The notes under the pieces: model-generated
Told to the model about the DNA's origin: nothing
Seen by the model: only the letters and a program-made list of their open reading frames with translations
Database searches by the model: none
Part shown: one piece after another, positions 1 to 64,000 of the stretch
Layout: each line of letters opens with the position of its first letter
How positions within the stretch are numbered: the stretch's first letter is position 1
Position numbers and translations under genes: made by a program
NCBI RefSeq assembly: GCF_007845675.1
Contig: NZ_VOBR01000013.1
Coordinates: forward strand, 62,001-126,000
Source of the DNA: Lentzea tibetensis
GTDB taxonomy: Bacteria > Actinomycetota > Actinomycetes > Mycobacteriales > Pseudonocardiaceae
Direction of reading: 5' to 3'
DNA: 64,000 nt

Positions 1-428
1 AGGTCCAGCCGTCCGGCCGGGCCCGTCACGACCACGTCGGCGGCGCCGGTCCGCGTCGTCACGTGCGACCCCGCCGGCGCACGCACGGTCACGGACAGCG
101 GCACCGTCCGCAGCGGCAGAGCCTTCGACGACTCCACCCGCAAGCGGTTGCCCAGCAGCTCGATCCGCGCCTGCCGCACGGCCTCCTCCGGGCCGGTCGG
201 CATCTCGCCCGCGGCACCGAACTGCCCGCTCACCCACGACAGCAACCCGCCGAGCCCCTCGGTCCACGAGTTGCCCGCGGACGGGTCGTGCCGCAGCTCC
301 ACGTGCACACCCGGCTCGTCCACCAACTGCACCTGCACCCGGCCGCTCAAGAGCGATACGTCGAGCTCGGCGACACCGTCGAGATCGAAGCTCTGCTGCC
401 GGACCACCCCAGCGCCTGCGTCGGTCAT
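1..428 (-). CDS. DUF4097-type beta-strand repeat protein (3' end outside window)
   Basis: This is the N-terminal part (about 142 residues) of a gene running leftwards out of the window. The start ATG at 428 lies two bases beyond the stop of the upstream gene, so the two are one operon. The translation alternates short beta-strand stretches such as SLLSGRVQVQLV and LSVTVRAPAGSHVTTRTG, the pattern of DUF4097 / putative adhesin proteins, which are thought to form a beta-helix. No signal peptide or membrane segment is visible in the part present. Function is unknown. DUF4097 genes often travel with small DNA-binding regulators, which fits the neighbour. Confidence 0.6.
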   Translation of the reverse strand, partial: MTDAGAGVVRQQSFDLDGVAELDVSLLSGRVQVQLVDEPGVHVELRHDPSAGNSWTEGLGGLLSWVSGQFGAAGEMPTGPEEAVRQARIELLGNRLRVESSKALPLRTVPLSVTVRAPAGSHVTTRTGAADVVVTGPAGRLD

Positions 429-430
429 GA

Positions 431-931
431 TCACCCCTGAACCCATCCGCGGACGCGGGACGAACCCGTGCCTCCGCTCCACCCCTTGTTGTGGTGCTTG
501 TGCTTGCTGTGCACGGCCCCCTGCACGGCGGAGGCGACGAACGAGTTGAGCGACACGCCCTGAGCGGCCGCAGCGGCCTCGGCCTTCGTCTTCAGCTCGT
601 TGATCAGACGCAAGGTGATGCGGCTGATGTCACCAGTGGCGTCACTCATCGGCACCTCCTGCTGGGGAGCCTGCTCCGGCTCCGGTGCGGACGAGCCGGT
701 GACGACCACCTGCACGTCCCTTCCGTCCAGTCGCACGTCCACGACGTGGCCTTCCAGCGAGGCGGTGACCTCGGCGGCCAGGTCGGACAGTGCGTTCATG
801 ATCGCCAGTCGCGCGGCTGGCTCGAGCGCTGCGGACAAGAGGGCGGCGGTCCGCCGGGTGCTTTCGTCCCCCGCGGAAGCCGCCGTCGCGAGGTCCTCGC
901 GCAATGACGCGATGTACGGCGACAGATCCAT
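431..931 (-). CDS. ribbon-helix-helix / HicB-C-terminal-like regulator
   Basis: A 166-residue protein in two parts. Residues 1-90 are helical and acidic and of unknown function. The C-terminal third carries a ribbon-helix-helix type motif, with a short strand reading ISRITLRLINELKTKAEAA followed by the SLNSFVASAVQGAV helix, as in HicB C-terminal and Arc-type antitoxins and repressors. The tail is His/Lys/Gly rich. It is the first gene of a two-gene operon with the DUF4097 gene and diverges from thyX. The short intergenic region contains palindromes that could be its operator. No HicA-like toxin is visible, so antitoxin function is not supported and autoregulation is an inference. Confidence 0.6.
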   Translation of the reverse strand: MDLSPYIASLREDLATAASAGDESTRRTAALLSAALEPAARLAIMNALSDLAAEVTASLEGHVVDVRLDGRDVQVVVTGSSAPEPEQAPQQEVPMSDATGDISRITLRLINELKTKAEAAAAAQGVSLNSFVASAVQGAVHSKHKHHNKGWSGGTGSSRVRGWVQG

Positions 932-940
932 GACACCACT

Positions 941-973
941 GTGACGTCACACCTGACATCAGTCAAGTGTCAG
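941..973. promoter_or_regulatory. palindromes in the RHH / thyX divergent promoter region
   Basis: A perfect 10-bp palindrome GTGACGTCAC (941-950) is followed by the 6-bp inverted repeat CTGACA (953-958) / TGTCAG (968-973) with a 9-bp spacer. They sit between the divergent starts at 931 and 988. This is the expected place for an operator of the ribbon-helix-helix protein. The sequence shows symmetry only; binding is inferred. Confidence 0.4.
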
Positions 974-987
974 TTAGTGTCCAGCCC

Positions 988-1683
988 ATGCCGAAGGTGC
1001 GGTTGATCGCCAAGACGGAGTTCGTCGAGCCGGACTGGCAGACGGACGCGGAGGGCGGCGAGGCGCTCGTCGAGTTCGCCGGACGGGCCTGCTACCAGTC
1101 GTGGGACAAGCCCAACCCGCGCACCGCGACCAACGCCACCTACCTGCGGCACCTCATCGAGGTCGGGCACCTGAGCGCGTTCGAGCACGGCAGCGCCACG
1201 CTCTACCTGACCGAGCTGCCCCGCGGTCTCACGCACGAGCTGGTGCGGCACCGGCACTTCTCGTACTCGCAGCTGAACCAGCGCACCGACCCGACCGACG
1301 TCGTCGAGCCCGAGCTGATCAGGCAGCACCCCGAGCTGCACGCGAAGTTCGTCGCCGCCACCGAGGCGAGCCTCGCTGCCTACCAGGAGCTCGTGGACAG
1401 TCTCGAGCAGACGGTCACCGGCCGCCGCGCGCGCCAGATCGCGCGCAGCGTGCTGCCCAACGCCACCGGCACGACCATCGTCGTGACGGGCAACTACCGG
1501 TCGTGGCGCCATTTCGTGGCGATCCGCGCGACCGAGCACGTGGACGTCGAACTGCGCGAGCTCGCGGTCGCCTGCCTGCGGGAACTCCAGAAAGCGGCGC
1601 CCAACGCGTTCGCGGACTTCGTCATCTCGACTCACCCGGATGGCACAGAAGTTGCCTCCAGCCCGCTCGTCACTGAAGGCTGA
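988..1683 (+). CDS. thyX: FAD-dependent thymidylate synthase ThyX
   Basis: Makes dTMP from dUMP using FAD, NADPH and methylene-tetrahydrofolate. The 231-residue length is normal for the family. The ThyX signature is present as [13 protein letters not shown] near residue 80, with the [10 protein letters not shown] stretch and the NYRSWRHF motif downstream. ATG 988 (protein starting [12 protein letters not shown]) is preferred over an in-frame GTG 21 bases upstream, because homologues begin close to the KVRLIA stretch. In mycobacteria thyX lies next to dapA and rnj; here three other genes separate it from dapA. The stop is 5 bases before the next ATG, so co-transcription with the ACT-domain gene is likely. 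Confidence 0.95.
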
Positions 1684-1688
1684 CGCCC

Positions 1689-2114
1689 ATGAAACGGCTC
1701 ATCGTCGACGTCCGCCCCGGCGACTACACCGTCATGCGCCTCGCGGCCGACGCGAAGGTGCCCGCCGGGCTGTTCGACCTGACCGACTGCCTCGTCTCCG
1801 TCACCAGGACGCCCGAGGAGCTGTCGATCATCTGCCCGACCTCGCAGGTCGTCGAGGACGCTCCGCACGAGAAGGGCTGGCGGCTGCTGACCGTCCGGGG
1901 CCCGCTGGAGTTCACGCTCACCGGCATCATGGCGGCGCTCGCCGGCGAGCTGGCCGCCGCGGGGGTCACGCTCTTCGCGGTGTCCACCTTCGACACCGAC
2001 CACCTGCTGGTGAAGCACACGGACCTGGGCCGCGCGGTGCTCGCGCTGCGGGCGGCAGGTCACGAAACAGTGGTTCCGCAGGAACCGAACACCCCGCTCG
2101 GTGGTCTGAAGTAG
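1689..2114 (+). CDS. ACT-domain protein (CASTOR / ACT_7 type)
   Basis: A 141-residue cytosolic protein with two ACT-like halves. The second carries GPLEFTLTGIMAALAGELAAAGV followed by a strand reading FAVSTFDTDHLLVKH. This is the layout of the small CASTOR-like ACT_7 proteins, which are assumed to bind an amino acid. No catalytic residues are apparent and the ligand is unknown. It starts 5 bases after thyX stops. The nearby lysine/DAP gene dapA is suggestive only and does not establish the ligand. Confidence 0.75.
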   Translation: MKRLIVDVRPGDYTVMRLAADAKVPAGLFDLTDCLVSVTRTPEELSIICPTSQVVEDAPHEKGWRLLTVRGPLEFTLTGIMAALAGELAAAGVTLFAVSTFDTDHLLVKHTDLGRAVLALRAAGHETVVPQEPNTPLGGLK

Positions 2115-2152
2115 CGTCATCCGCCCGACCACGTCATCAACTGGAGTTGCAC

Positions 2153-3589
2153 GTGCAAGGACAGGCTGTGGAACCGCGCGTGATCGCGGGCAGGTACGCC
2201 CTGCTGGCGGAGCTCGGTCGCGGTGGCATGGGCGTCGTGTGGCGGGCGCAGGACCGCGTCATCGGACGCCAGGTCGCGATCAAGGAGCTGCACATCGCCG
2301 ACGGCGTTCCCCCCGAGGAGCGCCGCGTGCTGGAGGAACGGGTGCTCCGCGAGGCGCGCACCGCCGGCAAGCTGAACGACCCCGGCGTCGTCACGGTGTT
2401 CGACGTCGTCTCCGACGGCGGCGTGCCGTGGGTCGTCATGGAGCTCGTCGAGGCGCCGACGCTCGCGACGCTGATCAGCGCGCGCGGCCCGATGCCGCAG
2501 GAGCAGGTCGTCTCGATCGCCCAGCAGAGCCTGTCCGCGCTGGAAGCCGCGCACCAGGCCGGGATCGTGCACCGCGACGTCAAGCCCGGCAACCTGATGA
2601 TCCGCGCCGACGGCCGGGTCAAGCTCACCGACTTCGGCATCGCGCAGGCGCACGACGACCCGCGCCTCACCACGAGCGGCAGCCTCATCGGCTCGCCCGC
2701 GTACATGTCGCCGGAACGCCTGCACGGCCACGACGCGTCAGCCGCGTCGGACCTGTGGGCGCTGGGCGCCACGCTCTGCTACGCCGTCGAGGGCTGGAGC
2801 CCGTTCGAGCGCTCCTCCACGGCGTCCACGCTGCACGCGATCATGAACGAGACGCCCCGGCTGACCAGGGCGCAGGGCGTGCTCGGCGCGGTCATCACCG
2901 GTCTGCTGATCGGGGACCCCAACGCCCGCCTCAGCGCGCCGCAGGCCCGCGCGATGCTCAACAGCATCGGCAACCAGCCGACGCCGCCGCAGGGCCTCCC
3001 GCCCGCCGCGACCGCGCACCTCCAGCAGGGCCCGGCCGTCGACCCGGCCAAGAAGAAGCGCAACCGGATCCTCGCGCTCGTGGCAGCGGTCGTGATCGCC
3101 GCGGGTGCGTTCACCGGCGGCATCTTCGCGCACCGCGCGTTCAGCACGCCGCCCGCCGCGAAGACCGCGCTCACCTACGGCGAGACCGGCGACATCCCGG
3201 TGTTCGAGCTGTACGGCGAGGGTCAGTGCGCCGACGGCCAGCTGGTGGCGGGCAAGCAGATCACCAACGAGAGCAAGACCGACACCTGCACCGAGTCGCA
3301 CGACATCGAGGTGTTCGACGAGGTGCCGACGTTCGACGAGTCGTCGTCGAGCAAGCCCGACGTCAGCTACCCCGGCAAGGAGCCGCTCACCACGCTCGGC
3401 GTCGCGCGCTGCCAGCTGACGTTCGACTCCGCGCTGGTGGTCGACAAGGCTGATCTGCAGATCACCGTGCTCGTCCCGACGCAGGCCGCGTGGGAGGAGA
3501 AGAACCCGCAGCGCAAGATTTTCTGTGTGACCTCCCACAAGAACGGCGACAAACTGGCCAAGAGCGTGCTGGCCAAGAAGGATTCGTAG
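2153..3589 (+). CDS. membrane Ser/Thr protein kinase with extracytoplasmic septum-formation-like domain
   Basis: A PknB-type kinase of 478 residues. The glycine loop GRGGMG is near residue 22, the ATP lysine is in VAIKEL, the catalytic loop HRDVKPGN is near 140 and DFG near 160. A single transmembrane segment (about 301-326) follows a KKKR stop signal. The outer domain (about 335-478) has cysteines and a GDIPVFELYGEGQC stretch resembling the septum-formation domain fused to actinobacterial kinases. It has no PASTA repeats. GTG 2153 was chosen because a GGAG lies 6 bases upstream. The kinase probably senses an envelope signal through the outer domain; the signal and substrates are unknown. Confidence 0.88.
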   Translation: MQGQAVEPRVIAGRYALLAELGRGGMGVVWRAQDRVIGRQVAIKELHIADGVPPEERRVLEERVLREARTAGKLNDPGVVTVFDVVSDGGVPWVVMELVEAPTLATLISARGPMPQEQVVSIAQQSLSALEAAHQAGIVHRDVKPGNLMIRADGRVKLTDFGIAQAHDDPRLTTSGSLIGSPAYMSPERLHGHDASAASDLWALGATLCYAVEGWSPFERSSTASTLHAIMNETPRLTRAQGVLGAVITGLLIGDPNARLSAPQARAMLNSIGNQPTPPQGLPPAATAHLQQGPAVDPAKKKRNRILALVAAVVIAAGAFTGGIFAHRAFSTPPAAKTALTYGETGDIPVFELYGEGQCADGQLVAGKQITNESKTDTCTESHDIEVFDEVPTFDESSSSKPDVSYPGKEPLTTLGVARCQLTFDSALVVDKADLQITVLVPTQAAWEEKNPQRKIFCVTSHKNGDKLAKSVLAKKDS

Positions 3590-3591
3590 GT

Positions 3592-4218
3592 ATGGGTGTA
3601 GCGCGGGACGAACGCAGGCTGCTGGTCGAGCTGCTCGGTGAGGTCGGGCCGGACGCGCCGACGCTGTGCAGCCCGTGGACGACCCGCGATCTCACCGCGC
3701 ACCTGGTGATCCGCGAGCGCCGGTTCGACGCCGCGCCGGGCATCGTGCTCAAGCCGTTCGCCGGCTACACGCAGCGCGTGCAGGACGGCTACGCGAAGAA
3801 GACGTGGGGCGACCTGCTGGACGAGCTGCGCAGCGGCCCGCCCTTCTGGTCGCCGTACTCGGTCGGCGTCGTCGACGAGCTCGCCAACACCGCCGAGTTC
3901 TTTGTGCACCACGAGGACGTCCGGCGCGCCCAGGAGGGCTGGGAGCCGCGGCCGCCGGACGCCAAGCGGGACCGGGCGCTGTGGCGCGGGCTGCCGCACG
4001 CGGCGCGGCTGAACTACCGCAACAGCCCGGTCGGCATCGTGCTGCGCAGGCCGGACGGCGAGCAGGTCACCGTGAAGCGGGGCGCGAACGGCGTGGTGAT
4101 CACCGGTGAGCCCGGTGAGCTGCTGCTGCACGCGTTCGGGCGCGACGAGGTGCGCGTCGAGTTCGCCGGAGAGGCCGACGCCGTGTCGGCGGTGCGGGCG
4201 ATGAGCCGGGGCATCTGA
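3592..4218 (+). CDS. TIGR03085 family metal-binding protein (DinB / mycothiol-dependent fold)
   Basis: A 208-residue protein that begins 2 bases after the kinase stop, so it is probably cotranscribed. The N-terminal motif CSPWTTRDLTAHLVIRER and the central EFFVHHEDVRRA supply the His residues typical of the DinB_2 / maleylpyruvate isomerase-like helical bundle. The family matches the actinobacterial TIGR03085 group. Members are assumed to bind a divalent metal and may use mycothiol, but no reaction is established for this group. The link to the kinase is positional only. Confidence 0.75.
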   Translation: MGVARDERRLLVELLGEVGPDAPTLCSPWTTRDLTAHLVIRERRFDAAPGIVLKPFAGYTQRVQDGYAKKTWGDLLDELRSGPPFWSPYSVGVVDELANTAEFFVHHEDVRRAQEGWEPRPPDAKRDRALWRGLPHAARLNYRNSPVGIVLRRPDGEQVTVKRGANGVVITGEPGELLLHAFGRDEVRVEFAGEADAVSAVRAMSRGI

Positions 4219-4397
4219 AAGCGAATTGCACGCACTACATCGTGCGACGCAGCCCGTGCAAGCTGACGATCTTCGAGCAGCAGAACGGCACGGGGCGCGG
4301 GGTCGGCCTGCAGCGCGACGGCCGCAAGTACGGCCTCGGCGCCGTGGCGCGCAACGCCCACTCGATCGTGGCGCGTACGGCCAGTCCTGATCGAATC
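4219..4397 (+). other. intergenic stretch with coding-like composition, no supported gene
   Basis: The forward frame through 4222-4390 is open and coding-like (CKLTIFEQQNG, GLQRDGRKYGLGA) but has no RBS-supported start. It continues without a stop into dapA in the wrong frame. It could be the remnant of a decayed gene or chance in GC-rich DNA. No family was recognised. Confidence 0.25.
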
Positions 4398-4433
4398 GGC
4401 TGCCCGCGTCCACCTCGGTGGGTGCGGGCAGCC
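4398..4433 (+). terminator. long nested hairpin upstream of dapA
   Basis: A perfect 10-bp stem GGCTGCCCGC / GCGGGCAGCC (4398-4407, 4424-4433) encloses a second 5-bp stem CCACC/GGTGG with a TC loop. It lies 22 bases before the dapA ATG. It probably ends the kinase-TIGR03085 transcript. Its closeness to dapA also allows a leader-attenuation role. There is no T-tract, as is usual in actinomycetes. Confidence 0.6.
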
Positions 4434-4446
4434 CCTCTACGGGTAG

Positions 4447-7028
<2,582 letters not shown>

Positions 7029-7405
7029 CCTTCGGGCTCGAAGATCCGGGTGGAACCGCCGTGACTCCCCAAGCGGAGTCACGGCGGCTCCGTCGGCGGC
7101 GGCCGACCCGGTCACACCTCGGCGCAATGAGGCCCATCGCCCCTCACTTGTGCAGCCACCGCCCGGGAGTCTCGCCTCCGGACACGGTGACCGGCACGCC
7201 CTCCCCGGAGTGCCGGGAGGAGCTGCGGGCTGTCGCCGAGCAGGTGTTGCAACTGGTTCCAGGATGACCGAACCAGGGTCATTTGGCAACGAACATTCCG
7301 CGGAGCGGGCGACGTTCAGGCGAACCCGCGATCAACTTTTGGCGGACGACCTGGTCGCCGCGGTTCGCTAACCTCGCCCCGATGACCTTGGACGAGGGGG
7401 CGCCC
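7029..7405 (+). other. intergenic region between rnj and atpB
   Basis: It contains the rnj terminator and a possible 46-codon reading frame at 7127-7267 with no RBS and no recognised family. Just before atpB, TAACCT (7369-7374) is spaced as a -10 element for a leaderless start at ATG 7382. Confidence 0.35.
7056..7087 (+). terminator. rnj intrinsic terminator hairpin
   Basis: Perfect inverted repeat with an 11-bp core GCCGTGACTCC (7058-7068) / GGAGTCACGGC (7075-7085), extendable to 13 bp, and a 6-base loop. It starts 28 bases after the RNase J stop. No T-run follows. Confidence 0.75.
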
Positions 7406-8173
7406 ATGGCCGACAACACGTTCACGCCGCCTGGCCCGGCTGACTTCGAGCTGCCGCCGATCTTCGGCGGCGTCACCAAGCCGATGATCCTGATCGTGTT
7501 CAGCGTGCTGATCATCAGCACGTTCTTCCTGGTGACGACGCGCAACATGAAGCTGGTGCCCGGCAGGCTGCAGTTCGCGGCGGAGTCGGTGTACGACTTC
7601 GGCCGCAACACCATCGCGCGCGAGCAGATCGGTGCGGCGGACTTCCAGAAGTACGTGCCGTTCATCCTGTCATTGTTCACGTTCGTGCTGGTGAACAACA
7701 TCTTCGGGCTCGTGCCGCTGATCCAGTTCCCGACGATGGCGCACATCGGGTTCCCGGCGGCGGTGGCGATCCTGCTGGTGTTCCCGCTCTACCACTTCGT
7801 CGGCGTCAAGCGGCACGGACTGAGGCAGTACCTGAAGAACCAGTTCGTGATCCCGGACGTGCCGAAGCCGGTGCTGTGGCTGCTGCTCATCCCGACCGAG
7901 GTCATGCTGAAGTTCTTCTTCGACCCGGTGAACCTGGCGATCCGGGTGTTCGCCGCGATGTTCGCCGGGCACCTGCTGGTCCTGGTGTTCGTGCTCAGCG
8001 GTGAGTTCCTGTTGCTCGAAGCCGGGCCGCTGCTGAAGCCCGTGGCCGCGGTCAGCTTCGTGTTCGCCATCGGCATCACGATGCTGGAGGCGCTGATCAT
8101 GGTGTTGCAGGCCTACATCTTCGCGACGCTCAGCGCCCACTACATCGGCCGGGCGCTCGCCGCGCACCACTGA
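7406..8173 (+). CDS. atpB: ATP synthase subunit a homologue (orphan)
   Basis: An integral membrane protein of 255 residues that matches F1Fo subunit a, the proton-channel subunit. Five to six hydrophobic helices are visible. The essential arginine of the penultimate helix is present in NLAIRVFAAMFAGH, and the last helix keeps the conserved LQAYIF glutamine. The usual Asn after the arginine helix is Ala. ATG 7406 has a GAGGGGG RBS 5 bases upstream. An upstream ATG at 7382 could be a leaderless start. No other atp gene is nearby, which is unusual because subunit a normally heads the atp operon. It may be a second copy or a relocated gene. Confidence 0.85.
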   Translation: MADNTFTPPGPADFELPPIFGGVTKPMILIVFSVLIISTFFLVTTRNMKLVPGRLQFAAESVYDFGRNTIAREQIGAADFQKYVPFILSLFTFVLVNNIFGLVPLIQFPTMAHIGFPAAVAILLVFPLYHFVGVKRHGLRQYLKNQFVIPDVPKPVLWLLLIPTEVMLKFFFDPVNLAIRVFAAMFAGHLLVLVFVLSGEFLLLEAGPLLKPVAAVSFVFAIGITMLEALIMVLQAYIFATLSAHYIGRALAAHH

Positions 8174-8181
8174 CGACGCGA

Positions 8182-8213
8182 AGGGGCGCGTCCACCGAAG
8201 TGAACGCGCCCCT
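8182..8213. terminator. bidirectional terminator between atpB and the repeat-protein operon
   Basis: Perfect 10-bp inverted repeat AGGGGCGCGT (8182-8191) / ACGCGCCCCT (8204-8213). It lies between the convergent stops of atpB (8173) and the secreted protein gene (8226), so it can serve both transcripts. Confidence 0.7.
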
Positions 8214-8225
8214 GGTCGATCCGAT

Positions 8226-9476
8226 CTAGATCGGGCGGTAGTTCGGGCCGCCGTAGGGCCTCTCGTAGACGCCGCTGCCGTCGTCGAAGAGGATCCGCCA
8301 CATGCCGTCCTCTGGCCGGTAGGTGACGTAGTCGGCGTTGCCGTTTCCGTTGAAGTCACCGGAGACCGGGACCTCGCCGGGCGAGCCCCACTGGCGCTCG
8401 TAGACGCCGCCGGAGTCGAACAGGATGTGCCACACGCCGTCTTCGGGGCTGTAGGTCACGTAGTCGCTGTGCCCGTTGCCGTTGAAGTCGCCGCCGACCG
8501 GGATCTCGCCCGGTGAACCCCACTGGCGCTCGTAGAAACCGCCGTCGTCGAACAGGATGTGCCAGGTGCCGTCGGACGGCCGGTAGGTCACGTAGTCCGA
8601 CTTGCCGTTGCCGTTGAAGTCGCCTGCCACCGGGATGTCGCCGGGGTTGCCCCACTGCCGGTCGTACACGCCGCCGTCGTCGAACAGGATGTGCCACATC
8701 CCGGTTTCCTGCGTGAACGTCACGTAGTCGGAGTTGCCGTTGCCGTTGAAGTCACCGGCGACGGGGATCTCGCCGGGGGAGCCCCAGTCGCGGACGTACT
8801 CGCCGCCCGAGTCGAACAGGATGTTGTACATCAGGTCGGACTCGCGCCAGACCGCGTAGTCCGTGGAACCGTTGCCGTTGAAGTCCGACGAGTAGAGCGC
8901 GGCCTTGGACGGTGCGCCGGCACCCCACAACGCATCGGCGATGACCTCACCGTCGTGCGCCTGCCCGTAGTAGGCGGTCGGGGTTCCGGAGTGCTGGACG
9001 TCCTGGCAGACCTCGCCGATCGGCTTGCTGTGCCAGTTGGACACCTTCACCAGGTGGTTGATGAACTCGTTGGTGGCGTGCACCGGGTCCACGACCTGTT
9101 CCGGTGTGCCCCAGTTCATGCTGGGTCTCTGCTGGAAGAGTCCCCGCGAGTCGCGGTCGCCGCCGTCCAGGTTCTTGATGTTGGTCTCGACGATGGTCGT
9201 GGTGATCGCGATGGCCGCGGTGTGCTCGTCGAGACCGCGGGCCTTCACCACGTCGACGATGGCTCTGGCGCAGGACATCTGGTAGGCGTTGACGCCGCCT
9301 TTGAGCCGGCCGTTCAGCTTTCCGCTCAGTGACGAGGCGACCGCCTGGTCGGACTGGGTCGGGCCGCCGGACTGGCAGGGCAGGTTGTTCCAGGCGAGTG
9401 CGGACGGGGTGGTGGCCAGTGACAGGCCGGTGGCGAGTGCGGTCGCGGCGAGGCCGAGAGCGAGTGCGGACTTCAT
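8226..9476 (-). CDS. secreted lysozyme/transglycosylase-like protein with five DFNGNG repeats (protein A)
   Basis: A 416-residue exported protein. An N-terminal signal peptide ends near ATTPSALA. Residues about 30-185 resemble lytic transglycosylase-like domains of actinobacteria: a candidate glutamate in TTTIVETNIKN, then SRGLFQQRPSMNWGTPEQV. Residues about 195-416 are five repeats of 44 residues, each opening with DFNGNGxxDY (an EF-hand-like Ca loop) and continuing WHILFDxGGVY. The chain ends YGGPNYRPI. FG-GAP/VCBS-like repeats of this kind usually form beta-propellers. An AGAGGGA RBS precedes the ATG. The gap to the upstream gene is 33 bases, so the two form one operon. Confidence 0.8.
   Translation of the reverse strand: MKSALALGLAATALATGLSLATTPSALAWNNLPCQSGGPTQSDQAVASSLSGKLNGRLKGGVNAYQMSCARAIVDVVKARGLDEHTAAIAITTTIVETNIKNLDGGDRDSRGLFQQRPSMNWGTPEQVVDPVHATNEFINHLVKVSNWHSKPIGEVCQDVQHSGTPTAYYGQAHDGEVIADALWGAGAPSKAALYSSDFNGNGSTDYAVWRESDLMYNILFDSGGEYVRDWGSPGEIPVAGDFNGNGNSDYVTFTQETGMWHILFDDGGVYDRQWGNPGDIPVAGDFNGNGKSDYVTYRPSDGTWHILFDDGGFYERQWGSPGEIPVGGDFNGNGHSDYVTYSPEDGVWHILFDSGGVYERQWGSPGEVPVSGDFNGNGNADYVTYRPEDGMWRILFDDGSGVYERPYGGPNYRPI
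8229..8900 (-). repeat. DFNGNG-repeat domain, copy 1 of a recent tandem duplication
   Basis: This 672-bp block encodes the repeat tail of protein A. It aligns without gaps to 9513-10184 at a constant offset of 1284 bp, with only scattered substitutions. The upstream head regions are unrelated. The near-identity of the tails alone indicates recent duplication or gene conversion. Confidence 0.85.
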
Positions 9477-9509
9477 GACGATTCCCTCTTGATCGGTGCG
9501 AAAGTCGGA

Positions 9510-10763
9510 TTAGATGGGGCGGTAGTTCGGGCCGCCGTAGGGCCTCTCGTAGACGCCGCTGCCGTCGTCGAAGAGAATTCGCCACATGCCGTCCTCTGGC
9601 CGGTAGGTGACGTAGTCGGCGTTGCCGTTTCCGTTGAAGTCGCCCGAAACCGGGACCTCGCCCGGAGAACCCCACTGGCGCTCGTAGACGCCGCCGGAGT
9701 CGAACAGGATGTGCCACACACCGTCTTCGGGGCTGTAGGTCACGTAGTCCGCGTGCCCGTTGCCGTTGAAGTCACCCGCGACCGGGACCTCGCCCGGAGA
9801 ACCCCACTGGCGCTCGTAGAAACCACCGTCGTCGAAAAGAATGTGCCAGGTGTTGTCCGACGGCCGGTAGGTCACGTAGTCCGACTTGCCGTTGCCGTTG
9901 AAGTCGCCTGCCACCGGGATGTCGCCGGGGTTGCCCCACTGGCGGTCGTACACGCCGCCGTCGTCGAACAGGATGTGCCACATGCCGGTGTCGGGCGTGA
10001 AGGTGACGTAGTCGGAGTTGCCGTTGCCGTTGAAGTCACCGGCGACGGGGATCTCGCCGGGCGAGCCCCAGTCGCGGACGTACTCGCCGCCCGAGTCGAA
10101 CAGGATGCTGTACATCAGGTCGGACTCGCGCCAGACCGCGTAGTCCGTGGAACCGTTGCCGTTGAAGTCCGACGAGTACAGGGCCGCGCGGGAGTGCTGC
10201 GGGGCGGAGGAGTCGATGATGTTCTTGTAGCGCTTCGCCTGGTACTGGCTCGTGGGGTGGCCGTCGAGGTTCGCGCCGTTGAACGTGCCGACCTCCTTCG
10301 AGACCGGCGTCGAGCCGAAGGTGTAATAGGTGAAATGCACACCGTCGGCGTGGTAACCGCCGAACAGGAAGGTGTGGCCGTTGAGGACGAGGAAGTCACC
10401 GGGCTTCAGCTCGGCACGGCTGATGTTGAAGAACCGGGAGTCCGTGAGCATGGTCGCGGAGCCGGGGTCGTTCGTCAGGTGCAGTGCCATCGACACGTAT
10501 CCCGAGCAGTCCGTCCGGTAGTCCTTGCCCGAGGAGTCCTTGGCTGTGCCCTTCTGGTTGTACTTGAGTCCCTTGTTCAGCCAGAACTCGGCGCGCTGAA
10601 TGACCTCGTCGCGGGAGATCGCGCCGCCGACGTCGGAAGCAGAGGCGGCGGGGGCCATGATCGTGGAACTGACCGCGGTGGCCGCGACCATGGTTCCGGT
10701 GAATGCGAGAACCAGTGGGAGAGTCGCGGCTCCGGCCCATTCGATTGCCTTCTTGATGCGCAT
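9510..10763 (-). CDS. secreted NlpC/P60-like protein with five DFNGNG repeats (protein B)
   Basis: A 417-residue exported protein. A signal peptide with hydrophobic core TLPLVLAFTGTMVAATAV ends near PAASAS. Residues about 45-185 look like an NlpC/P60-type cysteine peptidase: the candidate nucleophile is in YRTDCSGYVSMALHL, followed by PGDFLVLNGHTFLFGGY with a candidate histidine. Such domains cut peptide stems of peptidoglycan. Residues about 194-417 are five DFNGNGxxDY repeats almost identical to those of protein A. An AGGAGG RBS lies 7 bases before ATG 10763. It lies 88 bases downstream of the SARP regulator on the same strand, suggesting a regulator-B-A operon. Confidence 0.8.
   Translation of the reverse strand: MRIKKAIEWAGAATLPLVLAFTGTMVAATAVSSTIMAPAASASDVGGAISRDEVIQRAEFWLNKGLKYNQKGTAKDSSGKDYRTDCSGYVSMALHLTNDPGSATMLTDSRFFNISRAELKPGDFLVLNGHTFLFGGYHADGVHFTYYTFGSTPVSKEVGTFNGANLDGHPTSQYQAKRYKNIIDSSAPQHSRAALYSSDFNGNGSTDYAVWRESDLMYSILFDSGGEYVRDWGSPGEIPVAGDFNGNGNSDYVTFTPDTGMWHILFDDGGVYDRQWGNPGDIPVAGDFNGNGKSDYVTYRPSDNTWHILFDDGGFYERQWGSPGEVPVAGDFNGNGHADYVTYSPEDGVWHILFDSGGVYERQWGSPGEVPVSGDFNGNGNADYVTYRPEDGMWRILFDDGSGVYERPYGGPNYRPI
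9513..10184 (-). repeat. DFNGNG-repeat domain, copy 2 of the tandem duplication
   Basis: This 672-bp block encodes the tail of protein B and pairs with 8229-8900. A third, more diverged relative lies in forward orientation at about 14200-14883. Confidence 0.85.
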
Positions 10764-10851
10764 TTCGTTTCCCTCCTGCGTTTCCCTCTCGGGGCTGACA
10801 GGAAGAAATTTAGAAAACCGTTCTGGCAGAAACCTGGCACGAACCTGTACG

Positions 10852-13701
10852 TCAGGACCGGGTGCGTGCCAGACCGTCCAGAGCGTGTTCCAGCTCGGCC
10901 AGGTACTCGATGCGCTCCGCCAGGTACCGGGCCTGCGTGTGGTGCGCGATCGCGGCCGGGACGTCGCCCCGGTCGAACGCGATGTCGCCCAGCACGTTGT
11001 GGGCGGTGGCCAGGTGGTCCGCGCTGCGGCCGTGGCCGAGCATCTCCACCGCCCGCTCGCCGAACGAGGCCGCCGCGGCGAGGTCACCGGCGCGACGGCG
11101 GGCGTCGGCCGACTTGATCAGGGCGCGCATCTCGTAGTGGGTGTTGCCGACCTCGCGCGCCAGTTCCAGCGCCTCGGCCAACAGCTCGGCGGCCTGCTCG
11201 TGCTCGCCCAGCCTGGCGTGGACGGCGCCCAGTGCGGCGAGCACGGACCCCTCCTCGCTGCGCTCGCCGATCTCCCTGTTCTTGATCAGCGCCTTGTCCA
11301 GCTGCTCGCGCGCGCCCGCCAGCTGCCCGAGCGTGAGGTGGACCCGTCCCTGGTTCGCGATGGTGATCGCGGCGTGCCGGTAGTTGTTCTGCTGCTGCTG
11401 GATCGGCAGCGCTGCCTCGTACGCCGCCATCGCGTCGGCGTAGTCGCCGAGCCGGTGCAGCAGCATGCCCCGCACGACCAGCGCCATGCTCTCGCGCGCC
11501 TGGTCGGCCACGTCCCGCGCCAGCGCGAGGGTGCGGTCCGCGTGCGTCAAGCCGGCCCGGTACTGGCACTGCATGTACCGGGTGAGCGCCAGGTGGTACT
11601 GGCTGCGCGACTCGGCGACGGGGTCACCCAGCCTGCGGGCCGCTTCGGCGGCCGGTTCCTGGATGGCGACCAGGTCGTCGACGCGTTCGGAGATCACCAG
11701 GTAGTTGCCGACGTGGCTGGGCAGCTCGCTGGCCGCCCGGTCGAACCCGGACGCCGCCGCGAGCCGTGCCAGCGCGACGAGGTTCGCGTGCTCGGAGGTG
11801 AACCAGCCCATCGCGGTCTGGGTGTCGCGCAGCCGGGGGAGACGGGCGGGCACGCGGCCGACCGTCGGTCCCGGCTCCCGTCTGCCCGGCTGCAGCAGGT
11901 CGGCCGCGAAGTGCGCGACGTGCAGGTAGTAGTCCAGCAGCCGGCCGGTCGCCTTCTGCTGCTCCCGCGCGGGTTCCTCCGCGTCGACCAGCGCCCTGGC
12001 GTGGTCGCGGACCAGGTCGTGCATCGTGTACCGGCCGCGCGCGCGTTGCTCGACCAGGTGGAGGTCGAGCAGGTCCTCCAGCAGGTCGTCGGCGTCCAGG
12101 TAGGGCACGTCCGCCAGCGCCGCGGCCGCGAGCGCGTCGACGTCCGTGCCGGGATGCAGGCCGAGCAATCGGAACATGCGCTGGTGCGCCGGGCCGAGGT
12201 CCCGATAGGACAGTGCGAACGCGGCCGCGATGTCGCTGTGCCGCCTGCGTTCCTCGCGAAACCGCTCGACCGCGTCCTCGACCGCCCATTGTGGACGGTG
12301 CAGCAGCCGGGCGGCCGCGATCCTGATCGCCAGCGGCAGACCGCCGCACAACCGGACCAGCTCGCGCGCCGCGTCGGGTTCCGCCGCGACCCGGTCGCCG
12401 AGCACGCGCGTCAGCAGCGCCAGCGCGTCGTCGTCGGCCAGCACGTCCAGCGACAGCAGCACCGCGCCGTGGACCGTCCGCAGCCTGCGCCTGCTGGTGA
12501 CGATCACCAGGCAGTCCGGCGCACCTGAGATCAACGGGTCCACCTGCGCCGAGTCGGCGACGTTGTCCAGCACGATCACCGCGCGCCTGCCTGCCAGCTC
12601 GGTGCGCCACGCGGCGATCCGCTGGTCGACGTCGTTCGGGATCTCCGCGGCGGGCACGCCCAGCGACCGCAGCAGCACGTCCAGCGCCGCCACGGGCTCG
12701 ACCGGCTGCCTGCCCGCGGTGAACCCGTGCAGGTCGACGAAGAGCTGCGCATCGGGGTAGCGGTCGCGCAGGCGCTGCGCCACGTGCACGGCGAGCGTCG
12801 TCTTGCCGACCCCGGCCATGCCGTCGACCACCAGCACCGCGGTCGTGCCCGGCGCGGGCAGCTCGGCCAGCACCCGGTCCACCTCCGGCGACCTGCCGGT
12901 GAAGTCGGCGACGTCCAGCGGCAACGCGTTGCGGCCCCGTGCGGGCTCGGCCTCCGGTGGTGGCGGCTGGCGTTCCAGCAGCTCCTCGTCGGCGCGCAGG
13001 ATCCGCTCGTGCAGCGACCGCAGCTCCCCGCTCGGGTCGAGGCCGAGTTCGTCGGCCAGCCGCGACCGGGTGGTCTCGTAGCAGCGCAACGCATCCGCCT
13101 GCCTGCCGTTGCGGTACAGGGTGCGCATCAGCGCGGCGACGAGCGTCTCCCGCAACGGGTTGCCGGCCACCAGCACGGACAGCTCCGGCAGCACCTCGCG
13201 GTGCCTGCCCGCGCGCAGCTCGTGCTCCACCCACTCCTCGGCCACGACGAGGTGCTCCTCGGTGAGCGTGGTGCGCATGCCGTCGAAGAACGTCGTCCTC
13301 GGCACGCCCGCGAGCGGGTCGCCCCGCCACAGCGCCAGCGCGTCGCGCAGCAGCCCTGGGTCCTCCTCGGCGCGGGCCCGTGCGACCAGCGACCGGAACA
13401 TCAGGAGGTCGACGTGGTCCCGCTCGACCTCCAGCGCGTAGCCGGGGCCGCGCCGGGAGATCTGCACACCGGCCGGGCGCAGCACCTTGCGCAGGCCGGA
13501 CACATAGCCGTGGATCAGGCCGCGCGCGTCGTCGGACAGCGCCTCGTCCCACACCGCGTCGATCATCTTCTCGACCGGGACGGCCTCGCCCGCCTGCAGG
13601 GCGAGCAGGGTCAGCACGCCCCTCAGCAACGGTCTGCCGACGGGGTGGGGCGTTCCGCCGACGTGCACCTCGACCGCGCCCAGCAGCCGGATCCGCGTCA
13701 C
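10852..13701 (-). CDS. AfsR/SARP-family STAND regulator (BTAD, NB-ARC, TPR)
   Basis: A 949-residue transcriptional activator of AfsR type. Residues 1-90 form the OmpR-like winged helix (IRLLGAVEVHVGG at the start), followed by the BTAD domain to about 245. The NB-ARC ATPase begins near 270, with P-loop GMAGVGKTT near 297 and Walker B-like VIVLDNVADSAQ. TPR-like helical repeats fill 620-949. The start is GTG 13701. It diverges from the protein C gene 70 bp away and lies upstream of proteins B and A on the same strand. It probably controls the secreted set. The signal sensed is unknown. Confidence 0.88.
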   Translation of the reverse strand: MTRIRLLGAVEVHVGGTPHPVGRPLLRGVLTLLALQAGEAVPVEKMIDAVWDEALSDDARGLIHGYVSGLRKVLRPAGVQISRRGPGYALEVERDHVDLLMFRSLVARARAEEDPGLLRDALALWRGDPLAGVPRTTFFDGMRTTLTEEHLVVAEEWVEHELRAGRHREVLPELSVLVAGNPLRETLVAALMRTLYRNGRQADALRCYETTRSRLADELGLDPSGELRSLHERILRADEELLERQPPPPEAEPARGRNALPLDVADFTGRSPEVDRVLAELPAPGTTAVLVVDGMAGVGKTTLAVHVAQRLRDRYPDAQLFVDLHGFTAGRQPVEPVAALDVLLRSLGVPAAEIPNDVDQRIAAWRTELAGRRAVIVLDNVADSAQVDPLISGAPDCLVIVTSRRRLRTVHGAVLLSLDVLADDDALALLTRVLGDRVAAEPDAARELVRLCGGLPLAIRIAAARLLHRPQWAVEDAVERFREERRRHSDIAAAFALSYRDLGPAHQRMFRLLGLHPGTDVDALAAAALADVPYLDADDLLEDLLDLHLVEQRARGRYTMHDLVRDHARALVDAEEPAREQQKATGRLLDYYLHVAHFAADLLQPGRREPGPTVGRVPARLPRLRDTQTAMGWFTSEHANLVALARLAAASGFDRAASELPSHVGNYLVISERVDDLVAIQEPAAEAARRLGDPVAESRSQYHLALTRYMQCQYRAGLTHADRTLALARDVADQARESMALVVRGMLLHRLGDYADAMAAYEAALPIQQQQNNYRHAAITIANQGRVHLTLGQLAGAREQLDKALIKNREIGERSEEGSVLAALGAVHARLGEHEQAAELLAEALELAREVGNTHYEMRALIKSADARRRAGDLAAAASFGERAVEMLGHGRSADHLATAHNVLGDIAFDRGDVPAAIAHHTQARYLAERIEYLAELEHALDGLARTRS

Positions 13702-13770
13702 AAGCGCCCACAGTAGGAGATGTGCGCTGTTAGCATCGATCGGTTTTGATTCACAGACCTGGGGGTTTGC

Positions 13771-14883
13771 GTGCAGCAGCGCATATTTTTGTCTGTTTTG
13801 TCATTGTTCGCGGCTTTACTGGTCATTCCGGTGCACACGGCGGCAGCCGCCACCGACGGTCCGGAGAACTGCGCCGAGCACGCCTATGACGCCGGTTTCC
13901 GAGGCGATGACCTCGTCGAGGCCGTGGCGATCGGGATGGCGGAGTCGAAGTGCAAGACCTATTTCTACGACCCCGAACCCGCAGACCAGGGCATGTGGCA
14001 GATCAAGGTCGAGAAGAGCGACCCCTGGCGCAACGGCAAGAACGGCAACCTCCAGGCTCCGGCCTACAACGCGATCGTGACGCACCGCATGTCCGGCGGC
14101 GGCACGAACTGGAACGCGTGGACGACCTACAAGAACGGCACCTACCACCAGTACGAGGCCGCGGCGCTCGAGGCGGCCAACGACTACTTCGCGTCGCGCT
14201 ACTCGTCGGACTTCAACGGCAACGGAATGACCGACTACGCGCTCTGGCGCGAGTCCGACCTCATGTACAACATCCAGTTCGACACGGGCGGCGAGTACGT
14301 CCGGGACTGGGGCTCTCCCGGCGAGATCCCGGTGGCCGGTGACTTCAACGGCAACGGGCACAGCGACTACGTGACCTACCGGCCGTCGGACAGCACGTGG
14401 CACATCCTGTTCGACTCCGGTGGCGTCTACGACCGGGAGTGGGGCAGTCCCGGTGACGTCCCCGTCGCGGGCGACTTCAACGGCAACGGCCGTTCCGACT
14501 ACGCGACCTACCGCCCGTCGGACGGCTCCTGGCACATCCTGTTCGACAGCGGTGGTGCGTACGAGCCGGACTGGCGCTGGGGTCAGCCGGGCGACGTTCC
14601 GGTGGCCGGTGACTTCAACGGCAACGGCAACAGCGACTACGCCCTCTACCGCCCTTCGGACGGTTCGTGGCACGTCCTGCTGGACAGCGGTGGCGCGTAC
14701 GAGCCGGACTGGCGCTTCGGTTCGCCGGACGACGTTCCGGTCGCCGGTGACTTCAACGGCAACGGCAACGCCGACTACGCCCTCTACACGCCGGCCGACG
14801 GTTCGTGGCACGTCATGTTCGACACGGGCGGTGTGTACGAGCCGGAGTGGCGCTACGGCGGTCCGAACTACCGGCCCGTCTAG
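13771..14883 (+). CDS. secreted lysozyme-like protein with five DFNGNG repeats (protein C)
   Basis: A 370-residue exported protein. The signal peptide (SVLSLFAALLVIPVHTAAAA) precedes a lysozyme-like head at about 30-140, with the candidate catalytic glutamate in IGMAESKC, the DQGMWQI motif and AYNAIVTHRM. Residues about 144-370 hold five DFNGNGxxDY units, two of them lengthened to 46 residues, ending YGGPNYRPV. GTG 13771 has a GGGGG RBS 5 bases upstream. It diverges from the SARP gene. Its stop overlaps the stop of the convergent methyltransferase gene. The head differs from those of proteins A and B, so the tail is the shared module. Confidence 0.8.
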   Translation: MQQRIFLSVLSLFAALLVIPVHTAAAATDGPENCAEHAYDAGFRGDDLVEAVAIGMAESKCKTYFYDPEPADQGMWQIKVEKSDPWRNGKNGNLQAPAYNAIVTHRMSGGGTNWNAWTTYKNGTYHQYEAAALEAANDYFASRYSSDFNGNGMTDYALWRESDLMYNIQFDTGGEYVRDWGSPGEIPVAGDFNGNGHSDYVTYRPSDSTWHILFDSGGVYDREWGSPGDVPVAGDFNGNGRSDYATYRPSDGSWHILFDSGGAYEPDWRWGQPGDVPVAGDFNGNGNSDYALYRPSDGSWHVLLDSGGAYEPDWRFGSPDDVPVAGDFNGNGNADYALYTPADGSWHVMFDTGGVYEPEWRYGGPNYRPV

Positions 14884-15497
14884 GAACCCCTGCGGCACAC
14901 GAGGTAAAGGCTTTCCTCCGGTGTCGCGCCGGGATAGCTCGGCGTGAACACCGGACGGCTGCGGCGGATGACGTGGAAACCCAGGTCCTCGAGGTGCGAC
15001 ACGTAGGTCTCCTCGGAGAAGCTGGACACCACGATCTCCTGGCCCATCCACGGCAAGGTCACCTGTTCCGCGTCGACGGCGACCGTCGCGAGGAACAGGT
15101 GACCTCCTGGCCGCAGCCAGGACGCCATGCGCCGCAACGTCTCCACGATCTCCGCCTGCGGCATCTGCAGCAGTGCGAAGACGGAGCAGATCAGGTCGTA
15201 GGAGCCCTCGACGGCGGTGAGGTCGCGGACGTCGGCCCGTTGAAAAGTCGCCCCCGGCACTTGCGAGGACGCCAGTTCGACCATCACGGGCGACACGTCG
15301 ACGCCGGTCACCTTCATGCCCGCCTTGGCGAGCGTGCGGGCCACCGGAACGCCGGTTCCGCAGCCCGCGTCGAGGACCTGGCTGCCGGACGGCAGGGTCG
15401 CGACCAGCCACGCGAGCGTTCCGTGCAACGCGGGCTGGTGGGACCACGCCCGCTGGTACTCGAGTCCCAGCGTGTCGAAAACCTCGGCCGCTTCCAT
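14880..15497 (-). CDS. class I SAM-dependent methyltransferase
   Basis: A 205-residue protein with the SAM-binding motif VLDAGCGTGVPVARTLAKAG near residue 40, the acidic strand-2 end in VTGVDVSP, and post-motif LRPGGHLFLATV. The substrate is not predictable. It is divergent from the second SARP regulator, with a 200-bp region holding SARP-like repeats between them. Its stop overlaps the stop of protein C by 3 bases. ATG 15497 gives a normal N-terminus for the family. Confidence 0.8.
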   Translation of the reverse strand: MEAAEVFDTLGLEYQRAWSHQPALHGTLAWLVATLPSGSQVLDAGCGTGVPVARTLAKAGMKVTGVDVSPVMVELASSQVPGATFQRADVRDLTAVEGSYDLICSVFALLQMPQAEIVETLRRMASWLRPGGHLFLATVAVDAEQVTLPWMGQEIVVSSFSEETYVSHLEDLGFHVIRRSRPVFTPSYPGATPEESLYLVCRRGS

Positions 15498-15589
15498 CTC
15501 TTCCTCGTCGTCGGGGCCGAGCTGGCTACCCCCAGCGAGCCAGCTCAGCCGTTCGGGCCCAATCCCCCTGATGTGAAGTGTGGAGCGTC

Positions 15590-15618
15590 TCTCTGCATGG
15601 TCTCTGGATGGCCTCTGG
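15590..15618 (+). promoter_or_regulatory. SARP-type operator: three heptamers at 11-bp spacing
   Basis: TCTCTGC (15590), TCTCTGG (15601) and CCTCTGG (15612) are direct heptamer repeats, each separated by 4 bp (ATGG, ATGG). The 11-bp period is the arrangement bound by OmpR-like SARP activators. TA-rich candidate -10 elements (AATACT, TAGGTT) follow. The site lies between the divergent methyltransferase and AfsR-like genes, so autoregulation or cross-regulation by the neighbouring SARP proteins is likely. Confidence 0.65.
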
Positions 15619-15698
15619 ACGAATACTGACGGTAGGTTGCGAGACGAACGCGGACAGCAACGAGGGAGCAGGAACTGGACGACGGACTTCGGGTCGGC

Positions 15699-18464
15699 AT
15701 GCTCGGGGCTCTGACGGCCTCGCTGAGCGGTCGCCCGCTGAGCCTCGGCCCGCCCCGCCAGCGCGCGGTGCTGGCCGTACTCGCCTTGCGCGCCAACCAC
15801 GTCGTGTCCCGCGCCGAGCTGATCGACGGCGTGTGGGGCGACGACCCACCGGCGAGCGCGGACAACGGCATCCACACCTACATCGCCGGGCTGCGCAGAC
15901 TTTTCGAGCCTGACCGCGCCTCGCGCGCGCCGAGCCAGGTGCTGCTCTCCACGGACGCTGGATACCTGCTGAGACTGGCGGGCGACCGGTCCGACGTCGC
16001 GACGTTCCGCGCTCGCCTGGACCAGGCCGCGCGGTTGCGCCCGGTGGAACCGGACCAGGCGATCGCCGCGTTCGACACCGCGCTCGGGTTGTGGCGCGGG
16101 ATCGCGCTGGACGGTGTGCCGGGCCCGACCGCCGCGGTGGAACGGGCGCGTCTCGCCGAGCTCCGGCTCACCGCCATCGAGCAACGCGCGGCGCTCATGC
16201 TGTCGGTCGGCCGGGAGGCCGAGGTCGCCGCCGAGCTGGCCACCATGGTCACCACGCACCCGCTGCGCGAACGCCTGCACGGACTGCTGATGTCCGCTTT
16301 GTACCGCGGTGGCAGGCAAGCGGAGGCGTTGTCCGTCTACGCGAACCTGCGCCGCCTGCTGATCGACGAGCTCGGCATCGAGCCCGGACCGGAGCTGCGC
16401 CAGCTGCACGAGCAGCTGCTGGTCGGGCAGCACGAGCCGCAGCCGGAGCCGGTGCCCAGCGCGCTGGTGCCCGCCCAGCTGCCGCACGACGTCCGCGACT
16501 TCACCGGCCGCGACGCGGAGATGCGCAGGCTGGAGGCGATCTTCTCCGAGCCGCGTGAGCACTCGACGGTGCTGGTCACGATCACCGGCTCCGGTGGTGT
16601 CGGCAAGACGGCGCTCGCGGTGCGGTTCGCGCACAGCGTCGCCGCGCGGTTCCCGGACGGCCAGCTGCACGTCGACCTGCGCGGTTTCGACGCGTCCTCG
16701 CCGCCGATCCAGCCCGCCGCCGCACTGCACCAGCTCCTGCAGAGCCTCGGTGTGCCACCGGAACGCATTCCGGACGAACTGCCCGCGAAGTCCGCTCTGT
16801 ACCGCAGTGTCCTGGCGGGCAAGCGGGTGCTCGTGCTGCTGGACAACGCGCGGCTCGCCGAGCAGGTGCGTCCGCTGCTGCCGGGCCGGTCGTCGTCGAT
16901 GGTGCTGGTGACGAGCCGCAACCAGCTCGGGGGACTGGTCGCCCGCGACGGAGCGCACTCGATCACCCTGGGCACGCTCACCGGCGCCGAGGCGCTGGAG
17001 CTGCTCGGCAGCGTGCTGGGGACGGCGAAAGTCTCCGCCGAACCGAGTGCGAGTGAAAAACTCGTCGAGTTGTGCGGGCACCTGCCGCTGGCGTTGCGCA
17101 TCGCGGCCGAACGGGCGGTGACGCGGCCGCACCTGACGCTGGCGGACATGGCCGACGACCTGGCCGACGAGCACGACCGGCTCAACGTCCTGGCGACCGG
17201 TGATGACGAGGACACCGCGGTGCGCGCCGCGTTCTCGTGGTCGTACCTGGCGCTCAAGCCCGACGCCGCGCGGATGTTCCGGCTGATCGGGCTGCATCCC
17301 GGCGCGGAGATCAGCATCGGTGCGGCCGCCGCGCTCGCGGGCACGCCGTTGCCCCGCGCACGGGTGCTGCTGGACGTGCTGACCGGTGGGCACATGCTGG
17401 AGGAGGTCGCGCGCGGCCGGTTCCGGCTGCACGACCTGCTGCGGCTCTACGCGACCGAGCTGGCGGACACCGAGGAGTCGCGCCAGGGCAGGCTCGACGC
17501 GGTGTCCAGGATGCTCGACTGGTACCTCGCGAACGCGGACATGGCGGGCGCGATCATCTCGCCGCCCGACCACCCGCGCATCTGGGAACCGGTCGAGCCC
17601 ACCTCGGACCTCGCCACGCACGAAGAGGCTTTCGGTTGGTGCGTAACGGAGTTGCCGAACCTGGTCGCGGTCACGCGGTTCGCGCTCGACCACGCCCAGT
17701 GGGACCGCGCGTGGCAGATCCCGTTGGCGCTGTGGAACTTCCTGATCGTGTCCAGCGCGCTGAGCGAGTGGAACGAGACGTACCGGGTCGCCGAGCAGGC
17801 CGCCGAGCGCGCCGGGCATCCGCTGGCGCGCGGGTTCGCGATCCACGGGCAGGGGCTGGCGGCGTTCCGGCAGCAGCGGTTCGCGGACGCGCTGGAGATG
17901 TTCGACCGGGCGTTGGAAATTCGCCGTGCCATCGGTGATCGGGAAGGGGAGGCGTGGAGCCTCACCGGTCTCGGCATGGCCTACGGCGGCCTGCGCCAGT
18001 TCGATCTCGCGGTGGAGCGGTTCGAGGCCGCGCTGACCGGGCACCTGGAGGCGGGCTCGTGGTTCGGGGAGGCCGCGACCAGGCTGTTCATGAGCGACAG
18101 TCTGCGCGAGGGCGCCCAGTTCGACGCGTCGCTGCGCTCAGCACAAGCCGCGCTGAGCCTGTTCGGCGAACACGCCGCGTTGCACGGCAAGGGGATGGCG
18201 CTCACGAGCACGGGCAGGGCGCAGCGCGCGCTCGGCCGGCTCGGTGACGCGATGGAGCACTTCCGTCAGGCCCTCTCGTTGATGACAATGCTCGGCGACC
18301 GCAAGAGCCTCGCCGAGGCCATGCACGGGCTCGGGGAGGCGAGTTACAGCTCCGGTCAGCCGGAGCTGGCGCGCACCTACCTGCTGGACGCGCTGTCGAT
18401 CTACGAGACCTACGACCACCCCGCCACGCCCGAGGTCAGGGCGCTGCTGCACGAGATGTCCTGA
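15699..18464 (+). CDS. AfsR/SARP-family STAND regulator, second paralogue
   Basis: A regulator of about 921 residues with the same architecture as the gene at 10852: winged helix and BTAD (1-245), NB-ARC with P-loop GSGGVGKTA near 297 and VLVLLDNARLAEQ, then TPR-like helices. Family members start several residues before the GMLGALTA stretch. A CTG at 15675, preceded by GGGAGCAGGAA, may be the true start in place of ATG 15699. The last third has TPR signatures such as GRAQRALGRLGDAMEHFRQAL. It is followed after 8 bases by a methyltransferase gene. No biosynthetic cluster is adjacent, so its target is probably local. Confidence 0.88.
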   Translation: MLGALTASLSGRPLSLGPPRQRAVLAVLALRANHVVSRAELIDGVWGDDPPASADNGIHTYIAGLRRLFEPDRASRAPSQVLLSTDAGYLLRLAGDRSDVATFRARLDQAARLRPVEPDQAIAAFDTALGLWRGIALDGVPGPTAAVERARLAELRLTAIEQRAALMLSVGREAEVAAELATMVTTHPLRERLHGLLMSALYRGGRQAEALSVYANLRRLLIDELGIEPGPELRQLHEQLLVGQHEPQPEPVPSALVPAQLPHDVRDFTGRDAEMRRLEAIFSEPREHSTVLVTITGSGGVGKTALAVRFAHSVAARFPDGQLHVDLRGFDASSPPIQPAAALHQLLQSLGVPPERIPDELPAKSALYRSVLAGKRVLVLLDNARLAEQVRPLLPGRSSSMVLVTSRNQLGGLVARDGAHSITLGTLTGAEALELLGSVLGTAKVSAEPSASEKLVELCGHLPLALRIAAERAVTRPHLTLADMADDLADEHDRLNVLATGDDEDTAVRAAFSWSYLALKPDAARMFRLIGLHPGAEISIGAAAALAGTPLPRARVLLDVLTGGHMLEEVARGRFRLHDLLRLYATELADTEESRQGRLDAVSRMLDWYLANADMAGAIISPPDHPRIWEPVEPTSDLATHEEAFGWCVTELPNLVAVTRFALDHAQWDRAWQIPLALWNFLIVSSALSEWNETYRVAEQAAERAGHPLARGFAIHGQGLAAFRQQRFADALEMFDRALEIRRAIGDREGEAWSLTGLGMAYGGLRQFDLAVERFEAALTGHLEAGSWFGEAATRLFMSDSLREGAQFDASLRSAQAALSLFGEHAALHGKGMALTSTGRAQRALGRLGDAMEHFRQALSLMTMLGDRKSLAEAMHGLGEASYSSGQPELARTYLLDALSIYETYDHPATPEVRALLHEMS

Positions 18465-18472
18465 GAGGGAAC

Positions 18473-19288
18473 ATGGATTCCGCTGTCCGGCAGATGATGC
18501 GGGCGAACGAGGAGAACTGGGACACGCGCACCCCCGTGCACGTGGCCAGCGAGTTCTACGCGAAGGACCCGGCGTACTGGTTCAGCCCGTACGAGTGGGA
18601 CGACCTCGGTGACCTCGACGGGCTCGAGCTGCTGCACCTCCAGTGCCACATCGGCGCGGACACCGTCGAGTTCGCGCGGCGCGGTGCCCGCGTCACCGGC
18701 GTCGACATCTCCGCCGAGTCGTTGACCCACGCGCGCAGGATCGCGAAGGAGCACGAGGTCGACATCGACTTCGTGCACGCCAACGTCTACGACGTCGACT
18801 TCTCACCCGAGCGCTTCGAGATCGTCTACACCGCCAAGGGCTCGCTCTGCTACCTGCCGGACCTGGCGCGCTGGGCGACGCTCGTCGCGTCGCTGCTGAA
18901 GCCCGGTGGCGTGCTGTACGTGGCGGAGTTCCACCCGCTGCTCAACGCGTTCGGCCCGGCACCGAAGCCCGGCCTGTCCGAGGAACTGGTGCTGCGGCAC
19001 GACTACCTCGAGGGGCGCGGCCCGCAGCGCAAGGACTCGAAGCACACCTACACCGACGGCCCCGAGCTGTCCGGTGCGACGGTGAGCTACGAGTGGGCGC
19101 ACGGGCTCGGTGAGGTGATCTCCGCGGTCGCCGGTGCCGGGCTGCGGGTGACGACCGTGCGCGAGTCGTCCGAGCTGCCGTGGCCGCGGTGGTCCCGGAT
19201 GGTCCGCAACGACCGGGGCTGGTGGGAGCTTCCCGCCGACGAGCCGCGGGTGCCGTTGTTCTACTCGTTGCGCGCCGAGAAACCCTAG
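18473..19288 (+). CDS. class I SAM-dependent methyltransferase
   Basis: A 271-residue protein. Its SAM-binding region is LLHLQCHIGADTVEFARRGARVTGVDIS near residue 53, in which the usual GxGxG is degenerated to QCHIGAD, a variant seen in a known actinobacterial methyltransferase subgroup. LLKPGGVLYVAEFHP is the post-motif. The C-terminal part is rich in Trp and Arg. It is placed 8 bases after the SARP regulator and is presumably cotranscribed. The substrate is unknown. Confidence 0.8.
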   Translation: MDSAVRQMMRANEENWDTRTPVHVASEFYAKDPAYWFSPYEWDDLGDLDGLELLHLQCHIGADTVEFARRGARVTGVDISAESLTHARRIAKEHEVDIDFVHANVYDVDFSPERFEIVYTAKGSLCYLPDLARWATLVASLLKPGGVLYVAEFHPLLNAFGPAPKPGLSEELVLRHDYLEGRGPQRKDSKHTYTDGPELSGATVSYEWAHGLGEVISAVAGAGLRVTTVRESSELPWPRWSRMVRNDRGWWELPADEPRVPLFYSLRAEKP

Positions 19289-19302
19289 GGGATCTACCCG
19301 AT

Positions 19303-19348
19303 GCGCTTCGCCTGATGCGTAGGCAAGCTACGCGTCATGGCGAAGCGC
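19303..19348 (+). promoter_or_regulatory. 46-nt hairpin burying the start codon of the next gene
   Basis: Outer arms GCGCTTCGCC (19303-19312) and GGCGAAGCGC (19339-19348) are perfectly complementary. Inner arms GATGCGTAG and CTACGCGTC pair with one G-U. The loop is GCAAG. The ATG at 19337-19339 lies inside the structure, and no RBS is visible. The hairpin may end the methyltransferase transcript, restrict translation of the membrane protein, or both. Confidence 0.6.
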
Positions 19349-20017
19349 TGGAAGAACCTGCTGGTGTGGCTGCACGTCCTGACGTCGGTCGGCTGGATGA
19401 GCCAGGCCATCGCGTTGTTCGCGCTGCTGGTGTACGGCATGAGCTCCGGTGACGCCGCCGGGTTCCGCATGGCGCGGGTGCTGGACCACCACGTGCTCGC
19501 GGCGATGGCGAACGCGTCGGCGTTCACCGGGATGATGCTGTCCGCGCTGACGCCGTGGGGCTACTTCCGGCACTGGTGGGTGCTCGGCAAGTTCGTGATC
19601 ACCATCGTCCAGCTGTACATGGGCATCTTCCTGTTGAGCGGCAACCTCAACGCGGCCGCCGAGGGTGCGCCGGTGAGCCCCTGGATGTCGGTCGGCACCG
19701 CGCTGATGGCGTCGGCGATCGCGTTCCAGTGCTGGTTGTCGGTCGCGAAGCCGTGGACGAAGACGCCGTGGTCGGGCACCGCCAAGCTGCCGTCCGGATC
19801 GCCCGCGATGGTCGCGGTCGCGGTGGCGGTGCCGATCGCGGACATCGCGATCGGCACCTACCTGGGCAATCCGATGCCGGTGCTGTCGTTGCTGGTCGTG
19901 ATCGGCTACTCGATCAGGCGGGCCGCCACGGTGAGGAGCCGGTCGTCGGCCGCGTCGGGTCGTGGAACCTCGGCGCGTCCGGCTCGTCGAGACGCAGCGG
20001 CACCAGGCCCTCGGTGA
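19337..20017 (+). CDS. uncharacterised four-helix membrane protein
   Basis: A 226-residue protein with four predicted membrane helices: NLLVWLHVLTSVGWMSQAIAL, an AMANASAFTGMMLSAL helix after HHVLAA, the VITIVQLYMGIFLLSG helix, and two later hydrophobic stretches. The Arg/Ser-rich tail after about residue 190 overlaps the convergent acyltransferase gene by about 100 bp, so the true C-terminus may be of little importance. It resembles DUF2269-like or CopD-like integral membrane proteins of actinobacteria, but no function can be named. Its start codon is buried in a strong hairpin. Confidence 0.65.
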   Translation: MAKRWKNLLVWLHVLTSVGWMSQAIALFALLVYGMSSGDAAGFRMARVLDHHVLAAMANASAFTGMMLSALTPWGYFRHWWVLGKFVITIVQLYMGIFLLSGNLNAAAEGAPVSPWMSVGTALMASAIAFQCWLSVAKPWTKTPWSGTAKLPSGSPAMVAVAVAVPIADIAIGTYLGNPMPVLSLLVVIGYSIRRAATVRSRSSAASGRGTSARPARRDAAAPGPR

Positions 20018-20741
20018 TCGCGCGCATGATCCGCTCGTGCGCGCGGCGGGCGTCGCCCGCGGTCTCCGGGTTGAGGTCCGAGAGCTCCACCGGCTTGCCG
20101 AAGTGCACCTGGAACACCGGGCGCTTGCGCACCGACCGGAGCCAGGAAGTCAGGTACGGCAAGAAGTCGCGCCAGCCGGACACCCGCAGGTTGCCCCAGT
20201 AGACGGCCTCGTGCGCGCCCCACTGGCTGATCGGCACCACCGGGATCCGGCCGCCGAGCGCCATCCGCGCCACACCGGTCTTGCCGCGCTCGGGCCACAG
20301 TCCGGGGTCGAGGCTGATCTTGCCCTCGGGGTAGACCGCGATCGGGTCTTTGCCCTTCTGCAACGCCTCGACGGCGCGGTGCATGGCCTCGCCGACGTTC
20401 GCCGACGCGCGGTCGACGCGCAGGTGGCCGCACGCGGTGAGCGCGGGACCCATGATCGGTGCGTCGAGCAGGCCGCCGGCGAGCATGAACCTGGGGTTGA
20501 TGCCCTTCTGGCGACACGCGGCGATGAGGACGAACGGGTCGAGGTTCCCGATGTGGTTCGACGCGAGCAGCAACGGCTTGCCCAGCAGGTCGGCCGGGAT
20601 GTCGCCGGTGACCTCGAGCCGACCGGTCAGCGCGACGAGCCCCCGGTCCATTGCCATGAGCACGCGCCACAAGAGAGGTGTGGACACGGCGGGGAGACTA
20701 CGGCGTGTCGACGGTGCTCCGAAGCCGATCCGGGCAACCAT
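19914..20741 (-). CDS. PlsC-type 1-acylglycerol-3-phosphate acyltransferase
   Basis: A 275-residue phospholipid acyltransferase homologue. The catalytic NHxxxxD motif is present as SNHIGNLDPF. The substrate-binding YPEGKIS motif and the IPVVPISQWG block follow at the expected distances. It probably acylates lysophosphatidate or a related glycolipid at the inner membrane. ATG 20741 is preferred over a GTG 15 bases upstream. It diverges from ftsK and overlaps the convergent membrane protein gene. The C-terminal 20 residues are low complexity. Confidence 0.88.
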   Translation of the reverse strand: MVARIGFGAPSTRRSLPAVSTPLLWRVLMAMDRGLVALTGRLEVTGDIPADLLGKPLLLASNHIGNLDPFVLIAACRQKGINPRFMLAGGLLDAPIMGPALTACGHLRVDRASANVGEAMHRAVEALQKGKDPIAVYPEGKISLDPGLWPERGKTGVARMALGGRIPVVPISQWGAHEAVYWGNLRVSGWRDFLPYLTSWLRSVRKRPVFQVHFGKPVELSDLNPETAGDARRAHERIMRAITEGLVPLRLDEPDAPRFHDPTRPTTGSSPWRPA

Positions 20742-20805
20742 GGGGTAGCCCACCACGTCCTGTGACTGTTGGGGCTGGTGAGGCGCGAGGGACTACCTTA
20801 GACAC

Positions 20806-23211
20806 ATGGCCGGGCGAACAGGGACATCGCGGAAGAGCACGTCACGAGGCAGGACCCCTGCCAAGCCACGTGCGCGGTCCACCGCTGCCCGAAAGCCCGC
20901 TGCTCGCAAGCCCGCGGCCAGGAAGAGCGGCTCCGCGATCGGCACCGTGTGGGGTGCGCTCGGCCGGGGCGTCGGCAGCATCGTGCGGGCGGTCGGCCGC
21001 GGCAAGGACCTCGATCCCGAGCACCGCCGCGACGGACTCGGTCTGTTGCTGATCGCACTCGCTGTGATCACCGGTGCCGGAGTCTGGTTCCAGGCGGCGG
21101 GTCCGGTCGGCCAGTGGGTCGACATCGCGGTGCGCAGTTCCGTCGGTTTCCCGGCGGTGATCCTGCCGGTCGTGCTGCTCGGCATCGGCATCGCGTTGAT
21201 GCGCACCGATCCCAAGCCCGAGGCGCGGCCACGCCTCGTCGTGGGCGGGCTGCTCATGATGATCGGCCTGCTCGGCATGTTCCACCTCGTCGGCGGCCTC
21301 CCGATGGAGGCGGTCGCGCGCCGCACCGCCGGTGGCGCACTCGGGTACCTCGCAGGAGGTTTCCTCGCGCAGGGCGTGACGCCGTGGGTCGCGGGCCCGC
21401 TGCTGGTGCTGATCTTCTGCTACGGCCTGCTGCTCGTGCTGCACTGGCCGATCAAGGAGGTGCCGCAGCGGCTCAGCGCGCTGATGCACCCCGGTGCTTC
21501 GGACTCCGAGTCCGAGCCGGGCTTCGACGAGGAAGAGGCCGAGGAGCCGAAGCCGGTTCGCCTGCGCCGCCCGTCGCGCCGCCGCCAGGCCGCGCAGACC
21601 GACGAGGAGAGCGCGCAGTCGCAGCTGCCGCTGGACTCCGAGCCCGAACCGGTCGCCGCTCCCAAGCCGGCCAAGGAACCCGCTGCCAAGAAGGCACCGC
21701 TGGCCGTGCGCGCGGTTGACGGCGACTACACGCTGCCGCCACCCACGATCCTCAAGGACGGCGACGCGCCGAAGGCCCGCAGCAAGGCGAACGACCTCAT
21801 GATCGAGGCGATCTCCGGCGTGCTGGACCAGTTCTCGATCGACGCGCAGGTCACCGGGTTCACCCGCGGCCCGACGGTGACGCGCTACGAGGTCGAGCTC
21901 GGGCCCGGCGTGAAGGTCGAGAAGATCACCGCGCTGACCAAGAACATCGCGTACGCCGTGGCGACGGACAACGTCCGCCTGCTGGCGCCGATCCCCGGCA
22001 AGTCGGCGGTCGGCATCGAGGTGCCGAACAGCGACCGCGAGATGGTGCGGCTCGGCGACGTGCTGCGCTCGCCGTCCACGGTCAAGGACACGCACCCGAT
22101 GGTGATCGGCCTCGGCAAGGACATCGAGGGCCACATGGTCACCGCGAACCTGACGAAGATGCCGCACCTGCTGGTCGCGGGCTCCACGGGTTCCGGCAAG
22201 TCCTCGTTCGTCAACTCGATGCTGGTGTCCCTGCTCGCGCGGGCGACGCCGGACGAGGTCCGGATGATCCTGATCGACCCGAAGATGGTCGAGCTGACGC
22301 CGTACGAGGGCATCCCGCACCTGATCACGCCGATCATCACGCAGCCGAAGAAGGCGGCGGCGGCGCTGTCGTGGCTGGTCGAGGAGATGGAGCAGCGCTA
22401 CCAGGACATGCAGGTCAACCGGGTGCGCCACGTCGACGACTTCAACCGCAAGGTGAAGTCCGGCGAGATCACCGCGCCGCCGGGTTCCGAGCGCGTCTAC
22501 CGGCCGTACCCGTACATCATGGCGATCGTCGACGAGCTCGCCGACCTGATGATGACCGCACCGCGCGACGTCGAGGACGCGATCGTCCGCATCACGCAGA
22601 AGGCGCGTGCGGCGGGCATCCACCTCGTGCTGGCGACCCAGCGGCCGTCGGTCGACGTCGTCACCGGTCTGATCAAGACGAACGTGCCGTCGCGGCTCGC
22701 GTTCGCGACGTCGTCGCTGACCGACTCGCGGGTCATCCTCGACCAGCCGGGCGCGGAGAAGCTGATCGGCATGGGCGACGCCCTGTACCTGCCGATGGGC
22801 GCGTCGAAGCCGGTGCGCATCCAGGGCGCGTTCGTCGGCGACGAGGAGATCTCCGAGATCGTCGAGTTCACCAAGAACCAGGCGCAGCCGGAGTACACCG
22901 ACGGCGTCACCGCGCAGAAGGCGGGCGAGAAGAAGGAGATCGACGCCGACATCGGCGACGACCTCGAGCTGCTGGTGCAGGCGACCGAGCTGATCGTCAC
23001 GTCCCAGTTCGGCTCGACGTCGATGCTGCAGCGCAAGCTGCGCGTCGGTTTCGCGAAGGCGGGCCGGCTGATGGACCTGCTGGAGACCCGCGGAGTCGTT
23101 GGGCCGTCAGAGGGTTCGAAGGCGCGCGAGGTGCTGATCAAGCCGGACGAGCTCGAGTCCGTCGTGCACCTGATGCGCGGCGGCGGCCCGGTCGACGTGG
23201 ACGAGGAGTAG
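20806..23211 (+). CDS. ftsK: DNA translocase FtsK/SpoIIIE
   Basis: An 801-residue septal DNA pump that clears chromosome arms through the closing septum and activates dimer resolution. An Ala/Lys/Arg-rich tail (1-45) precedes about four membrane helices (80-210) and a Pro/Glu-rich linker (225-305). The motor follows: Walker A AGSTGSGKSS near 465, Walker B IMAIVDELADLMM near 570, and the winged-helix gamma domain at about 735-800. TACCTT, 8 bases before ATG 20806, suggests a nearly leaderless promoter. Linkage to argA matches mycobacterial gene order. Confidence 0.95.
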   Translation: MAGRTGTSRKSTSRGRTPAKPRARSTAARKPAARKPAARKSGSAIGTVWGALGRGVGSIVRAVGRGKDLDPEHRRDGLGLLLIALAVITGAGVWFQAAGPVGQWVDIAVRSSVGFPAVILPVVLLGIGIALMRTDPKPEARPRLVVGGLLMMIGLLGMFHLVGGLPMEAVARRTAGGALGYLAGGFLAQGVTPWVAGPLLVLIFCYGLLLVLHWPIKEVPQRLSALMHPGASDSESEPGFDEEEAEEPKPVRLRRPSRRRQAAQTDEESAQSQLPLDSEPEPVAAPKPAKEPAAKKAPLAVRAVDGDYTLPPPTILKDGDAPKARSKANDLMIEAISGVLDQFSIDAQVTGFTRGPTVTRYEVELGPGVKVEKITALTKNIAYAVATDNVRLLAPIPGKSAVGIEVPNSDREMVRLGDVLRSPSTVKDTHPMVIGLGKDIEGHMVTANLTKMPHLLVAGSTGSGKSSFVNSMLVSLLARATPDEVRMILIDPKMVELTPYEGIPHLITPIITQPKKAAAALSWLVEEMEQRYQDMQVNRVRHVDDFNRKVKSGEITAPPGSERVYRPYPYIMAIVDELADLMMTAPRDVEDAIVRITQKARAAGIHLVLATQRPSVDVVTGLIKTNVPSRLAFATSSLTDSRVILDQPGAEKLIGMGDALYLPMGASKPVRIQGAFVGDEEISEIVEFTKNQAQPEYTDGVTAQKAGEKKEIDADIGDDLELLVQATELIVTSQFGSTSMLQRKLRVGFAKAGRLMDLLETRGVVGPSEGSKAREVLIKPDELESVVHLMRGGGPVDVDEE

Positions 23212-23214
23212 CGG

Positions 23215-23245
23215 AAGGGGCGCCCGCTGATCGCGGACGCCCCCT
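23215..23245. terminator. bidirectional terminator, ftsK / phospholipase
   Basis: Stem GGGGCGCCCGC (23217-23227) / GCGGACGCCCC (23233-23243) with one mismatch and a 5-base loop. It lies between the convergent stops at 23211 and 23260. Confidence 0.7.
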
Positions 23246-23259
23246 CTTGTTGGTGCTGC

Positions 23260-23724
23260 TCAGCCGGTGTAGGCCTCGATGGCGGCCGCGGTGGACGAGC
23301 TGGTGCCACCGAACTTCCTGACCGCCGCGTAGTAGACGTCGGCCGTGCGCTTGCACGCCCAGTTGCCGCCGCACGTCTTGTACAGGTCGGCCTTGAAGTT
23401 GTCGTCGATCCGCAGGCGGGTCGACTCGGTGAACCGGCTCTGCCGCTTGTAGTTGCGGTACCCGAAGTCGTGCCGGTGGCAGGACGGCAGGAACTTGAAG
23501 CCGAACGGGCTGTCCGGCGACCACGAGCAACCGTCGGACGACCAGTCGAGCTGGTCGGCGTAGGGCTGCTGCGCGCGAACCGACGTGAACTGGCTCAGCG
23601 ACGACGAGAACAGGTACTGGTCGGTGACCGCGGGGATGTTGACGGCCTGGGCGGTGCTGGCCGCGAACAGGATCGTCAGCGAGGCCGCGGTCGCGGTGAT
23701 GAAGGCGCGCAAGGTTCTCGACAC
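23260..23724 (-). CDS. secreted prokaryotic phospholipase A2
   Basis: A 154-residue exported lipase. Signal peptide: FITATAASLTILFAASTAQA. The mature part has the prokaryotic PLA2 catalytic block, SCHRHDFGYRNYKRQ, with the His-Asp pair, preceded by DGCSWSPD supplying Ca-loop and disulphide residues, and a second Cys pair in KTCGGNWACKR. This is the pattern of Streptomyces violaceoruber PLA2. GTG 23724 was chosen because AGGAGG lies 7 bases upstream and it begins a standard signal peptide. It cleaves sn-2 acyl chains of phospholipids. The gene is monocistronic and convergent with ftsK. Confidence 0.9.
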   Translation of the reverse strand: MSRTLRAFITATAASLTILFAASTAQAVNIPAVTDQYLFSSSLSQFTSVRAQQPYADQLDWSSDGCSWSPDSPFGFKFLPSCHRHDFGYRNYKRQSRFTESTRLRIDDNFKADLYKTCGGNWACKRTADVYYAAVRKFGGTSSSTAAAIEAYTG

Positions 23725-23942
23725 AGGATTTCCTCCTATGCAGGCAGGGTTGCGATCTTTGTAACACGCGCGCGGCCTGGAATTGCCCTGGTAGAACACG
23801 TCCGCACGATCGACGTCAGCCGTTCGGCGGTAGTTCACGATCACGCTGCACAGCGGGTAGCACTCAGCCCCGGCGGGATCACCCCACCGGGGCTGAGTCG
23901 GCCGTGCGAGCCGTACCCCTCAGACCGGCTCGGACGGCAGGT

Positions 23943-24782
23943 TCACTCCTCGTCGCCGCGCGCGAGGAAGCGCGCGATCTCCGGCTCGTCCGGGATCTCG
24001 TCGGCGGAGTCGAGCAGGCTCTCCGCGATCGCGGGCACCGGCTGGTCCGCCCACACGGGCTGGAAGTCACCGCTGGGCAACAGCTCGTGCTTGCGCGCGA
24101 ACTGCTCCGCGGCGTCGCGGATCGACTCGCGCAACGTGCCGACCACGGCCGTCTCGGCGGTGTAGGTGAGCTCGACGAGCAGCGCGCGCACCCGGTCCAG
24201 CTGGTCCTCGTCGCCCGCGTGCTCGGCGAGCTGCGGCCAGAACCGCTCCTCGAAGAGCCGCACGAAGTCCGCCGCGATGCCGTCGGTGGCCTTCTTGAGC
24301 CCCGTGAAGCTGTCCATCACGTCGTCACTCGGCACCGCCAGCGACGCGAGCCTGCTGCCCGCCTCGAGCGCCCACCGGCGCGCGTGCGGCCACCCGTACC
24401 GCCAGCGCACCAGCCCGAGCTGCATCGCGCGGCGCAGCACCCGCGGCTGCACGTCGCCCATCGGGATGAGGCCCTTGACGTCCCTGACCTTGATGCGGAC
24501 CCAGTCGTCCGGCCCCTCGGCGTCCCCCACACCGAGCACCGTCGCGACGCTCGCGCCCTTCTCCCGTGCCTCGATCAGCTCGGCGATCGCGGGCAGCGAG
24601 AACCCCCTGCTCTGCAGCCGCTGCACCACCTTGAGCCGCTCGACGTGGGTCGCGTCGTAGATCGCCACCCGCCCCTGCCTGCGCGGCGCGTGCAGCACGC
24701 CCTTGGTCTGGTACATGCGGATCGTGCTGCTGGGCAGGGAGACGCGTGCGGCGAGCTCGTCGATCGTCAGCGTTTCGGGCAC
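23943..24782 (-). CDS. MerR-family transcriptional regulator
   Basis: A 279-residue regulator. The MerR winged helix is at residues 4-75 (TIDELAARVSLPSSTIRMYQ, then GVLHAP and RGFSLPAIAELI). The remainder is a helical domain of about 180 residues with no Cys or His cluster, so metal sensing is unlikely and a larger ligand or partner is possible. Upstream lies a cluster of nested AT-rich palindromes next to a TTGACT -35-like sequence, a likely autoregulatory operator. No regulated partner gene is obvious; argA is upstream in the same direction. Confidence 0.85.
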   Translation of the reverse strand: MPETLTIDELAARVSLPSSTIRMYQTKGVLHAPRRQGRVAIYDATHVERLKVVQRLQSRGFSLPAIAELIEAREKGASVATVLGVGDAEGPDDWVRIKVRDVKGLIPMGDVQPRVLRRAMQLGLVRWRYGWPHARRWALEAGSRLASLAVPSDDVMDSFTGLKKATDGIAADFVRLFEERFWPQLAEHAGDEDQLDRVRALLVELTYTAETAVVGTLRESIRDAAEQFARKHELLPSGDFQPVWADQPVPAIAESLLDSADEIPDEPEIARFLARGDEE

Positions 24783-24806
24783 GCCCTGATCTTGGCGACG
24801 CCCGTT

Positions 24807-24841
24807 CTAAGAGTCAAGACTCTTCGAGTATTTACTCTTAG
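24807..24841. promoter_or_regulatory. nested palindromes upstream of the MerR gene
   Basis: Three overlapping symmetries: AAGAGTC-AA-GACTCTT (24809-24824), GAGTA-TT-TACTC (24826-24837), and outer arms CTAAGAGT (24807-24814) / ACTCTTAG (24834-24841), all perfect. On the minus strand TTGACT is embedded as a possible -35. The AT-rich block stands out from its GC-rich surroundings. It lies between the argA stop and the MerR ATG. Candidate MerR operator; as an alternative it could be the argA terminator. Confidence 0.6.
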
Positions 24842-25347
24842 AGTTCCAGGAGCATTCGTGAGTTGCCCAGGGTGTTCGGCTTGACGTACGAGAGGTCGAG
24901 GAACTCCGCGACACCCTCGTCGACGCTGCGCATGATCTCCTCGTAGACCTCGGACGACACCGGCGTGCCCTCGATCTCCACGAACCCGTGCTTGCCGAAG
25001 AACCGCGTCTCGAACGTGAGCACGAAGATCCGCCGCAGCTCCAGCTCGCGCGCGACCTCGATGAGCCTGGCCACCACCTGGTGCCCGATGCCGTTGCCGA
25101 GTGAGACCGGCGACACGGCCACCGAGCGGATCTCGGCCAGGTCCTCCCACAGCACGTGCAGCGCACCGCACCCGAACAGCTCGCCGTCCTGCTCGGCCAC
25201 CCAGAACTCCTGCACGTCCTCGTACAGGGTGACCAGTGGTTTGGAGAGCAACACCTTGCCCGCGTACTGGTCGATCAGGGCCTTCATGGCCCGCACGTCG
25301 CTGGTGCGGGCCCGCCGCACGACTACGCCACCGCTCACGCCGATCAA
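24838..25347 (-). CDS. argA: amino-acid N-acetyltransferase (short actinobacterial ArgA)
   Basis: A 169-residue GNAT enzyme that acetylates L-glutamate, the first arginine-pathway step. It closely resembles the stand-alone M. tuberculosis enzyme Rv2747: VVRRARTSDVRAMKALID at the start, EFWVAEQDGELFGCGALHVL, the acetyl-CoA loop region SLGNGIGHQVV, RRIFVLTFETRFFGKHGF, and the conserved tail LDLSYVKPNTLGNSRMLL. The adjacent ftsK is also conserved. The TAA stop lies within the palindromic block shared with the MerR gene. Confidence 0.9.
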   Translation of the reverse strand: MIGVSGGVVVRRARTSDVRAMKALIDQYAGKVLLSKPLVTLYEDVQEFWVAEQDGELFGCGALHVLWEDLAEIRSVAVSPVSLGNGIGHQVVARLIEVARELELRRIFVLTFETRFFGKHGFVEIEGTPVSSEVYEEIMRSVDEGVAEFLDLSYVKPNTLGNSRMLLEL

Positions 25348-25480
25348 AGTAGCTTCCCGGCCGATGCGTCCTGTTTTGACGTTCTACCTGGCGGGACGTG
25401 GCGCCTGGAGGGCCTACAGGGCCAGATGTGCGGTTTACTTGCACAGAACGCGTCGAAAATTGTGCAGGAGGTGTGTCGAG

Positions 25481-26677
25481 ATGCTGCGGAGCTTCCGCTT
25501 GGGCAACCACCGTTCGTTCCGCGACGAGCAGGAGTTGTTGCTCATGCCCGCGTACTCGAAGGACCGGCTGGCGCTCCCGGTCGCCGCGATCTACGGCGCG
25601 AACGCCTCCGGCAAGTCGAACCTGCTCGACGGGCTGCGGTTCATGGCCGAGGCGGTGCGCGACTCGTTCGCCTCGTGGCGCCCGGAGGGGCGGATCCCCC
25701 TGGACCCGTTCCGATTCGTGTCGGCCCAAGACCCGCCTTCCGTCTTCGTCGTGGAACTGGTCCTCGAAGGAGTCAGGTACACGTACGGATTCGAGATGAG
25801 TCACCGGCGCGTACTCGAGGAATGGCTGTACAGCTATCCCGAGAAGCGGAAGCGAGTGCTGTTCGAGCGCAACGGTGATGAAGTCAAGTTCGGCACCAGC
25901 ATGCCTGATCGGGCGAAACTCGATGTTCTCGTGAAGCTGCTGCGGCCGAATTCCTTGTTGCTCAGCCTGGCGGCGCAGTCCAACGTGGCTCAAGTGCTTC
26001 CCGTTTTCCGATGGTTCACATCGGCGGTTTGGTTCCGGTTCGCAGGTGAGGAGCCGTTGAGCGAAGAGGACATCGCGGAGCACTTCGCGGGCGATTCACC
26101 GATGAGCAAGCAGCTGATCGATCTCGTGCGTGCCGCCGATTTCGGCATCTCGAATGTCACTGTGCACGCACCGCATCCACAGGAGGACGATGGTCGCCCG
26201 CGGGTCGTGGTGCAGCACGGTGGCCATTCGAAGCTTCTTTGGCTGGGGGAGGAGTCGGCCGGCACGCGATCGTGGTTCGGGTTGCTGCCGACCGCGCTGA
26301 CTGTGTTGCGTGACGGTGGGGTGCTCCTCATCGACGAGATCGACGCCAGCCTGCACCCGTTGCTCGCGGGTCGACTCGTGGGTTTGTTCAAGGACTTGAG
26401 CACGAACCCCTCCGGTGCGCAGCTCATCTTCACCACCCACGACGCTACGTTGCTGCACCCCCCGCTGGCCGAGGAGTTGCTCGCGCGCGACGAGATCTGG
26501 TTCGTCGAGAAGGACAGTGCGACCGGTGTCAGCAGGCTCTATTCACTGGTCGACTTCAAGCCGCGCAGTGAGGACAATTTGGAACGTCGGTATTTGGCGG
26601 GCCGGTATGGGGCGGTACCCGAGTTGTTCGAGGACCGATTCGCCGAAGCAGTCCGGAGCGCTGATGGCGAGGCGTGA
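25481..26677 (+). CDS. AAA15-family ATPase, RloA / AbiLi / AriA-like
   Basis: A 398-residue ABC-type ATPase of the OLD/RloA kind. Walker A is IYGANASGKSNLLDGLRF near residue 40. The signature region is WLGEESAGTRSWFGLL, Walker B is GGVLLIDEIDASLHP and the H-loop FTTHDATLLHP. Insertions between these form the coiled-coil arm. In phage-defence pairs such as AbiL and PARIS a similar ATPase senses infection and controls a Toprim-type nuclease. AGGAGG precedes ATG 25481. The last 14 bases overlap the RloB-like gene. Codon third positions are visibly less GC-rich than in flanking genes, a sign of transfer. Confidence 0.85.
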   Translation: MLRSFRLGNHRSFRDEQELLLMPAYSKDRLALPVAAIYGANASGKSNLLDGLRFMAEAVRDSFASWRPEGRIPLDPFRFVSAQDPPSVFVVELVLEGVRYTYGFEMSHRRVLEEWLYSYPEKRKRVLFERNGDEVKFGTSMPDRAKLDVLVKLLRPNSLLLSLAAQSNVAQVLPVFRWFTSAVWFRFAGEEPLSEEDIAEHFAGDSPMSKQLIDLVRAADFGISNVTVHAPHPQEDDGRPRVVVQHGGHSKLLWLGEESAGTRSWFGLLPTALTVLRDGGVLLIDEIDASLHPLLAGRLVGLFKDLSTNPSGAQLIFTTHDATLLHPPLAEELLARDEIWFVEKDSATGVSRLYSLVDFKPRSEDNLERRYLAGRYGAVPELFEDRFAEAVRSADGEA

Positions 26678-27215
26678 GAACTCTCAGAGCCGTCGCGAGG
26701 GCCGTGACCAGAAGATTCGTCCAGGTCACGTTCTGATCGTGTGCGGGGCTGAGGCGACTGAGATCGATTACCTCTCCGGCTTCAAGGAGAAGCATCGTGC
26801 CCGGATCAAGCTCAAGGGCAAGGTGGACTCACCGGAGAACCTCGTCATGTACGCCAAACGGATTTTCAGCCCGGACGAGTTCGACGCTGTGTGGTGCGTG
26901 GTCGACGTGGACCACTTCGACATCGGTGCGGCCGAGCGAGCTGCCCAGCGTGCGGGTGTTGAGCTCGCGGTGTCCAACCCGTGCTTCGAGGTCTGGCTCC
27001 TCCTGCACTTCACCGAGCACAGGGCGTACGTGACGGATGGAAAAGCGGCCTGTGCACTCGTGGCCAGGCATGTGCCTGGCTATGACAAGACGAAGCTCGA
27101 CTACGCGCAGTTCCATGCGGGTGTGGAGAAAGCAGTTCAGCGAGCGAAGGCGCTGGAGCCGGGCAACCCGTCGACCGGGGTCTGGCGCCTGGTCGAGGCC
27201 GTCCTGAGGCGGTGA
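26664..27215 (+). CDS. RloB-like protein (Toprim-type), defence partner
   Basis: A 183-residue RloB family protein. It has the features of the family's Toprim-like core: [14 protein letters not shown] (acidic residue after the first strand), [10 protein letters not shown] (DxD) and [17 protein letters not shown] basic N-terminal tail ([15 protein letters not shown]) precedes it. ATG 26664 overlaps the ATPase stop by 14 bases, so the two are coupled. RloB-like proteins are the presumed nuclease effectors of AbiL-type two-gene abortive infection systems. Phage defence is inferred from family and pairing. Confidence 0.85.
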
Positions 27216-27253
27216 ATTCAAGGTCGGAGGCCCTACCCCGTTACCCTGGGCCC

Positions 27254-28669
27254 GTGTCTTCTCCCACCACCCCGCGACGCGTGTCGCTGCTGACCCTGGG
27301 CTGTGCCCGCAACGAGGTCGACTCCGAGGAACTCGCCGGACGTCTGACCGCAGGCGGCTGGGAGCTGGTGGACGAAGAGGCCGACGTCGTGGTGGTCAAC
27401 ACCTGCGGCTTCGTCGAGAGCGCGAAGAAGGACTCGGTCGACACGCTGCTCGCGGCGAGCGACAGCAACGCGAAGGTCGTCGCGGTCGGCTGCATGGCCG
27501 AGCGGTACGGCAAGGAGCTCGCCGAGAGCCTGCCCGAGGCGAGCGCGGTGCTCGGCTTCGACCACTACGCGAACCTGGCCGACCGGCTGGACGACGTGGT
27601 CGCCGGACGGACGGTCGAGTCGCACGTGCCGCAGGACCGGCGCACGCTGCTGCCGATCACGCCGGTGAAGCGCCAGGAGGCCGCGGCGGACGTCCAGGTG
27701 CCCGGTCACGGCTGGGGCCCGCGCGTCATGCGCACCCGGCTGGACGACGCGCCCGTCGCGCCGCTGAAGATCGCGTCCGGCTGTGACCGCCGGTGCAGCT
27801 TCTGCGCGATCCCGAGCTTCCGGGGCGCGTTCGTCAGCAGGCACCCCGACGAGATCGTCGCCGAGGCCATGTGGCTCGCCGAGAACGGCGTGCGCGAGGT
27901 GTTCCTCGTCAGCGAGAACTCCACGAGCTACGGCAAGGACCTGCCGCGCGAGCTGGGCAACATGGAGCAGCTGCTGCCGAGGCTGGCCGCGATCCCCGGC
28001 ATCGACCGGGTGCGCGTCAGCTACCTGCAGCCCGCCGAGACGAAGCCCGGCCTGGTGCAGACCATCGCCAAGACCGACGGTGTCGCGGACTACTTCGACA
28101 TGTCGTTCCAGCACTCCAGCGAGCCCGTGCTGCGCCGGATGCGGCGGTTCGGCAACACCGAGTCGTTCCTCAAGCTCGTCGAGCTGATCCGTGAGCACGC
28201 GCCCGAGGCGGGCATCCGCAGCAACGTGATCGTCGGCTTCCCCGGTGAGACCGAGGAGGACGTCGTCGAGCTGGAGCGGTTCCTCACCGAGGCGCGGCTC
28301 GACGCGGTCGGCGTGTTCGGGTACTCCGACGAGGACGGCACCGAGGCCGAGGAGTTCGACGGCAAGCTCGACGCGGACACCATCACCGAACGTGTGACGC
28401 GGATCGGCAACCTCGTCGAGGAGCTCACGTCGCAGCGCGCCGAGGACCGGGTCGGTACCGAGGTCGTCGTCCTGATCGAGCAGGAGGCCGACGACGCCGC
28501 CGACGAGGACTGCGTCGGCCGCGCCGCTCATCAGGCGCCCGAGGTGGACGGCGAGTGCATCGTGCTGGAGGCTGGAGACCTGCGAACAGGTGACCTGGTC
28601 CGCTGCCGCGTGGACGCCTCCGAGGGTGTGGACCTCGTCGTGACTCCCATTGAGGTCGTACCGAGGTGA
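27254..28669 (+). CDS. rimO: ribosomal protein uS12 methylthiotransferase RimO
   Basis: A radical-SAM enzyme that adds a methylthio group to an aspartate of ribosomal protein S12. The UPF0004 domain has cysteines in [19 protein letters not shown] and VGCMAERYG. The radical-SAM cluster motif CDRRCSFC is near residue 176, and a C-terminal TRAM domain follows about residue 400. GTG 27254 starts a protein of 471 residues. There is no RBS, but TACCCT 7-12 bases upstream could drive a leaderless mRNA. Its stop overlaps the pgsA GTG by 4 bases. Confidence 0.93.
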
Positions 28670-29235
28670 CTGAGGCCAGGAAGGTCCCGCTGCTCAACGT
28701 CGCGAACATCCTCACGGTGTCGCGGCTGGTGCTCGTACCGGTCTTCCTGGTCCTGTTCTTCACCAACGGCGGCCACGACTCGTTCTGGCGGCTCGTGGCG
28801 TTCGGCGTGTTCGCCCTGGCGTCGTTCACCGACCAGATCGACGGCAACCTGGCCCGCAAGTACGGCCTGATCACGGACTTCGGCAAGATCGCCGACCCGA
28901 TCGCGGACAAGGCGCTCACCGGGTCCGCGCTGGTCGGGCTGAGCGTCGTCGGCGACCTGCCGTGGTGGGTCACCATCCTGATCCTGGTCCGCGAGTGGGG
29001 CGTGACGCTGCTGCGGTTCTGGGTGATCCGCTACGGCGTGATCGCGGCCAGCCCCGGCGGCAAGGCCAAGACGATGGCGCAGATCCTCGCCATCGGCCTG
29101 TACCTGCTGCCGCTGCCCAGCTACCTCGTGTTCGTCGCCTGGGTGACCATGGGCATCGCCGTCGTGCTGACGGTCGTCACCGGCATCGACTACGTGATCC
29201 GCGCGTTCCGGCTGCGCGCCATCAAGACCACGTGA
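28666..29235 (+). CDS. pgsA: CDP-alcohol phosphatidyltransferase (phosphatidylglycerophosphate synthase type)
   Basis: An integral membrane enzyme of 189 residues making phosphatidylglycerophosphate from CDP-diacylglycerol. The CDP-OH-P signature is [20 protein letters not shown] followed by IADKA, with all DG, AR, G and D positions kept. Five to six hydrophobic helices surround it. It overlaps rimO upstream (GTGA) and the CinA-like gene downstream (GTGA), so rimO-pgsA-cinA is one translationally coupled operon. It corresponds to mycobacterial pgsA3, which also lies beside clgR and the psp genes. Confidence 0.92.
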
Positions 29236-29705
29236 ACGTCATCACCGCGCTCAAGGCGCGCGGGGAGACCGTGGCGACGGCCGAGTCGCTCACCGGTGGC
29301 CTCGTGTGCGCCGAGCTGACGTCGGTGCCCGGCGCGAGCGCGGTCGTGCGCGGCGGGCTGATCGTGTACGCCACGGAGCTCAAGCACGAGCTGGCCGGGG
29401 TCGACGAGACGCTGCTCGACGAGCACGGCGCCGTGCACCCCGAGGTCGCCAGGCAGCTGGCCGAAGGTGCCCGCCGGACGTGCGGCGCGACCTGGGGACT
29501 CGGGCTCACCGGGGTCGCCGGACCGGACCCGCAGGACGGGGTGGAACCCGGCACCGTGCACATCGCCATCGCCGGGCCCGAGGTGTCCTGTGTGCGCACC
29601 ATCACTGTGCGTGGCAACCGGCACGCGGTACGGTCGGCAGCGGTCGAGAACGCACTGCTCCTGCTGGCCGAACACCTGCCGATGACCGGCAGCGGGGAAC
29701 ATTGA
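29232..29705 (+). CDS. CinA C-terminal family protein (nicotinamide-nucleotide amidohydrolase)
   Basis: A 157-residue stand-alone CinA C-terminal / PncC-type protein. Motifs: ATAESLTGGLVCAELTSVPGAS, the RGGLIVYATELKHELAGV loop, EGARRTCGATWGLGLTGVAGP and GTVHIAIAGP. PncC enzymes deamidate NMN in pyridine-nucleotide recycling. GTG 29232 overlaps the pgsA stop. A ClgR-type box starts 14 bases after its stop, so the operon ends here. Confidence 0.9.
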   Translation: MNVITALKARGETVATAESLTGGLVCAELTSVPGASAVVRGGLIVYATELKHELAGVDETLLDEHGAVHPEVARQLAEGARRTCGATWGLGLTGVAGPDPQDGVEPGTVHIAIAGPEVSCVRTITVRGNRHAVRSAAVENALLLLAEHLPMTGSGEH

Positions 29706-29718
29706 GCCCTCCCCGCTC

Positions 29719-29732
29719 GTTCGCCCTTGGCG
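29719..29732 (+). promoter_or_regulatory. ClgR box upstream of clgR
   Basis: GTTCGC-CCTTG-GCG matches the actinobacterial ClgR operator pattern (GTTCGC-N5-GCG). It lies 79 bases before the clgR ATG, as expected for autoregulation. Confidence 0.7.
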
Positions 29733-29810
29733 GACGTGCTGCCAAGTCACTGCCCGTTGTCGGAGTGGATCGGTAACGTAGGGGCACGGCCGGCCGGAAG
29801 GAGGCGCGCG

Positions 29811-30218
29811 ATGACCGTGCTGCTACGCGAGGCGATCGGTGATCGGCTCCGCCACGCTCGCACAACCCAACGCCGCACGCTGCGCGAGGTCTCTCGGACC
29901 GCCCGTGTCAGCCTGGGGTACCTCTCCGAAGTGGAGCGCGGCCGCAAAGAGGCGTCCAGTGAGCTGCTGGCGGCCATCTGCGAGGCTCTCGACCTGCCAC
30001 TATCGGAACTCTTGCACCACGTCGCATCGGACATCGGTGCCGTGTCGAAGACTCCGGACACGGTTCCGGACACCGCGGCGGCGGGGAAGATCGAGGGTGG
30101 CCGCGTGCTGCCGTCGATGATCTCCGACGACCTGTCCGACCTGCGTCTGCAGCCCGTGCTGTCGCACCGGCTGTCCACGTCCATCGACCAGACGGCGAAG
30201 GCGGTCGTCGCCGCGTAG
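29811..30218 (+). CDS. clgR: ClgR, XRE-family activator of the Clp protease genes
   Basis: A 135-residue helix-turn-helix regulator controlling clp protease and chaperone genes and, in mycobacteria, the pspA operon. The HTH is at about 9-65: [20 protein letters not shown], then [21 protein letters not shown]. The C-terminus ends VVAA. In Streptomyces the terminal alanines mark ClgR for ClpP degradation, so a similar degron is plausible. AAGGAGG lies 6 bases before ATG 29811. It is next to pspA and pspM, as in M. tuberculosis. Confidence 0.93.
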
Positions 30219-30244
30219 TCCCGATCGCATCGAGGTCGGAAGTT

Positions 30245-30306
30245 CCCGTGCAACGGGTTGGCTACGTCACGCCGGGTTGCCGCATGCCCGCGCAACATCG
30301 CGGGCA
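30245..30306 (+). terminator. two hairpins in the clgR-pspA gap
   Basis: CCCGT-GCA-ACGGG (30245-30257) is followed by an 8-bp stem TGCCCGCG / CGCGGGCA (30285-30292, 30299-30306) with a 6-base loop. They begin 27 bases after clgR and may end or attenuate the transcript before pspA, which starts 142 bases later. Confidence 0.5.
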
Positions 30307-30447
30307 GGATTGGCGTCTTGAGGCTGTGCAACGAAGGTCTGAGGGTGACTCAGGGTGAACCCGGATATCTCCCCAGGTTGGTGGAAGCGCAGCCGCACAA
30401 TTGAGACGATGGATCCAACACCGGCACGGAGAAGGCAGGCGTAGGAG

Positions 30448-31299
30448 ATGGCCAGTCCGTTCGTGAAGTTCTGGAAGTACCTCATGGCTGCGTTCTCGTC
30501 GAAGATCGACGAGCACGCCGACCCGAAGGTGCAGATCCAGCAGGCCATCGAGGAGGCCCAGCGGCAGCACCAGGCGTTGTCCCAGCAGGCCGCAGCCGTC
30601 ATCGGCAACCAGCGTCAGCTGGAGATGAAGCTGAACCGGCAGCTGGGCGAGGTCGAGAAGCTGCAGGCGTCCGCACGGCAGGCGCTGGTGCTGGCCGACG
30701 AGGCCCGCGGCAAGGGCGACGAGCAGAAGGCCCAGCAGTTCGAGAACGCCGCGCAGAGCTTCGCCACCCAGCTCGTCACCGCCGAGCAGGGCATCGAGGA
30801 CCTGAAGACGCTGCACGACCAGTCCCTGCAGGCCGCCGGACAGGCGAAGCAGGCGGTCGAGCGCAACGCGATGGTGCTGCAGCAGAAGCTCGCCGAGCGC
30901 ACGAAGCTGCTCAGCCAGCTCGAGCAGGCGAAGATGCAGGAGCAGGTCTCCGCGTCGCTGCGGTCCATGACCGAGCTCGCGGCGCCCGGCAACGTGCCGT
31001 CGCTCGAAGAGGTCCGCGACAAGATCGAGAAGCGCTACGCGACCGCGATCGGTTCCGCGGAGCTCGCGGGCAACTCGGTGCAGGGCCGCATGCTCGAGGT
31101 GCAGCAGTCGACCACGCAGATGGCCGGCTCGTCGCGGCTGGAGCAGATCCGCGCGTCCATGCACGGCGGCTCGGTCGCACCGCAGGTCACCGCGGGTCAG
31201 GCGGCGTCGAACAACGCTGCCGCCGGCATCCAGGCCGAGATCCAGCAGCGCGTCGCGCAGGAGCAGAAGACCCAGCAGAACCCCCCGGCACAGGGCTAG
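30448..31299 (+). CDS. pspA: phage shock protein A (PspA/IM30/Vipp1)
   Basis: A 283-residue ESCRT-III-like membrane-remodelling protein that maintains the inner membrane under envelope stress. An amphipathic N-terminal helix ([18 protein letters not shown]) is followed by long coiled-coil helices rich in Gln, Ala, Glu and Lys from about 25 to 220. The Gly/Ala/Gln tail (about 230-283) is disordered and typical of actinobacterial PspA. An AGGAG RBS abuts the ATG. The next gene, 15 bases on, is pspM-like, and clgR precedes it. Confidence 0.93.
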
Positions 31300-31314
31300 T
31301 AGAGGAGTTCGACG

Positions 31315-32118
31315 GTGATGATGGAGCCCCGGAGACGTGCCGACGAGATCATCAACTTCGTCGGTGACAACCTCCGGGGTCACCCGCTCGCCGACCAGGT
31401 CCGGAACAAGATCGAGGCCTGGAACGACCCCCGCAGGAAGCTCGACCGCAAGCGTGAGCGCGCCAGCAGCGCGCTGACCGTGTGGGCGATCCTGATCACG
31501 ATCTTCGGCACGCTCGCCGTCTTCGGGTTCACCGGCGTGCTCGGCACCGCCGTGGGCGTCATGGGCACGCTCGGCGCGGGCGTCATGGGCGTGCTGGCCA
31601 TCCGCACCGGCCAGAAGATGCGCCAGCTCACCGCCGCCCGGCAGCGCCTCGAGCTGACCATGCCGCCGAAGCGCCCTCCGCTGCCGCCGCACATCTCGGC
31701 GGCCCGCATGCCGATGGAGCAGCTGCACTCCGCCGAGGACACGCTCGCGGAGCTGCTGCGCCAGCTCGACTCGTCGGCGCTCACGTCGATGCCGACGTCG
31801 TCCATCCAGCACGCCCGTGCGACGAGCGCCGAGGCGTCGGCCGCGATCAGAGCGCTGTCCGCGCAGCTCCAGGGCGTCGAACGGGCCCGCAACACCGCGC
31901 CGCCGCTCCAGCGCGCACCGCTGGTCGAGAGCGTCCGGGTGCTGCGCGCTCGCCTCGCCGACGGCGTGGACGGCTACTGTGCGCTAGTGGCCGCCGCGGG
32001 CAACGCGCTGGCGGCCAGCACGGCCCAGAACCCCAGGTCGGTGCTGGACGACGCCACGGACCACCTCGCCGGACTCGCCTCCGCCATGCGAGATGTATCA
32101 GGCTACTCAGCGTTCTGA
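31315..32118 (+). CDS. pspM: PspM-like phage-shock envelope-stress membrane protein
   Basis: A 267-residue protein matching the position and shape of mycobacterial Rv2743c/PspM. A basic N-terminus (DPRRKLDRKRERASS) precedes two close membrane helices (LTVWAILITIFGTLAVFGF and a Gly-rich GVMGTLGAGVMGVLAI). A long helical cytoplasmic domain follows. In mycobacteria PspM binds PspA and anchors it to the membrane. A GAGGAG RBS precedes GTG 31315. No PspN homologue follows; the next gene is a permease 167 bp away. Confidence 0.85.
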   Translation: MMMEPRRRADEIINFVGDNLRGHPLADQVRNKIEAWNDPRRKLDRKRERASSALTVWAILITIFGTLAVFGFTGVLGTAVGVMGTLGAGVMGVLAIRTGQKMRQLTAARQRLELTMPPKRPPLPPHISAARMPMEQLHSAEDTLAELLRQLDSSALTSMPTSSIQHARATSAEASAAIRALSAQLQGVERARNTAPPLQRAPLVESVRVLRARLADGVDGYCALVAAAGNALAASTAQNPRSVLDDATDHLAGLASAMRDVSGYSAF

Positions 32119-32285
32119 GTCACCTTACGTAGCCAGCTTTGCCAAAAGGATCGGCTATCACTGGATCTCACTACGTCTATCGTGTGATTATCAGACCGTT
32201 ATCTAGCCGTAGCCACTACATGGCGTGGCAGGATCCCTGAGTCGGACAAGGGCTGGTCCGGCTGGGTTTGCCGGGAGGCATTGCG

Positions 32286-33545
32286 TTGGCGTTGTGGACC
32301 GTGCACGGAGACGGTCGGGTTACCGACAGTGAAACCGTCGCACCGCAGGAGCGGCTGAGCTGGCCGCTCACCATCGGGTTCGGCGTGCAGCACCTGATCG
32401 CCATGTTCGGCGCCACGGTGCTCGTTCCCCTCGCCACCGGTCTGCCCATCGCCACCACCCTCTTCTTCTCCGGCATCGGCACGCTGCTGTTCCTCGTGAT
32501 CACCAAGAACCGCGTCCCGAGCTACCTCGGCTCGTCGTTCGCGTTCGTCGCCCCGCTCGTCGCCGCCCGCGAGCAGGGCGTCGCCGCCCAGCTCGGCGGC
32601 GTGGTCGCCGCGGGCCTGCTGGTGATCGTCGTCGGCATCGCCGTCAAGGCGCTCGGCGTCCGGATGCTCGAGTCCGTCATGCCGCCGGTCGTCACCGGCG
32701 CCGTCGTGATCCTCATCGGACTGAACCTCGCGCACAGCTCGACCAAGCAGTTCGCCCAGCAGCCCGTGCTCGCGGCCGCGACGATGGCCGTCATCCTGGT
32801 CGCCGGCGTGCTCGGCCGCGGCCTGGTGTTCCGGATGTCCGTGCTGCTCGGCGTGGTCGGCGTGTGGCTGGGCGGCCTGGCGTTCGGCGCCGTGTCGTCC
32901 TCGCGCCTGGACGCGCTGCGCGAGGCCGCGTGGCTCGGCCTGCCGCAGCTGCAACGCCCCGAGCTGCGCCCGTCCGTCGTGCTGCTGGTGCTGCCCGTGG
33001 TGATCGTGCTGGTCGCTGAGAACGTCGGCCACGTGAAGGCCGTCGCCGCGCTGACCGGCCGCAACCTCGACGGCAGCATCGGTGACTCGATCATCGCCAA
33101 CGGCCTGTCGACGACGCTGGCCGGTCTCGGCGGCGGTAGCGGCACCACCACGTACTCCGAGAACATCGGCGTCATGGCGGTCACCAAGGTGTACTCGACG
33201 GCCGCCTACGCGTTCGCCGCCGGGTTCGCCGTGCTGCTGTCGTTCTCGCCCAAGTTCGCCGCGTTGCTCGGCACCATCCCGGCCGGGGTGCTCGGTGGGG
33301 CCACGCTCGTGCTCTACGGGCTCATCGCGTTGATCGGTGTGCGGATCTGGATGGAGAGCGAGGTCGATCTCACCAACCCCGCCAACGCGCTCGTCGGCGG
33401 CGCGGCGATCGTGGCCGGAGTTGGGGATCTGACGCTGACCATCGGCACGCTCGACATGGGTGGCCTCGTGTGGGGCTCGCTGCTGATCGTGATCCTGCAC
33501 CCGGTGATGCGGTGGTTGCGGGCTGCTCAGCGCCAGACCGGGTGA
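32286..33545 (+). CDS. uracil/xanthine permease, NCS2 family
   Basis: A nucleobase:proton symporter of 419 residues with about 12-14 membrane helices. The family hallmarks are VQHLIAMFGATVLVP in the first helix and GGGSGTTTYSENIGVMAVTKV in helix 10, which marks uracil permease-type members. TTG 32286 is chosen because GGGAGG ends 7 bases upstream; a second TTG lies 18 bases earlier. The 167-bp upstream region is comparatively AT-rich and probably holds the promoter. The stop overlaps the GTG of the next gene by 4 bases, coupling it to a HEPN-like gene. Confidence 0.9.
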   Translation: MALWTVHGDGRVTDSETVAPQERLSWPLTIGFGVQHLIAMFGATVLVPLATGLPIATTLFFSGIGTLLFLVITKNRVPSYLGSSFAFVAPLVAAREQGVAAQLGGVVAAGLLVIVVGIAVKALGVRMLESVMPPVVTGAVVILIGLNLAHSSTKQFAQQPVLAAATMAVILVAGVLGRGLVFRMSVLLGVVGVWLGGLAFGAVSSSRLDALREAAWLGLPQLQRPELRPSVVLLVLPVVIVLVAENVGHVKAVAALTGRNLDGSIGDSIIANGLSTTLAGLGGGSGTTTYSENIGVMAVTKVYSTAAYAFAAGFAVLLSFSPKFAALLGTIPAGVLGGATLVLYGLIALIGVRIWMESEVDLTNPANALVGGAAIVAGVGDLTLTIGTLDMGGLVWGSLLIVILHPVMRWLRAAQRQTG

Positions 33546-35281
33546 CCTACCGCGGCTTCGACGCCGAACTGCTCGAACAGCTCGACGACTCGCACCGCAC
33601 CTACCTCCTGCAGCACGTCCTCCGGGCGATCGAGCCCGCGTCGATGCTGAGCAAGCACGTCAGCTCCGCGGGTGGTCTCGCCACCGAGCTTCCCCGGCTG
33701 GCCGCCGCCCGGCGCAGCCACGAGCGGCGCGGACAGCCCCAGGCCAGGCTCCTGGGCAGGCTCGGCGACCAGGCGGACCGCTCCGTCGCCGAGCTGACCG
33801 CTCTGTGGCCCGGGAACCCGCTCGCGGGTGGCATCCCCGACGCTCTCGACGCCCTGCTGCCGGACGTGGAGCGGTTCCTCACCGACGAGTTCCTCGTCGC
33901 GTGGGAGCACGACCCCGGCTGGCCGAAGCTGGTGCGGCTCGGCGACGAGCTGGCCTGCCTGGTCGCCACCACCGGCCGTGATCCGGAGACGCTGCAGCGC
34001 GACCTGACGAACGTGGCGCGCGGGCACGGCGATGCCGCTGCCTTCCTCGACGCCCTGCTTCCGCCACACCGGGCCTACCAGGTCGCGTGCGTCGTGCGCG
34101 GCGCCGAGCACCTCGACGAGCTGGCGGCGTTCGAACCGACCGCGCGACAGGAACCGCTGAAGCACGCCCACCGGCTCGGCTTCGGCCCCGCGACGCAGCG
34201 GCTGCGCGCGTTCCTCGACGGTGTCGAGCCCGGCGGGTGCGTCGTGATCATCGAAACCCGTGCGCCGGACAAGCCGTCGGCGGCACGGATGGTCCGCAGG
34301 CGCCTCACCGAGCTGCTCGACCAGTACGTCGCGGGACACCGGCTGCTGACGTTGGCGCTGCACCCGGAGACCGTGGTGTGCAGAGCGGGCGAGCTGGACA
34401 CCCTGCGGTTCCGGGTGCCGGTCGGCAACACGACCCGAGCCAGGCCCCTCGTGCTCGGTGCGCCGGACGAGCTGCTCGGTGCGTTGCGCATGGCGCATCA
34501 GGCCCGCGCGACGGACTCGCCGACCACGGCCATCGCGCTCGCCTGGTCCGCGCTGGAGGCGTGTGGGGTGGAACGCGACCCACTCGCGAAGGCGCTGGCG
34601 CTGCAGGTGCTGCGGCAGCAGGTCGCGGACACGCGGCACCTGGTGCACCAGTCCGTGACCGCGTTCGAGCGCACCGCCCGCAAGCGGGCCGCCCGAGCCG
34701 ACGCGGTGCTGCGCTCGCTCACCGGTGACCACCCCGAGGTCGGCGCCCGCCGTGCGGAGGCGCTGCGGCGCAAGGCGGACGCCGACGCCGAGGTGGCGCG
34801 GATCGAGGCGGAGCTGGTGGCGGCGCTGGACCGGATCGCCGAGGAAGCGCCGGTCGACGCGTTCCACAACGTGGTGGACCTCAACGCGTGGTTCCGCATG
34901 CTGCGCCGCGGCGAGGAGTTGGTGCCGCGGCTGCACCCGCTCGCGCGGCGGCAGGTCGCCGAGTGGCGCGACGCCGTGGCGGGGGAGTGGCTCGAGTGTC
35001 AGCGGCACCGCCTGCTCCGCGTGCTCGACGCCGTCTACGCGACGCGCAACCAGTCGCTGCACTCGGGAGTGTTCCGCGCCGAGGGCGACACGGTGCTCGG
35101 CGTCGGCGCGGTGATGGTGGTGGACCTGACGCTGGAGGTGCTGGGCAACTGGTACCGGCGCTCGCGCACGGACCGGGCGCCGAGCGCGGTGATCAGGAGA
35201 TTGGCCGCCCGTTACGACGCGGTGGGCGGCTTCGACGAGCTCGACCTCGTGCGGCTGACCAGCCCGAGGGAAGGTGAGTAG
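33542..35281 (+). CDS. uncharacterised protein with probable Apea-like HEPN domain
   Basis: A 579-residue cytosolic protein with no established function. The C-terminal half looks HEPN-like. A TTAIALAWSALEACG helix resembles the alpha-helix of Apea-like HEPN domains, and near the end YATRNQSLHSGVF gives the RN-x3-H motif that is the active site of HEPN RNases. The N-terminal 250 residues are helical and unassigned, with VIIETRAPDKPSAARM suggesting a small alpha/beta segment. GTG 33542 overlaps the permease stop. HEPN proteins are often RNases in toxin or anti-phage systems. That role is inference, since no antitoxin is next to it. Confidence 0.6.
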   Translation: MTYRGFDAELLEQLDDSHRTYLLQHVLRAIEPASMLSKHVSSAGGLATELPRLAAARRSHERRGQPQARLLGRLGDQADRSVAELTALWPGNPLAGGIPDALDALLPDVERFLTDEFLVAWEHDPGWPKLVRLGDELACLVATTGRDPETLQRDLTNVARGHGDAAAFLDALLPPHRAYQVACVVRGAEHLDELAAFEPTARQEPLKHAHRLGFGPATQRLRAFLDGVEPGGCVVIIETRAPDKPSAARMVRRRLTELLDQYVAGHRLLTLALHPETVVCRAGELDTLRFRVPVGNTTRARPLVLGAPDELLGALRMAHQARATDSPTTAIALAWSALEACGVERDPLAKALALQVLRQQVADTRHLVHQSVTAFERTARKRAARADAVLRSLTGDHPEVGARRAEALRRKADADAEVARIEAELVAALDRIAEEAPVDAFHNVVDLNAWFRMLRRGEELVPRLHPLARRQVAEWRDAVAGEWLECQRHRLLRVLDAVYATRNQSLHSGVFRAEGDTVLGVGAVMVVDLTLEVLGNWYRRSRTDRAPSAVIRRLAARYDAVGGFDELDLVRLTSPREGE

Positions 35282-35308
35282 GAGGCGTCTTGCCGTTGGA
35301 CGACTCGC

Positions 35309-35334
35309 GGGCGAGGCCGGGACTCGAACCCGGC
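35309..35334 (-). other. tRNA 3'-end relic (T-arm plus acceptor strand)
   Basis: On the minus strand GCCGGG-TTCGAGT-CCCGGC (35316-35334) is a perfect T-arm with the canonical 7-base loop, followed by acceptor-like CTCGCCC (35309-35315). No matching 5' half (GGGCGAG) is found within the expected 70-90 bases, so this is not a whole tRNA. Such 3' ends are the usual footprint of tRNA-targeting integrases. Confidence 0.5.
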
Positions 35335-35438
35335 GTCTCCTCCTGGCTCCCAGCGTACCGGTCCACCCGGTCGTGTGGTTTTGCAAATGTCCCGCCGTGC
35401 GATCCCTTCGTGGGAACGACGAAACGGGGTGGGTCTCG

Positions 35439-35549
35439 ATGGTGCTGGCGGCGTACTACACGGTGCTGATGACCGCGTGCGTGGTCATCGCGGGCAGCCT
35501 CGCGGCATCCAGGATCAGGCTGCTGCGCGACCGCAGGACGCGTCCGTGA
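35439..35549 (+). CDS. 36-residue membrane microprotein coupled to the glycosyltransferase
   Basis: A short gene starting at ATG 35439, behind a GGGGTGGG-rich leader. The product is one membrane helix (VLMTACVVIAGSLAASRI) with a strongly basic tail ([10 protein letters not shown]). Its TGA overlaps the GTG of the GT2 gene by 4 bases. This coupling argues that it is a real gene. It may be a small partner of the synthase, in the way IcaD/PgaD accompany IcaA/PgaC, but no homology to those was seen. Confidence 0.55.
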   Translation: MVLAAYYTVLMTACVVIAGSLAASRIRLLRDRRTRP

Positions 35550-36775
35550 GCCTGCTCGGGGTGCTGATGGTGGTGCTGGCCATCGTCGGTGTGACGCGGG
35601 TCTGCGTGGTGCTCGTCGCCGCGGACCTCTACGACCTGTCGCTCTCGCGCGCCGAGCAGACACCGGAGTACCGCCCGCGCGTGTGGGTCGTGATTCCGGC
35701 GTACAACGAGGAGCTCTGCGTGGTGCGGGCCGTCCGGTCGGTGCTCGCGAGCGACTACGCCGACGTCCGGGTCGTCGTGGTCGACGACGGTTCCACGGAC
35801 CGGACGCGGGAGGTGCTCGGCGAGGTCGACGATCCGCGGTTCACCGCGGTCAGCCAGCCGAACGCGGGCAAGGCCGCCGCGATCAACGCCGGGGTGCGCG
35901 ACCACGTCGGCGACGGCCTGCTGATGGTGCTGGACGCGGACTCCATGCTCACGAAGGGCGCGATCACCAAGATGGTCGCCCACTTCGCGGACGAGCGGGT
36001 GCTCGCGGCCGCGGCCAACGTCAAGATCCTCGCGCCGCGCGGGGTGCTGGGGTGGGTGCAACGGCTGGAGTACGCGGTCGTGCACCGGCTCAAGCAGGGC
36101 TACACGGTGTTCAACTGCGAGTACGTGATCGGGGGTGTCGGCTCGGCGTTCCGCACGGAGATCGTGCGCAGGTGCGGGCTGTTCGACTGCGACACGCTCA
36201 CCGAGGACATCGACTTCTCGATGAAGATCCTCGCCAGGGTGGGCAATCTTCAATGGCGCATCGTGTTCGCCGCGGACGTGGTCGCGCTGACGGAGGCGGT
36301 GCCGTCGCTGAAAGGCCTGCTGCGGCAGCGGTTCCGGTGGAAGTTCGGGCGCCTGCAGGCGTTCGCGAAGCACCGCGAGCTGTTCTTCAGCAGGCGGCCC
36401 GAGCACTCGCGGCTGCTGTCGTGGCTGCACCTGCCGTACACGGCGGCGGGGGAGGTGCTGGTGCTGCTGGAACCGCTGTTCCTGTACGTCGTGGTCAGCG
36501 CGACCGCGCGCACCGGGTGGTTCGTCGGTGTCGGGTTGTTGTGCGCGGTGTACTCGGGGGTCGCGCTGTTCACGGTGCTCGGCGACCGGACCGAGCCGGT
36601 CAGGGACAAGCTGCCGCTGCTCGCGCTGGTCCCGGTCGCCTACCCGCTGCTGATGGTGATCGTGGTGGTCGACTTCTCCGCGGTGCTCAGGTCCGCCGCC
36701 ATGTTCCTTCGCCAGCACCGGCCGGCGAGCCGGTGGGAGCACGTGGAGCGCACGGGCCTCACAGTGCCTGGTTGA
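35546..36775 (+). CDS. membrane GT2 glycosyltransferase, PgaC/IcaA-like
   Basis: A 409-residue processive-type family 2 glycosyltransferase. One N-terminal helix precedes the GT-A domain: [33 protein letters not shown], the DAD of [12 protein letters not shown], the TED of [11 protein letters not shown], and the QRFRW acceptor motif ([12 protein letters not shown]). Three to four C-terminal membrane helices would form the channel. This layout fits exopolysaccharide synthases such as poly-N-acetylglucosamine synthase. The sugar is not predictable. GTG 35546 overlaps the microprotein stop. The 3' end overlaps convergent pyrD by 17 bases. Confidence 0.88.
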
Positions 36776-37772
36776 TGCGCCTGACCAGGCCGGGGCCCTC
36801 GTAGATGAACCCGGTGTAGATCTGCAGCAGGCTGGCGCCCGCGTCGAACATGCGCAGCGCGTCCTCGGCCGACGCGATGCCGCCGACGCCGATGATCGGC
36901 AGCTTGCCGTCGGTCTCCTTGCTGACGAACCGGACGACCTCGCGGGCCCGTTCGGTCAGCGGCCGGCCGCTCAGGCCGCCCGCCTCCGGCGCCAGCGCCT
37001 GGTCGGCGGGGGCCAGCCCGTCGCGGCTCAGCGTCGTGTTGGTGGCGATGATCCCGGCGATGCCGTTGTCCGAGCACACCTGCAGCACCTCGGCGATCGC
37101 CGTGTCCGAGAGGTCCGGTGCGATCTTCACCAGGATCGGCTTGCGCGGCTGGCCCAGTGCCAGCTCGGTGGCCGTCGCGGTGAGCTCCTGGAGCAGCTCG
37201 TCGAGCGCGGTCTTGTCCTGGAGGCTGCGCAGGCCGGGCGTGTTGGGGGAGCTGACGTTGATCGCGAAGTAGTCGCCGAAGCGGTAGAGGGCGCGCAGCG
37301 ACTGCCGGTAGTCGTCGACGGCCTCCTCGACCGGCGTGACCTTGGACTTGCCGATGCTGATGCCCAGCGGCACCTTCAGCCGCAGCCCGTCGAGCTTCGC
37401 CGCGAGCTCCTGCGAGCCCGCGTTGTTGAAGCCCATCCGGTTGATGATCGCTTCGCTGTCGCGCAGCCGGAACAGGCGGGGGCGGGGGTTGCCGGGCTGC
37501 GGGTGGCGGGTGACCGTGCCGACCTCGACGAAGCCGAACCCCAGCGCGGGCCACGCGGGCAGCGCGCGACCGTCCTTGTCGAGCCCAGCGGCCAGGCCGA
37601 CCGGGTTGGGGAACCGGACGCCGAACACCGTGCGCGGGTTGTTGTCGGCCGTGCTGAACCGCATCAACGGGCTCAGTCGCGCGAGCGTGTTGAGCGTCGT
37701 CTCGTGCACCCGCTCGGCGTCACCACCGTGCAGGCGGAACAACGCCTTCCGTACCACCTGCTTGTAGACCAC
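36759..37772 (-). CDS. pyrD: dihydroorotate dehydrogenase (quinone), class 2
   Basis: Oxidises dihydroorotate to orotate in pyrimidine synthesis, passing electrons to membrane quinones. The 337-residue length and N-terminal helix ([16 protein letters not shown]) are those of class 2. Motifs: [42 protein letters not shown], the catalytic serine in [24 protein letters not shown] and [12 protein letters not shown]. The GTG start at 37772 is 11 bases after the P450 stop on the same strand, so the two genes share a transcript. The pyrD stop lies inside the GT2 3' end. Confidence 0.95.
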
Positions 37773-37783
37773 AGGGGTGAAGC

Positions 37784-39058
37784 CTAAGCCCTCCCGCCGC
37801 CGATCTTGGGCTTGGGCACCTTGACGGTCTTGGCCTCGTCGATCGGTATCACGGGCGCCACGTGCTGGCGGAACTTCACCGGCAGCCTGCGCAGCCCGCG
37901 GATGTTGACGCTGACCCGCCACTCCAGCTGCTGCGCCGGGTCGAGCGCGAGTCCGGGGCACCGCTCCAGCAGCGACCGGAACGCGATCTCGGCCTCCAGC
38001 CGCGCGAGCGGAGCCCCGATGCAGAAGTGGACGCCGTGCCCGAACGCCAGGTGCTGGCGGTCGGCCCGCTCGATGTTGAGCTGGTCGGCGCGTGGGAACC
38101 GTTCGGGGTCGTGGTCGGCGGACGCCAGCGACAGCAGCACGATGTCGCCCGCCGGGATCTCCACGCCGCCGATGGTCAGCCCCGGCTTCGCGAACCGCAG
38201 CGTGGCGTGCGAGGTGGGGCCGTCGAACCGCAGGAACTCCTCGATCGCGCCGGGCAGCAACGACGGCGCGTTGCGCAGCAGCTCCAGTTGCTCGGGGTCG
38301 CGCAGCAGGGCCAGCGTGCCGTTGCCGATCAGGTCGATGGTCGTCGTGTATCCGGCCACCAGCAGCAGGAACGCCAGCGACACCAGCTCCTGGTCGGTCA
38401 GCGCGTCCTCACCGGTGGCGCGGGCGAGCGAGCCGAGAAGGTCCTCGTCGCCGGTGCCGCGCTTGTGCGCGACCAGGTCCGCGAGGTACCCGCTGGCCTC
38501 GGTGTGGATCTGCGGTGCCAGCTCGTGGTCGCCCTCGCGCACGCCGGTGACGACGTCCGCCCAGTACCGGAAGTTCTCCTGGTCGACATCGGGCACGCCG
38601 AGCAGCTCCATGACCACCGTGATCGGCAGCGGCGCCGCGAAGTCCTCGATCAGGTCCGCCTGGCCCTTGGGCACCATCGCGTCCAGCAGCGAGTCGGTGA
38701 CCTGCTGGATGCGCGGCCGCAGCGCGGCGATGCGGCGCGGGGTGAACTCGCGGCTCACCGCCCGGCGCAGCCTGCCGTGATCCGGCGGGTCGCTCATCAG
38801 CATGTGCTGCGACACGTCGCTGAACCAGCCGGCCTGGACGAAGGGGAACGCCCGTGCCGCCTCGCCCGCGCTCGACCCGTGCGACGACAGCAGGGGGTCG
38901 CCGAGTGCCGCCTTGACGTCCCGGTACCGGGTGACGAGCCACATGGGCATGCCGAAGATCTCGACCTGGTGCACGGGGCTCTGCTCGCGCAACGCGGCGA
39001 GCGTCCCGTAGGGATCTTCGGTGAACCCCGGACGAAGAGCATCCAGATTGACGGCCAT
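37784..39058 (-). CDS. cytochrome P450
   Basis: A 424-residue bacterial class I P450. The I-helix oxygen motif is VAGYTTTID, the K-helix ExxR is in [12 protein letters not shown], and the haem loop [20 protein letters not shown] is near residue 355 with its Cys ligand. Overall it resembles CYP105/CYP107-type secondary-metabolism enzymes, but the substrate cannot be deduced. The tail after residue 400 is basic and Pro/Gly rich. No ferredoxin or reductase gene is adjacent. It is cotranscribed with pyrD, which is an unusual partner. Confidence 0.92.
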
Positions 39059-39090
39059 GTCCGAGGACACGAACGCCAGTGCGATCCGGT

Positions 39091-39864
39091 TCACCCGTTC
39101 TGGCAAGTCGGACAGAAATACGCCACCCGCTCCTGCACGCCGGACCCCTGGGTGCCCCCTTTCACCCGTGTGCCGCACCGCAGGCACGGCCGACCGGCGC
39201 GTCCGTACACGTAGTGCTGGTTGCGGGGGTCACCGGTGGTGATCTGCTCTGGCCGCCACCTGTTGGCCATCAACAGCTTCCGCGACAACGACACGGCGCG
39301 CCGGGCGTCCACGGCGGACACCGGCGCCCACGGCGACGCGCCGAGCAGGAAGCACACCTCGGTCTTGTAGATGTTGCCGACACCCGCCATCACGCGCTGG
39401 TCCAGCAGTGCCAGCCCGATCTCGCGGTCCGGCTCGGCGACCAGCCTGGACACCGCCAGATCGGCGTCGAAGTCCTCAGCCAGCAGGTCCGGTCCGAGGT
39501 GGCTGATCAGCTGGTCCTCGTCCGAAGTGGGCAGCAGCTCCAGGTCGTGCAGCGCGAACCCGATGGCCTGCCGGTCGTCCACCTCGAACACCGCGCGGGC
39601 CTGGTGCGCGGGCCGCCGCCACTTCTCGCCCGGCCGGTAGAGGTGCCACGCGCCGTCCATCCGGAAGTGGCTGTGCAGGCTGAGCTCCGACGAGAACCGG
39701 GTGAACATCCGCTTGCCGTACGAGCGGACACCGAGAACGGTCAACCCGGACAGTTCCGCAGTGGACAGACGAGGGTGGCGCAGCTCGGCGCGCAGCAACG
39801 TCTTCCCCGCCAGCGCGTCGTGCATGCGCCGGGCGGCGAGGAAGACGGTGTCACCCTCAGGCAT
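39091..39864 (-). CDS. nei: endonuclease VIII-like DNA glycosylase (Nei1)
   Basis: A 257-residue Fpg/Nei family bifunctional glycosylase/AP lyase removing oxidised bases. The N-terminal PEGDT motif contains the catalytic proline and glutamate. HSHFRMDGAW and DQRVMAGVGNIYKTEVCF (helix-two-turns-helix) follow. The C-terminal zinc finger has CLRCGT and YFCPTCQ. The sequence follows mycobacterial Nei1 closely. The start overlaps the stop of the ParA-like gene by 8 bases, so these two are coupled. Confidence 0.93.
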   Translation of the reverse strand: MPEGDTVFLAARRMHDALAGKTLLRAELRHPRLSTAELSGLTVLGVRSYGKRMFTRFSSELSLHSHFRMDGAWHLYRPGEKWRRPAHQARAVFEVDDRQAIGFALHDLELLPTSDEDQLISHLGPDLLAEDFDADLAVSRLVAEPDREIGLALLDQRVMAGVGNIYKTEVCFLLGASPWAPVSAVDARRAVSLSRKLLMANRWRPEQITTGDPRNQHYVYGRAGRPCLRCGTRVKGGTQGSGVQERVAYFCPTCQNG

Positions 39865-40699
39865 CCACCGCTTCCTGGATCTCCTCGTCGTCGAAGTCGT
39901 CGTGCACCGGACGGCGCCTGCTGCGCGAGACCCGCAGGATGCGCGCGAGCAGCAGGTTGAACGCCAGCGCCACCTCGCGCGCGCCGGGCGTGCCCCACTC
40001 GTGGATCGGCATGCACGCGCCCTGCGCCTGCTGCACCGCGAGCCGGTCCGGCAGCGCCACCGGCATCACCAGCGGGCCGAAGATGTCGCGCAGCTCCTCG
40101 ATGCGGAACTGGTGCTCGTGGGAGCGCGGCCGCACCCGGTTGACCACGACGCCGAGCGGCTGGAGGTCGTTGTTGTTGTCCCGCTCGTTCTGCACCGCCT
40201 CGAACGCCCGCTGCACGCCCGCGACGGCGAACATCGTCGGCTCGGTCACCAGCAGCGCGCGGTCGGCGGCGACGAGCGCGGAGCGGGTCAGCTGGCCGAG
40301 CGACGGCGGGCAGTCCAGCAGGATCAGCTGGTACGGGAACTCGTCGTACATGTCGCGCAGGGTGCGCAGCGCGTCGCGGAGCTTGCCGAGGCGCGACTCA
40401 CCCGGATCCGGGTGGTTCAGCAGCTCGGCGCTCTCGGAGCCGGACAGCACGTCGACGCCGTCGCCCCAGCGGCTGGGCTTGATCGCTTTCTCCAGGTTCT
40501 CCTCTGAGGGGTCCTGGAGCACGTCGTAGATGCTCGCCTCGGTGTCGTCGGGTTCGAGCGTCGACGTGGCGTTGCACTGCGGATCGAGGTCGATCACCAG
40601 CGTCCGGACGCCTCGGCGGAGTGCGGCCGAAGCGAGGCCGAGCACCACCGTCGTTTTACCGACACCACCCTTGAGGCTGAGCACGGAGACCGTATGCAC
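39857..40699 (-). CDS. ParA/MinD-type P-loop ATPase
   Basis: A 280-residue deviant-Walker ATPase. Walker A: VLSLKGGVGKTTVVLG near residue 10. Then IDLDPQCNATSTL, Walker B-like LILLDCPPSLGQLT, and VVNRVRPRSHEHQ. The tail is acidic (DDFDDEEIQEAVDA). No ParB or parS site is next to it and it is not near an origin, so it is an orphan ParA-like protein, possibly positioning a protein complex. GTG 40699 has no clear RBS and is 34 bases from the divergent methyltransferase ATG. It overlaps nei at its 3' end. Confidence 0.85.
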   Translation of the reverse strand: MHTVSVLSLKGGVGKTTVVLGLASAALRRGVRTLVIDLDPQCNATSTLEPDDTEASIYDVLQDPSEENLEKAIKPSRWGDGVDVLSGSESAELLNHPDPGESRLGKLRDALRTLRDMYDEFPYQLILLDCPPSLGQLTRSALVAADRALLVTEPTMFAVAGVQRAFEAVQNERDNNNDLQPLGVVVNRVRPRSHEHQFRIEELRDIFGPLVMPVALPDRLAVQQAQGACMPIHEWGTPGAREVALAFNLLLARILRVSRSRRRPVHDDFDDEEIQEAVDA

Positions 40700-40733
40700 A
40701 GGGTGCAGCCTACGGTCTCTACTCTTGAGTGCC

Positions 40734-41453
40734 ATGCGACCGGACGCCGTACACAGGGTGCTCGACACCGAGCTGGCCGCCGCACGCGAACGCCGGGGCG
40801 GTGACGCACCCCGCGTGCTGGACGTCGGCGGTGGCAGCGGCGTGTGGGCCGTGCCGCTCGCGGCGGCCGGATGCCACGTCACGGTCGTGGAACCGAGCCC
40901 GAACGCGCTGGCCACGCTGCACAGCCGCGCCCGCGACGCGGGCGTGACGATCGAGGCGGTCCAGGGCGACACGGACGCGCTCGGCGACCTGGTGCCCGCC
41001 GGGGCCGCGGACCTGGTGCTCGGGCACGGCCTGCTGGAGATCGTCGACGACGCGGAGGCCGGTCTGCGGGCGCTCGCGCTCGCCGTCGCGCCCGGCGGCG
41101 CGGTCTCGGTGCTGGTCGCGAACCGGTACGCCGCGATCCTGCACCGCGCCATCGCGGGCCGGATCGTCGACGCCCGCCGCCTGCTGGACGACGACGCCGG
41201 TCAGCTCGCCGGGTCGCGCGACCCGTTGGTGCGCCGGTTCGACGTGGCCGGGCTGGAGGCGCTGGTCGAGAAGGTGGGCCTCACCGTCGAGGTGCTCCAG
41301 GGCCACGGCGTCGTGTCGGACCTGGTGCCGGGCGTCGTGCTGGACGCGAACCCCGGCGCGGCGGAGGCGCTCGCCCAACTGGAACTGGAGGCGGCCACTC
41401 GTTCGCCGTTGCGCGACGTGGCCGCTCGGCTGCACGTGCTGGCCCGACGATGA
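40734..41453 (+). CDS. class I SAM-dependent methyltransferase
   Basis: A 239-residue protein with motif I VLDVGGGSGVWAVPLAAAG near residue 30, VTVVEPSPNALATLH, the GDTDAL acidic loop, DLVLGHGLLEIVDD and VAPGGAVSVLVAN. It resembles CmoA/SmtA-type methyltransferases of actinobacteria. The substrate is unknown. ATG 40734 is preceded by TACTCT about 8 bases upstream, suggesting a leaderless start. It diverges from the ParA-like gene. Confidence 0.82.
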   Translation: MRPDAVHRVLDTELAAARERRGGDAPRVLDVGGGSGVWAVPLAAAGCHVTVVEPSPNALATLHSRARDAGVTIEAVQGDTDALGDLVPAGAADLVLGHGLLEIVDDAEAGLRALALAVAPGGAVSVLVANRYAAILHRAIAGRIVDARRLLDDDAGQLAGSRDPLVRRFDVAGLEALVEKVGLTVEVLQGHGVVSDLVPGVVLDANPGAAEALAQLELEAATRSPLRDVAARLHVLARR

Positions 41454-41589
41454 TCCTGTCCGTTGACTGTCGGCTGCCTTTGGGCGATTGACCTCCCGTT
41501 TCGATCTTGCTGCACTGGTGACGCGTAAACCGCCAACCGAGTGACGACTCGGGCAGGCGGGTTCTCACTCCAGCGAAGGAGCGTGAGCG
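41454..41589 (+). promoter_or_regulatory. intergenic region with hairpin before a hypothetical operon
   Basis: It holds TTGACT and TTGACC -35-like hexamers and a hairpin CCGAGT-GACG-ACTCGG (41537-41552) with outer CGCC/GGCG arms. GAAGGAG (41575-41581) is the RBS of the next gene. Probably a promoter region with a structured leader. Confidence 0.4.
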
Positions 41590-42210
41590 TTGACGGTCGC
41601 GCGGCTGAAGCTGTTGCCACCTGAACTGCTGCCCGCGAGCATCACCGACGCGGCGAGGCGGTTCGCCAGGCTGGGCCTCGACGACCGCGTTCTGCACAAC
41701 CAGGACCGCATCTGGGTGCGTGCGGCGCTCGCCGGCGACGGACTCGTCGAGCGCACCCCGGTGCTCGTGTCCGCCGACGCCGACGACGACCGGCTCGGCA
41801 TCGTCCGGGTCGGTGGTGACGAGGGCGCCGTGTTCCTCAGCGGCGTGCTGGTGGCCTACCTGGATGTGATGGACCACATGCGGCCCTCCTCCGAGCTCAT
41901 GCTGGCGGCGAGCGCCCTGTTCGACTTCGCGCTGGGCCGGTCGACGGCGTTGCGCACCGATCCGGGCAACCGGGAGTACCGGGGCCTCGCGGGGGACCGG
42001 CTGTACTGCGCGCTCACCCAGGCGCTGGCGTTCGCGGTGGCCGGGAAGCGGCGCGACGACGGCCAGGACTGGGACGTGCTCGTCACGACGCTGGCCCGCA
42101 GCGCGCGCGCCGCGATCGTGCTGTGCGAGGACAAGCCGCCGATGTCCCGCGACCACCGGCACCTGCAGACGCTGCCCGGCGGCGACATCGTGGCCACACT
42201 GGGCGTGTGA
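41590..42210 (+). CDS. conserved actinobacterial hypothetical protein
   Basis: A 206-residue protein without recognised domain. It is mixed alpha/beta, without a signal peptide or membrane helix. Notable stretches are LLPASITDAARRFARLGLDDR and VAYLDVMDHMRPSSELMLAAS. TTG 41590 is chosen because GAAGGAG lies 8 bases upstream and no in-frame ATG precedes the conserved region. The stop overlaps the GTG of a methyltransferase gene (GTGA), so the two are coupled. No function can be proposed. Confidence 0.65.
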   Translation: MTVARLKLLPPELLPASITDAARRFARLGLDDRVLHNQDRIWVRAALAGDGLVERTPVLVSADADDDRLGIVRVGGDEGAVFLSGVLVAYLDVMDHMRPSSELMLAASALFDFALGRSTALRTDPGNREYRGLAGDRLYCALTQALAFAVAGKRRDDGQDWDVLVTTLARSARAAIVLCEDKPPMSRDHRHLQTLPGGDIVATLGV

Positions 42211-42920
42211 CCGGACCCTTCTACGACGACCTGGCGGCGACCTACCACCTGATGTTCGCGGACTGGGACGCCAGCATGGCGTACCAGGCCTCCGCGCTGG
42301 GCGACGTCATCGGTCCGGGCCGGGTGCTCGACTGCGCGTGCGGCATCGGCACGCAGGCGATCGGACTGGCGCTGCGCGGGCACGAGGTGGTCGGCACCGA
42401 TCTGAGCCCCGTGGCGGCCGCTCGGGCGTCGCAGGAGGCGTCTCAGCGGGGTGTGCGGGTGCTCACAGCCGCGGCGGACATGCGGGCGCTGCCGTTCCGC
42501 GACGGGGAGTTCGACGTCGTGCTCGCGGCCGACAACGCGCTGCCCCACCTGCTCACGCCGGAGGACGTGCTGGCCGCGTTGCGCGAGATGCGCCGGGTGC
42601 TGCGCCCCGGCGGCAGGCTCGTGCTGACCGTCCGCGACTACGACGCGGTGCTCGCCGATCGGCCGCTGGCCACGTCCCCTCAGGTCGGCCCTGGCCGGGT
42701 GGTGACCTTCCAGCTCTGGCACTGGGACGGCGACCACTACGACCTTGAGCACTTCCAGCTGCACGAAGGCGAGTCGTGGCGCGCCGAAGTACGCCGGACG
42801 ACCTACTGGGCGATCACCCGTGCGGAACTCACCGGATTGGTGGAACGGGCGGGTTTCGATTACTCGGAGTGGCCCCTCACCGCCTACTACCAACCTGTGC
42901 TCCGTGCCACTAAAGGGTGA
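42207..42920 (+). CDS. class I SAM-dependent methyltransferase
   Basis: A 237-residue enzyme of the GNMT-like / methyltransferase-25 type. It opens with FYDDLAATYHLMFADWDASM. Motif I is VLDCACGIGTQAIGLALRGH, then VVGTDLSPVAAARA, AADMRALPF and the post-motif VLRPGGRLVLTVRDYD. The C-terminal half carries an aromatic-rich region (FQLWHWDGDHYDLEHF) probably shaping the substrate pocket. It is coupled to the preceding hypothetical gene. The GTTTGCTTTCGAAAC motif begins 6 bases after its stop. Confidence 0.82.
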   Translation: MTGPFYDDLAATYHLMFADWDASMAYQASALGDVIGPGRVLDCACGIGTQAIGLALRGHEVVGTDLSPVAAARASQEASQRGVRVLTAAADMRALPFRDGEFDVVLAADNALPHLLTPEDVLAALREMRRVLRPGGRLVLTVRDYDAVLADRPLATSPQVGPGRVVTFQLWHWDGDHYDLEHFQLHEGESWRAEVRRTTYWAITRAELTGLVERAGFDYSEWPLTAYYQPVLRATKG

Positions 42921-42925
42921 ACCTC

Positions 42926-42940
42926 GTTTGCTTTCGAAAC
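42926..42940 (+). promoter_or_regulatory. sigma-operon motif, copy 1
   Basis: GTTTGCTTTCGAAAC, with central 8-bp palindrome TTTCGAAA, 80 bases before the first sigma gene. An identical copy precedes the second sigma gene at 43607. Candidate promoter element or operator shared by the two transcription units. Confidence 0.6.
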
Positions 42941-43019
42941 AACTTCCTACTTTCCGCATAAGGAAGGCGGTGCCACACGTCACACATGCGGAGACACCTG
43001 AAAGCAGGGGGCGCCGCCC

Positions 43020-43601
43020 ATGGAGAGCTCGGACTTATCGGACAGACTCGTGGCGATGGCCGTCGAGGGCGATCGTCGGTCAGTCGAACGACTGTTGACG
43101 CTGGTCAGGCCGCTGATCGTGCGGTACTGCCGCGCGCGCGTGGGGCGGTTCGACCGGTCGTTCACGTCGGCTGACGACGTGGCGCAGGAGGTCTGCATGG
43201 CGGTGCTGACCGCGCTGCCGAACTACCGCGAGCAGGGGCGCCCCTTCCTCGCCTTCGTCTACGGCATCGCGGCGCACAAGGTCGCGGACTCGCACCGCGC
43301 GGCCGCGCGCAACCGCTCCGAGCCCGTCGACGAGGTCCCGGATGGTCCCGAACTGGGTCCCGGGCCCGAGCAGAGCGCGCTGCGGGGTGAGCTCTCCGAG
43401 CAGATGGCCGAACTGCTGCGGCTGCTGCCGGAGAAGCAGCGGGAGATCCTCGTGCTGCGGGTGGTCGTCGGACTGTCCGCCGAGGAGACCGCGGAGGCCG
43501 TCGGATCGACCCCCGGCGCGGTCCGGGTGGCCCAGCACCGAGCACTCGGCAGGTTGCGCAAAGAGGTCGTTCCCGAGCAAGTGAGTGCTTCGACCGGGTG
43601 A
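43020..43601 (+). CDS. SigD-family RNA polymerase sigma factor
   Basis: A 193-residue sigma-70 protein. Region 2 is at about 25-100 (VRPLIVRYCRARVGR, SADDVAQEVCMAVLTALP, FLAFVYGIAAHKVADSHRA). Region 4 is at about 125-185 (LLPEKQREILVLRVVVGLSAEETAEAVGS, then GAVRVAQHRALGRLR). It closely resembles mycobacterial SigD. No anti-sigma (RsdA-like) gene follows. Instead two more sigma-type genes follow in the same direction, the last a close paralogue. The start is the ATG 20 bases after CATGCGGAGACACC. Confidence 0.9.
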   Translation: MESSDLSDRLVAMAVEGDRRSVERLLTLVRPLIVRYCRARVGRFDRSFTSADDVAQEVCMAVLTALPNYREQGRPFLAFVYGIAAHKVADSHRAAARNRSEPVDEVPDGPELGPGPEQSALRGELSEQMAELLRLLPEKQREILVLRVVVGLSAEETAEAVGSTPGAVRVAQHRALGRLRKEVVPEQVSASTG

Positions 43602-43606
43602 AAGTT

Positions 43607-43621
43607 GTTTGCTTTCGAAAC
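43607..43621 (+). promoter_or_regulatory. sigma-operon motif, copy 2
   Basis: A second identical GTTTGCTTTCGAAAC, beginning 6 bases after the first sigma gene's stop and followed, as in copy 1, by an xAxTTCxT pattern. It probably marks the promoter of the second transcription unit. Confidence 0.6.
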
Positions 43622-43713
43622 TAGTTCGTCAACTGACGTGGGGTAAGTGGTCCCAAACGACATTAGGTATGGCGCAAGGTGCAAAACCGCTGCCGACCCA
43701 GGGACCCCGTTGC

Positions 43714-44376
43714 ATGGACGACTTAGCCGACCGGCTGCACGCGGACGCCGTGTTCGTCCAGCACTTCCGCGAGCGCGGACTCGCCGAGCCCGCCTGGCAG
43801 GTGTACCGCGACCAACTTCTCGGGTACGGCCTGACGATCGTTACAAGGCTGGTCGAGTCGGGTGCGATGTTCGCCAGGTGCCGCAGGCGCGGGATGAGCC
43901 TGCACCAGCAGCCGATCGGGCCGGACGAGACCGACGACCTCGCCAGCGAGGTGCTCTGGGCGGGCTACGAACTGTTCGTCAACGAGGGCCTGCTGGGCGG
44001 CCGCTGGTCCGCGGAGCGCGGCCAGCCGCTCAACGAGTACTTCGTGAACGCGTGCGTGCTGTCGTTCCCCAACATCTACCGGCGCTGGCAGCACAGCCGC
44101 AGGGGCTGGGGCGAGGTCCAGCTGCTCGGCGTGTGGTCGCAGGTCGAGCAGGTCGCGGCCACCGCGACGCCGGAGGACACGGTGCTGGCGCGCGCCGTGG
44201 TCTCCGCGGTGTTCCAGGAGCTCGGTGCGAACGCCCACGCACTGCTGATCCTCGCCGAGCAGGGCTACTCGCACGCCGAGATCGCCGAGATCATGCGCCT
44301 CACCCCACGTGCTGTCGAAGCGCGGATCCGCCGCGCCCGCAAGACCGCCCGCGAGCTCCCGGACGGAGAACGATGA
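43714..44376 (+). CDS. divergent ECF-like sigma factor / sigma-70 region 4 protein
   Basis: A 220-residue protein with a sigma-like plan. The helical region at about 60-150 has ETDDLASEVLWAGYELFVNE and FPNIYRRWQHSRR, reminiscent of region 2. The region-4 helix-turn-helix at about 170-215 is LLILAEQGYSHAEIAEIM, then LTPRAVEARIRRARKTA. ATG 43714 has AGGGA 9 bases upstream. ATG 43669, 45 bases earlier, is an alternative. The stop overlaps the ATG of the next sigma gene (ATGA). It is too diverged to assign to a named sigma group. Confidence 0.75.
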   Translation: MDDLADRLHADAVFVQHFRERGLAEPAWQVYRDQLLGYGLTIVTRLVESGAMFARCRRRGMSLHQQPIGPDETDDLASEVLWAGYELFVNEGLLGGRWSAERGQPLNEYFVNACVLSFPNIYRRWQHSRRGWGEVQLLGVWSQVEQVAATATPEDTVLARAVVSAVFQELGANAHALLILAEQGYSHAEIAEIMRLTPRAVEARIRRARKTARELPDGER

Positions 44377-45170
44377 CCGCCGCCGACCTGTCCGGAACCC
44401 TCCTGCCGGAGGCCAAGCACCGCCGGATCCCCGATCCGCTCGGCACGCTCGAGGAGTCCTCGCTCGGTGGCGAGGTCGCCTCGGCGCTCGCGAGCAAGGC
44501 CGACAGCGCCCGGCTCGAAGAGCTGGTCGAACGCGCCACCGCGCACAGCGAGGCGCGCCGCAGGCCCGTCGAGTCGCCACCCGTCACGCAGCTGTCGAAC
44601 AGCCCCGAGGAAGCCGCCGCGCTCGTGCGTGCCGCGATCGGTGGCGACCGGCGGGCGGTGGAGCGGCTCCTCCAGTCGATCCGGCCGCTGGTCGTCCGGT
44701 ACTGCCGTGCCCGCGTGGGGCGTCAGGAGCGGTCGTTCGCGTCGGCGGACGACGTGGCGCAGGAGGTGTGCCTGGCCGTGCTGACCGCGCTGCCCGGCTA
44801 CCGCGAGCAGGGCCGTCCGTTCCTCGCGTTCGTCTACGGGATCGCGGCGCACAAGGTCGCGGACGCGCACCGGGCGAGCGCGCGCAACAAGGTCGAGTCG
44901 ATGTGGGAGCTGCCGGACGGGCCGGAGAAGTCCGCCGGTCCCGAGCTGCGCGCCATGCAGGGCGAGCTGTCCGACCAGATGGGCGCGCTGCTGCGGAACC
45001 TGCCCCCGAAGCAGCGGGAGATCGTGGTGCTGCGGGTGGTCGTCGGGCTGTCGGCGGACGAGACGGCCGAGGCGGTCGGGTCGACGCCCGGCGCCGTGCG
45101 GGTCGCGCAGCACCGCGCGTTGGCGGCGCTGCGCAAGGCGCTGGAGAGCCAGGATGATCAAGATCAGTGA
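44373..45170 (+). CDS. SigD-family sigma factor with N-terminal extension
   Basis: A 265-residue paralogue of the 43020 sigma gene. Regions 2 and 4 are nearly the same (SADDVAQEVCLAVLTALP, VLRVVVGLSADETAEAVGS), but about 80 extra residues precede region 2 and contain LGTLEESSLGGEVASALASK and a helical LEELVERATAHSEARR stretch. The extension may take the place of a separate regulator, as no anti-sigma gene is present. It is translationally coupled to the preceding sigma-like gene. The 3' end overlaps the convergent glutamine synthetase-like gene by 7 bases. Confidence 0.88.
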   Translation: MTAADLSGTLLPEAKHRRIPDPLGTLEESSLGGEVASALASKADSARLEELVERATAHSEARRRPVESPPVTQLSNSPEEAAALVRAAIGGDRRAVERLLQSIRPLVVRYCRARVGRQERSFASADDVAQEVCLAVLTALPGYREQGRPFLAFVYGIAAHKVADAHRASARNKVESMWELPDGPEKSAGPELRAMQGELSDQMGALLRNLPPKQREIVVLRVVVGLSADETAEAVGSTPGAVRVAQHRALAALRKALESQDDQDQ

Positions 45171-46483
45171 CGCCACCGGGTGACGTTCGCGATGCCCTGC
45201 GGGCTCGCGTCCTTGTAGCGCTCCATCTCGCCGCGTCGCACGTCCACGATCGTCGCGGCGAGCTCGGCGCCGAACGTCTCGGTGAGCACGTCGTCCTTTT
45301 CGAACTCCGCGACGGCTTCGGCCAGTGACGTGGGCAGCCTGGGCACGCCCTCGATCGACACCGGGTCGACGACGACGGGCTCGGGGAGCTTCGCCTGCTC
45401 GGCCAGGCCGGCCGCGCCCGCGCCCAGCACGCCGGCGATCACCAGGTAGGGGTTCGCGGTGAGGTCGAAGCACTTCACCTCGAGGTTCGCGTGCGGCCCC
45501 TCGATCATCCGCAGCGCGGTCTCCCGGTTCTCGGTGCCCCACGCGACGTACGCGCCCGCCCAGTGCGACGGCACGAGACGCAGGTAGCTCGCGAGCGACG
45601 GGCAGCCGACCGCGCACAGGCCGCGCAGGTGCGCCAGCACGCCCGCGCTGAACGACTCGGCCTCCGGAGTCATCCCGACGAACAGGTTCTGCTCGCCCTT
45701 CCACAGGCTCAGGTGGAGGTGGCCGCCGTTGCCGACGCCGCCGACGACGACCTTGGGGGAGAAGGACGCGCGCATGCCGTGGCGCGCCGTGATGGCCCGG
45801 ATGGTCTCCCGGACGAGCACCGCCGTGTCCGCCGCGGCGACCGGGTCCTCGGGTGCCGTGGAGATCTCGAACTGGCCGGCCGCGTACTCGGGGTGCAGCT
45901 GGAGCACCACGACGTCCTGCTGGTCGAGCGCGCGCAGCAGGTCCGCGCAGTAGTCCGACATCTCGATCTGGCGGGTGTGCCCGTACGCGGGACCGGTGGT
46001 GGCGGGCACGAAGTCGTCGGTGTCCGCCTTGCCGATCACCCACTCGATCTCGAACCCGGCCTTGGCCGTGCAGCCCTGCTCGGCGAGCTTCGCGGTGGCC
46101 CGCTTGGCGGCGCCGCGCTGATCCATCACGTACGGCGTGCCGTCCTGGAGGTGGCGGTCGGCGGGCGCCCACGCCCAGCCGGGCTGGCCGGCGAGCACGG
46201 TGATCCGGTCGAGGTCGGGGTGCAGCCGCAGGTCGCCGACCGGGCCGCCGGCGTGGCGCCCGGTGATGATCCAGTCGTCGAAGAGGAAGGCGTCGAACAC
46301 CGGCGACGCACCGACACCCCACGCGGCCGCGTGGGCGAACCGGCGCAGCGGCACGGATTTCACCCTGGTGATCCCGCTGTTGTCGACCCAGGTGAGCGCT
46401 ACCGCGGCGACGTCGCGCGCGTTGAGTCCGTCGAACAGCTCCGTCGCCCGGTCGAAGAGCTGGTCCCGTTCCGCAGAGTCCAT
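45164..46483 (-). CDS. glutamine synthetase family protein (GlnA4 / FluG C-domain-like)
   Basis: A 439-residue class I GS homologue. Catalytic-domain motifs are visible: GFEIEWVIG (metal ligand), LHPEYAAGQFEIS, VVGGVGNGGHLHLSLWK (ATP/His), YLRLVPSHWAGAYVAWGTENRE and NLEVKCFDLTANPYL. Loop sequences differ from GlnA1, and the adenylylation tyrosine region is absent, so it is more likely a gamma-glutamyl-amine or polyamine ligase. It diverges, with only 12 bp between starts, from an amidohydrolase gene. The same two domains are fused in fungal FluG. Confidence 0.88.
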   Translation of the reverse strand: MDSAERDQLFDRATELFDGLNARDVAAVALTWVDNSGITRVKSVPLRRFAHAAAWGVGASPVFDAFLFDDWIITGRHAGGPVGDLRLHPDLDRITVLAGQPGWAWAPADRHLQDGTPYVMDQRGAAKRATAKLAEQGCTAKAGFEIEWVIGKADTDDFVPATTGPAYGHTRQIEMSDYCADLLRALDQQDVVVLQLHPEYAAGQFEISTAPEDPVAAADTAVLVRETIRAITARHGMRASFSPKVVVGGVGNGGHLHLSLWKGEQNLFVGMTPEAESFSAGVLAHLRGLCAVGCPSLASYLRLVPSHWAGAYVAWGTENRETALRMIEGPHANLEVKCFDLTANPYLVIAGVLGAGAAGLAEQAKLPEPVVVDPVSIEGVPRLPTSLAEAVAEFEKDDVLTETFGAELAATIVDVRRGEMERYKDASPQGIANVTRWRH

Positions 46484-46495
46484 GATGCTTACGGT

Positions 46496-47596
46496 ATGGG
46501 CATCCTGCCGTTCGTCGCTGAACTCGGCCTCGTGGATCACCACTGCCACGGCGTGCTGCGGACCGACAGCACGCGTGAGGAGTTCGAGTCGCTGCTCACC
46601 GAGGCCGCCGCGCCAGCGCCGGGCACCACCCTGTTCGACTCGGCGGTCGGGTTCGCCGTGCGGAAGTGGTGCGCGCCGCTGCTCGACCTGCCCCGGCACG
46701 TGTCGCCGGAGGCGTACCTCGAACGGCGCAACTCGTTGCACATCACCGAGGTGTCGCGGACGTTCCTGACCGCGACGGGCACACTGGCCTACCTGGTGGA
46801 CGGCGGCTTCCAGCCCGACCGGCTGCTGTCGTTCCGCGAGCTGGGCGACCTGGGTGACGGTGCGGAGGCGCACGAGATCGTGCGGCTGGAGACGCTGGCG
46901 GAGGAGGTGCGCGCGTCGGGAGCCGGGCCTCGTGCGTTCGCCGACGCGGTGCGCGCCCAGCTCGACGCGTCGTCGGCGGTCGGTGCGAAGTCCGTTGCGG
47001 CGTACCGGATCGGACTGGCTCTGGAGGGCTCGCGTCCGTCCGATGAGGATGTTGCCCGCGCGGTGCACGGGTGGTCCGGTGAGCGTTGTGCGTCCGAGGT
47101 GCTGACCCGGTTCCTGGTGTGGGAGGCGATCGAACGCCGTCTGCCGGTGCAGTTCCACGTCGGCTACGGCGACTCGGACGCGTCACTTCACCGCTGCGAT
47201 CCGTTGCTGCTGACGGACTTCCTGCGTGCGACGGAGTCCCGTGGTGTGCCGATCCTGTTGCTGCACAACTACCCGTTCCACCGCAACGCGGGTTACCTGG
47301 CGCAGGTGTTCACGCACGTGTACTGCGACCTCGGGCTCGCGACGCATGCGTTGGGGCATCAGGCTTCCCGCGTGTTCGCCGAGGCGCTGGAGATCGTGCC
47401 GTTCGGCAAGTTCCTGTACTCGTCGGACGCGTTCGGCCTGCCCGAGCTCTACTACCTCGGCGCGCTGCTGTTCCGGCGCGCGCTGTCGGACTTCCTGGCG
47501 TCGGGCATGAAGCAGAACGCGTTCACCGAGTCGGACGCCGTGCGGATCGCCCACCTGGTCGCGTCGGACAACGCCCGGCGCGTGTACGGCCTGTAG
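46496..47596 (+). CDS. amidohydrolase (FluG N-domain-like)
   Basis: A 366-residue TIM-barrel hydrolase. Metal-binding motif VDHHCHG is near residue 15. Further ligands are QFHVGYGDSDASLH, ILLLHNYPFHRNAGYLA and FLYSSDAFGLPELYYLG (the last aspartate). This is the amidohydrolase_2 pattern seen in the N-terminal half of FluG and in partners of gamma-glutamyl ligases. It may hydrolyse what the divergent GS-like enzyme makes, or act in the same degradation route. ATG 46496 is the only start that includes the HxH strand. The TAG lies 5 bases before a LexA box. Confidence 0.85.
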   Translation: MGILPFVAELGLVDHHCHGVLRTDSTREEFESLLTEAAAPAPGTTLFDSAVGFAVRKWCAPLLDLPRHVSPEAYLERRNSLHITEVSRTFLTATGTLAYLVDGGFQPDRLLSFRELGDLGDGAEAHEIVRLETLAEEVRASGAGPRAFADAVRAQLDASSAVGAKSVAAYRIGLALEGSRPSDEDVARAVHGWSGERCASEVLTRFLVWEAIERRLPVQFHVGYGDSDASLHRCDPLLLTDFLRATESRGVPILLLHNYPFHRNAGYLAQVFTHVYCDLGLATHALGHQASRVFAEALEIVPFGKFLYSSDAFGLPELYYLGALLFRRALSDFLASGMKQNAFTESDAVRIAHLVASDNARRVYGL

Positions 47597-47601
47597 GATG
47601 T

Positions 47602-47617
47602 TCGAACTGGCGTTCGA
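47602..47617 (+). promoter_or_regulatory. LexA (SOS) box upstream of dinB
   Basis: TCGAAC-TGGC-GTTCGA is a perfect actinobacterial SOS box (TCGAAC-N4-GTTCGA), ending 9 bases before GTG 47627. It implies that this DinB is induced by DNA damage through LexA. Confidence 0.85.
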
Positions 47618-47626
47618 TCATGTTGG

Positions 47627-48913
47627 GTGGCTGCCGTGGGACGGAGCGGGAACCTGCCGCGCGGGCTGGTCGACCGCTTCCGCGCACGTGACGGCGTGTG
47701 GCCGGACGACACAGGCTGCCCGATGCTGCACGTCGACATGGACGCCTTCTACGCGTCCGTGGAGATCCGCGAACGTCCTGAGCTCGCCTCGGTGCCGGTC
47801 GTGGTCGGCGGAGTCGGCGGCCGCGGCGTCGTCTGCTCGGCGAACTACCTGGCCCGCGAATACGGCGTCCGTTCGGCGATGCCCACCGCGCACGCGCGCA
47901 GGCTGGCCCCGCACGCGGTGTTCCTGCCGCCCCAGTTCTCGCTGTACTCGGAGACCTCCCGCGGTGTGATGGCGATCTTCCGCGACATCACGCCGCTGGT
48001 GGAGCCGCTGTCACTGGACGAGGCGTTCCTCGACGTGGGTGGCGCGTTGCGGCGGCTGGGCCTGACGTCCGCCGGCGTGGGTGAGCTGGTCCGCGAGCGC
48101 GTGTACGAGGCGCACCAGATCACGTGTTCGGTGGGTGTGGGGCCGACGAAGTTCCTCGCGAAGCTCGCGTCCGGCATGTGCAAGCCGGACGGCATGATGG
48201 TCGTCCCGCGCGGCGCGGTGCTGGACTTCCTGCACCCGCTGCCGGTGTCCGCGCTGTGGGGCGTGGGCGCGAAGACCGCCGCCCGCCTGGAGCAGGTGGG
48301 CCTGGAGACCGTCGCCGACGTGGCCGCGACCCCGTTGCCGCGCCTGCGTCGCATGATCGGTGTCGCGCTGGCCGAGCACCTGCACGCGCTGTCGCAGGGC
48401 CACGACGATCGCAAGGTGGTGCCGGAGTACCGCGAGAAGTCCGTCGGCGCCGAGGAGACCTTCGAGGTCGACCACTACGACCGTTCGCTGCTGCGCCGCG
48501 AGCTGTTGCGGCTCGCTGAGCGCTCGGCGGGTTCGTTGCGCGCCAAGGGCTTGCGCGGCCGCACCGTGTCGATCAAGGTGCGTTTCTCGGACTTCACCAC
48601 CATCACTCGTTCGCGAACGTTGAGCGTGCCGACGGACGTGACGCAGGAGGTGTACCGGACGGCCGCCGAGCTGCTGGAGACCCAGGTGCCCGAGGGCGCG
48701 GTCCGGTTGATCGGCGTCCGGGTGGAGCAGCTGATCGAGTCGGACGCGGATGGCGAGCAGCTGATGTTCGACGCGCCCGAGCGCGGCTGGCGTGAGGCGG
48801 AACAGGCCGCTGACCAGGCTCGTTCCCGCTTCGGAAACCTGGCGATCCGCCCGGCGTCGCTGCTGGGCGCGACTCCGGAGCGTTCGGGGGAGTTCGAGCC
48901 CAAGCCGGAGTGA
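47627..48913 (+). CDS. dinB: DNA polymerase IV (Y-family)
   Basis: A 428-residue translesion polymerase. Palm motifs: MLHVDMDAFYASVE (two catalytic Asp), VVCSANYLAREYGV and PLSLDEAFLDV (third acidic site). A helix-hairpin-helix region follows (LWGVGAKTAARLEQVGL), then the little finger with KVRFSDFTTITRS. A C-terminal QLMFDAPER stretch may be a beta-clamp-binding site. GTG 47627 is the first start downstream of the LexA box; another GTG at 47636 is possible. Confidence 0.94.
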   Translation: MAAVGRSGNLPRGLVDRFRARDGVWPDDTGCPMLHVDMDAFYASVEIRERPELASVPVVVGGVGGRGVVCSANYLAREYGVRSAMPTAHARRLAPHAVFLPPQFSLYSETSRGVMAIFRDITPLVEPLSLDEAFLDVGGALRRLGLTSAGVGELVRERVYEAHQITCSVGVGPTKFLAKLASGMCKPDGMMVVPRGAVLDFLHPLPVSALWGVGAKTAARLEQVGLETVADVAATPLPRLRRMIGVALAEHLHALSQGHDDRKVVPEYREKSVGAEETFEVDHYDRSLLRRELLRLAERSAGSLRAKGLRGRTVSIKVRFSDFTTITRSRTLSVPTDVTQEVYRTAAELLETQVPEGAVRLIGVRVEQLIESDADGEQLMFDAPERGWREAEQAADQARSRFGNLAIRPASLLGATPERSGEFEPKPE

Positions 48914-48967
48914 TCTCCCCCGGAAGGCCCAGTGCGGTGCGACGGTTGGTGCGGGCACGCTGAGGTC

Positions 48968-49624
48968 ATGGGTGGTGGCGACACGTTCTGGGGCCTCTTG
49001 GGGCCCGCGGACCGTGCGTCCATGCTCGCGGCGGGGGCGATGGTCGAGTTCCCCGCGGACGCGGTGATCTGCCACCAGGGCGACCCGACGCAGAACATCA
49101 TGGTGGTGTTCAGCGGCCGCGTGCGGGTGAGCGTCGTGCTGGTGTCCGGCGTGGAAGTCGTGCAGGCGGTGCGCGGCCGCGGCGAGATACTCGGCGAGAT
49201 GGCCGCCGTCGACGGCAGGCCCCGCACCGCGACGCTCCGCGCGCTGGATCCGGTGCGCGGCCTGATGATCTCCGGTATCCGGCTGGCGTCGTTGTGCCAG
49301 ACGAGGCCGGGCATCGCGTGGGCCATGCTGCACGTCGTGGTGGCGCGCAGCCGTGCGGTGGGCAGCAGGCAGGAACTGCGCGCGGGCCCGCCCCTGCACC
49401 GGGTGGCCGCCGCACTGCTGGACGTCGCCTCCCAGGAGTCGGCCGGCGCCTCCCGCGACCTCATCGCCACGGTGCCGCTGACCCAGCGCGAGCTCGCCGG
49501 CATCGTGGGGATTTCCCGGGAGACCCTGGTGCGGGTCTTGAAAGTCCTGCGTGACAGGGGAATCATTCACACCCAGCGCAATCGCATCACGATCCTGCGC
49601 GAGGATGAACTGCGCCTCCTCTGA
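48968..49624 (+). CDS. Crp/Fnr-family transcriptional regulator
   Basis: A 218-residue protein. The cyclic-nucleotide-binding jelly roll is at about 20-120 (GDPTQNIMVVFSGRVRV, GEILGEMAAVDGRPRTATLRAL). The winged helix is at about 160-212 (LTQRELAGIVGISRETLVRVL, RDRGIIHTQRNRITIL). The cNMP phosphate loop (GEMAAVDGRPRTAT) retains the usual Glu and Arg, so cAMP binding is possible. No FNR-type N-terminal cysteines. Separate from dinB by 54 bases. Target unknown. Confidence 0.88.
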   Translation: MGGGDTFWGLLGPADRASMLAAGAMVEFPADAVICHQGDPTQNIMVVFSGRVRVSVVLVSGVEVVQAVRGRGEILGEMAAVDGRPRTATLRALDPVRGLMISGIRLASLCQTRPGIAWAMLHVVVARSRAVGSRQELRAGPPLHRVAAALLDVASQESAGASRDLIATVPLTQRELAGIVGISRETLVRVLKVLRDRGIIHTQRNRITILREDELRLL

Positions 49625-49698
49625 GTCATCTGACGCAGACGTATTTTCCGGTCTTGGTTTGACTCTCCTCAGGGTTCGCATCCCACAGAGGAGACGTC

Positions 49699-50013
49699 AT
49701 GAACAGCCACCGACTGCCCCAGGAAAACTCCCGCGAGGAGATCCTCCGCGCCCGCCGGAAGTTCACCGAGCAGGTCGTGGTCACCGTCTTGTTCACCGTC
49801 GTCGAACTGTGGGCGACCGTCGCCGTCGTCGTCCTGCTCGACGCCACCGGTGTGCTGGCCGTCGCCGCCGCTCTGGCACTCGCCGCGGGCCTCATGTACG
49901 TCTACGAGTCCTGGCAGAGCGTCCGCGAGCAGGGCAGGGCACTGCGCTCGATGGAGCTGCCGTCGGCCGAGTCGTTCACCATCGACTACGAGTCCAGCCT
50001 CGTTCGGTTGTAG
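49699..50013 (+). CDS. small two-helix membrane protein
   Basis: A 104-residue protein with a helical charged N-terminus (ENSREEILRARRKFTEQ), two membrane helices (VVVTVLFTVVELWATVAVVVL and VLAVAAALALAAGLMYVYES) and a soluble tail. A GAGGAGA RBS precedes ATG 49699. It follows the Crp-like gene in the same direction and ends at a strong terminator. Function unknown. Confidence 0.6.
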   Translation: MNSHRLPQENSREEILRARRKFTEQVVVTVLFTVVELWATVAVVVLLDATGVLAVAAALALAAGLMYVYESWQSVREQGRALRSMELPSAESFTIDYESSLVRL

Positions 50014-50016
50014 ATC

Positions 50017-50057
50017 AGGCGGCGTGGTCGCGTCGAGGGGTCGCGACCACGCCGCCT
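50017..50057 (+). terminator. strong 16-bp stem terminator
   Basis: AGGCGGCGTGGTCGCG (50017-50032) and CGCGACCACGCCGCCT (50042-50057) pair perfectly around a 9-base loop. It starts 4 bases after the small membrane protein stop. Confidence 0.85.
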
Positions 50058-50184
50058 ACCACACCCCACCGACAACCCAACCCTCTTGATCTTGTTTCCG
50101 CCTGACTTGTCCACACCCGCCGACTCTGTCCACAGCCCACCAATTTCGCCGGCATGCGAGGCCACCCCAGAGCAAGCTGAACCC

Positions 50185-50787
50185 ATGCGCCACCCCGTAG
50201 ACCTGGAAGCCCTGTCGGACCTCTTCGCCCACCGCATCGCGGCCATCTCCGACCTCGTCCACATCGGACTGTCGCCGTCACTCGTGGCGGACAGATGCCG
50301 CCCCGGCGGCCCGTGGCAGCACCTGCTACCCGGAATCCTGTTGCTGGGCAAGGCACCCCCGACTCGCGCACAACTCGCCCACGGCGCCCTGCGCTACGCG
50401 GGCCCGCGCGCCATCCTCACGGGCCTCGATGCCCTGCAACTGCACGGCATCCACGCCTTACCGGCCCACGGCCAGGTCCACGTGCTGATACCGCTGCGCG
50501 GCGGCATCAGCGGCTGCACCGCCGTCCACGTCGAACGCACCAGCCGGCTCCCGCGCCCCGTGCTGCGCAACGGCTTCCTGGTCGCCCCACCGGCCAGAGC
50601 CGCCCTGGACGCCGTCCGCCGCATGCGCTCCGTCGTCGACGTCCGCCTGCTCCTGGACGAGGTGACCACCTTCGCAGACCCCACCGACCTGCGCGCCGAA
50701 CTCGAAGCCGCCCCACGCCGCGGCACCACCATCGCCCGCCACATCCTGACCGGCTCCCACCCCTCACGCCTGGCCCTGCAACCGTGA
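50185..50787 (+). CDS. hypothetical protein, AbiEi-antitoxin-like
   Basis: A 200-residue protein resembling the actinobacterial proteins often labelled type IV antitoxin AbiEi-like: an N-terminal winged-helix-type region (SDLVHIGLSPSLVADRC), GPRAILTGLDALQLHGI, and a basic C-terminal part (RAALDAVRRMRSVVDVRLLLDE). No AbiEii nucleotidyltransferase toxin is nearby, so a working toxin-antitoxin pair is not supported. The gene lies just before the CA-rich noncoding block, and codon usage shifts to A/C-rich codons towards its 3' end. Confidence 0.5.
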   Translation: MRHPVDLEALSDLFAHRIAAISDLVHIGLSPSLVADRCRPGGPWQHLLPGILLLGKAPPTRAQLAHGALRYAGPRAILTGLDALQLHGIHALPAHGQVHVLIPLRGGISGCTAVHVERTSRLPRPVLRNGFLVAPPARAALDAVRRMRSVVDVRLLLDEVTTFADPTDLRAELEAAPRRGTTIARHILTGSHPSRLALQP

Positions 50788-51044
50788 ACCGTCGCTCTCC
50801 CACTCACACCACACCGCGCCGCGCGCACACCCGACGCGCCACCCGCAAGCCGTGGCCACACGCACCACCGCCCGTCTCGCCCTGCCTGGCCTGTCCGACC
50901 GTCGCGATCCAGCCCAGCCCAACCTCAGCTCAACCCAGCGCAGTCAACCTGGCGCGGCCCATTTCGCCCCAGCTCTGGCCAGCACACCCCTGCCCTGGCC
51001 AACCCCGCCTGGCCCAACCCCGGCTCAAGCCAGTTCCTGCTCAA

Positions 51045-51073
51045 CCCAACCCAACCCAACCCGACCCGGCCCC
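51045..51073 (-). other. predicted G-quadruplex (telomere-like GGGTT repeat)
   Basis: On the minus strand there are six G-runs of at least three, each separated by two bases: GGGTT-type units then GGGTC and GGGCC units. Short equal loops make this a very strong intramolecular G4 candidate. Confidence 0.7.
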
Positions 51074-51206
51074 AACCCGGCCCGGCCCGGCCCCAACCCA
51101 GCGCGACCCAACCCGCCCGACCCGTTCCGCCCGACCCGTTCCGCCCGACCGGGCGCGATCCGGCGCGAGCTGGCTCAACCCAGCGCAGCTCAACCCAGCG
51201 CGAGCC

Positions 51207-51304
51207 AACCCGCTGAGCCCAACCCGCTGAGCCCAACCCGCTGAGCCCAACCCGCTGAGCCCAACCCGCTGAGCCCAACCCGCTGAGCCCAACCCGCTGA
51301 GCCC
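51207..51304 (+). repeat. tandem repeat, 7 perfect copies of a 14-bp unit
   Basis: AACCCGCTGAGCCC is repeated seven times without any mismatch over 98 bp. A 14-bp unit would shift reading frame in each copy, so it is not coding. Perfect identity implies recent expansion. Confidence 0.95.
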
Positions 51305-51620
51305 AACCTGGCTCGGCCCTGGCCAGCACACCCCAGCCCTGGCCAGCTCAACCCCGACCCAACTCAGCCAACCTCGCCTGGCCCAACCTCGCCTGGCCCA
51401 ATCCCGCTCAACCTGGCCTGCCCGGCCCAACTCCGCCAGTGCGGCTCAGCCCGGCGCGGCTCAGCCCAGTCCGGCCCCGCCTAGGCCCGCAGCCAGCCAA
51501 GCCCGGCCCGCCCCACAACCACGAGCGACTCCGCCCGGCCACCGGCCAGGCCGCATCGCGCACCGAGCCCGACGCACGACACGGCCCGAAGTCCCTCGAC
51601 TCAAACCCACCGATCTCGAC

Positions 51621-53158
51621 TCACACCCGCCGATACTGAGCAGGGGAGGCGACACTGCCCGGATCCTCATAACTGCCAGGCTTCCCGCGATCCACGTGAA
51701 AGGTGGTCAACGTGGACACCGGCGAAGCAGCATCCCCACGCGACCCGATCACCCGCATGTGGGTGCTCCACCGCTGAGGCGTCACTTCGTACACGTCGTA
51801 CCCGTACCGGTTGCCCTCGAAGTACTTCAGATGCGGGTTGGCAGCCCCCATCACGGGCCCGTTCACGGTGTTCCACTCAGCCGAGTACGCCCCAGAGGTG
51901 ACCGAGTGCGCGGTGAACTCGGTCCCGATCACAGGCGCGTCCCGGTTGTCGAAGTCCGGCCGGATGTCGTCGACGAACGCGGAGTGCCAGTCACCGGTCA
52001 CGACGACGAGGTCCTCCATGCCGGACGAAGCGACGTGCCCCAGCACCTCCGCGCGCTCCGCGCGGAACCCGTCCCACTGGTCGGTGAAGTAGTAGCCACC
52101 GCCCGGCCGCGCGAGCTGGCTGAGCATGATCGAGTTGATCCAGCAGTGCCACGTGTCCCGAGAGGAGGAGATCTGGTCCAGCAACCACTTCTTCTGTGAC
52201 GTCCCGAGAATCGTGCCGTCCGCCAGGTTCTGCGCCGACCGGTACTGGCGCAGGTCCAGCACCGTCAGGTCGAGCAGGTCACCCCACCGCCGCTGCCGGT
52301 ACAGCTGGGGCTCCAGCGCGCTCCCCGCGCGCACGGGCATGTTCTCGTACCAGGCCTGGTACGCGGCGGCCCGGCGCGCGACGAACGGGGCCGCGCCCTC
52401 GGTGCCGCTGTAGTCGTTGGCGCACTCGTGGTCGTCCCAGGTCAGGAACCACGGGTGTGCGGCGTGCGAGGCGCGCAGCGACGGGTCGCCCTTGTAGAGC
52501 GCGTAGCGCCTGCGGTAGTCGGCGAGCGACAGGATCGCGGGGCCCTCGTGGTCGCGCACCGGGTGCCCGCCCACCTGGCCGTGCTCGTAGATGTAGTCGC
52601 CGAGGTGCACGACGAAGTCGACGTCCTCGGTGGCGATGCCGCGGTGTGCCGCGTAGAAGCCGTCGTGGAACGCCTGGCAGTTGGCGGTCGCGAAGCGCAC
52701 GCGGGACACGGGACCGACCGGTGCGGTGCGGGTGCGGCCGACACGGCTCGTCCTGCCGAGCGCGCTGAACCGGAAGTAGTACTGCCGGCCGGGAAGGAGG
52801 CCACGCACGACCGCGTGCACGCTGTGCCCCAACAGGTTCGACGCGGCGACCGTGCCGTGCGCGACGCGGCGGCGGAGCGCGCGGTCGGAGTACACGGTCC
52901 ACGACACCTCGACGACGTCCGGGAGCGGCTGCGTCACCGCCAGCGGCTCCGGGCGAGGCGGGTCCACAGGACGACGCTGTCCGGGAGCGGGTCGCCGGAC
53001 GCCACGCCGAGCGTGAACGGGGCCGGGTCGTAGGAGACGCCGAGGTCCTGTGCGGCGGCGAGTGCCGACGCGGGGGACAGCTGCGCGCTCAGCGGCCAGG
53101 CCGCGCCGAGTGCTCCGGCGCTCGCGGCCGCGCGGAGGAGGTCGCGTCTGTTCAGCAT
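51621..53158 (-). pseudogene. phoD: alkaline phosphatase D (phoD) with one-base frameshift
   Basis: A secreted PhoD-type phosphodiesterase/phosphatase in two frames. Frame 1 from ATG 53158 gives the Tat signal (NRRDLLRAAASAGALGAAW) and FTLGVASGDPLPDSVVLWTRLA, then stops at 52934. Frame 2 continues with PEPLAV onward to 51621, including HLGDYIYEHG, LTWDDHECANDYSG, WLLDQISSS and VVTGDWHSAFVDDI, the metal-binding blocks. Adding one C to the run at 52951-52953 restores one 513-residue protein. Either a real inactivating mutation or a homopolymer sequencing error. Its ATG overlaps the upstream gene's TGA (TGATG). Confidence 0.8.
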
Positions 53159-53667
53159 CAGCGGCCTCCGGTGACGGTGAGGGAGATGTTGTCGGCGTAG
53201 CCGTCGTTGGAGGTGCCCGAACCCGCGCGGGTCATCAGGAGGGTCACGACCGCCCTGCGGCTGCCCGGCGGGACGGTGCCGCGCGCCGTTCGCTCGAACA
53301 GCCCCGTGGCGGAGCCGCGTTCGGACGCGGTGAGCGGGCCGAGCACGACGGCGCCGCGCGGGATGCCGTCGCAGTCGAGGAACTCGACGGTCAGCTGGGC
53401 GCCGTCCTGTTGCCCGGCGTAGCCGCCGAGCCAGGCGCTGACGGTGAACGATGCCGCGCGACGTGGCATCGTCACGCTCTGTCGAAGGGTGCTGCGGGGG
53501 CTCGTGCCGCCGCCGAAGAACTGGGTGCCGCGGTTCGCGGGGCCGGGATCACCGGCGCCCGGATAGCCGTCGCCCCTGTCGTAGCGGATCGCCGCAGGGG
53601 TGCCGGCGACGGTGAGCCAGCCGGTCAGGCCCTGCTCGGCGTCGCCGTTGACGATGAGTTCGGTCAT
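53158..53667 (-). CDS. jelly-roll (carbohydrate-binding-module-like) hypothetical protein
   Basis: A 169-residue protein rich in beta strands. It opens ELIVNGDAEQGLTGW, a start typical of galactose-binding/CBM-like sandwich domains. GYAGQQDGAQLTVEFLD and SNDGYADNISLTVTG are the corresponding late strands, the last being the common calcium-site ending. There is no signal peptide from ATG 53667, so export is unclear. It precedes and overlaps phoD (TGATG), so the two are coupled. Ligand unknown. Confidence 0.6.
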   Translation of the reverse strand: MTELIVNGDAEQGLTGWLTVAGTPAAIRYDRGDGYPGAGDPGPANRGTQFFGGGTSPRSTLRQSVTMPRRAASFTVSAWLGGYAGQQDGAQLTVEFLDCDGIPRGAVVLGPLTASERGSATGLFERTARGTVPPGSRRAVVTLLMTRAGSGTSNDGYADNISLTVTGGR

Positions 53668-53937
53668 GCGCCGATCGGACCAAGCGGACCTGGCCCTGCT
53701 GAGACGGCGACCTCAACAGGGCGTGAACACGAGGGGGGAAGTGCCTCACGGAGGCCTCACCACTGCCCCAGGAGGATGATGGTGACAGAACCGACCGTAT
53801 GAGAAGGCCGACTGGGTAGTCGCCAGGCCGCGCGGATCGTATCCTGGAAGATGACGTCCCCAGGGTGGGCCGTCCGCCGGGTTCGGCGGCAACCGTGAAC
53901 ACCCGGCGCCCGCGACCGCTGTGCCGGAGGAGGAGCC

Positions 53938-54330
53938 ATGCCACTCTCCGAGCACGAGCAGCGACTGCTCGACCAGATCGAGCGCGCGCTCTACGCCGAA
54001 GACCCGAAGTTCGCATCCACCGTGCGAGGCGCCAAACTGCGGAGGCCGTCCCGGCGGCGCCGCATCCAAGGCATCGCGTTGTTCGTGCTAGGTGTGGCGC
54101 TGCTCGTCACTGGTGTGATGTTGCCGAAGCTCGCCATCGTGGGGATTCCCGTGGTGAGCGTTGTCGGATTCCTGTTGATGTTCTTCGGTGTGCTGGTCAC
54201 CCTGACGACACTTCGTCGCGGAGACCAGGTTGCTGAGGAGACAGCGGAGGATGGCCGGCCGACCCGCAGTCGCAGCTCGTTCTCCGAACGTATGGAGGAG
54301 CGCTTCCGCCGGCGCTTCGACGAGGAGTAA
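53938..54330 (+). CDS. DUF3040 membrane protein
   Basis: A 130-residue actinobacterial DUF3040 protein. It has the family opening PLSEHEQRLLDQIERALYAEDP, a basic stretch (KLRRPSRRRRI) and two membrane helices (IALFVLGVALLVTGVML and a Val/Gly-rich second helix). The C-terminal tail is charged. A GGAGGAGGAG RBS precedes ATG 53938. Function unknown; the family is often found near division genes. Confidence 0.85.
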   Translation: MPLSEHEQRLLDQIERALYAEDPKFASTVRGAKLRRPSRRRRIQGIALFVLGVALLVTGVMLPKLAIVGIPVVSVVGFLLMFFGVLVTLTTLRRGDQVAEETAEDGRPTRSRSSFSERMEERFRRRFDEE

Positions 54331-54348
54331 CCCACCCGTTCTCACCAC

Positions 54349-54390
54349 GCCGCTGGGCCCGTCCCGATCTACGGGGACGGGCCCAGCGGC
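54349..54390. terminator. bidirectional 17-bp stem terminator
   Basis: GCCGCTGGGCCCGTCCC (54349-54365) and GGGACGGGCCCAGCGGC (54374-54390) are perfectly complementary around an 8-base loop. It lies between convergent DUF3040 (stop 54330) and tgpA (stop 54411). Confidence 0.85.
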
Positions 54391-54410
54391 GTTCGGAGGT
54401 CCTTGCTGTC

Positions 54411-56834
54411 CTAGACCGGGATCGGTGCGGGTGCGTCGACTGTCGGACGCGGCACCGGGTGCAGCACCGAGCGCGGGAGGATCCGCGCCCGCAGCGACAG
54501 CGGGGCGTTGCGCGCGAGGCTCGCCCGCACCGCTTCCACCGCGGCGGGCAGGGCGGGGTCGGCCTCGGGCCGGGCGCTGTACCAGGACCGCTCGATCGAG
54601 CTGATCAGCGTGCGCAGGCCGTCGCGGCCCGCGTCGTCCAGGTTGTGCTCGCGGGCGAGCCTGCGCGACGCCGCACGCACGGTCTCAGCCGTCGGGGTGA
54701 GCACGCCGCGGTCGATCGACTCGGCCATCAGCTCCTCCCACGCCGCGGCGGCGGCCTGCGGGCCCAGTCCGGCCACGGTGTGCAGGCGGTTGTGCCTGCG
54801 CACCGCGCGGATCGTCAGCGGCGCCACGGCCAGGCCTACGACGACGAGCACGAGCGCGAGCAGCCACGAGAGCAAGGCGGCGGACAGCGCCACGGCGAGG
54901 GCCCACAACGCGACGGTGATCGGCAGCAGCAGCTTGCGCGCCCACGGCGCACCCGCCATGCCCGCGCGCAGCACCATCAGCAACGTCAGCAGCACGGCCA
55001 TCAGCAGCACGCCGCCCAGCGACCAGAAGTGCCAGGCCGGGATCGGCGTCTCGGCCGCACCCTGGTCGGTGCCCGCCTGGTTGTTCTCGGTCGCCCCGGC
55101 CGTCGTCGACGTGCTCGTCGGCGCGGTCGTCGTGGTGGCCGACGAGCTGCCGGACGGGATCGGCTCGTCGGTGGGCGAGGTGTTCCGCAGGTACGGCGGG
55201 ACCACGGCGCGGCCGTCGTCCATCGGCGTCGGGTCGAACGTGACCCAGCCGTGGCCGGGGAAGAAGATCTCGACCCAGGCGTGCGCGTCCTCGCTCGTGA
55301 TCACCCGGCGGTCGCCGTCGACGTAGCCCGCGGTGAAGCCGAGCGCCACCCGCGCGGGGATGCCGATCTTGCGCGCCATCACGGCCATCGCGGACGCGTA
55401 CTGCTCGCAGTAGCCGACCTTGCCCCGGAACAGGAAGTCGGACAGGGCATCGGACGTCAGGTCGCCCTTGGTCTCCAGCTTGTACTTGAAGCCGTGGACG
55501 GGGTTGGTGAAGTGCTCGTAGAGCTTGGCGGCCTTGTCGAACTGGTTGGTCGCGTCCTTCGTGATGTCCCGTGCCAGCTGGGCGACCGGTTCCTCGACGC
55601 CGTCCGCGGCGAAGTACGACCGGTCGATCGGCACGTCGCCGACCGCGCGGCGCAGCTGGTCGGCGGTGGGCACGTCGAGCACCGTCTCGAGCTGGTACGG
55701 CTCGGGCTTGCGCTGGTTCTGCGCGAAGACGATGCCCCTGTCGGGGTCGTACAGGTAGTCGTCGTCCGGGGTGTCGAGGCGCCGTGGCGAGCCGTAGACC
55801 GGCAGCCAGAAGTCGCGCCAGCCGACGGGGTCGATGTCGACGCGGCTCGTCTTGCCCTCACCGCGGTCACCGGGCGGCCTGGGCAGCTCGCCCTGCACCG
55901 GCCTGCCGGACGGGTCGCCACCGCGTTCCCAGCCCGAGTTCGGCACGTACCGGTCGAGCGTCGTCGCGCGCAGGTACGTGTCCGTCTGCAGGCCGCGCAC
56001 GTGGAACAGCTCGCGCGTGCGCCCCTGGTTCAGCATGCCGCGCAGGTTCGTCATCGCCTTGATGCCGAGCCCGCTGCTCCCGCTGCCACCGATCCCGTTG
56101 CCGGATCCGGGCAGCCGCCCGATCGTGCCGACGAGGGTGAACCCGGCGCCGACGACCAGCGCGATCACCATCGCGATCGCCGCGACGGCCGTCGCCGACG
56201 ACCCGGACCCGCTCGACGCGCCGGTGCCGAGCCTGCCGCGCCACGCCTCGTGCCGGTGTTGCCCGTCGACGGCCAGCAGCAGCGCGAACGCCGCCGCGCC
56301 GAAGATGAACGTCCAGAACGGCAGCATCTCCTCGGCCAGCGAGGCGGGCACCGCGAACACGCACAACAGCACCAGCCCGGACGCCGCGGGCGCGGCGGCG
56401 GCGACGGCGAGCGTGTCCACGAGAATCGTGACGAGCCCGATCGCGACCATCACCAGGCAGCGGATCGCGGCCGTCGCCTCGACCGGCGGGACACCGGTCT
56501 GCACCTGGCCGATCGAGTCGCCGAGGACGGTGAGCAGGTCGCCGAGCGACGTCGGTCCGGGCAGCAGGAAGAGGAACCCGGTGCGCGTGAAGATCGTGAC
56601 CAGCAGGCACAGCAACGCGAGCAGCTGCCCGAGCCCCACGACGGGTGCGGGCAGTCGCGTCGACCGCAGCAGCGCGCCGGTTCCGGTCACCACCGCGATG
56701 GCGACCGCGATGTGCACGAGCCACAGCCCGCCCTCGATCACGCCGGCCAGCGCCGTGGACGAGCACAGCACCGCCAGCGCGGCGATCCACGGGGTGGCCG
56801 AGGCCGACCACTCGATGCCAGGTCTGGAAGCCAT
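54411..56834 (-). CDS. TgpA-like membrane transglutaminase
   Basis: An 807-residue protein with about six N-terminal membrane helices (10-235). An extracytoplasmic transglutaminase core has its Cys-His-Asp triad in GYCEQYASAMAVMARK, SEDAHAWVEIFFPG and WVTFDPTPMDD. A Ser/Thr-rich linker precedes one more membrane pair and a DUF4129 domain. It belongs to the moxR-DUF58-tgpA module. Here a 630-bp repeat-bearing gap separates it from DUF58, whereas these genes usually abut. Probably acts on cell-envelope proteins or peptides; substrate unknown. Confidence 0.9.
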   Translation of the reverse strand: MASRPGIEWSASATPWIAALAVLCSSTALAGVIEGGLWLVHIAVAIAVVTGTGALLRSTRLPAPVVGLGQLLALLCLLVTIFTRTGFLFLLPGPTSLGDLLTVLGDSIGQVQTGVPPVEATAAIRCLVMVAIGLVTILVDTLAVAAAAPAASGLVLLCVFAVPASLAEEMLPFWTFIFGAAAFALLLAVDGQHRHEAWRGRLGTGASSGSGSSATAVAAIAMVIALVVGAGFTLVGTIGRLPGSGNGIGGSGSSGLGIKAMTNLRGMLNQGRTRELFHVRGLQTDTYLRATTLDRYVPNSGWERGGDPSGRPVQGELPRPPGDRGEGKTSRVDIDPVGWRDFWLPVYGSPRRLDTPDDDYLYDPDRGIVFAQNQRKPEPYQLETVLDVPTADQLRRAVGDVPIDRSYFAADGVEEPVAQLARDITKDATNQFDKAAKLYEHFTNPVHGFKYKLETKGDLTSDALSDFLFRGKVGYCEQYASAMAVMARKIGIPARVALGFTAGYVDGDRRVITSEDAHAWVEIFFPGHGWVTFDPTPMDDGRAVVPPYLRNTSPTDEPIPSGSSSATTTTAPTSTSTTAGATENNQAGTDQGAAETPIPAWHFWSLGGVLLMAVLLTLLMVLRAGMAGAPWARKLLLPITVALWALAVALSAALLSWLLALVLVVVGLAVAPLTIRAVRRHNRLHTVAGLGPQAAAAAWEELMAESIDRGVLTPTAETVRAASRRLAREHNLDDAGRDGLRTLISSIERSWYSARPEADPALPAAVEAVRASLARNAPLSLRARILPRSVLHPVPRPTVDAPAPIPV

Positions 56835-56910
56835 GATCAGTCCACCCTCGCGAAGCCCGGCGACCAGGCCCCAGCCCCGATGCCACCGCCAGCCACGCGC
56901 GCTCGCACGG

Positions 56911-56972
56911 GCGTCCCCCGCCCAGGGGGACCCCCTGATTCGATTTTCCCATGCGGCACCGACAATTCCGGG
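56911..56972 (-). repeat. 62-bp palindromic repeat, copy 1
   Basis: Member of a three-copy family. It starts GCGTCCCCCG, has the palindrome AGGGGG-A-CCCCCT at its centre and ends CACCGACAATTCCGGG. Confidence 0.8.
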
Positions 56973-57047
56973 TGCGCAGGGAGGTCAATGGGCCGTTCAC
57001 GCGCCGCATCGCGGCACTCGGCCACAGAGCTGAGCGCCGATCGCAAT

Positions 57048-57092
57048 GCAGTCGGCGGCAGTGCAGTCAGCAGCAGTGCAGTCGGCGGTAGC
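57048..57092 (+). repeat. 3 x 15-bp imperfect tandem repeat
   Basis: Units GCAGTCGGCGGCAGT, GCAGTCAGCAGCAGT and GCAGTCGGCGGTAGC follow one another without gaps between copies 1 and 2 of the 62-bp repeat. Confidence 0.75.
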
Positions 57093-57171
57093 GCATTCGA
57101 GCCCAGCACCATCGCGTGCGCTGCAGCCGAAGGCGTGACCAACGCAGAAGAGTGTGCGCGCGGTCGAACAG

Positions 57172-57233
57172 AGGTCCCCGCCCCAGGGGGTCCCCCTGTT
57201 TCAAGCATGCCATGCGACACCGACAGTTTCGGG
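57172..57233 (-). repeat. 62-bp palindromic repeat, copy 2
   Basis: The most diverged copy. The centre AGGGGG-T-CCCCCT is intact. It reads CATGCGACACCGACAGTTTC near its end. Confidence 0.75.
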
Positions 57234-57342
57234 AGTGCTGAGGCGTGCGGGTGGTGTTCGCGGGTAGCGAAATCCGGCCCGCACAACCAGAAGCCGACAG
57301 CCGTCCACTGCGGACGGCGCAACTGCAGACAACGCAAATCAG

Positions 57343-57404
57343 GCGTCCCCCGCCCAGGGGGTCCCCCTGATTCCATTTTTCCAGACAGCACCGACAATTC
57401 CGGG
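57343..57404 (-). repeat. 62-bp palindromic repeat, copy 3
   Basis: Aligns to copy 1 without gaps: the same GCGTCCCCCGCCCAGGGGG start, T at the palindrome centre, and CACCGACAATTCCGGG end. Confidence 0.8.
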
Positions 57405-57465
57405 GCCGAAGCGGCGTGAACGGCCCGTTCACGAGACGAACCACGAGACGAACCAGCGGCCATGG

Positions 57466-58731
57466 TCAGTTCACATCCGCGCGCACGATCGGCCCCCTGT
57501 TGCTGGCCGAAGCGCACAGCTCACGCCACACCTGAGCCATCGGCGCGGTGGGCCGGGCGATGGTCACGCCCCACCCGGCACTGGTCAACAACCGTTGCCC
57601 GTCAGCGGGATCGGGCGCCGCGTCCTCGGAAGCACCGGCCCAGGCGCTGACGTCGAGCAGCACGGCGAGGCTGCGCATCCCGCGCGGCCGGTACCGGATC
57701 AGGTCCTCGACCGCGGACGGCGTGATCCCGCCGAGCACCGCGATGACCTCCTGCCCGGCACCGGGATCGAGACCGCTGGCCAGCTCACGCCGGTGCGAAG
57801 GCTGAAGCGCCGCAAGGGAGTCCAGCACGACGGTGTCGGAGTGGCCGCCGTCGGACTGGCCGCCGGCCAGCACGCGCCCGTCCTCGGCGACCAGTCGCAC
57901 CTGATGCCCGAAGCGGTGCAGGTGCAGGCACACGGACGCGGCGAAGGAGATCGCCCACTCCAGTGACGCGGTCGGGCCGCTGCCGCGGTGCGCGACGACG
58001 CGGTGGTCGAGCAGGATCGTGGTGCCGCCGCGCCACGGGCGTTCCTCGACGCGGACCATCAGCTCGTCGCGGCGGGCCGTCGAGCGCCAGTGGATCTTGC
58101 GCAGGTCGTCGCCTTGGCGGTACTGGCGCACCACGGCGTCGTCCTCGCCCTGGCCGGAACGCAGGCGCACCGAGCCGTCGTCGCCCGCGCCCATGCCGGA
58201 ACCGCCGGGCAGGCCCGCCAGAGGCAGCACGCGCGGCACGACGACGAGCTTGGAACGGCCCGCCAGCTCGCGGTCGAACTCGGCCAGGCCGAACGGGTCG
58301 GTGATGCGGGCCATCAGCGGGCCCACCTGCTGGATGCCGCGCATGACCGGCTTCAGCGGGTAGCGCAGCGCCGTGGGGTGGTTGCGCGGCAGGCGTTCCA
58401 CGAGGAAGCGCGGGCGCGAACCCAGCGCGTACGGGACGTTGTCCTCCAGCATCAGGCCGCCGGTCGGCAGGCGGCCCGTGGAACGCAGGTCCAGGCGCAC
58501 CTCGGTGGCCGCGCCGACGGGCACGCGGCTGGGGGACAGGAACCGCGCCGCGTGCAGGCCGACCCTGGCCCGCGTGGCGAGCCAGGCGGCCAGCAACGGC
58601 AGCGCGATCACAAAAGCGGCTACGCGCAGCAGGTCGCGTTCGTTCAACGCGATCGCGCACAGCCCGGCGGCGAACCCGGCGGCTAGGAGGCAGCGGCCGC
58701 GCGTGGTCAGGCCGGACAGTGCGGTGCGCAT
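57466..58731 (-). CDS. DUF58 family protein
   Basis: A 421-residue protein. Two N-terminal membrane helices (LLAAGFAAGLCAIAL and VAAFVIALPLLAAWLAT) precede the DUF58 core, with its hallmark DDLRKIHWRSTARRDELMVRVEE near residue 210. A von Willebrand A-like fold (TTILLDHR) follows. These proteins work with MoxR ATPases, usually beside transglutaminase-type membrane proteins. The start is 4 bases after the moxR stop, so moxR and DUF58 are cotranscribed. The usual next partner, tgpA, is displaced by a repeat-bearing gap. Confidence 0.9.
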   Translation of the reverse strand: MRTALSGLTTRGRCLLAAGFAAGLCAIALNERDLLRVAAFVIALPLLAAWLATRARVGLHAARFLSPSRVPVGAATEVRLDLRSTGRLPTGGLMLEDNVPYALGSRPRFLVERLPRNHPTALRYPLKPVMRGIQQVGPLMARITDPFGLAEFDRELAGRSKLVVVPRVLPLAGLPGGSGMGAGDDGSVRLRSGQGEDDAVVRQYRQGDDLRKIHWRSTARRDELMVRVEERPWRGGTTILLDHRVVAHRGSGPTASLEWAISFAASVCLHLHRFGHQVRLVAEDGRVLAGGQSDGGHSDTVVLDSLAALQPSHRRELASGLDPGAGQEVIAVLGGITPSAVEDLIRYRPRGMRSLAVLLDVSAWAGASEDAAPDPADGQRLLTSAGWGVTIARPTAPMAQVWRELCASASNRGPIVRADVN

Positions 58732-58735
58732 CGGT

Positions 58736-59779
58736 TTACCTTGGCGTCCCTGCGTTGTTGTTGGTGCCCAGGTTGCGGACGAACTGCGCGCTCGGGTCCA
58801 GCGCCGCCTGCGGCACCGGCACGCGCTGCAGCAGCGCCCTGATCAGCTCCGCTGCGGACCGGCGAGCGGCCTGCGCCTCGGCCGTCAGCACGAGCCGGTG
58901 CGCCAGCACCGGGATCGCGATGGCGTGGATGTCGTCCGGCACCACGAAGTCCCTGCCCGCCAGTGCGGCCTGCGCACGGGCGGCGCGAACCAGGTGCAGC
59001 GTCGCGCGCGGCGACGCACCCAGCCGGAGCTCCGGCAGACGGCGGGTCGCCGAGACCAGCTCGACGGCGTAGCGGCGCACGTCGGGGGAGAGGTGCACGC
59101 GGCGCACGGTCTCGATCAGCCGCAGCACCTGCGCGGCGTCCGACACCGGGCGCAGGTCGTCGATCGGGTTGTGGCCCGCGTGCTCGTCGACCATCGCCAG
59201 CTCGGCCTGCGGGTCCGGGTAGCCGATCGACACGCGAGCGGTGAACCGGTCGCGCTGCGCCTCCGGAAGGGCGTAGGTGCCCTCCATCTCCACCGGGTTC
59301 TGCGTCGCGATCACCATGAACGGTGACCCGAGCGGATAGGTGTGCGCGTCGACCGTGACCTGGTGCTCCTCCATGCACTCCAGCAACGCGGACTGCGTCT
59401 TCGGAGATGCGCGGTTGATCTCGTCGCCGACCACGATGTTCGCGAAGATCGGGCCGGGCCTGAACTCGAAGTCGTTCTCCTGCCGGTTGTAGATCGACGA
59501 ACCGGTGATGTCACTCGGCAGCAGGTCGGGCGTGAACTGCACCCGGCTCACCGTGCAGTCGATCGACCGCGCGAGCGCCTTCGCCAGCGACGTCTTCCCG
59601 ACACCTGGCACGTCTTCGACGAGCAGATGTCCTTCAGCGAGCAGGGTGACCAGCGCAAGTCGCACCACGTCGGGTTTGCCGACGAGCACGCGCTCGACGT
59701 TGGCCGCGATTCGCTGAACGCAGCCGTGCAGTTCACCCAGCACCTGATCGACCGGCGCGTGGCTGTTCGCGCTTGTCAC
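58736..59779 (-). CDS. MoxR-family AAA+ ATPase
   Basis: A 347-residue chaperone-like ATPase. Walker A is LVEDVPGVGKTSLAKALAR near residue 48, Walker B VVGDEINRASPKTQSALLE, sensor 1 IATQNPVEMEGTYALPEAQ and an arginine finger in DRFTARV. GTG 59779 has GGAGG 4 bases upstream. It heads the moxR-DUF58-tgpA module, thought to fold or activate vWA-type and metal-cofactor proteins in the envelope. The real target here is unknown. Confidence 0.93.
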   Translation of the reverse strand: MTSANSHAPVDQVLGELHGCVQRIAANVERVLVGKPDVVRLALVTLLAEGHLLVEDVPGVGKTSLAKALARSIDCTVSRVQFTPDLLPSDITGSSIYNRQENDFEFRPGPIFANIVVGDEINRASPKTQSALLECMEEHQVTVDAHTYPLGSPFMVIATQNPVEMEGTYALPEAQRDRFTARVSIGYPDPQAELAMVDEHAGHNPIDDLRPVSDAAQVLRLIETVRRVHLSPDVRRYAVELVSATRRLPELRLGASPRATLHLVRAARAQAALAGRDFVVPDDIHAIAIPVLAHRLVLTAEAQAARRSAAELIRALLQRVPVPQAALDPSAQFVRNLGTNNNAGTPR

Positions 59780-59877
59780 TCGACCTCCAGCAGCAGCCGC
59801 GTCCGGGAACACGGACGTGTGAGCTTTTCACGCAGTGTGTCAAACCGTGGCTAAGTGCCCTACACCTCAGGGCTATC

Positions 59878-59901
59878 CAGGGTTCGAATCCTCTCCCTCC
59901 A
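59878..59901 (+). other. degenerate tRNA 3'-end-like segment
   Basis: GGGTTCGAATCC is a T-loop sequence, followed by acceptor-like CCCTCCA. The T-stem is broken (about 3 pairs) and no 5' half is found. Possibly a decayed integration-site relic; weak. Confidence 0.25.
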
Positions 59902-60094
59902 GGTTCCCCCACCGCCATGTCTCAACAACCGGTTTTGCCGCAATTTGCTAGGCCATCCGAGTGGCAAATTCCGCGTGACCACTCACCTGCACCGGTGACC
60001 TCTGCCCAGCTCCCCCACCATCCCCCCATCGGGCCCCACTACGTCTACCAGCACAAACGGGTCACGACTCGCTGTGTGTACACCCGTTTCAGCG

Positions 60095-60134
60095 TTGACT
60101 GTGGTGAAAAGTGGGGTACTGTGGCGGCCGGTGG
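60095..60134 (+). promoter_or_regulatory. mraZ promoter with four-repeat MraZ box
   Basis: TTGACT (60095-60100) and TACTGT (60117-60122), 16 bp apart, form a sigma-A-like promoter. GTGG occurs at 60101, 60111, 60121 and 60131, an exact 10-bp period, which is the direct-repeat operator style of MraZ. The box overlaps the -10, predicting autorepression of the dcw cluster. Confidence 0.8.
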
Positions 60135-60187
60135 GGCAGACGGGGGCTCCACTGCCGGTCTGTCGCCCGGCGGGGAGGTGGTTACCG

Positions 60188-60619
60188 ATGTTCCTCGGTA
60201 CTCACTACCCGCGCCTGGACGACAAAGGCCGGCTGACACTGCCTGCGAAGTTCCGGGACGAGCTGGCGGGGGGTCTCATGGTCACCAAGGGCCAGGACCA
60301 CTGCCTGTACGTGTTCCCGCGAGCGGAGTTCGAGCAGATGGCACGGAAGGTCGCCGAGGCACCGTTCACGAACGAGGCCGTACGCGCCTACCAGCGCTAC
60401 CTGTTCGCGGGCACGGACGAGCAGCGTCCGGACGGTCAGGGTCGCGTCCTGATCGCACCGGAGTTGCGGCGGTACGCCGGGCTGACCAAGGAGTGCGTGG
60501 TCGTCGGCGCGTTCACCAGGATGGAGATCTGGGACGCGGCGGCCTGGCAGACCTACCTCGACGAGCACGAGGACAGCTACGCAGAGGCTCGCGAGGAGGT
60601 GCTACCGGGCGTCTTCTGA
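60188..60619 (+). CDS. mraZ: transcriptional regulator MraZ
   Basis: A 143-residue AbrB-fold regulator that heads the division and cell wall cluster. Two SpoVT/AbrB-like halves: [20 protein letters not shown] at the N-terminus and [20 protein letters not shown] in the middle, each with the DxKGR or DGQGR signature. It binds tandem GTGG-type repeats in its own promoter, which are present upstream. ATG 60188 fits the family start. rsmH follows after 151 bp that contain a hairpin. Confidence 0.94.
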
Positions 60620-60687
60620 TCAGCCGGCTGCGGGAGAGAACAACGCGATTCGGGTGCCGTGAGGCCTCGGTCCGCTCGACAAACGGC

Positions 60688-60713
60688 CCTGGCGCACCTT
60701 CCCCGGCGCCAGG
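60688..60713 (+). terminator. hairpin in the mraZ-rsmH gap
   Basis: CCTGGCGC (60688-60695) and GCGCCAGG (60706-60713) form a perfect 8-bp stem with a 10-base loop. It may attenuate or process the mraZ-rsmH transcript. Confidence 0.45.
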
Positions 60714-60770
60714 TTCAACGGGCGGGCGGGGACCTGACGTCACCCGAACGCATGTACGGGGAGAGGGATC

Positions 60771-61739
60771 ATGGGCCGACCGCAGCACGTTCCGGTGCTG
60801 CTGGACCGCGTCCTGGCGCTGTTCGCACCAGCCCTCGCCGACCGTCCCGCAGTGCTCGTCGACACCACGCTCGGTCTCGGCGGCCATTCCGACGCACTTC
60901 TGCGCGCACACCCCGAGCTCACGCTGATCGGGCTCGACCGCGACCCGCAGGCCATCGCGCTCGCCACCGAGCGGCTGAAGCCGCACGGCGACCGCGTGCA
61001 CTTCGTCAACGTCACCTACGACCGGATCGCCGACGCCGTCGCCGAGCTCGGTCTGTCCAAGGTGGACGGCGTGCTCATGGACCTCGGCGTCTCGTCGCTG
61101 CAGCTCGACGCGGAGGAGCGCGGGTTCGCGTACTCCAAGGACGCGCCGCTGGACATGCGGATGAGCGCGGGCACCGGCATGACGGCCGCGGACGTGCTCA
61201 ACACCTACGCGCCCGGTGACCTGATCCGCGTGCTCCGCGACTACGGCGAGGAGCGCTTCGCGAAGAAGATCGTGAGCGCCATCGTCCGCGAACGCGAGCG
61301 CGAGCCGTTCATCAACAGCGGGCGGCTCGTCCAACTGCTGTACGACAACGTGCCCGCGGCGACCAGGCGCACCGGTGGCCACCCGGCCAAGCGGACGTTC
61401 CAGGCGCTGCGGATCGAGGTCAACGGCGAGCTGGAGTCGCTGCGGCTGGCGCTGCCCGCCGCGCTGTCCGTGCTCGGCATGGACGGCCGGATCGTCGTCG
61501 AGTCGTACCAGTCGCTCGAGGACCGGATGGTCAAGCAGGCGTTCGCCGCGCTCGCCACGTCGCGCACGCCGCAGGGCCTCCCGGTCGAGCTGCCCGGACA
61601 CGGGCCGGAGCTGAAGCTGCTCACCAGGGGCGCCGAGCAGGCGAACGAGCAGGAGATAGAGGAGAACCCGCGCGCCGCCCCGGTGCGGCTGCGGGCCGCA
61701 CAGCGGATTTCGGCGCAGGGGATTGGAGCATCGTCATGA
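60771..61739 (+). CDS. rsmH: 16S rRNA (cytosine-1402-N4)-methyltransferase RsmH
   Basis: A 322-residue rRNA methyltransferase (MraW). Motifs: [28 protein letters not shown] (SAM site), [26 protein letters not shown] (catalytic loop) and [22 protein letters not shown]-terminal [18 protein letters not shown] is the family hallmark. [14 protein letters not shown] precedes ATG 60771. The stop overlaps the ftsL ATG (ATGA). Confidence 0.96.
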
Positions 61740-62548
61740 CGGCACCCGCACGCGTCGGCGAGCCGTCTCCTCGCGACGGCTCCGGCAAGACCGCGGAGAA
61801 GACCACCGACGCCGCACGCGCACGTCGCCGTTCGGCCGCGGCCGAGCGCGCGTACGCCCGGCGTGCGCAGCGCACCCAGAACCTGCGCGGCAACAGCTCG
61901 GTGCAGCAGCGCCCGGCGGGCCAGTCCCCGAAGGCGCCGTTCGTCGTCATGGTGATGGTCGTGCTCGGCGTCGGTCTCGCCGGGATCATGTACCTCTCCA
62001 CCCAGGCGGCGGCCGACTCGTACCGCCTTCAGGAAGCGCGCGCCGAGGCGGAGAAGCTGACCCTGCGGGTCGAGCAGCTGCGTCAGGACGTGGCGCTGCT
62101 GGAGTCGCCGACCGAGCTGGCGAAGCGCGCGGCCGAGCTGGGCCTCGTGCTGCCGCCGGACCCGGCGCGGCTGCGGCAGAACGCGGACGGCTCGATCGAC
62201 GTGTTCGGCAAGGCCGTCCCGGTGCCCAAGCCGGCACCTCCGGCCCCGTCGTCCTCGTCGTCGACGACGCCGCCCGCCCAGCCGCCCGCGCAGGACCAGG
62301 CTCAGCAAGGCCAGCAGCAGCAACAGGGCCAGCAGCAGCCGACGCCGCCCGCGCAGGACCAGCAACCGCCCGCGCAGCAGCAACAGCCGCCGCCCGCGCA
62401 GCAGCAGGGTGCGACGCCGCCCGTGCAGGGGCAGCAGACCCCTGTCCAGGACGAGGTGCGCCAGCAAGAGGTTCAGCAGCACGAGGCTCAGCAGCAGGAC
62501 CAGCCACTGGTCCAGCTGCTGGGCGCTCAGCCTCCGGGAGATCGGTGA
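61736..62548 (+). CDS. ftsL: FtsL-like septum protein with long Gln/Pro-rich tail
   Basis: A 270-residue bitopic protein in the FtsL position. Basic cytoplasmic tail (1-65), one membrane helix ([20 protein letters not shown]), then the leucine-zipper-like coiled coil ([20 protein letters not shown]) and the [17 protein letters not shown] motif. The last 100 or so residues are a Pro/Gln-rich low-complexity tail, longer than in most FtsL proteins. It links FtsB/FtsQ to FtsW/FtsI at the divisome. The start overlaps rsmH and the end overlaps ftsI. Confidence 0.88.
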
Positions 62549-64000
62549 TGCGAGGCCCGAACAACGGCCGCGCGCCACGCCGACCGCTGTCGGTGCGCAG
62601 CCCCCGTCCGGCGAAGCGGGCCAAGAACAACGGCCGGGTCCGCCTCGCCGTCGGGCGCATCCTGCTCGTCGGCGCGCTGCTGCTCGCCGGGGTCAAGCTG
62701 ATCCAGGTGCAGGGCTTCCAGGCGGAAGCCCTGTCCGCGCAGGCGAAGATGCAGCGCGCCACCGGCCAGAACATCCCGGCCGAGCGCGGCGCGATCCTCG
62801 ACCGCAACGGCAACCAGCTCGCGTTCAGCATCGAGGTGCGCGCGCTGTACGTGCTGCCGCAGACGGCCCGGCGCAACTGGGACGAGCTGCGCGCCAAGGA
62901 CAACACCAAGCCGTCGTACGAGGACCACGCGCGCGAGATCGCGAAGTTCATGCAGCAGACGCTCGGCTCCGAGGTCAACGGCGAGAAGACCGACGAGCAG
63001 ACGATGCACGGCAAGCTCACCCAGGACACCACGTACCTCGTGCTGGTGCAGGAGGTCGAGCCGAGCAAGGCCGCGCTGATCGTCAAGAAGTTCGCGGAGA
63101 TCGGCTCCGAGTACCGGGCGAAGCGGGTCTACCCCAACGCCGCGCTCGGGTCGAACATCGTCGGCTACGCGAACTGGCGGCTCGACGAGAAGCCGCCGAC
63201 CACGCAGGGCCTGCTGGGCATCGAGAACTCGCAGGACACGCTGCTCGCCGGCCGGATGGGCCGCCGGGTCGTCGACACGATGCAGGGCGACGACACGCTC
63301 GTCATCCCGAACACCGAGCGCGAGGTCGTCGCCGCGACACCGGGCAAGAGCCTGGAGCTCACGCTCGACATCGACACCCAGCACGCCGTCCAGAAGATGG
63401 TCACCGACTACACCGCGAAGACCGGTGCGAAGAACGGTTCCGCGGTGGTGCTGGACTCGCACACGGGCGAGATCATCGCGATGGCCAACGACAAGACCTT
63501 CGACCCCGGCGACTTCGCCAAGGCCGGCCCGGACCAGCTGCGCAACCCCGCGGTGCAGTCCGTGTACGAGCCGGGTTCGGTGAACAAGATCGTGACCGCG
63601 GCCGCGGCGATCGAGGACGGCCTGTTCAAGCCGGACACGGTCCTGGACATCCCCGGCAGCATCAAGGTCTCCGACCGCACGATCAAGGACGCGTGGAACC
63701 ACGGCACCGTGCCGATGACGTTCACCGGCGTCTTCGGCCGGTCGTCCAACGTCGGCACGCTGATGGCCGCGCAGCAGGTCGGCAAGGAGCGCTACGCCGA
63801 GATGCTGCAGAAGTTCGGCCTCGGCAGGCGCACCCAGTCCGGGCTGCCCGGCGAGGAGGCCGGGCTCGTGCCGCCGCTGAACCAGTGGTCCGGCTCGACG
63901 TTCGGCAACCTGCCGATCGGCCAGGGTCTCTCGATGACGCTGCTGCAGATGACCGGCATGTACCAGGCGATCGCGAACGACGGCGTGCGCGTGCCGCCGC
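62545..64000 (+). CDS. ftsI: penicillin-binding protein 3 / FtsI (3' end outside window)
   Basis: Class B PBP of the divisome, truncated at the right edge after about 485 residues. A basic N-terminus (PRPAKRAKNNGRVRLAV) precedes one membrane helix (ILLVGALLLAGVKLIQV). The pedestal domain has GQNIPAERGAILDRNGNQLA. The transpeptidase active serine is in YEPGSVNKIVTAAA (SxxK as SVNK), and the SxN motif is GRSSNVGTL. The KTG box would lie beyond the window. GTG 62545 or ATG 62548 overlaps the ftsL stop; the ATG is equally plausible. Confidence 0.94.
   Translation, partial: MMRGPNNGRAPRRPLSVRSPRPAKRAKNNGRVRLAVGRILLVGALLLAGVKLIQVQGFQAEALSAQAKMQRATGQNIPAERGAILDRNGNQLAFSIEVRALYVLPQTARRNWDELRAKDNTKPSYEDHAREIAKFMQQTLGSEVNGEKTDEQTMHGKLTQDTTYLVLVQEVEPSKAALIVKKFAEIGSEYRAKRVYPNAALGSNIVGYANWRLDEKPPTTQGLLGIENSQDTLLAGRMGRRVVDTMQGDDTLVIPNTEREVVAATPGKSLELTLDIDTQHAVQKMVTDYTAKTGAKNGSAVVLDSHTGEIIAMANDKTFDPGDFAKAGPDQLRNPAVQSVYEPGSVNKIVTAAAAIEDGLFKPDTVLDIPGSIKVSDRTIKDAWNHGTVPMTFTGVFGRSSNVGTLMAAQQVGKERYAEMLQKFGLGRRTQSGLPGEEAGLVPPLNQWSGSTFGNLPIGQGLSMTLLQMTGMYQAIANDGVRVPP

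Follow-up and report, generated by a model that had tools for sequence, protein, structure and literature searches.

Unrelated wall-hydrolase heads with one matched C-terminal tail per locus in a Lentzea tibetensis cassette and its family

Across a family of actinomycetes, different wall hydrolases recur with one matched C-terminal tail per locus, and the type of tail varies between loci. The case from which this pattern is described lies in a 64,000-nt stretch of Lentzea tibetensis DNA (NZ_VOBR01000013.1, positions 62,001–126,000; hereafter the window, to whose positions all coordinates refer). We think it somewhat probable that the tail serves as an address specific to its locus, directing wall cutters with complementary actions to a common target. 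No description of this combination was found in the literature searched, in agreement with an earlier sequence-only reading that had not recognised it as a known system.

The cassette (8174..14893), which lies between atpB2 and a methyltransferase gene, is a 6.7-kb insertion: proteins A and B, a regulator and protein C are absent at this site in all six relatives compared, out of 24 congeners. No direct repeats of at least 8 bases were found at its borders. Protein A (8226..9476, minus strand; 416 aa) joins a signal-peptide-like N-terminus and a predicted GH184-type muramidase head to a tail (8226..8885) of five FG-GAP-like units of 44, 44, 44, 44 and 43 residues, ending in YGGPNYRPI. Protein B (9510..10763, minus strand; 417 aa, used in place of a longer listed ORF that takes in upstream sequence) has a signal-peptide-like N-terminus, an NlpC/P60-like head and a five-unit tail (9510..10169) with the same series of unit lengths, closing on YGGPNYRP and then I. 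Protein C (13771..14883, plus strand; 370 aa, GTG start) also begins with a signal-peptide-like stretch, followed by an SLT_3 lysozyme-like head and a tail (14209..14883) with units of 44, 44, 46, 46 and 44 residues, where the last residue is V (YGGPNYRPV). Lengths are counted without the stop codon. The proteins had been described as secreted and as sharing five repeats, DFNGNGxxDY loops and a YGGPNYRP end; this description was confirmed, with units of 43–46 residues and five loops per protein (15 of 15 matching the pattern), and secretion is supported by the N-termini, judged by eye.

The likeness of the three tails is far beyond chance. Those of A and B share 96.5% protein and 94.2% DNA identity, and that of C shares 75.4% protein identity with each, supporting the proposed reuse of one tail on several wall hydrolases. 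PF13517 (FG-GAP_3) scores above its cut-off of 26.9 bits in all three (31.9, 37.0 and 30.9 bits). When the C tail was searched against its own genome, A, B and C stood far above all other proteins; the next match by E-value, another protein, showed 50% identity over 123 residues. No PDB chain was found to match the tail profile; judging from sequence, the five units probably form a five-bladed propeller.

The heads are unrelated peptidoglycan-hydrolase-like domains of predicted activity, as the earlier reading's three different muralytic-type heads implied. Head A has no Pfam match and aligns with PDB entries 8b2h (E 2.6e-12 with the window protein alone, 5.4e-22 with the profile) and 8b2e (E 2e-7); E97 of A falls on position 41 of 8b2e, as counted in the alignment, and this Glu is invariant in 26 of 26 aligned A heads. 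The numbering suggests that 8b2e is KsGH184, so E97 would correspond to Glu41, named as the catalytic residue of KsGH184 in the available text of PMC10394673. Similarity and the conserved Glu thus point to a GH184-type head with predicted muramidase activity. Head B falls below the Pfam cut-off for NlpC/P60 (PF00877; E 0.062, 13.7 bits versus 23), its profile matches MepS/Spr (PDB 2k1g, E 2e-4), and its C43 and H87 are invariant in 26 of 26 aligned B heads. Head C matches SLT_3 (PF18896) above cut-off (E 3.7e-17; 63 bits versus 27). The alignments joined the window's heads to 25 of 31 length-filtered A-type fragments (omitting L163, L165, L210, L211, L216 and L219) and to 25 of 27 length-filtered B-type fragments (omitting L163 and L184); weaker partial head matches entered neither. 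As the heads come from families with no relation to one another, whole-gene duplication was rejected as the source of the shared tails.

Fifty-two loci of the family that encode A- or B-type heads with a tail were examined; in 38 of them a neighbouring gene carries the same tail or propeller. These loci were picked by eye among the matches listed, judged on length of open frame and on score; many A-type matches with frames of 330–390 aa are not among them. The 52 remained from 62 after exclusion of ten (L069 among them) that lacked a head-bearing ORF with a tail of at least 130 residues, and of the 14 that fail the rule, one (L163) is cut by a contig end. Tail identity in 22 A/B pairs has a median of 83.5% within a locus and 19.0% between loci, and the own partner is the best tail match in 21 of the 22. 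Heads stay while tails change between loci: among 191 A-head pairs at least 50% identical, which are not independent, 160 have tails less than 30% identical, and 39 sets fall into 25 tail clusters at 40% identity or 13 at 30%. In the window's genome itself there are five sets, each with a tail unlike the others (no more than 31% identity from one set to another), and also a tailed B-type gene with no co-tailed neighbour (L200). Among ten other partners scanned, seven carry GH73, GH25, CHAP or M23 heads. Some partners are not plain wall hydrolases: that of L186 has a GH75 domain, with PG_binding_1 repeats as the shared tail, that of L161 is GH32/GH43-like, and that of L218 is without a domain match. 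Many tails have periods that indicate about five or seven units, and matches to DUF346 (PF03984) and tachylectin (PF14517), both of which we take to be lectin-type, occur among them. The A-type head is nearly universal in the family (at least 149 of 150 genomes); therefore, most A-type proteins are not known in such sets.

The sequence-only reading was to be given up if the tails proved to be ordinary scattered FG-GAP repeats with no co-occurring hydrolase heads, or if the heads lacked catalytic residues throughout. Hydrolase heads do accompany shared tails, and the Glu of the A heads and the Cys and His of the B heads are kept in every aligned sequence, so neither outcome was observed; the interpretation given in that reading is partly supported. 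Its suggestion that relatives be searched for YGGPNYRP and DFNGNG had a mixed outcome: the matched-tail arrangement recurs, but this particular tail is local, with close copies in two of 25 genus genomes (the window's and one of the 24 congeners). On that count, the idea of one conserved YGGPNYRP family shared by related genomes was rejected. A search of genome contigs with protein C returned just four distant repeat matches, in unrelated bacteria. Among 24 loci comprising a sister cassette (L069) and family-level tail matches, 11 have an ORF of at least three units, ten of them without a recognised head. In the sister cassette, which is cut by its contig end, the B and C heads are 78% and 75% identical to the window's, and a regulator 75% identical to the window's adjoins the two orthologues; the first tail unit is identical between its own B and C at 38 of 46 positions, versus 22–27 of 44 against the window's units.

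Outside the family, the rule weakens. In 40 regions of the class selected for holding B-type heads, 33 of 43 B-type ORFs have a tail of at least 130 residues, and three of these 33 are co-tailed. Six Streptomyces plasmid loci were opened from the best 25 of 48 matching records, and five of these chosen loci follow the rule: the B-type gene shares 98% (L221), 81% (L222), 99% (L224) or 60% (L226) with the next gene, or 67% with a neighbour on the opposite strand (L223), and in L225 no co-tailed neighbour was found. Ricin-type tails also occur in plasmid relatives. The rule is therefore mainly one of the window's family, plus Streptomyces plasmids.

The regulator (10852..13701, minus strand; 949 aa) lies upstream of B and A on the same strand and is divergent from C across a 69-bp gap (13702..13770), a candidate shared promoter region in which no sigma-70-type promoter match was found. 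It went unmentioned in the earlier reading, although it lies inside the span then described (8226..14883). With 570.6 bits against NF053617 (AfsR equivalog), under the cut-off of 1430, it is AfsR/SARP-like and not AfsR itself. In 27 of the 62 loci a regulator of this kind lies no more than 600 bp away, versus roughly 2.8 expected. By a hand-made list, its share is equal in loci with a co-tailed neighbour (20/40) and without one (11/22); it is therefore not specific to tail matching and was rejected as a mark of co-tailed loci.

The proposed address rests on the head matches, the 38 of 52 loci, the tail identities within and between loci, the exchange of tails, the sister cassette, the partner heads, the periods of about five or seven units, the five sets in one genome, the frequency of the regulator near such loci and the precedent of the umbrella toxins. 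We infer that the members act jointly by glycan binding on a foreign target, under control of the regulator. One inserted cassette would supply the AfsR/SARP-like regulator together with three secreted peptidoglycan hydrolases attacking the wall differently, as muramidase, NlpC/P60 peptidase and SLT_3-type enzyme. The tail, most likely sugar-binding and, by analogy with umbrella toxins, probably a lectin, would direct every enzyme of a set to one and the same surface glycan, and glycan strands and peptide stems would thus be cut at one place; a tail change in all members together would give a new address. The likeliest target would be the wall of competitors among the bacteria, which would probably be other Gram-positives. 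Several observations count against an address: the low frequency outside the family, the partners that are not plain wall hydrolases or are unmatched, the lone tailed gene in the window's genome, the non-specificity of the regulator, the near-universality of the A-type head and the failure of the tail profile to match any PDB chain. Likewise, no immunity gene was recognised by reading of the ORFs alone.

That last result would also suit self-directed wall remodelling. In that case the tail would hold the enzymes on wall polymers of the producer itself while it germinates, branches its hyphae or lyses, and differences in these polymers between strains would account for the variety of tails. Among Gram-positives, peptidoglycan hydrolases commonly serve as autolysins, and regulators of the AfsR type have roles in development and metabolism. 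However, five dissimilar sets in one genome would need five self-ligands, and both the absence of the cassette from the site in all relatives compared and the rarity of close tails in the genus speak against a self-directed role, which we regard as unlikely. The earlier reading had offered a sorting, wall-binding or assembly module: the shared module holds, but, because the tail type changes between loci, a single, fixed signal for sorting or anchoring fits less well than exchangeable targeting. Assembly and self-anchoring are further uses that a shared tail could have.

In the case of assembly, matched tails would bind each other or a common scaffold and form a multi-enzyme complex, the match requiring no common ligand; self-recognition would indeed give matching within loci as well as a shared ligand does. 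We consider this improbable, since the regular five- and seven-unit tails, the DUF346 and tachylectin matches and the ricin-type tails on plasmids point to sugar-binding folds, and none of the cassette's genes was recognised as encoding a scaffold. Neutral spread of FG-GAP-type domains by local recombination, with sameness for no selected reason, is highly improbable: near-identical tail DNA in L191 (99.9%) and L167 (98.4%) means that recent local copying does occur, but many pairs keep protein identity despite synonymous change (window A/B, dN 0.024, dS 0.199; L197, dN 0.028, dS 0.362; L169 is an exception, with dN 0.475 and dS 0.55), the sets combine different heads, and the genus also has FG-GAP-tailed proteins, subtilase-like by eye, without such partners.

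Returning to the address, a broader and more tentative proposal, which we hold as possible, is that these loci constitute an undescribed weapon common in one actinomycete family. Each cassette would encode two or three complementary wall hydrolases, all bearing the one exchangeable lectin propeller of that cassette, often beside an AfsR/SARP-like regulator; tails would be replaced or homogenised cassette-wide, and cassettes with different addresses would accumulate in a genome, so providing a repertoire of lysin mixtures against different neighbours. If the tails are addresses, the loci amount to a ready-made natural catalogue in which sets of antibacterial enzymes are paired with the glycans they recognise, and tail matching within a locus becomes a sequence-only test of which proteins act together. 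Secreted actinomycete wall hydrolases would also be tied to the lectin-based targeting of umbrella toxins.

According to the available text of PMC11062931 and PMC13274773, UmbA of the Streptomyces umbrella toxins resembles these proteins in being secreted by actinomycetes, in having variable C-terminal propeller or ricin-type domains that set the target, and in occurring as several variants per genome, with families of five-, six- and seven-bladed propellers; which species is hit depends on its propeller lectins, and swapping the lectin redirects the toxin (PMC13274773). UmbA differs in that an inactive trypsin-like domain docks to UmbB/UmbC, which carry one polymorphic toxin, whereas the tail described here is joined directly to a wall hydrolase in the same protein and recurs on two or three different enzymes. 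None of A, B and C gave a trypsin-like match, even at E values up to 1, and the available text of the two papers contains no mention of tailed wall hydrolases of this kind. Head A and its relatives match GH184 muramidases (8b2e, 8b2h) in sequence and retain a Glu at the position of the catalytic residue, but the members characterised in the available text of PMC10394673 come from fungi and mostly carry an SH3-like wall-binding domain. That text mentions bacterial members, which lack the domain, and does not discuss them; bacterial muramidases of the GH184 type, passed over in the founding paper, would gain a concrete biological setting. Head B has its Cys and His in register with those of NlpC/P60 endopeptidases (MepS, CwlO), although the head is below the Pfam cut-off and the tail is different. 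Modular endolysins and bacteriolysins similarly combine a catalytic head with a binding domain on which the target range depends; here, by contrast, several genes per locus share the end domain, which changes in all together. Finally, relatives of head A appear under tape measure annotations in seven of ten phage records among the matches listed, all seven from Streptomyces phages, recalling tape measure proteins with muralytic domains, which differ in being virion proteins.

The cassette carries three secreted proteins, and the sequence-only reading, which gave each of them a tail of five units with a DFNGNGxxDY loop, was borne out: A (8226–9476, minus strand), B (9510–10763, minus strand, 33 bp from A) and C (13771–14883, plus strand) all end in five units, and the loop is present in 15 of 15. 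Upstream of B, at a distance of 88 bp, is an AfsR/SARP-like regulator of 949 residues (10852–13701, minus strand); C starts 69 bp from this gene on the opposite strand. Given these strands and spacings, the regulator, B and A appear to form an operon, with C transcribed divergently. The tails of A and B share 96.5% protein identity (dN 0.024, dS 0.199), and those of A/C and B/C share 75.4%.

The head of A is without a Pfam match. By sequence, A alone matched the GH184 muramidase structures 8b2h (E = 2.6e-12) and 8b2e (2e-7), and a profile of 26 A heads matched the same structures at 5.4e-22 and 1.1e-15, respectively. E97 of A aligns to position 41 of 8b2e and is invariant among the 26 aligned heads; according to PMC10394673, Glu41 of KsGH184 was shown by mutation to be essential, and the residue numbering suggests that 8b2e is the KsGH184 chain. 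The A-type domain also occurs in phages (425 matching records), where seven of the 10 phage records among the matches listed, from Streptomyces phages, stand under tape measure annotations. The match of B to NlpC/P60 is weak and below the cut-off (E = 0.062); a B-family profile aligns to MepS/Spr and CwlO with E-values from 2e-4 to 1e-3, and all 26 aligned B-type heads have Cys43 and His87. The head of C matches SLT_3 well over the cut-off. Thus, judged by its heads, the set is predicted to unite an enzyme that cuts glycan strands, one that cuts peptides and another of lysozyme-like type.

Almost every genome of the family encodes an A-type head (149 of 150, at E 1e-8), and 42 of the 150 encode a B-type head; genes of the two types adjoin each other in many genomes. 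Sixty regions of up to 20 kb, picked by eye for long frames, were combined with the window and L069, a sister cassette in genome G002, to give 62 loci, 52 of which have a head-bearing ORF whose tail is 130 or more residues long. Of these 52, 38 have a co-tailed neighbour, meaning a neighbouring ORF that matches 60% or more of the tail with an identity of 40% or more. In five of these co-tailed loci (L207, L208, L210, L211 and L217), the common propeller of the partner precedes a C-terminal stretch, which is a CHAP domain in L211, the one scanned; in L186 the common part consists of PG_binding_1 repeats, and in L205 the partner's head falls beyond the contig end. Across 22 A/B pairs, coverage-weighted tail identity within a locus was 47–98% (median 83.5%), as against a median of 19.0% between loci (462 comparisons). 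The best tail match was the gene's own partner in 21 of the 22, the exception lying among the closely related L169 and L171. Domain scans of ten partners outside the A and B types revealed GH73 (L187, L195), GH25 (L192), CHAP (L206, L209, L211), M23 (L215), GH75 with PG_binding_1 (L186) and a GH32/GH43-like domain with a diverged tail (L161); the partner in L218 is without a matching family.

Third genes were also observed beside some A/B pairs (L161 10336–13239, L165 6418–8736 and L166 12040–14379), with propellers 42–45% identical to the pair's tails; the head of the first matches GH32/GH43, and the other two are alike by eye. Upstream of another A/B pair, a single ORF (L145 3–1838) combines TPR-like sequence with FG-GAP-like units, again by eye.

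In many tails the sequence repeats with a clear period of 44–55 residues, giving some 5 or 7 units, as expected for five- and seven-bladed propellers. Several are without a clear period, and that of L191 is 72. Pfam names in 20 scanned proteins include FG-GAP_3, DUF346 and tachylectin, several tails having none, and ricin-type tails occur on some B-type genes of Streptomyces plasmids.

Heads and tails have followed different courses. Of 374 A-head pairs with alignments of 130 residues or more, 191 reach 50% identity, and tails fall below 30% identity in 160 of these 191 (pairs are not independent). With one tail per set and single linkage, 39 sets fell into 25 tail clusters at a threshold of 40% and into 13 at 30%. 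Between L176 and L179, heads are 83–84% and tails 57–58% identical, while tails within each locus reach 92% and 95%. Similarly, the heads of the window and L069 agree at 112 of 144 residues in B and 84 of 112 in C, and the first tail unit has 41–45 identical residues of 46 inside the window, 38 of 46 inside L069 and 22–27 of 44 between the two. Tails alike within loci and unlike between loci with kept heads thus appear to have been replaced, or made uniform, together; members of one set would change tail jointly. The dS of the 22 A/B pairs ranges from 0.005 (L191) to 0.80 (L199). The window's own genome holds five sets on four contigs (C15, C29, C88 and C97), with tails at most 31% identical between sets, and a tailed B-type gene on C38 (L200) without a co-tailed neighbour.

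A conserved front with an exchanged end is common to the tailed hydrolases and umbrella-toxin proteins. According to PMC13274773 and PMC11062931, the C-terminal propeller lectins of umbrella toxins comprise many families, including five-bladed ones, and bind species-specific surface glycans; lectin exchange retargets the particle (PMC13274773). The cassette tails occupy the same protein position and, as far as sequence shows, belong to similar fold classes. By this likeness, the tail is most likely an address and the hydrolases its payload: the tail would deliver them to one wall, and tails would match because enzymes working on one wall need one address. Alternatively, the matching may reflect assembly driven by the tails. 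The tailed enzymes may also serve self-directed wall remodelling; accessory distribution and tail diversity suggest a foreign wall as the target of the addressed hydrolases. Among the openly licensed papers searched, judged by titles and abstract openings, no description of co-tailed wall hydrolases was found.

All 25 genomes searched in the genus contain RNase J, and the region behind it was compared in six relatives (L329–L334). The order in L330–L334 is RNase J, second atpB, methyltransferase, SARP2, DoxX-like, acyltransferase and ftsK; the sequence of L329 breaks off within SARP2. Aligned at the nucleotide level, the relatives match the window up to 8171–8177 and again from 14894 on (from 14880 in L333). 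In five relatives the two blocks lie no more than 132 bases apart, L331 having 14 bases between them and L333 an overlap of two. The cassette occupies exactly the gap in the window. Of 24 congeners, G020 (L329) has the RNase J most like the window's, and in it a different ORF of 1,583 residues lies in the same gap (L329 1797–6548); hence, the site may accept different genes. That ORF contains repeated stretches. In G002 the site is empty (L332), yet another contig (L069) carries the regulator, B and the first part of C; it ends inside B and inside C, placing any A gene beside them outside its reach; the two A-type matches in G002 are weak and located elsewhere. No direct repeats of at least 8 bases were found at the cassette borders, and its GC content (0.688) is close to that of the flanks (0.692 and 0.703). 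The genome as a whole has 70% GC, which, together with the regulators and the relatives, points to an actinomycete. The cassette is inserted, but we do not call it a known mobile element.

Beside it lies a second F0F1 ATP synthase subunit a gene (7283–8173, plus strand), apart from the other of the genome's two copies, with a homologue at the same place in six of six relatives. A second AfsR/SARP-like regulator (15699–18464, plus strand) adjoins the cassette and is similarly placed in the six relatives, and thus belongs to the older gene order. Elsewhere in this genome (G000:C26:86330–86425; L011, L079), a stretch of 32 residues with an internal stop matches the YGGPNYRP end at 69% and is perhaps a remnant of another cassette.

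Of the 62 loci, 31 contain an AfsR/SARP-like gene (at least 600 aligned residues), and in 27 it lies no more than 600 bp from a head-bearing or co-tailed ORF. In the 9.36-Mb window genome, scoring 150 of 211 candidates gave at least 85 BTAD matches, a density of about one per 110 kb, which predicts a regulator within a 5-kb span at some 2.8 of the 62 loci. This estimate is rough, since it takes its density from a single genome and treats related loci as independent. The regulator is no particular mark of tail matching, being present in 20 of 40 co-tailed or contig-cut loci (a hand-made list) and 11 of 22 others.

In other families of the class, three of 33 tailed B-type ORFs are co-tailed. Six Streptomyces plasmid loci were picked for B-type matches, and in four the next gene is co-tailed (98%, 81%, 99% and 60%); these partners are annotated as transglycosylase family (two), glycoside hydrolase domain (one) and peptidoglycan metalloendopeptidase (one), the first matching Rpf models below their cut-off. 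In L223 the co-tailed neighbour lies on the opposite strand (67%), and in L225 a co-tailed neighbour of the B-type gene is absent. Two neighbours in Nonomuraea gerenzanensis are 79% identical over 361 residues. On plasmid pSMg1-1 of Streptomyces sp. Mg1, a trypsin-like protein (L302 5113–7071) has an FG-GAP-like tail and, as read by eye, altered catalytic motifs (TAASC, GDTGG); it looks like a UmbA-type protein with a tail of the same general kind as those of the cassettes.
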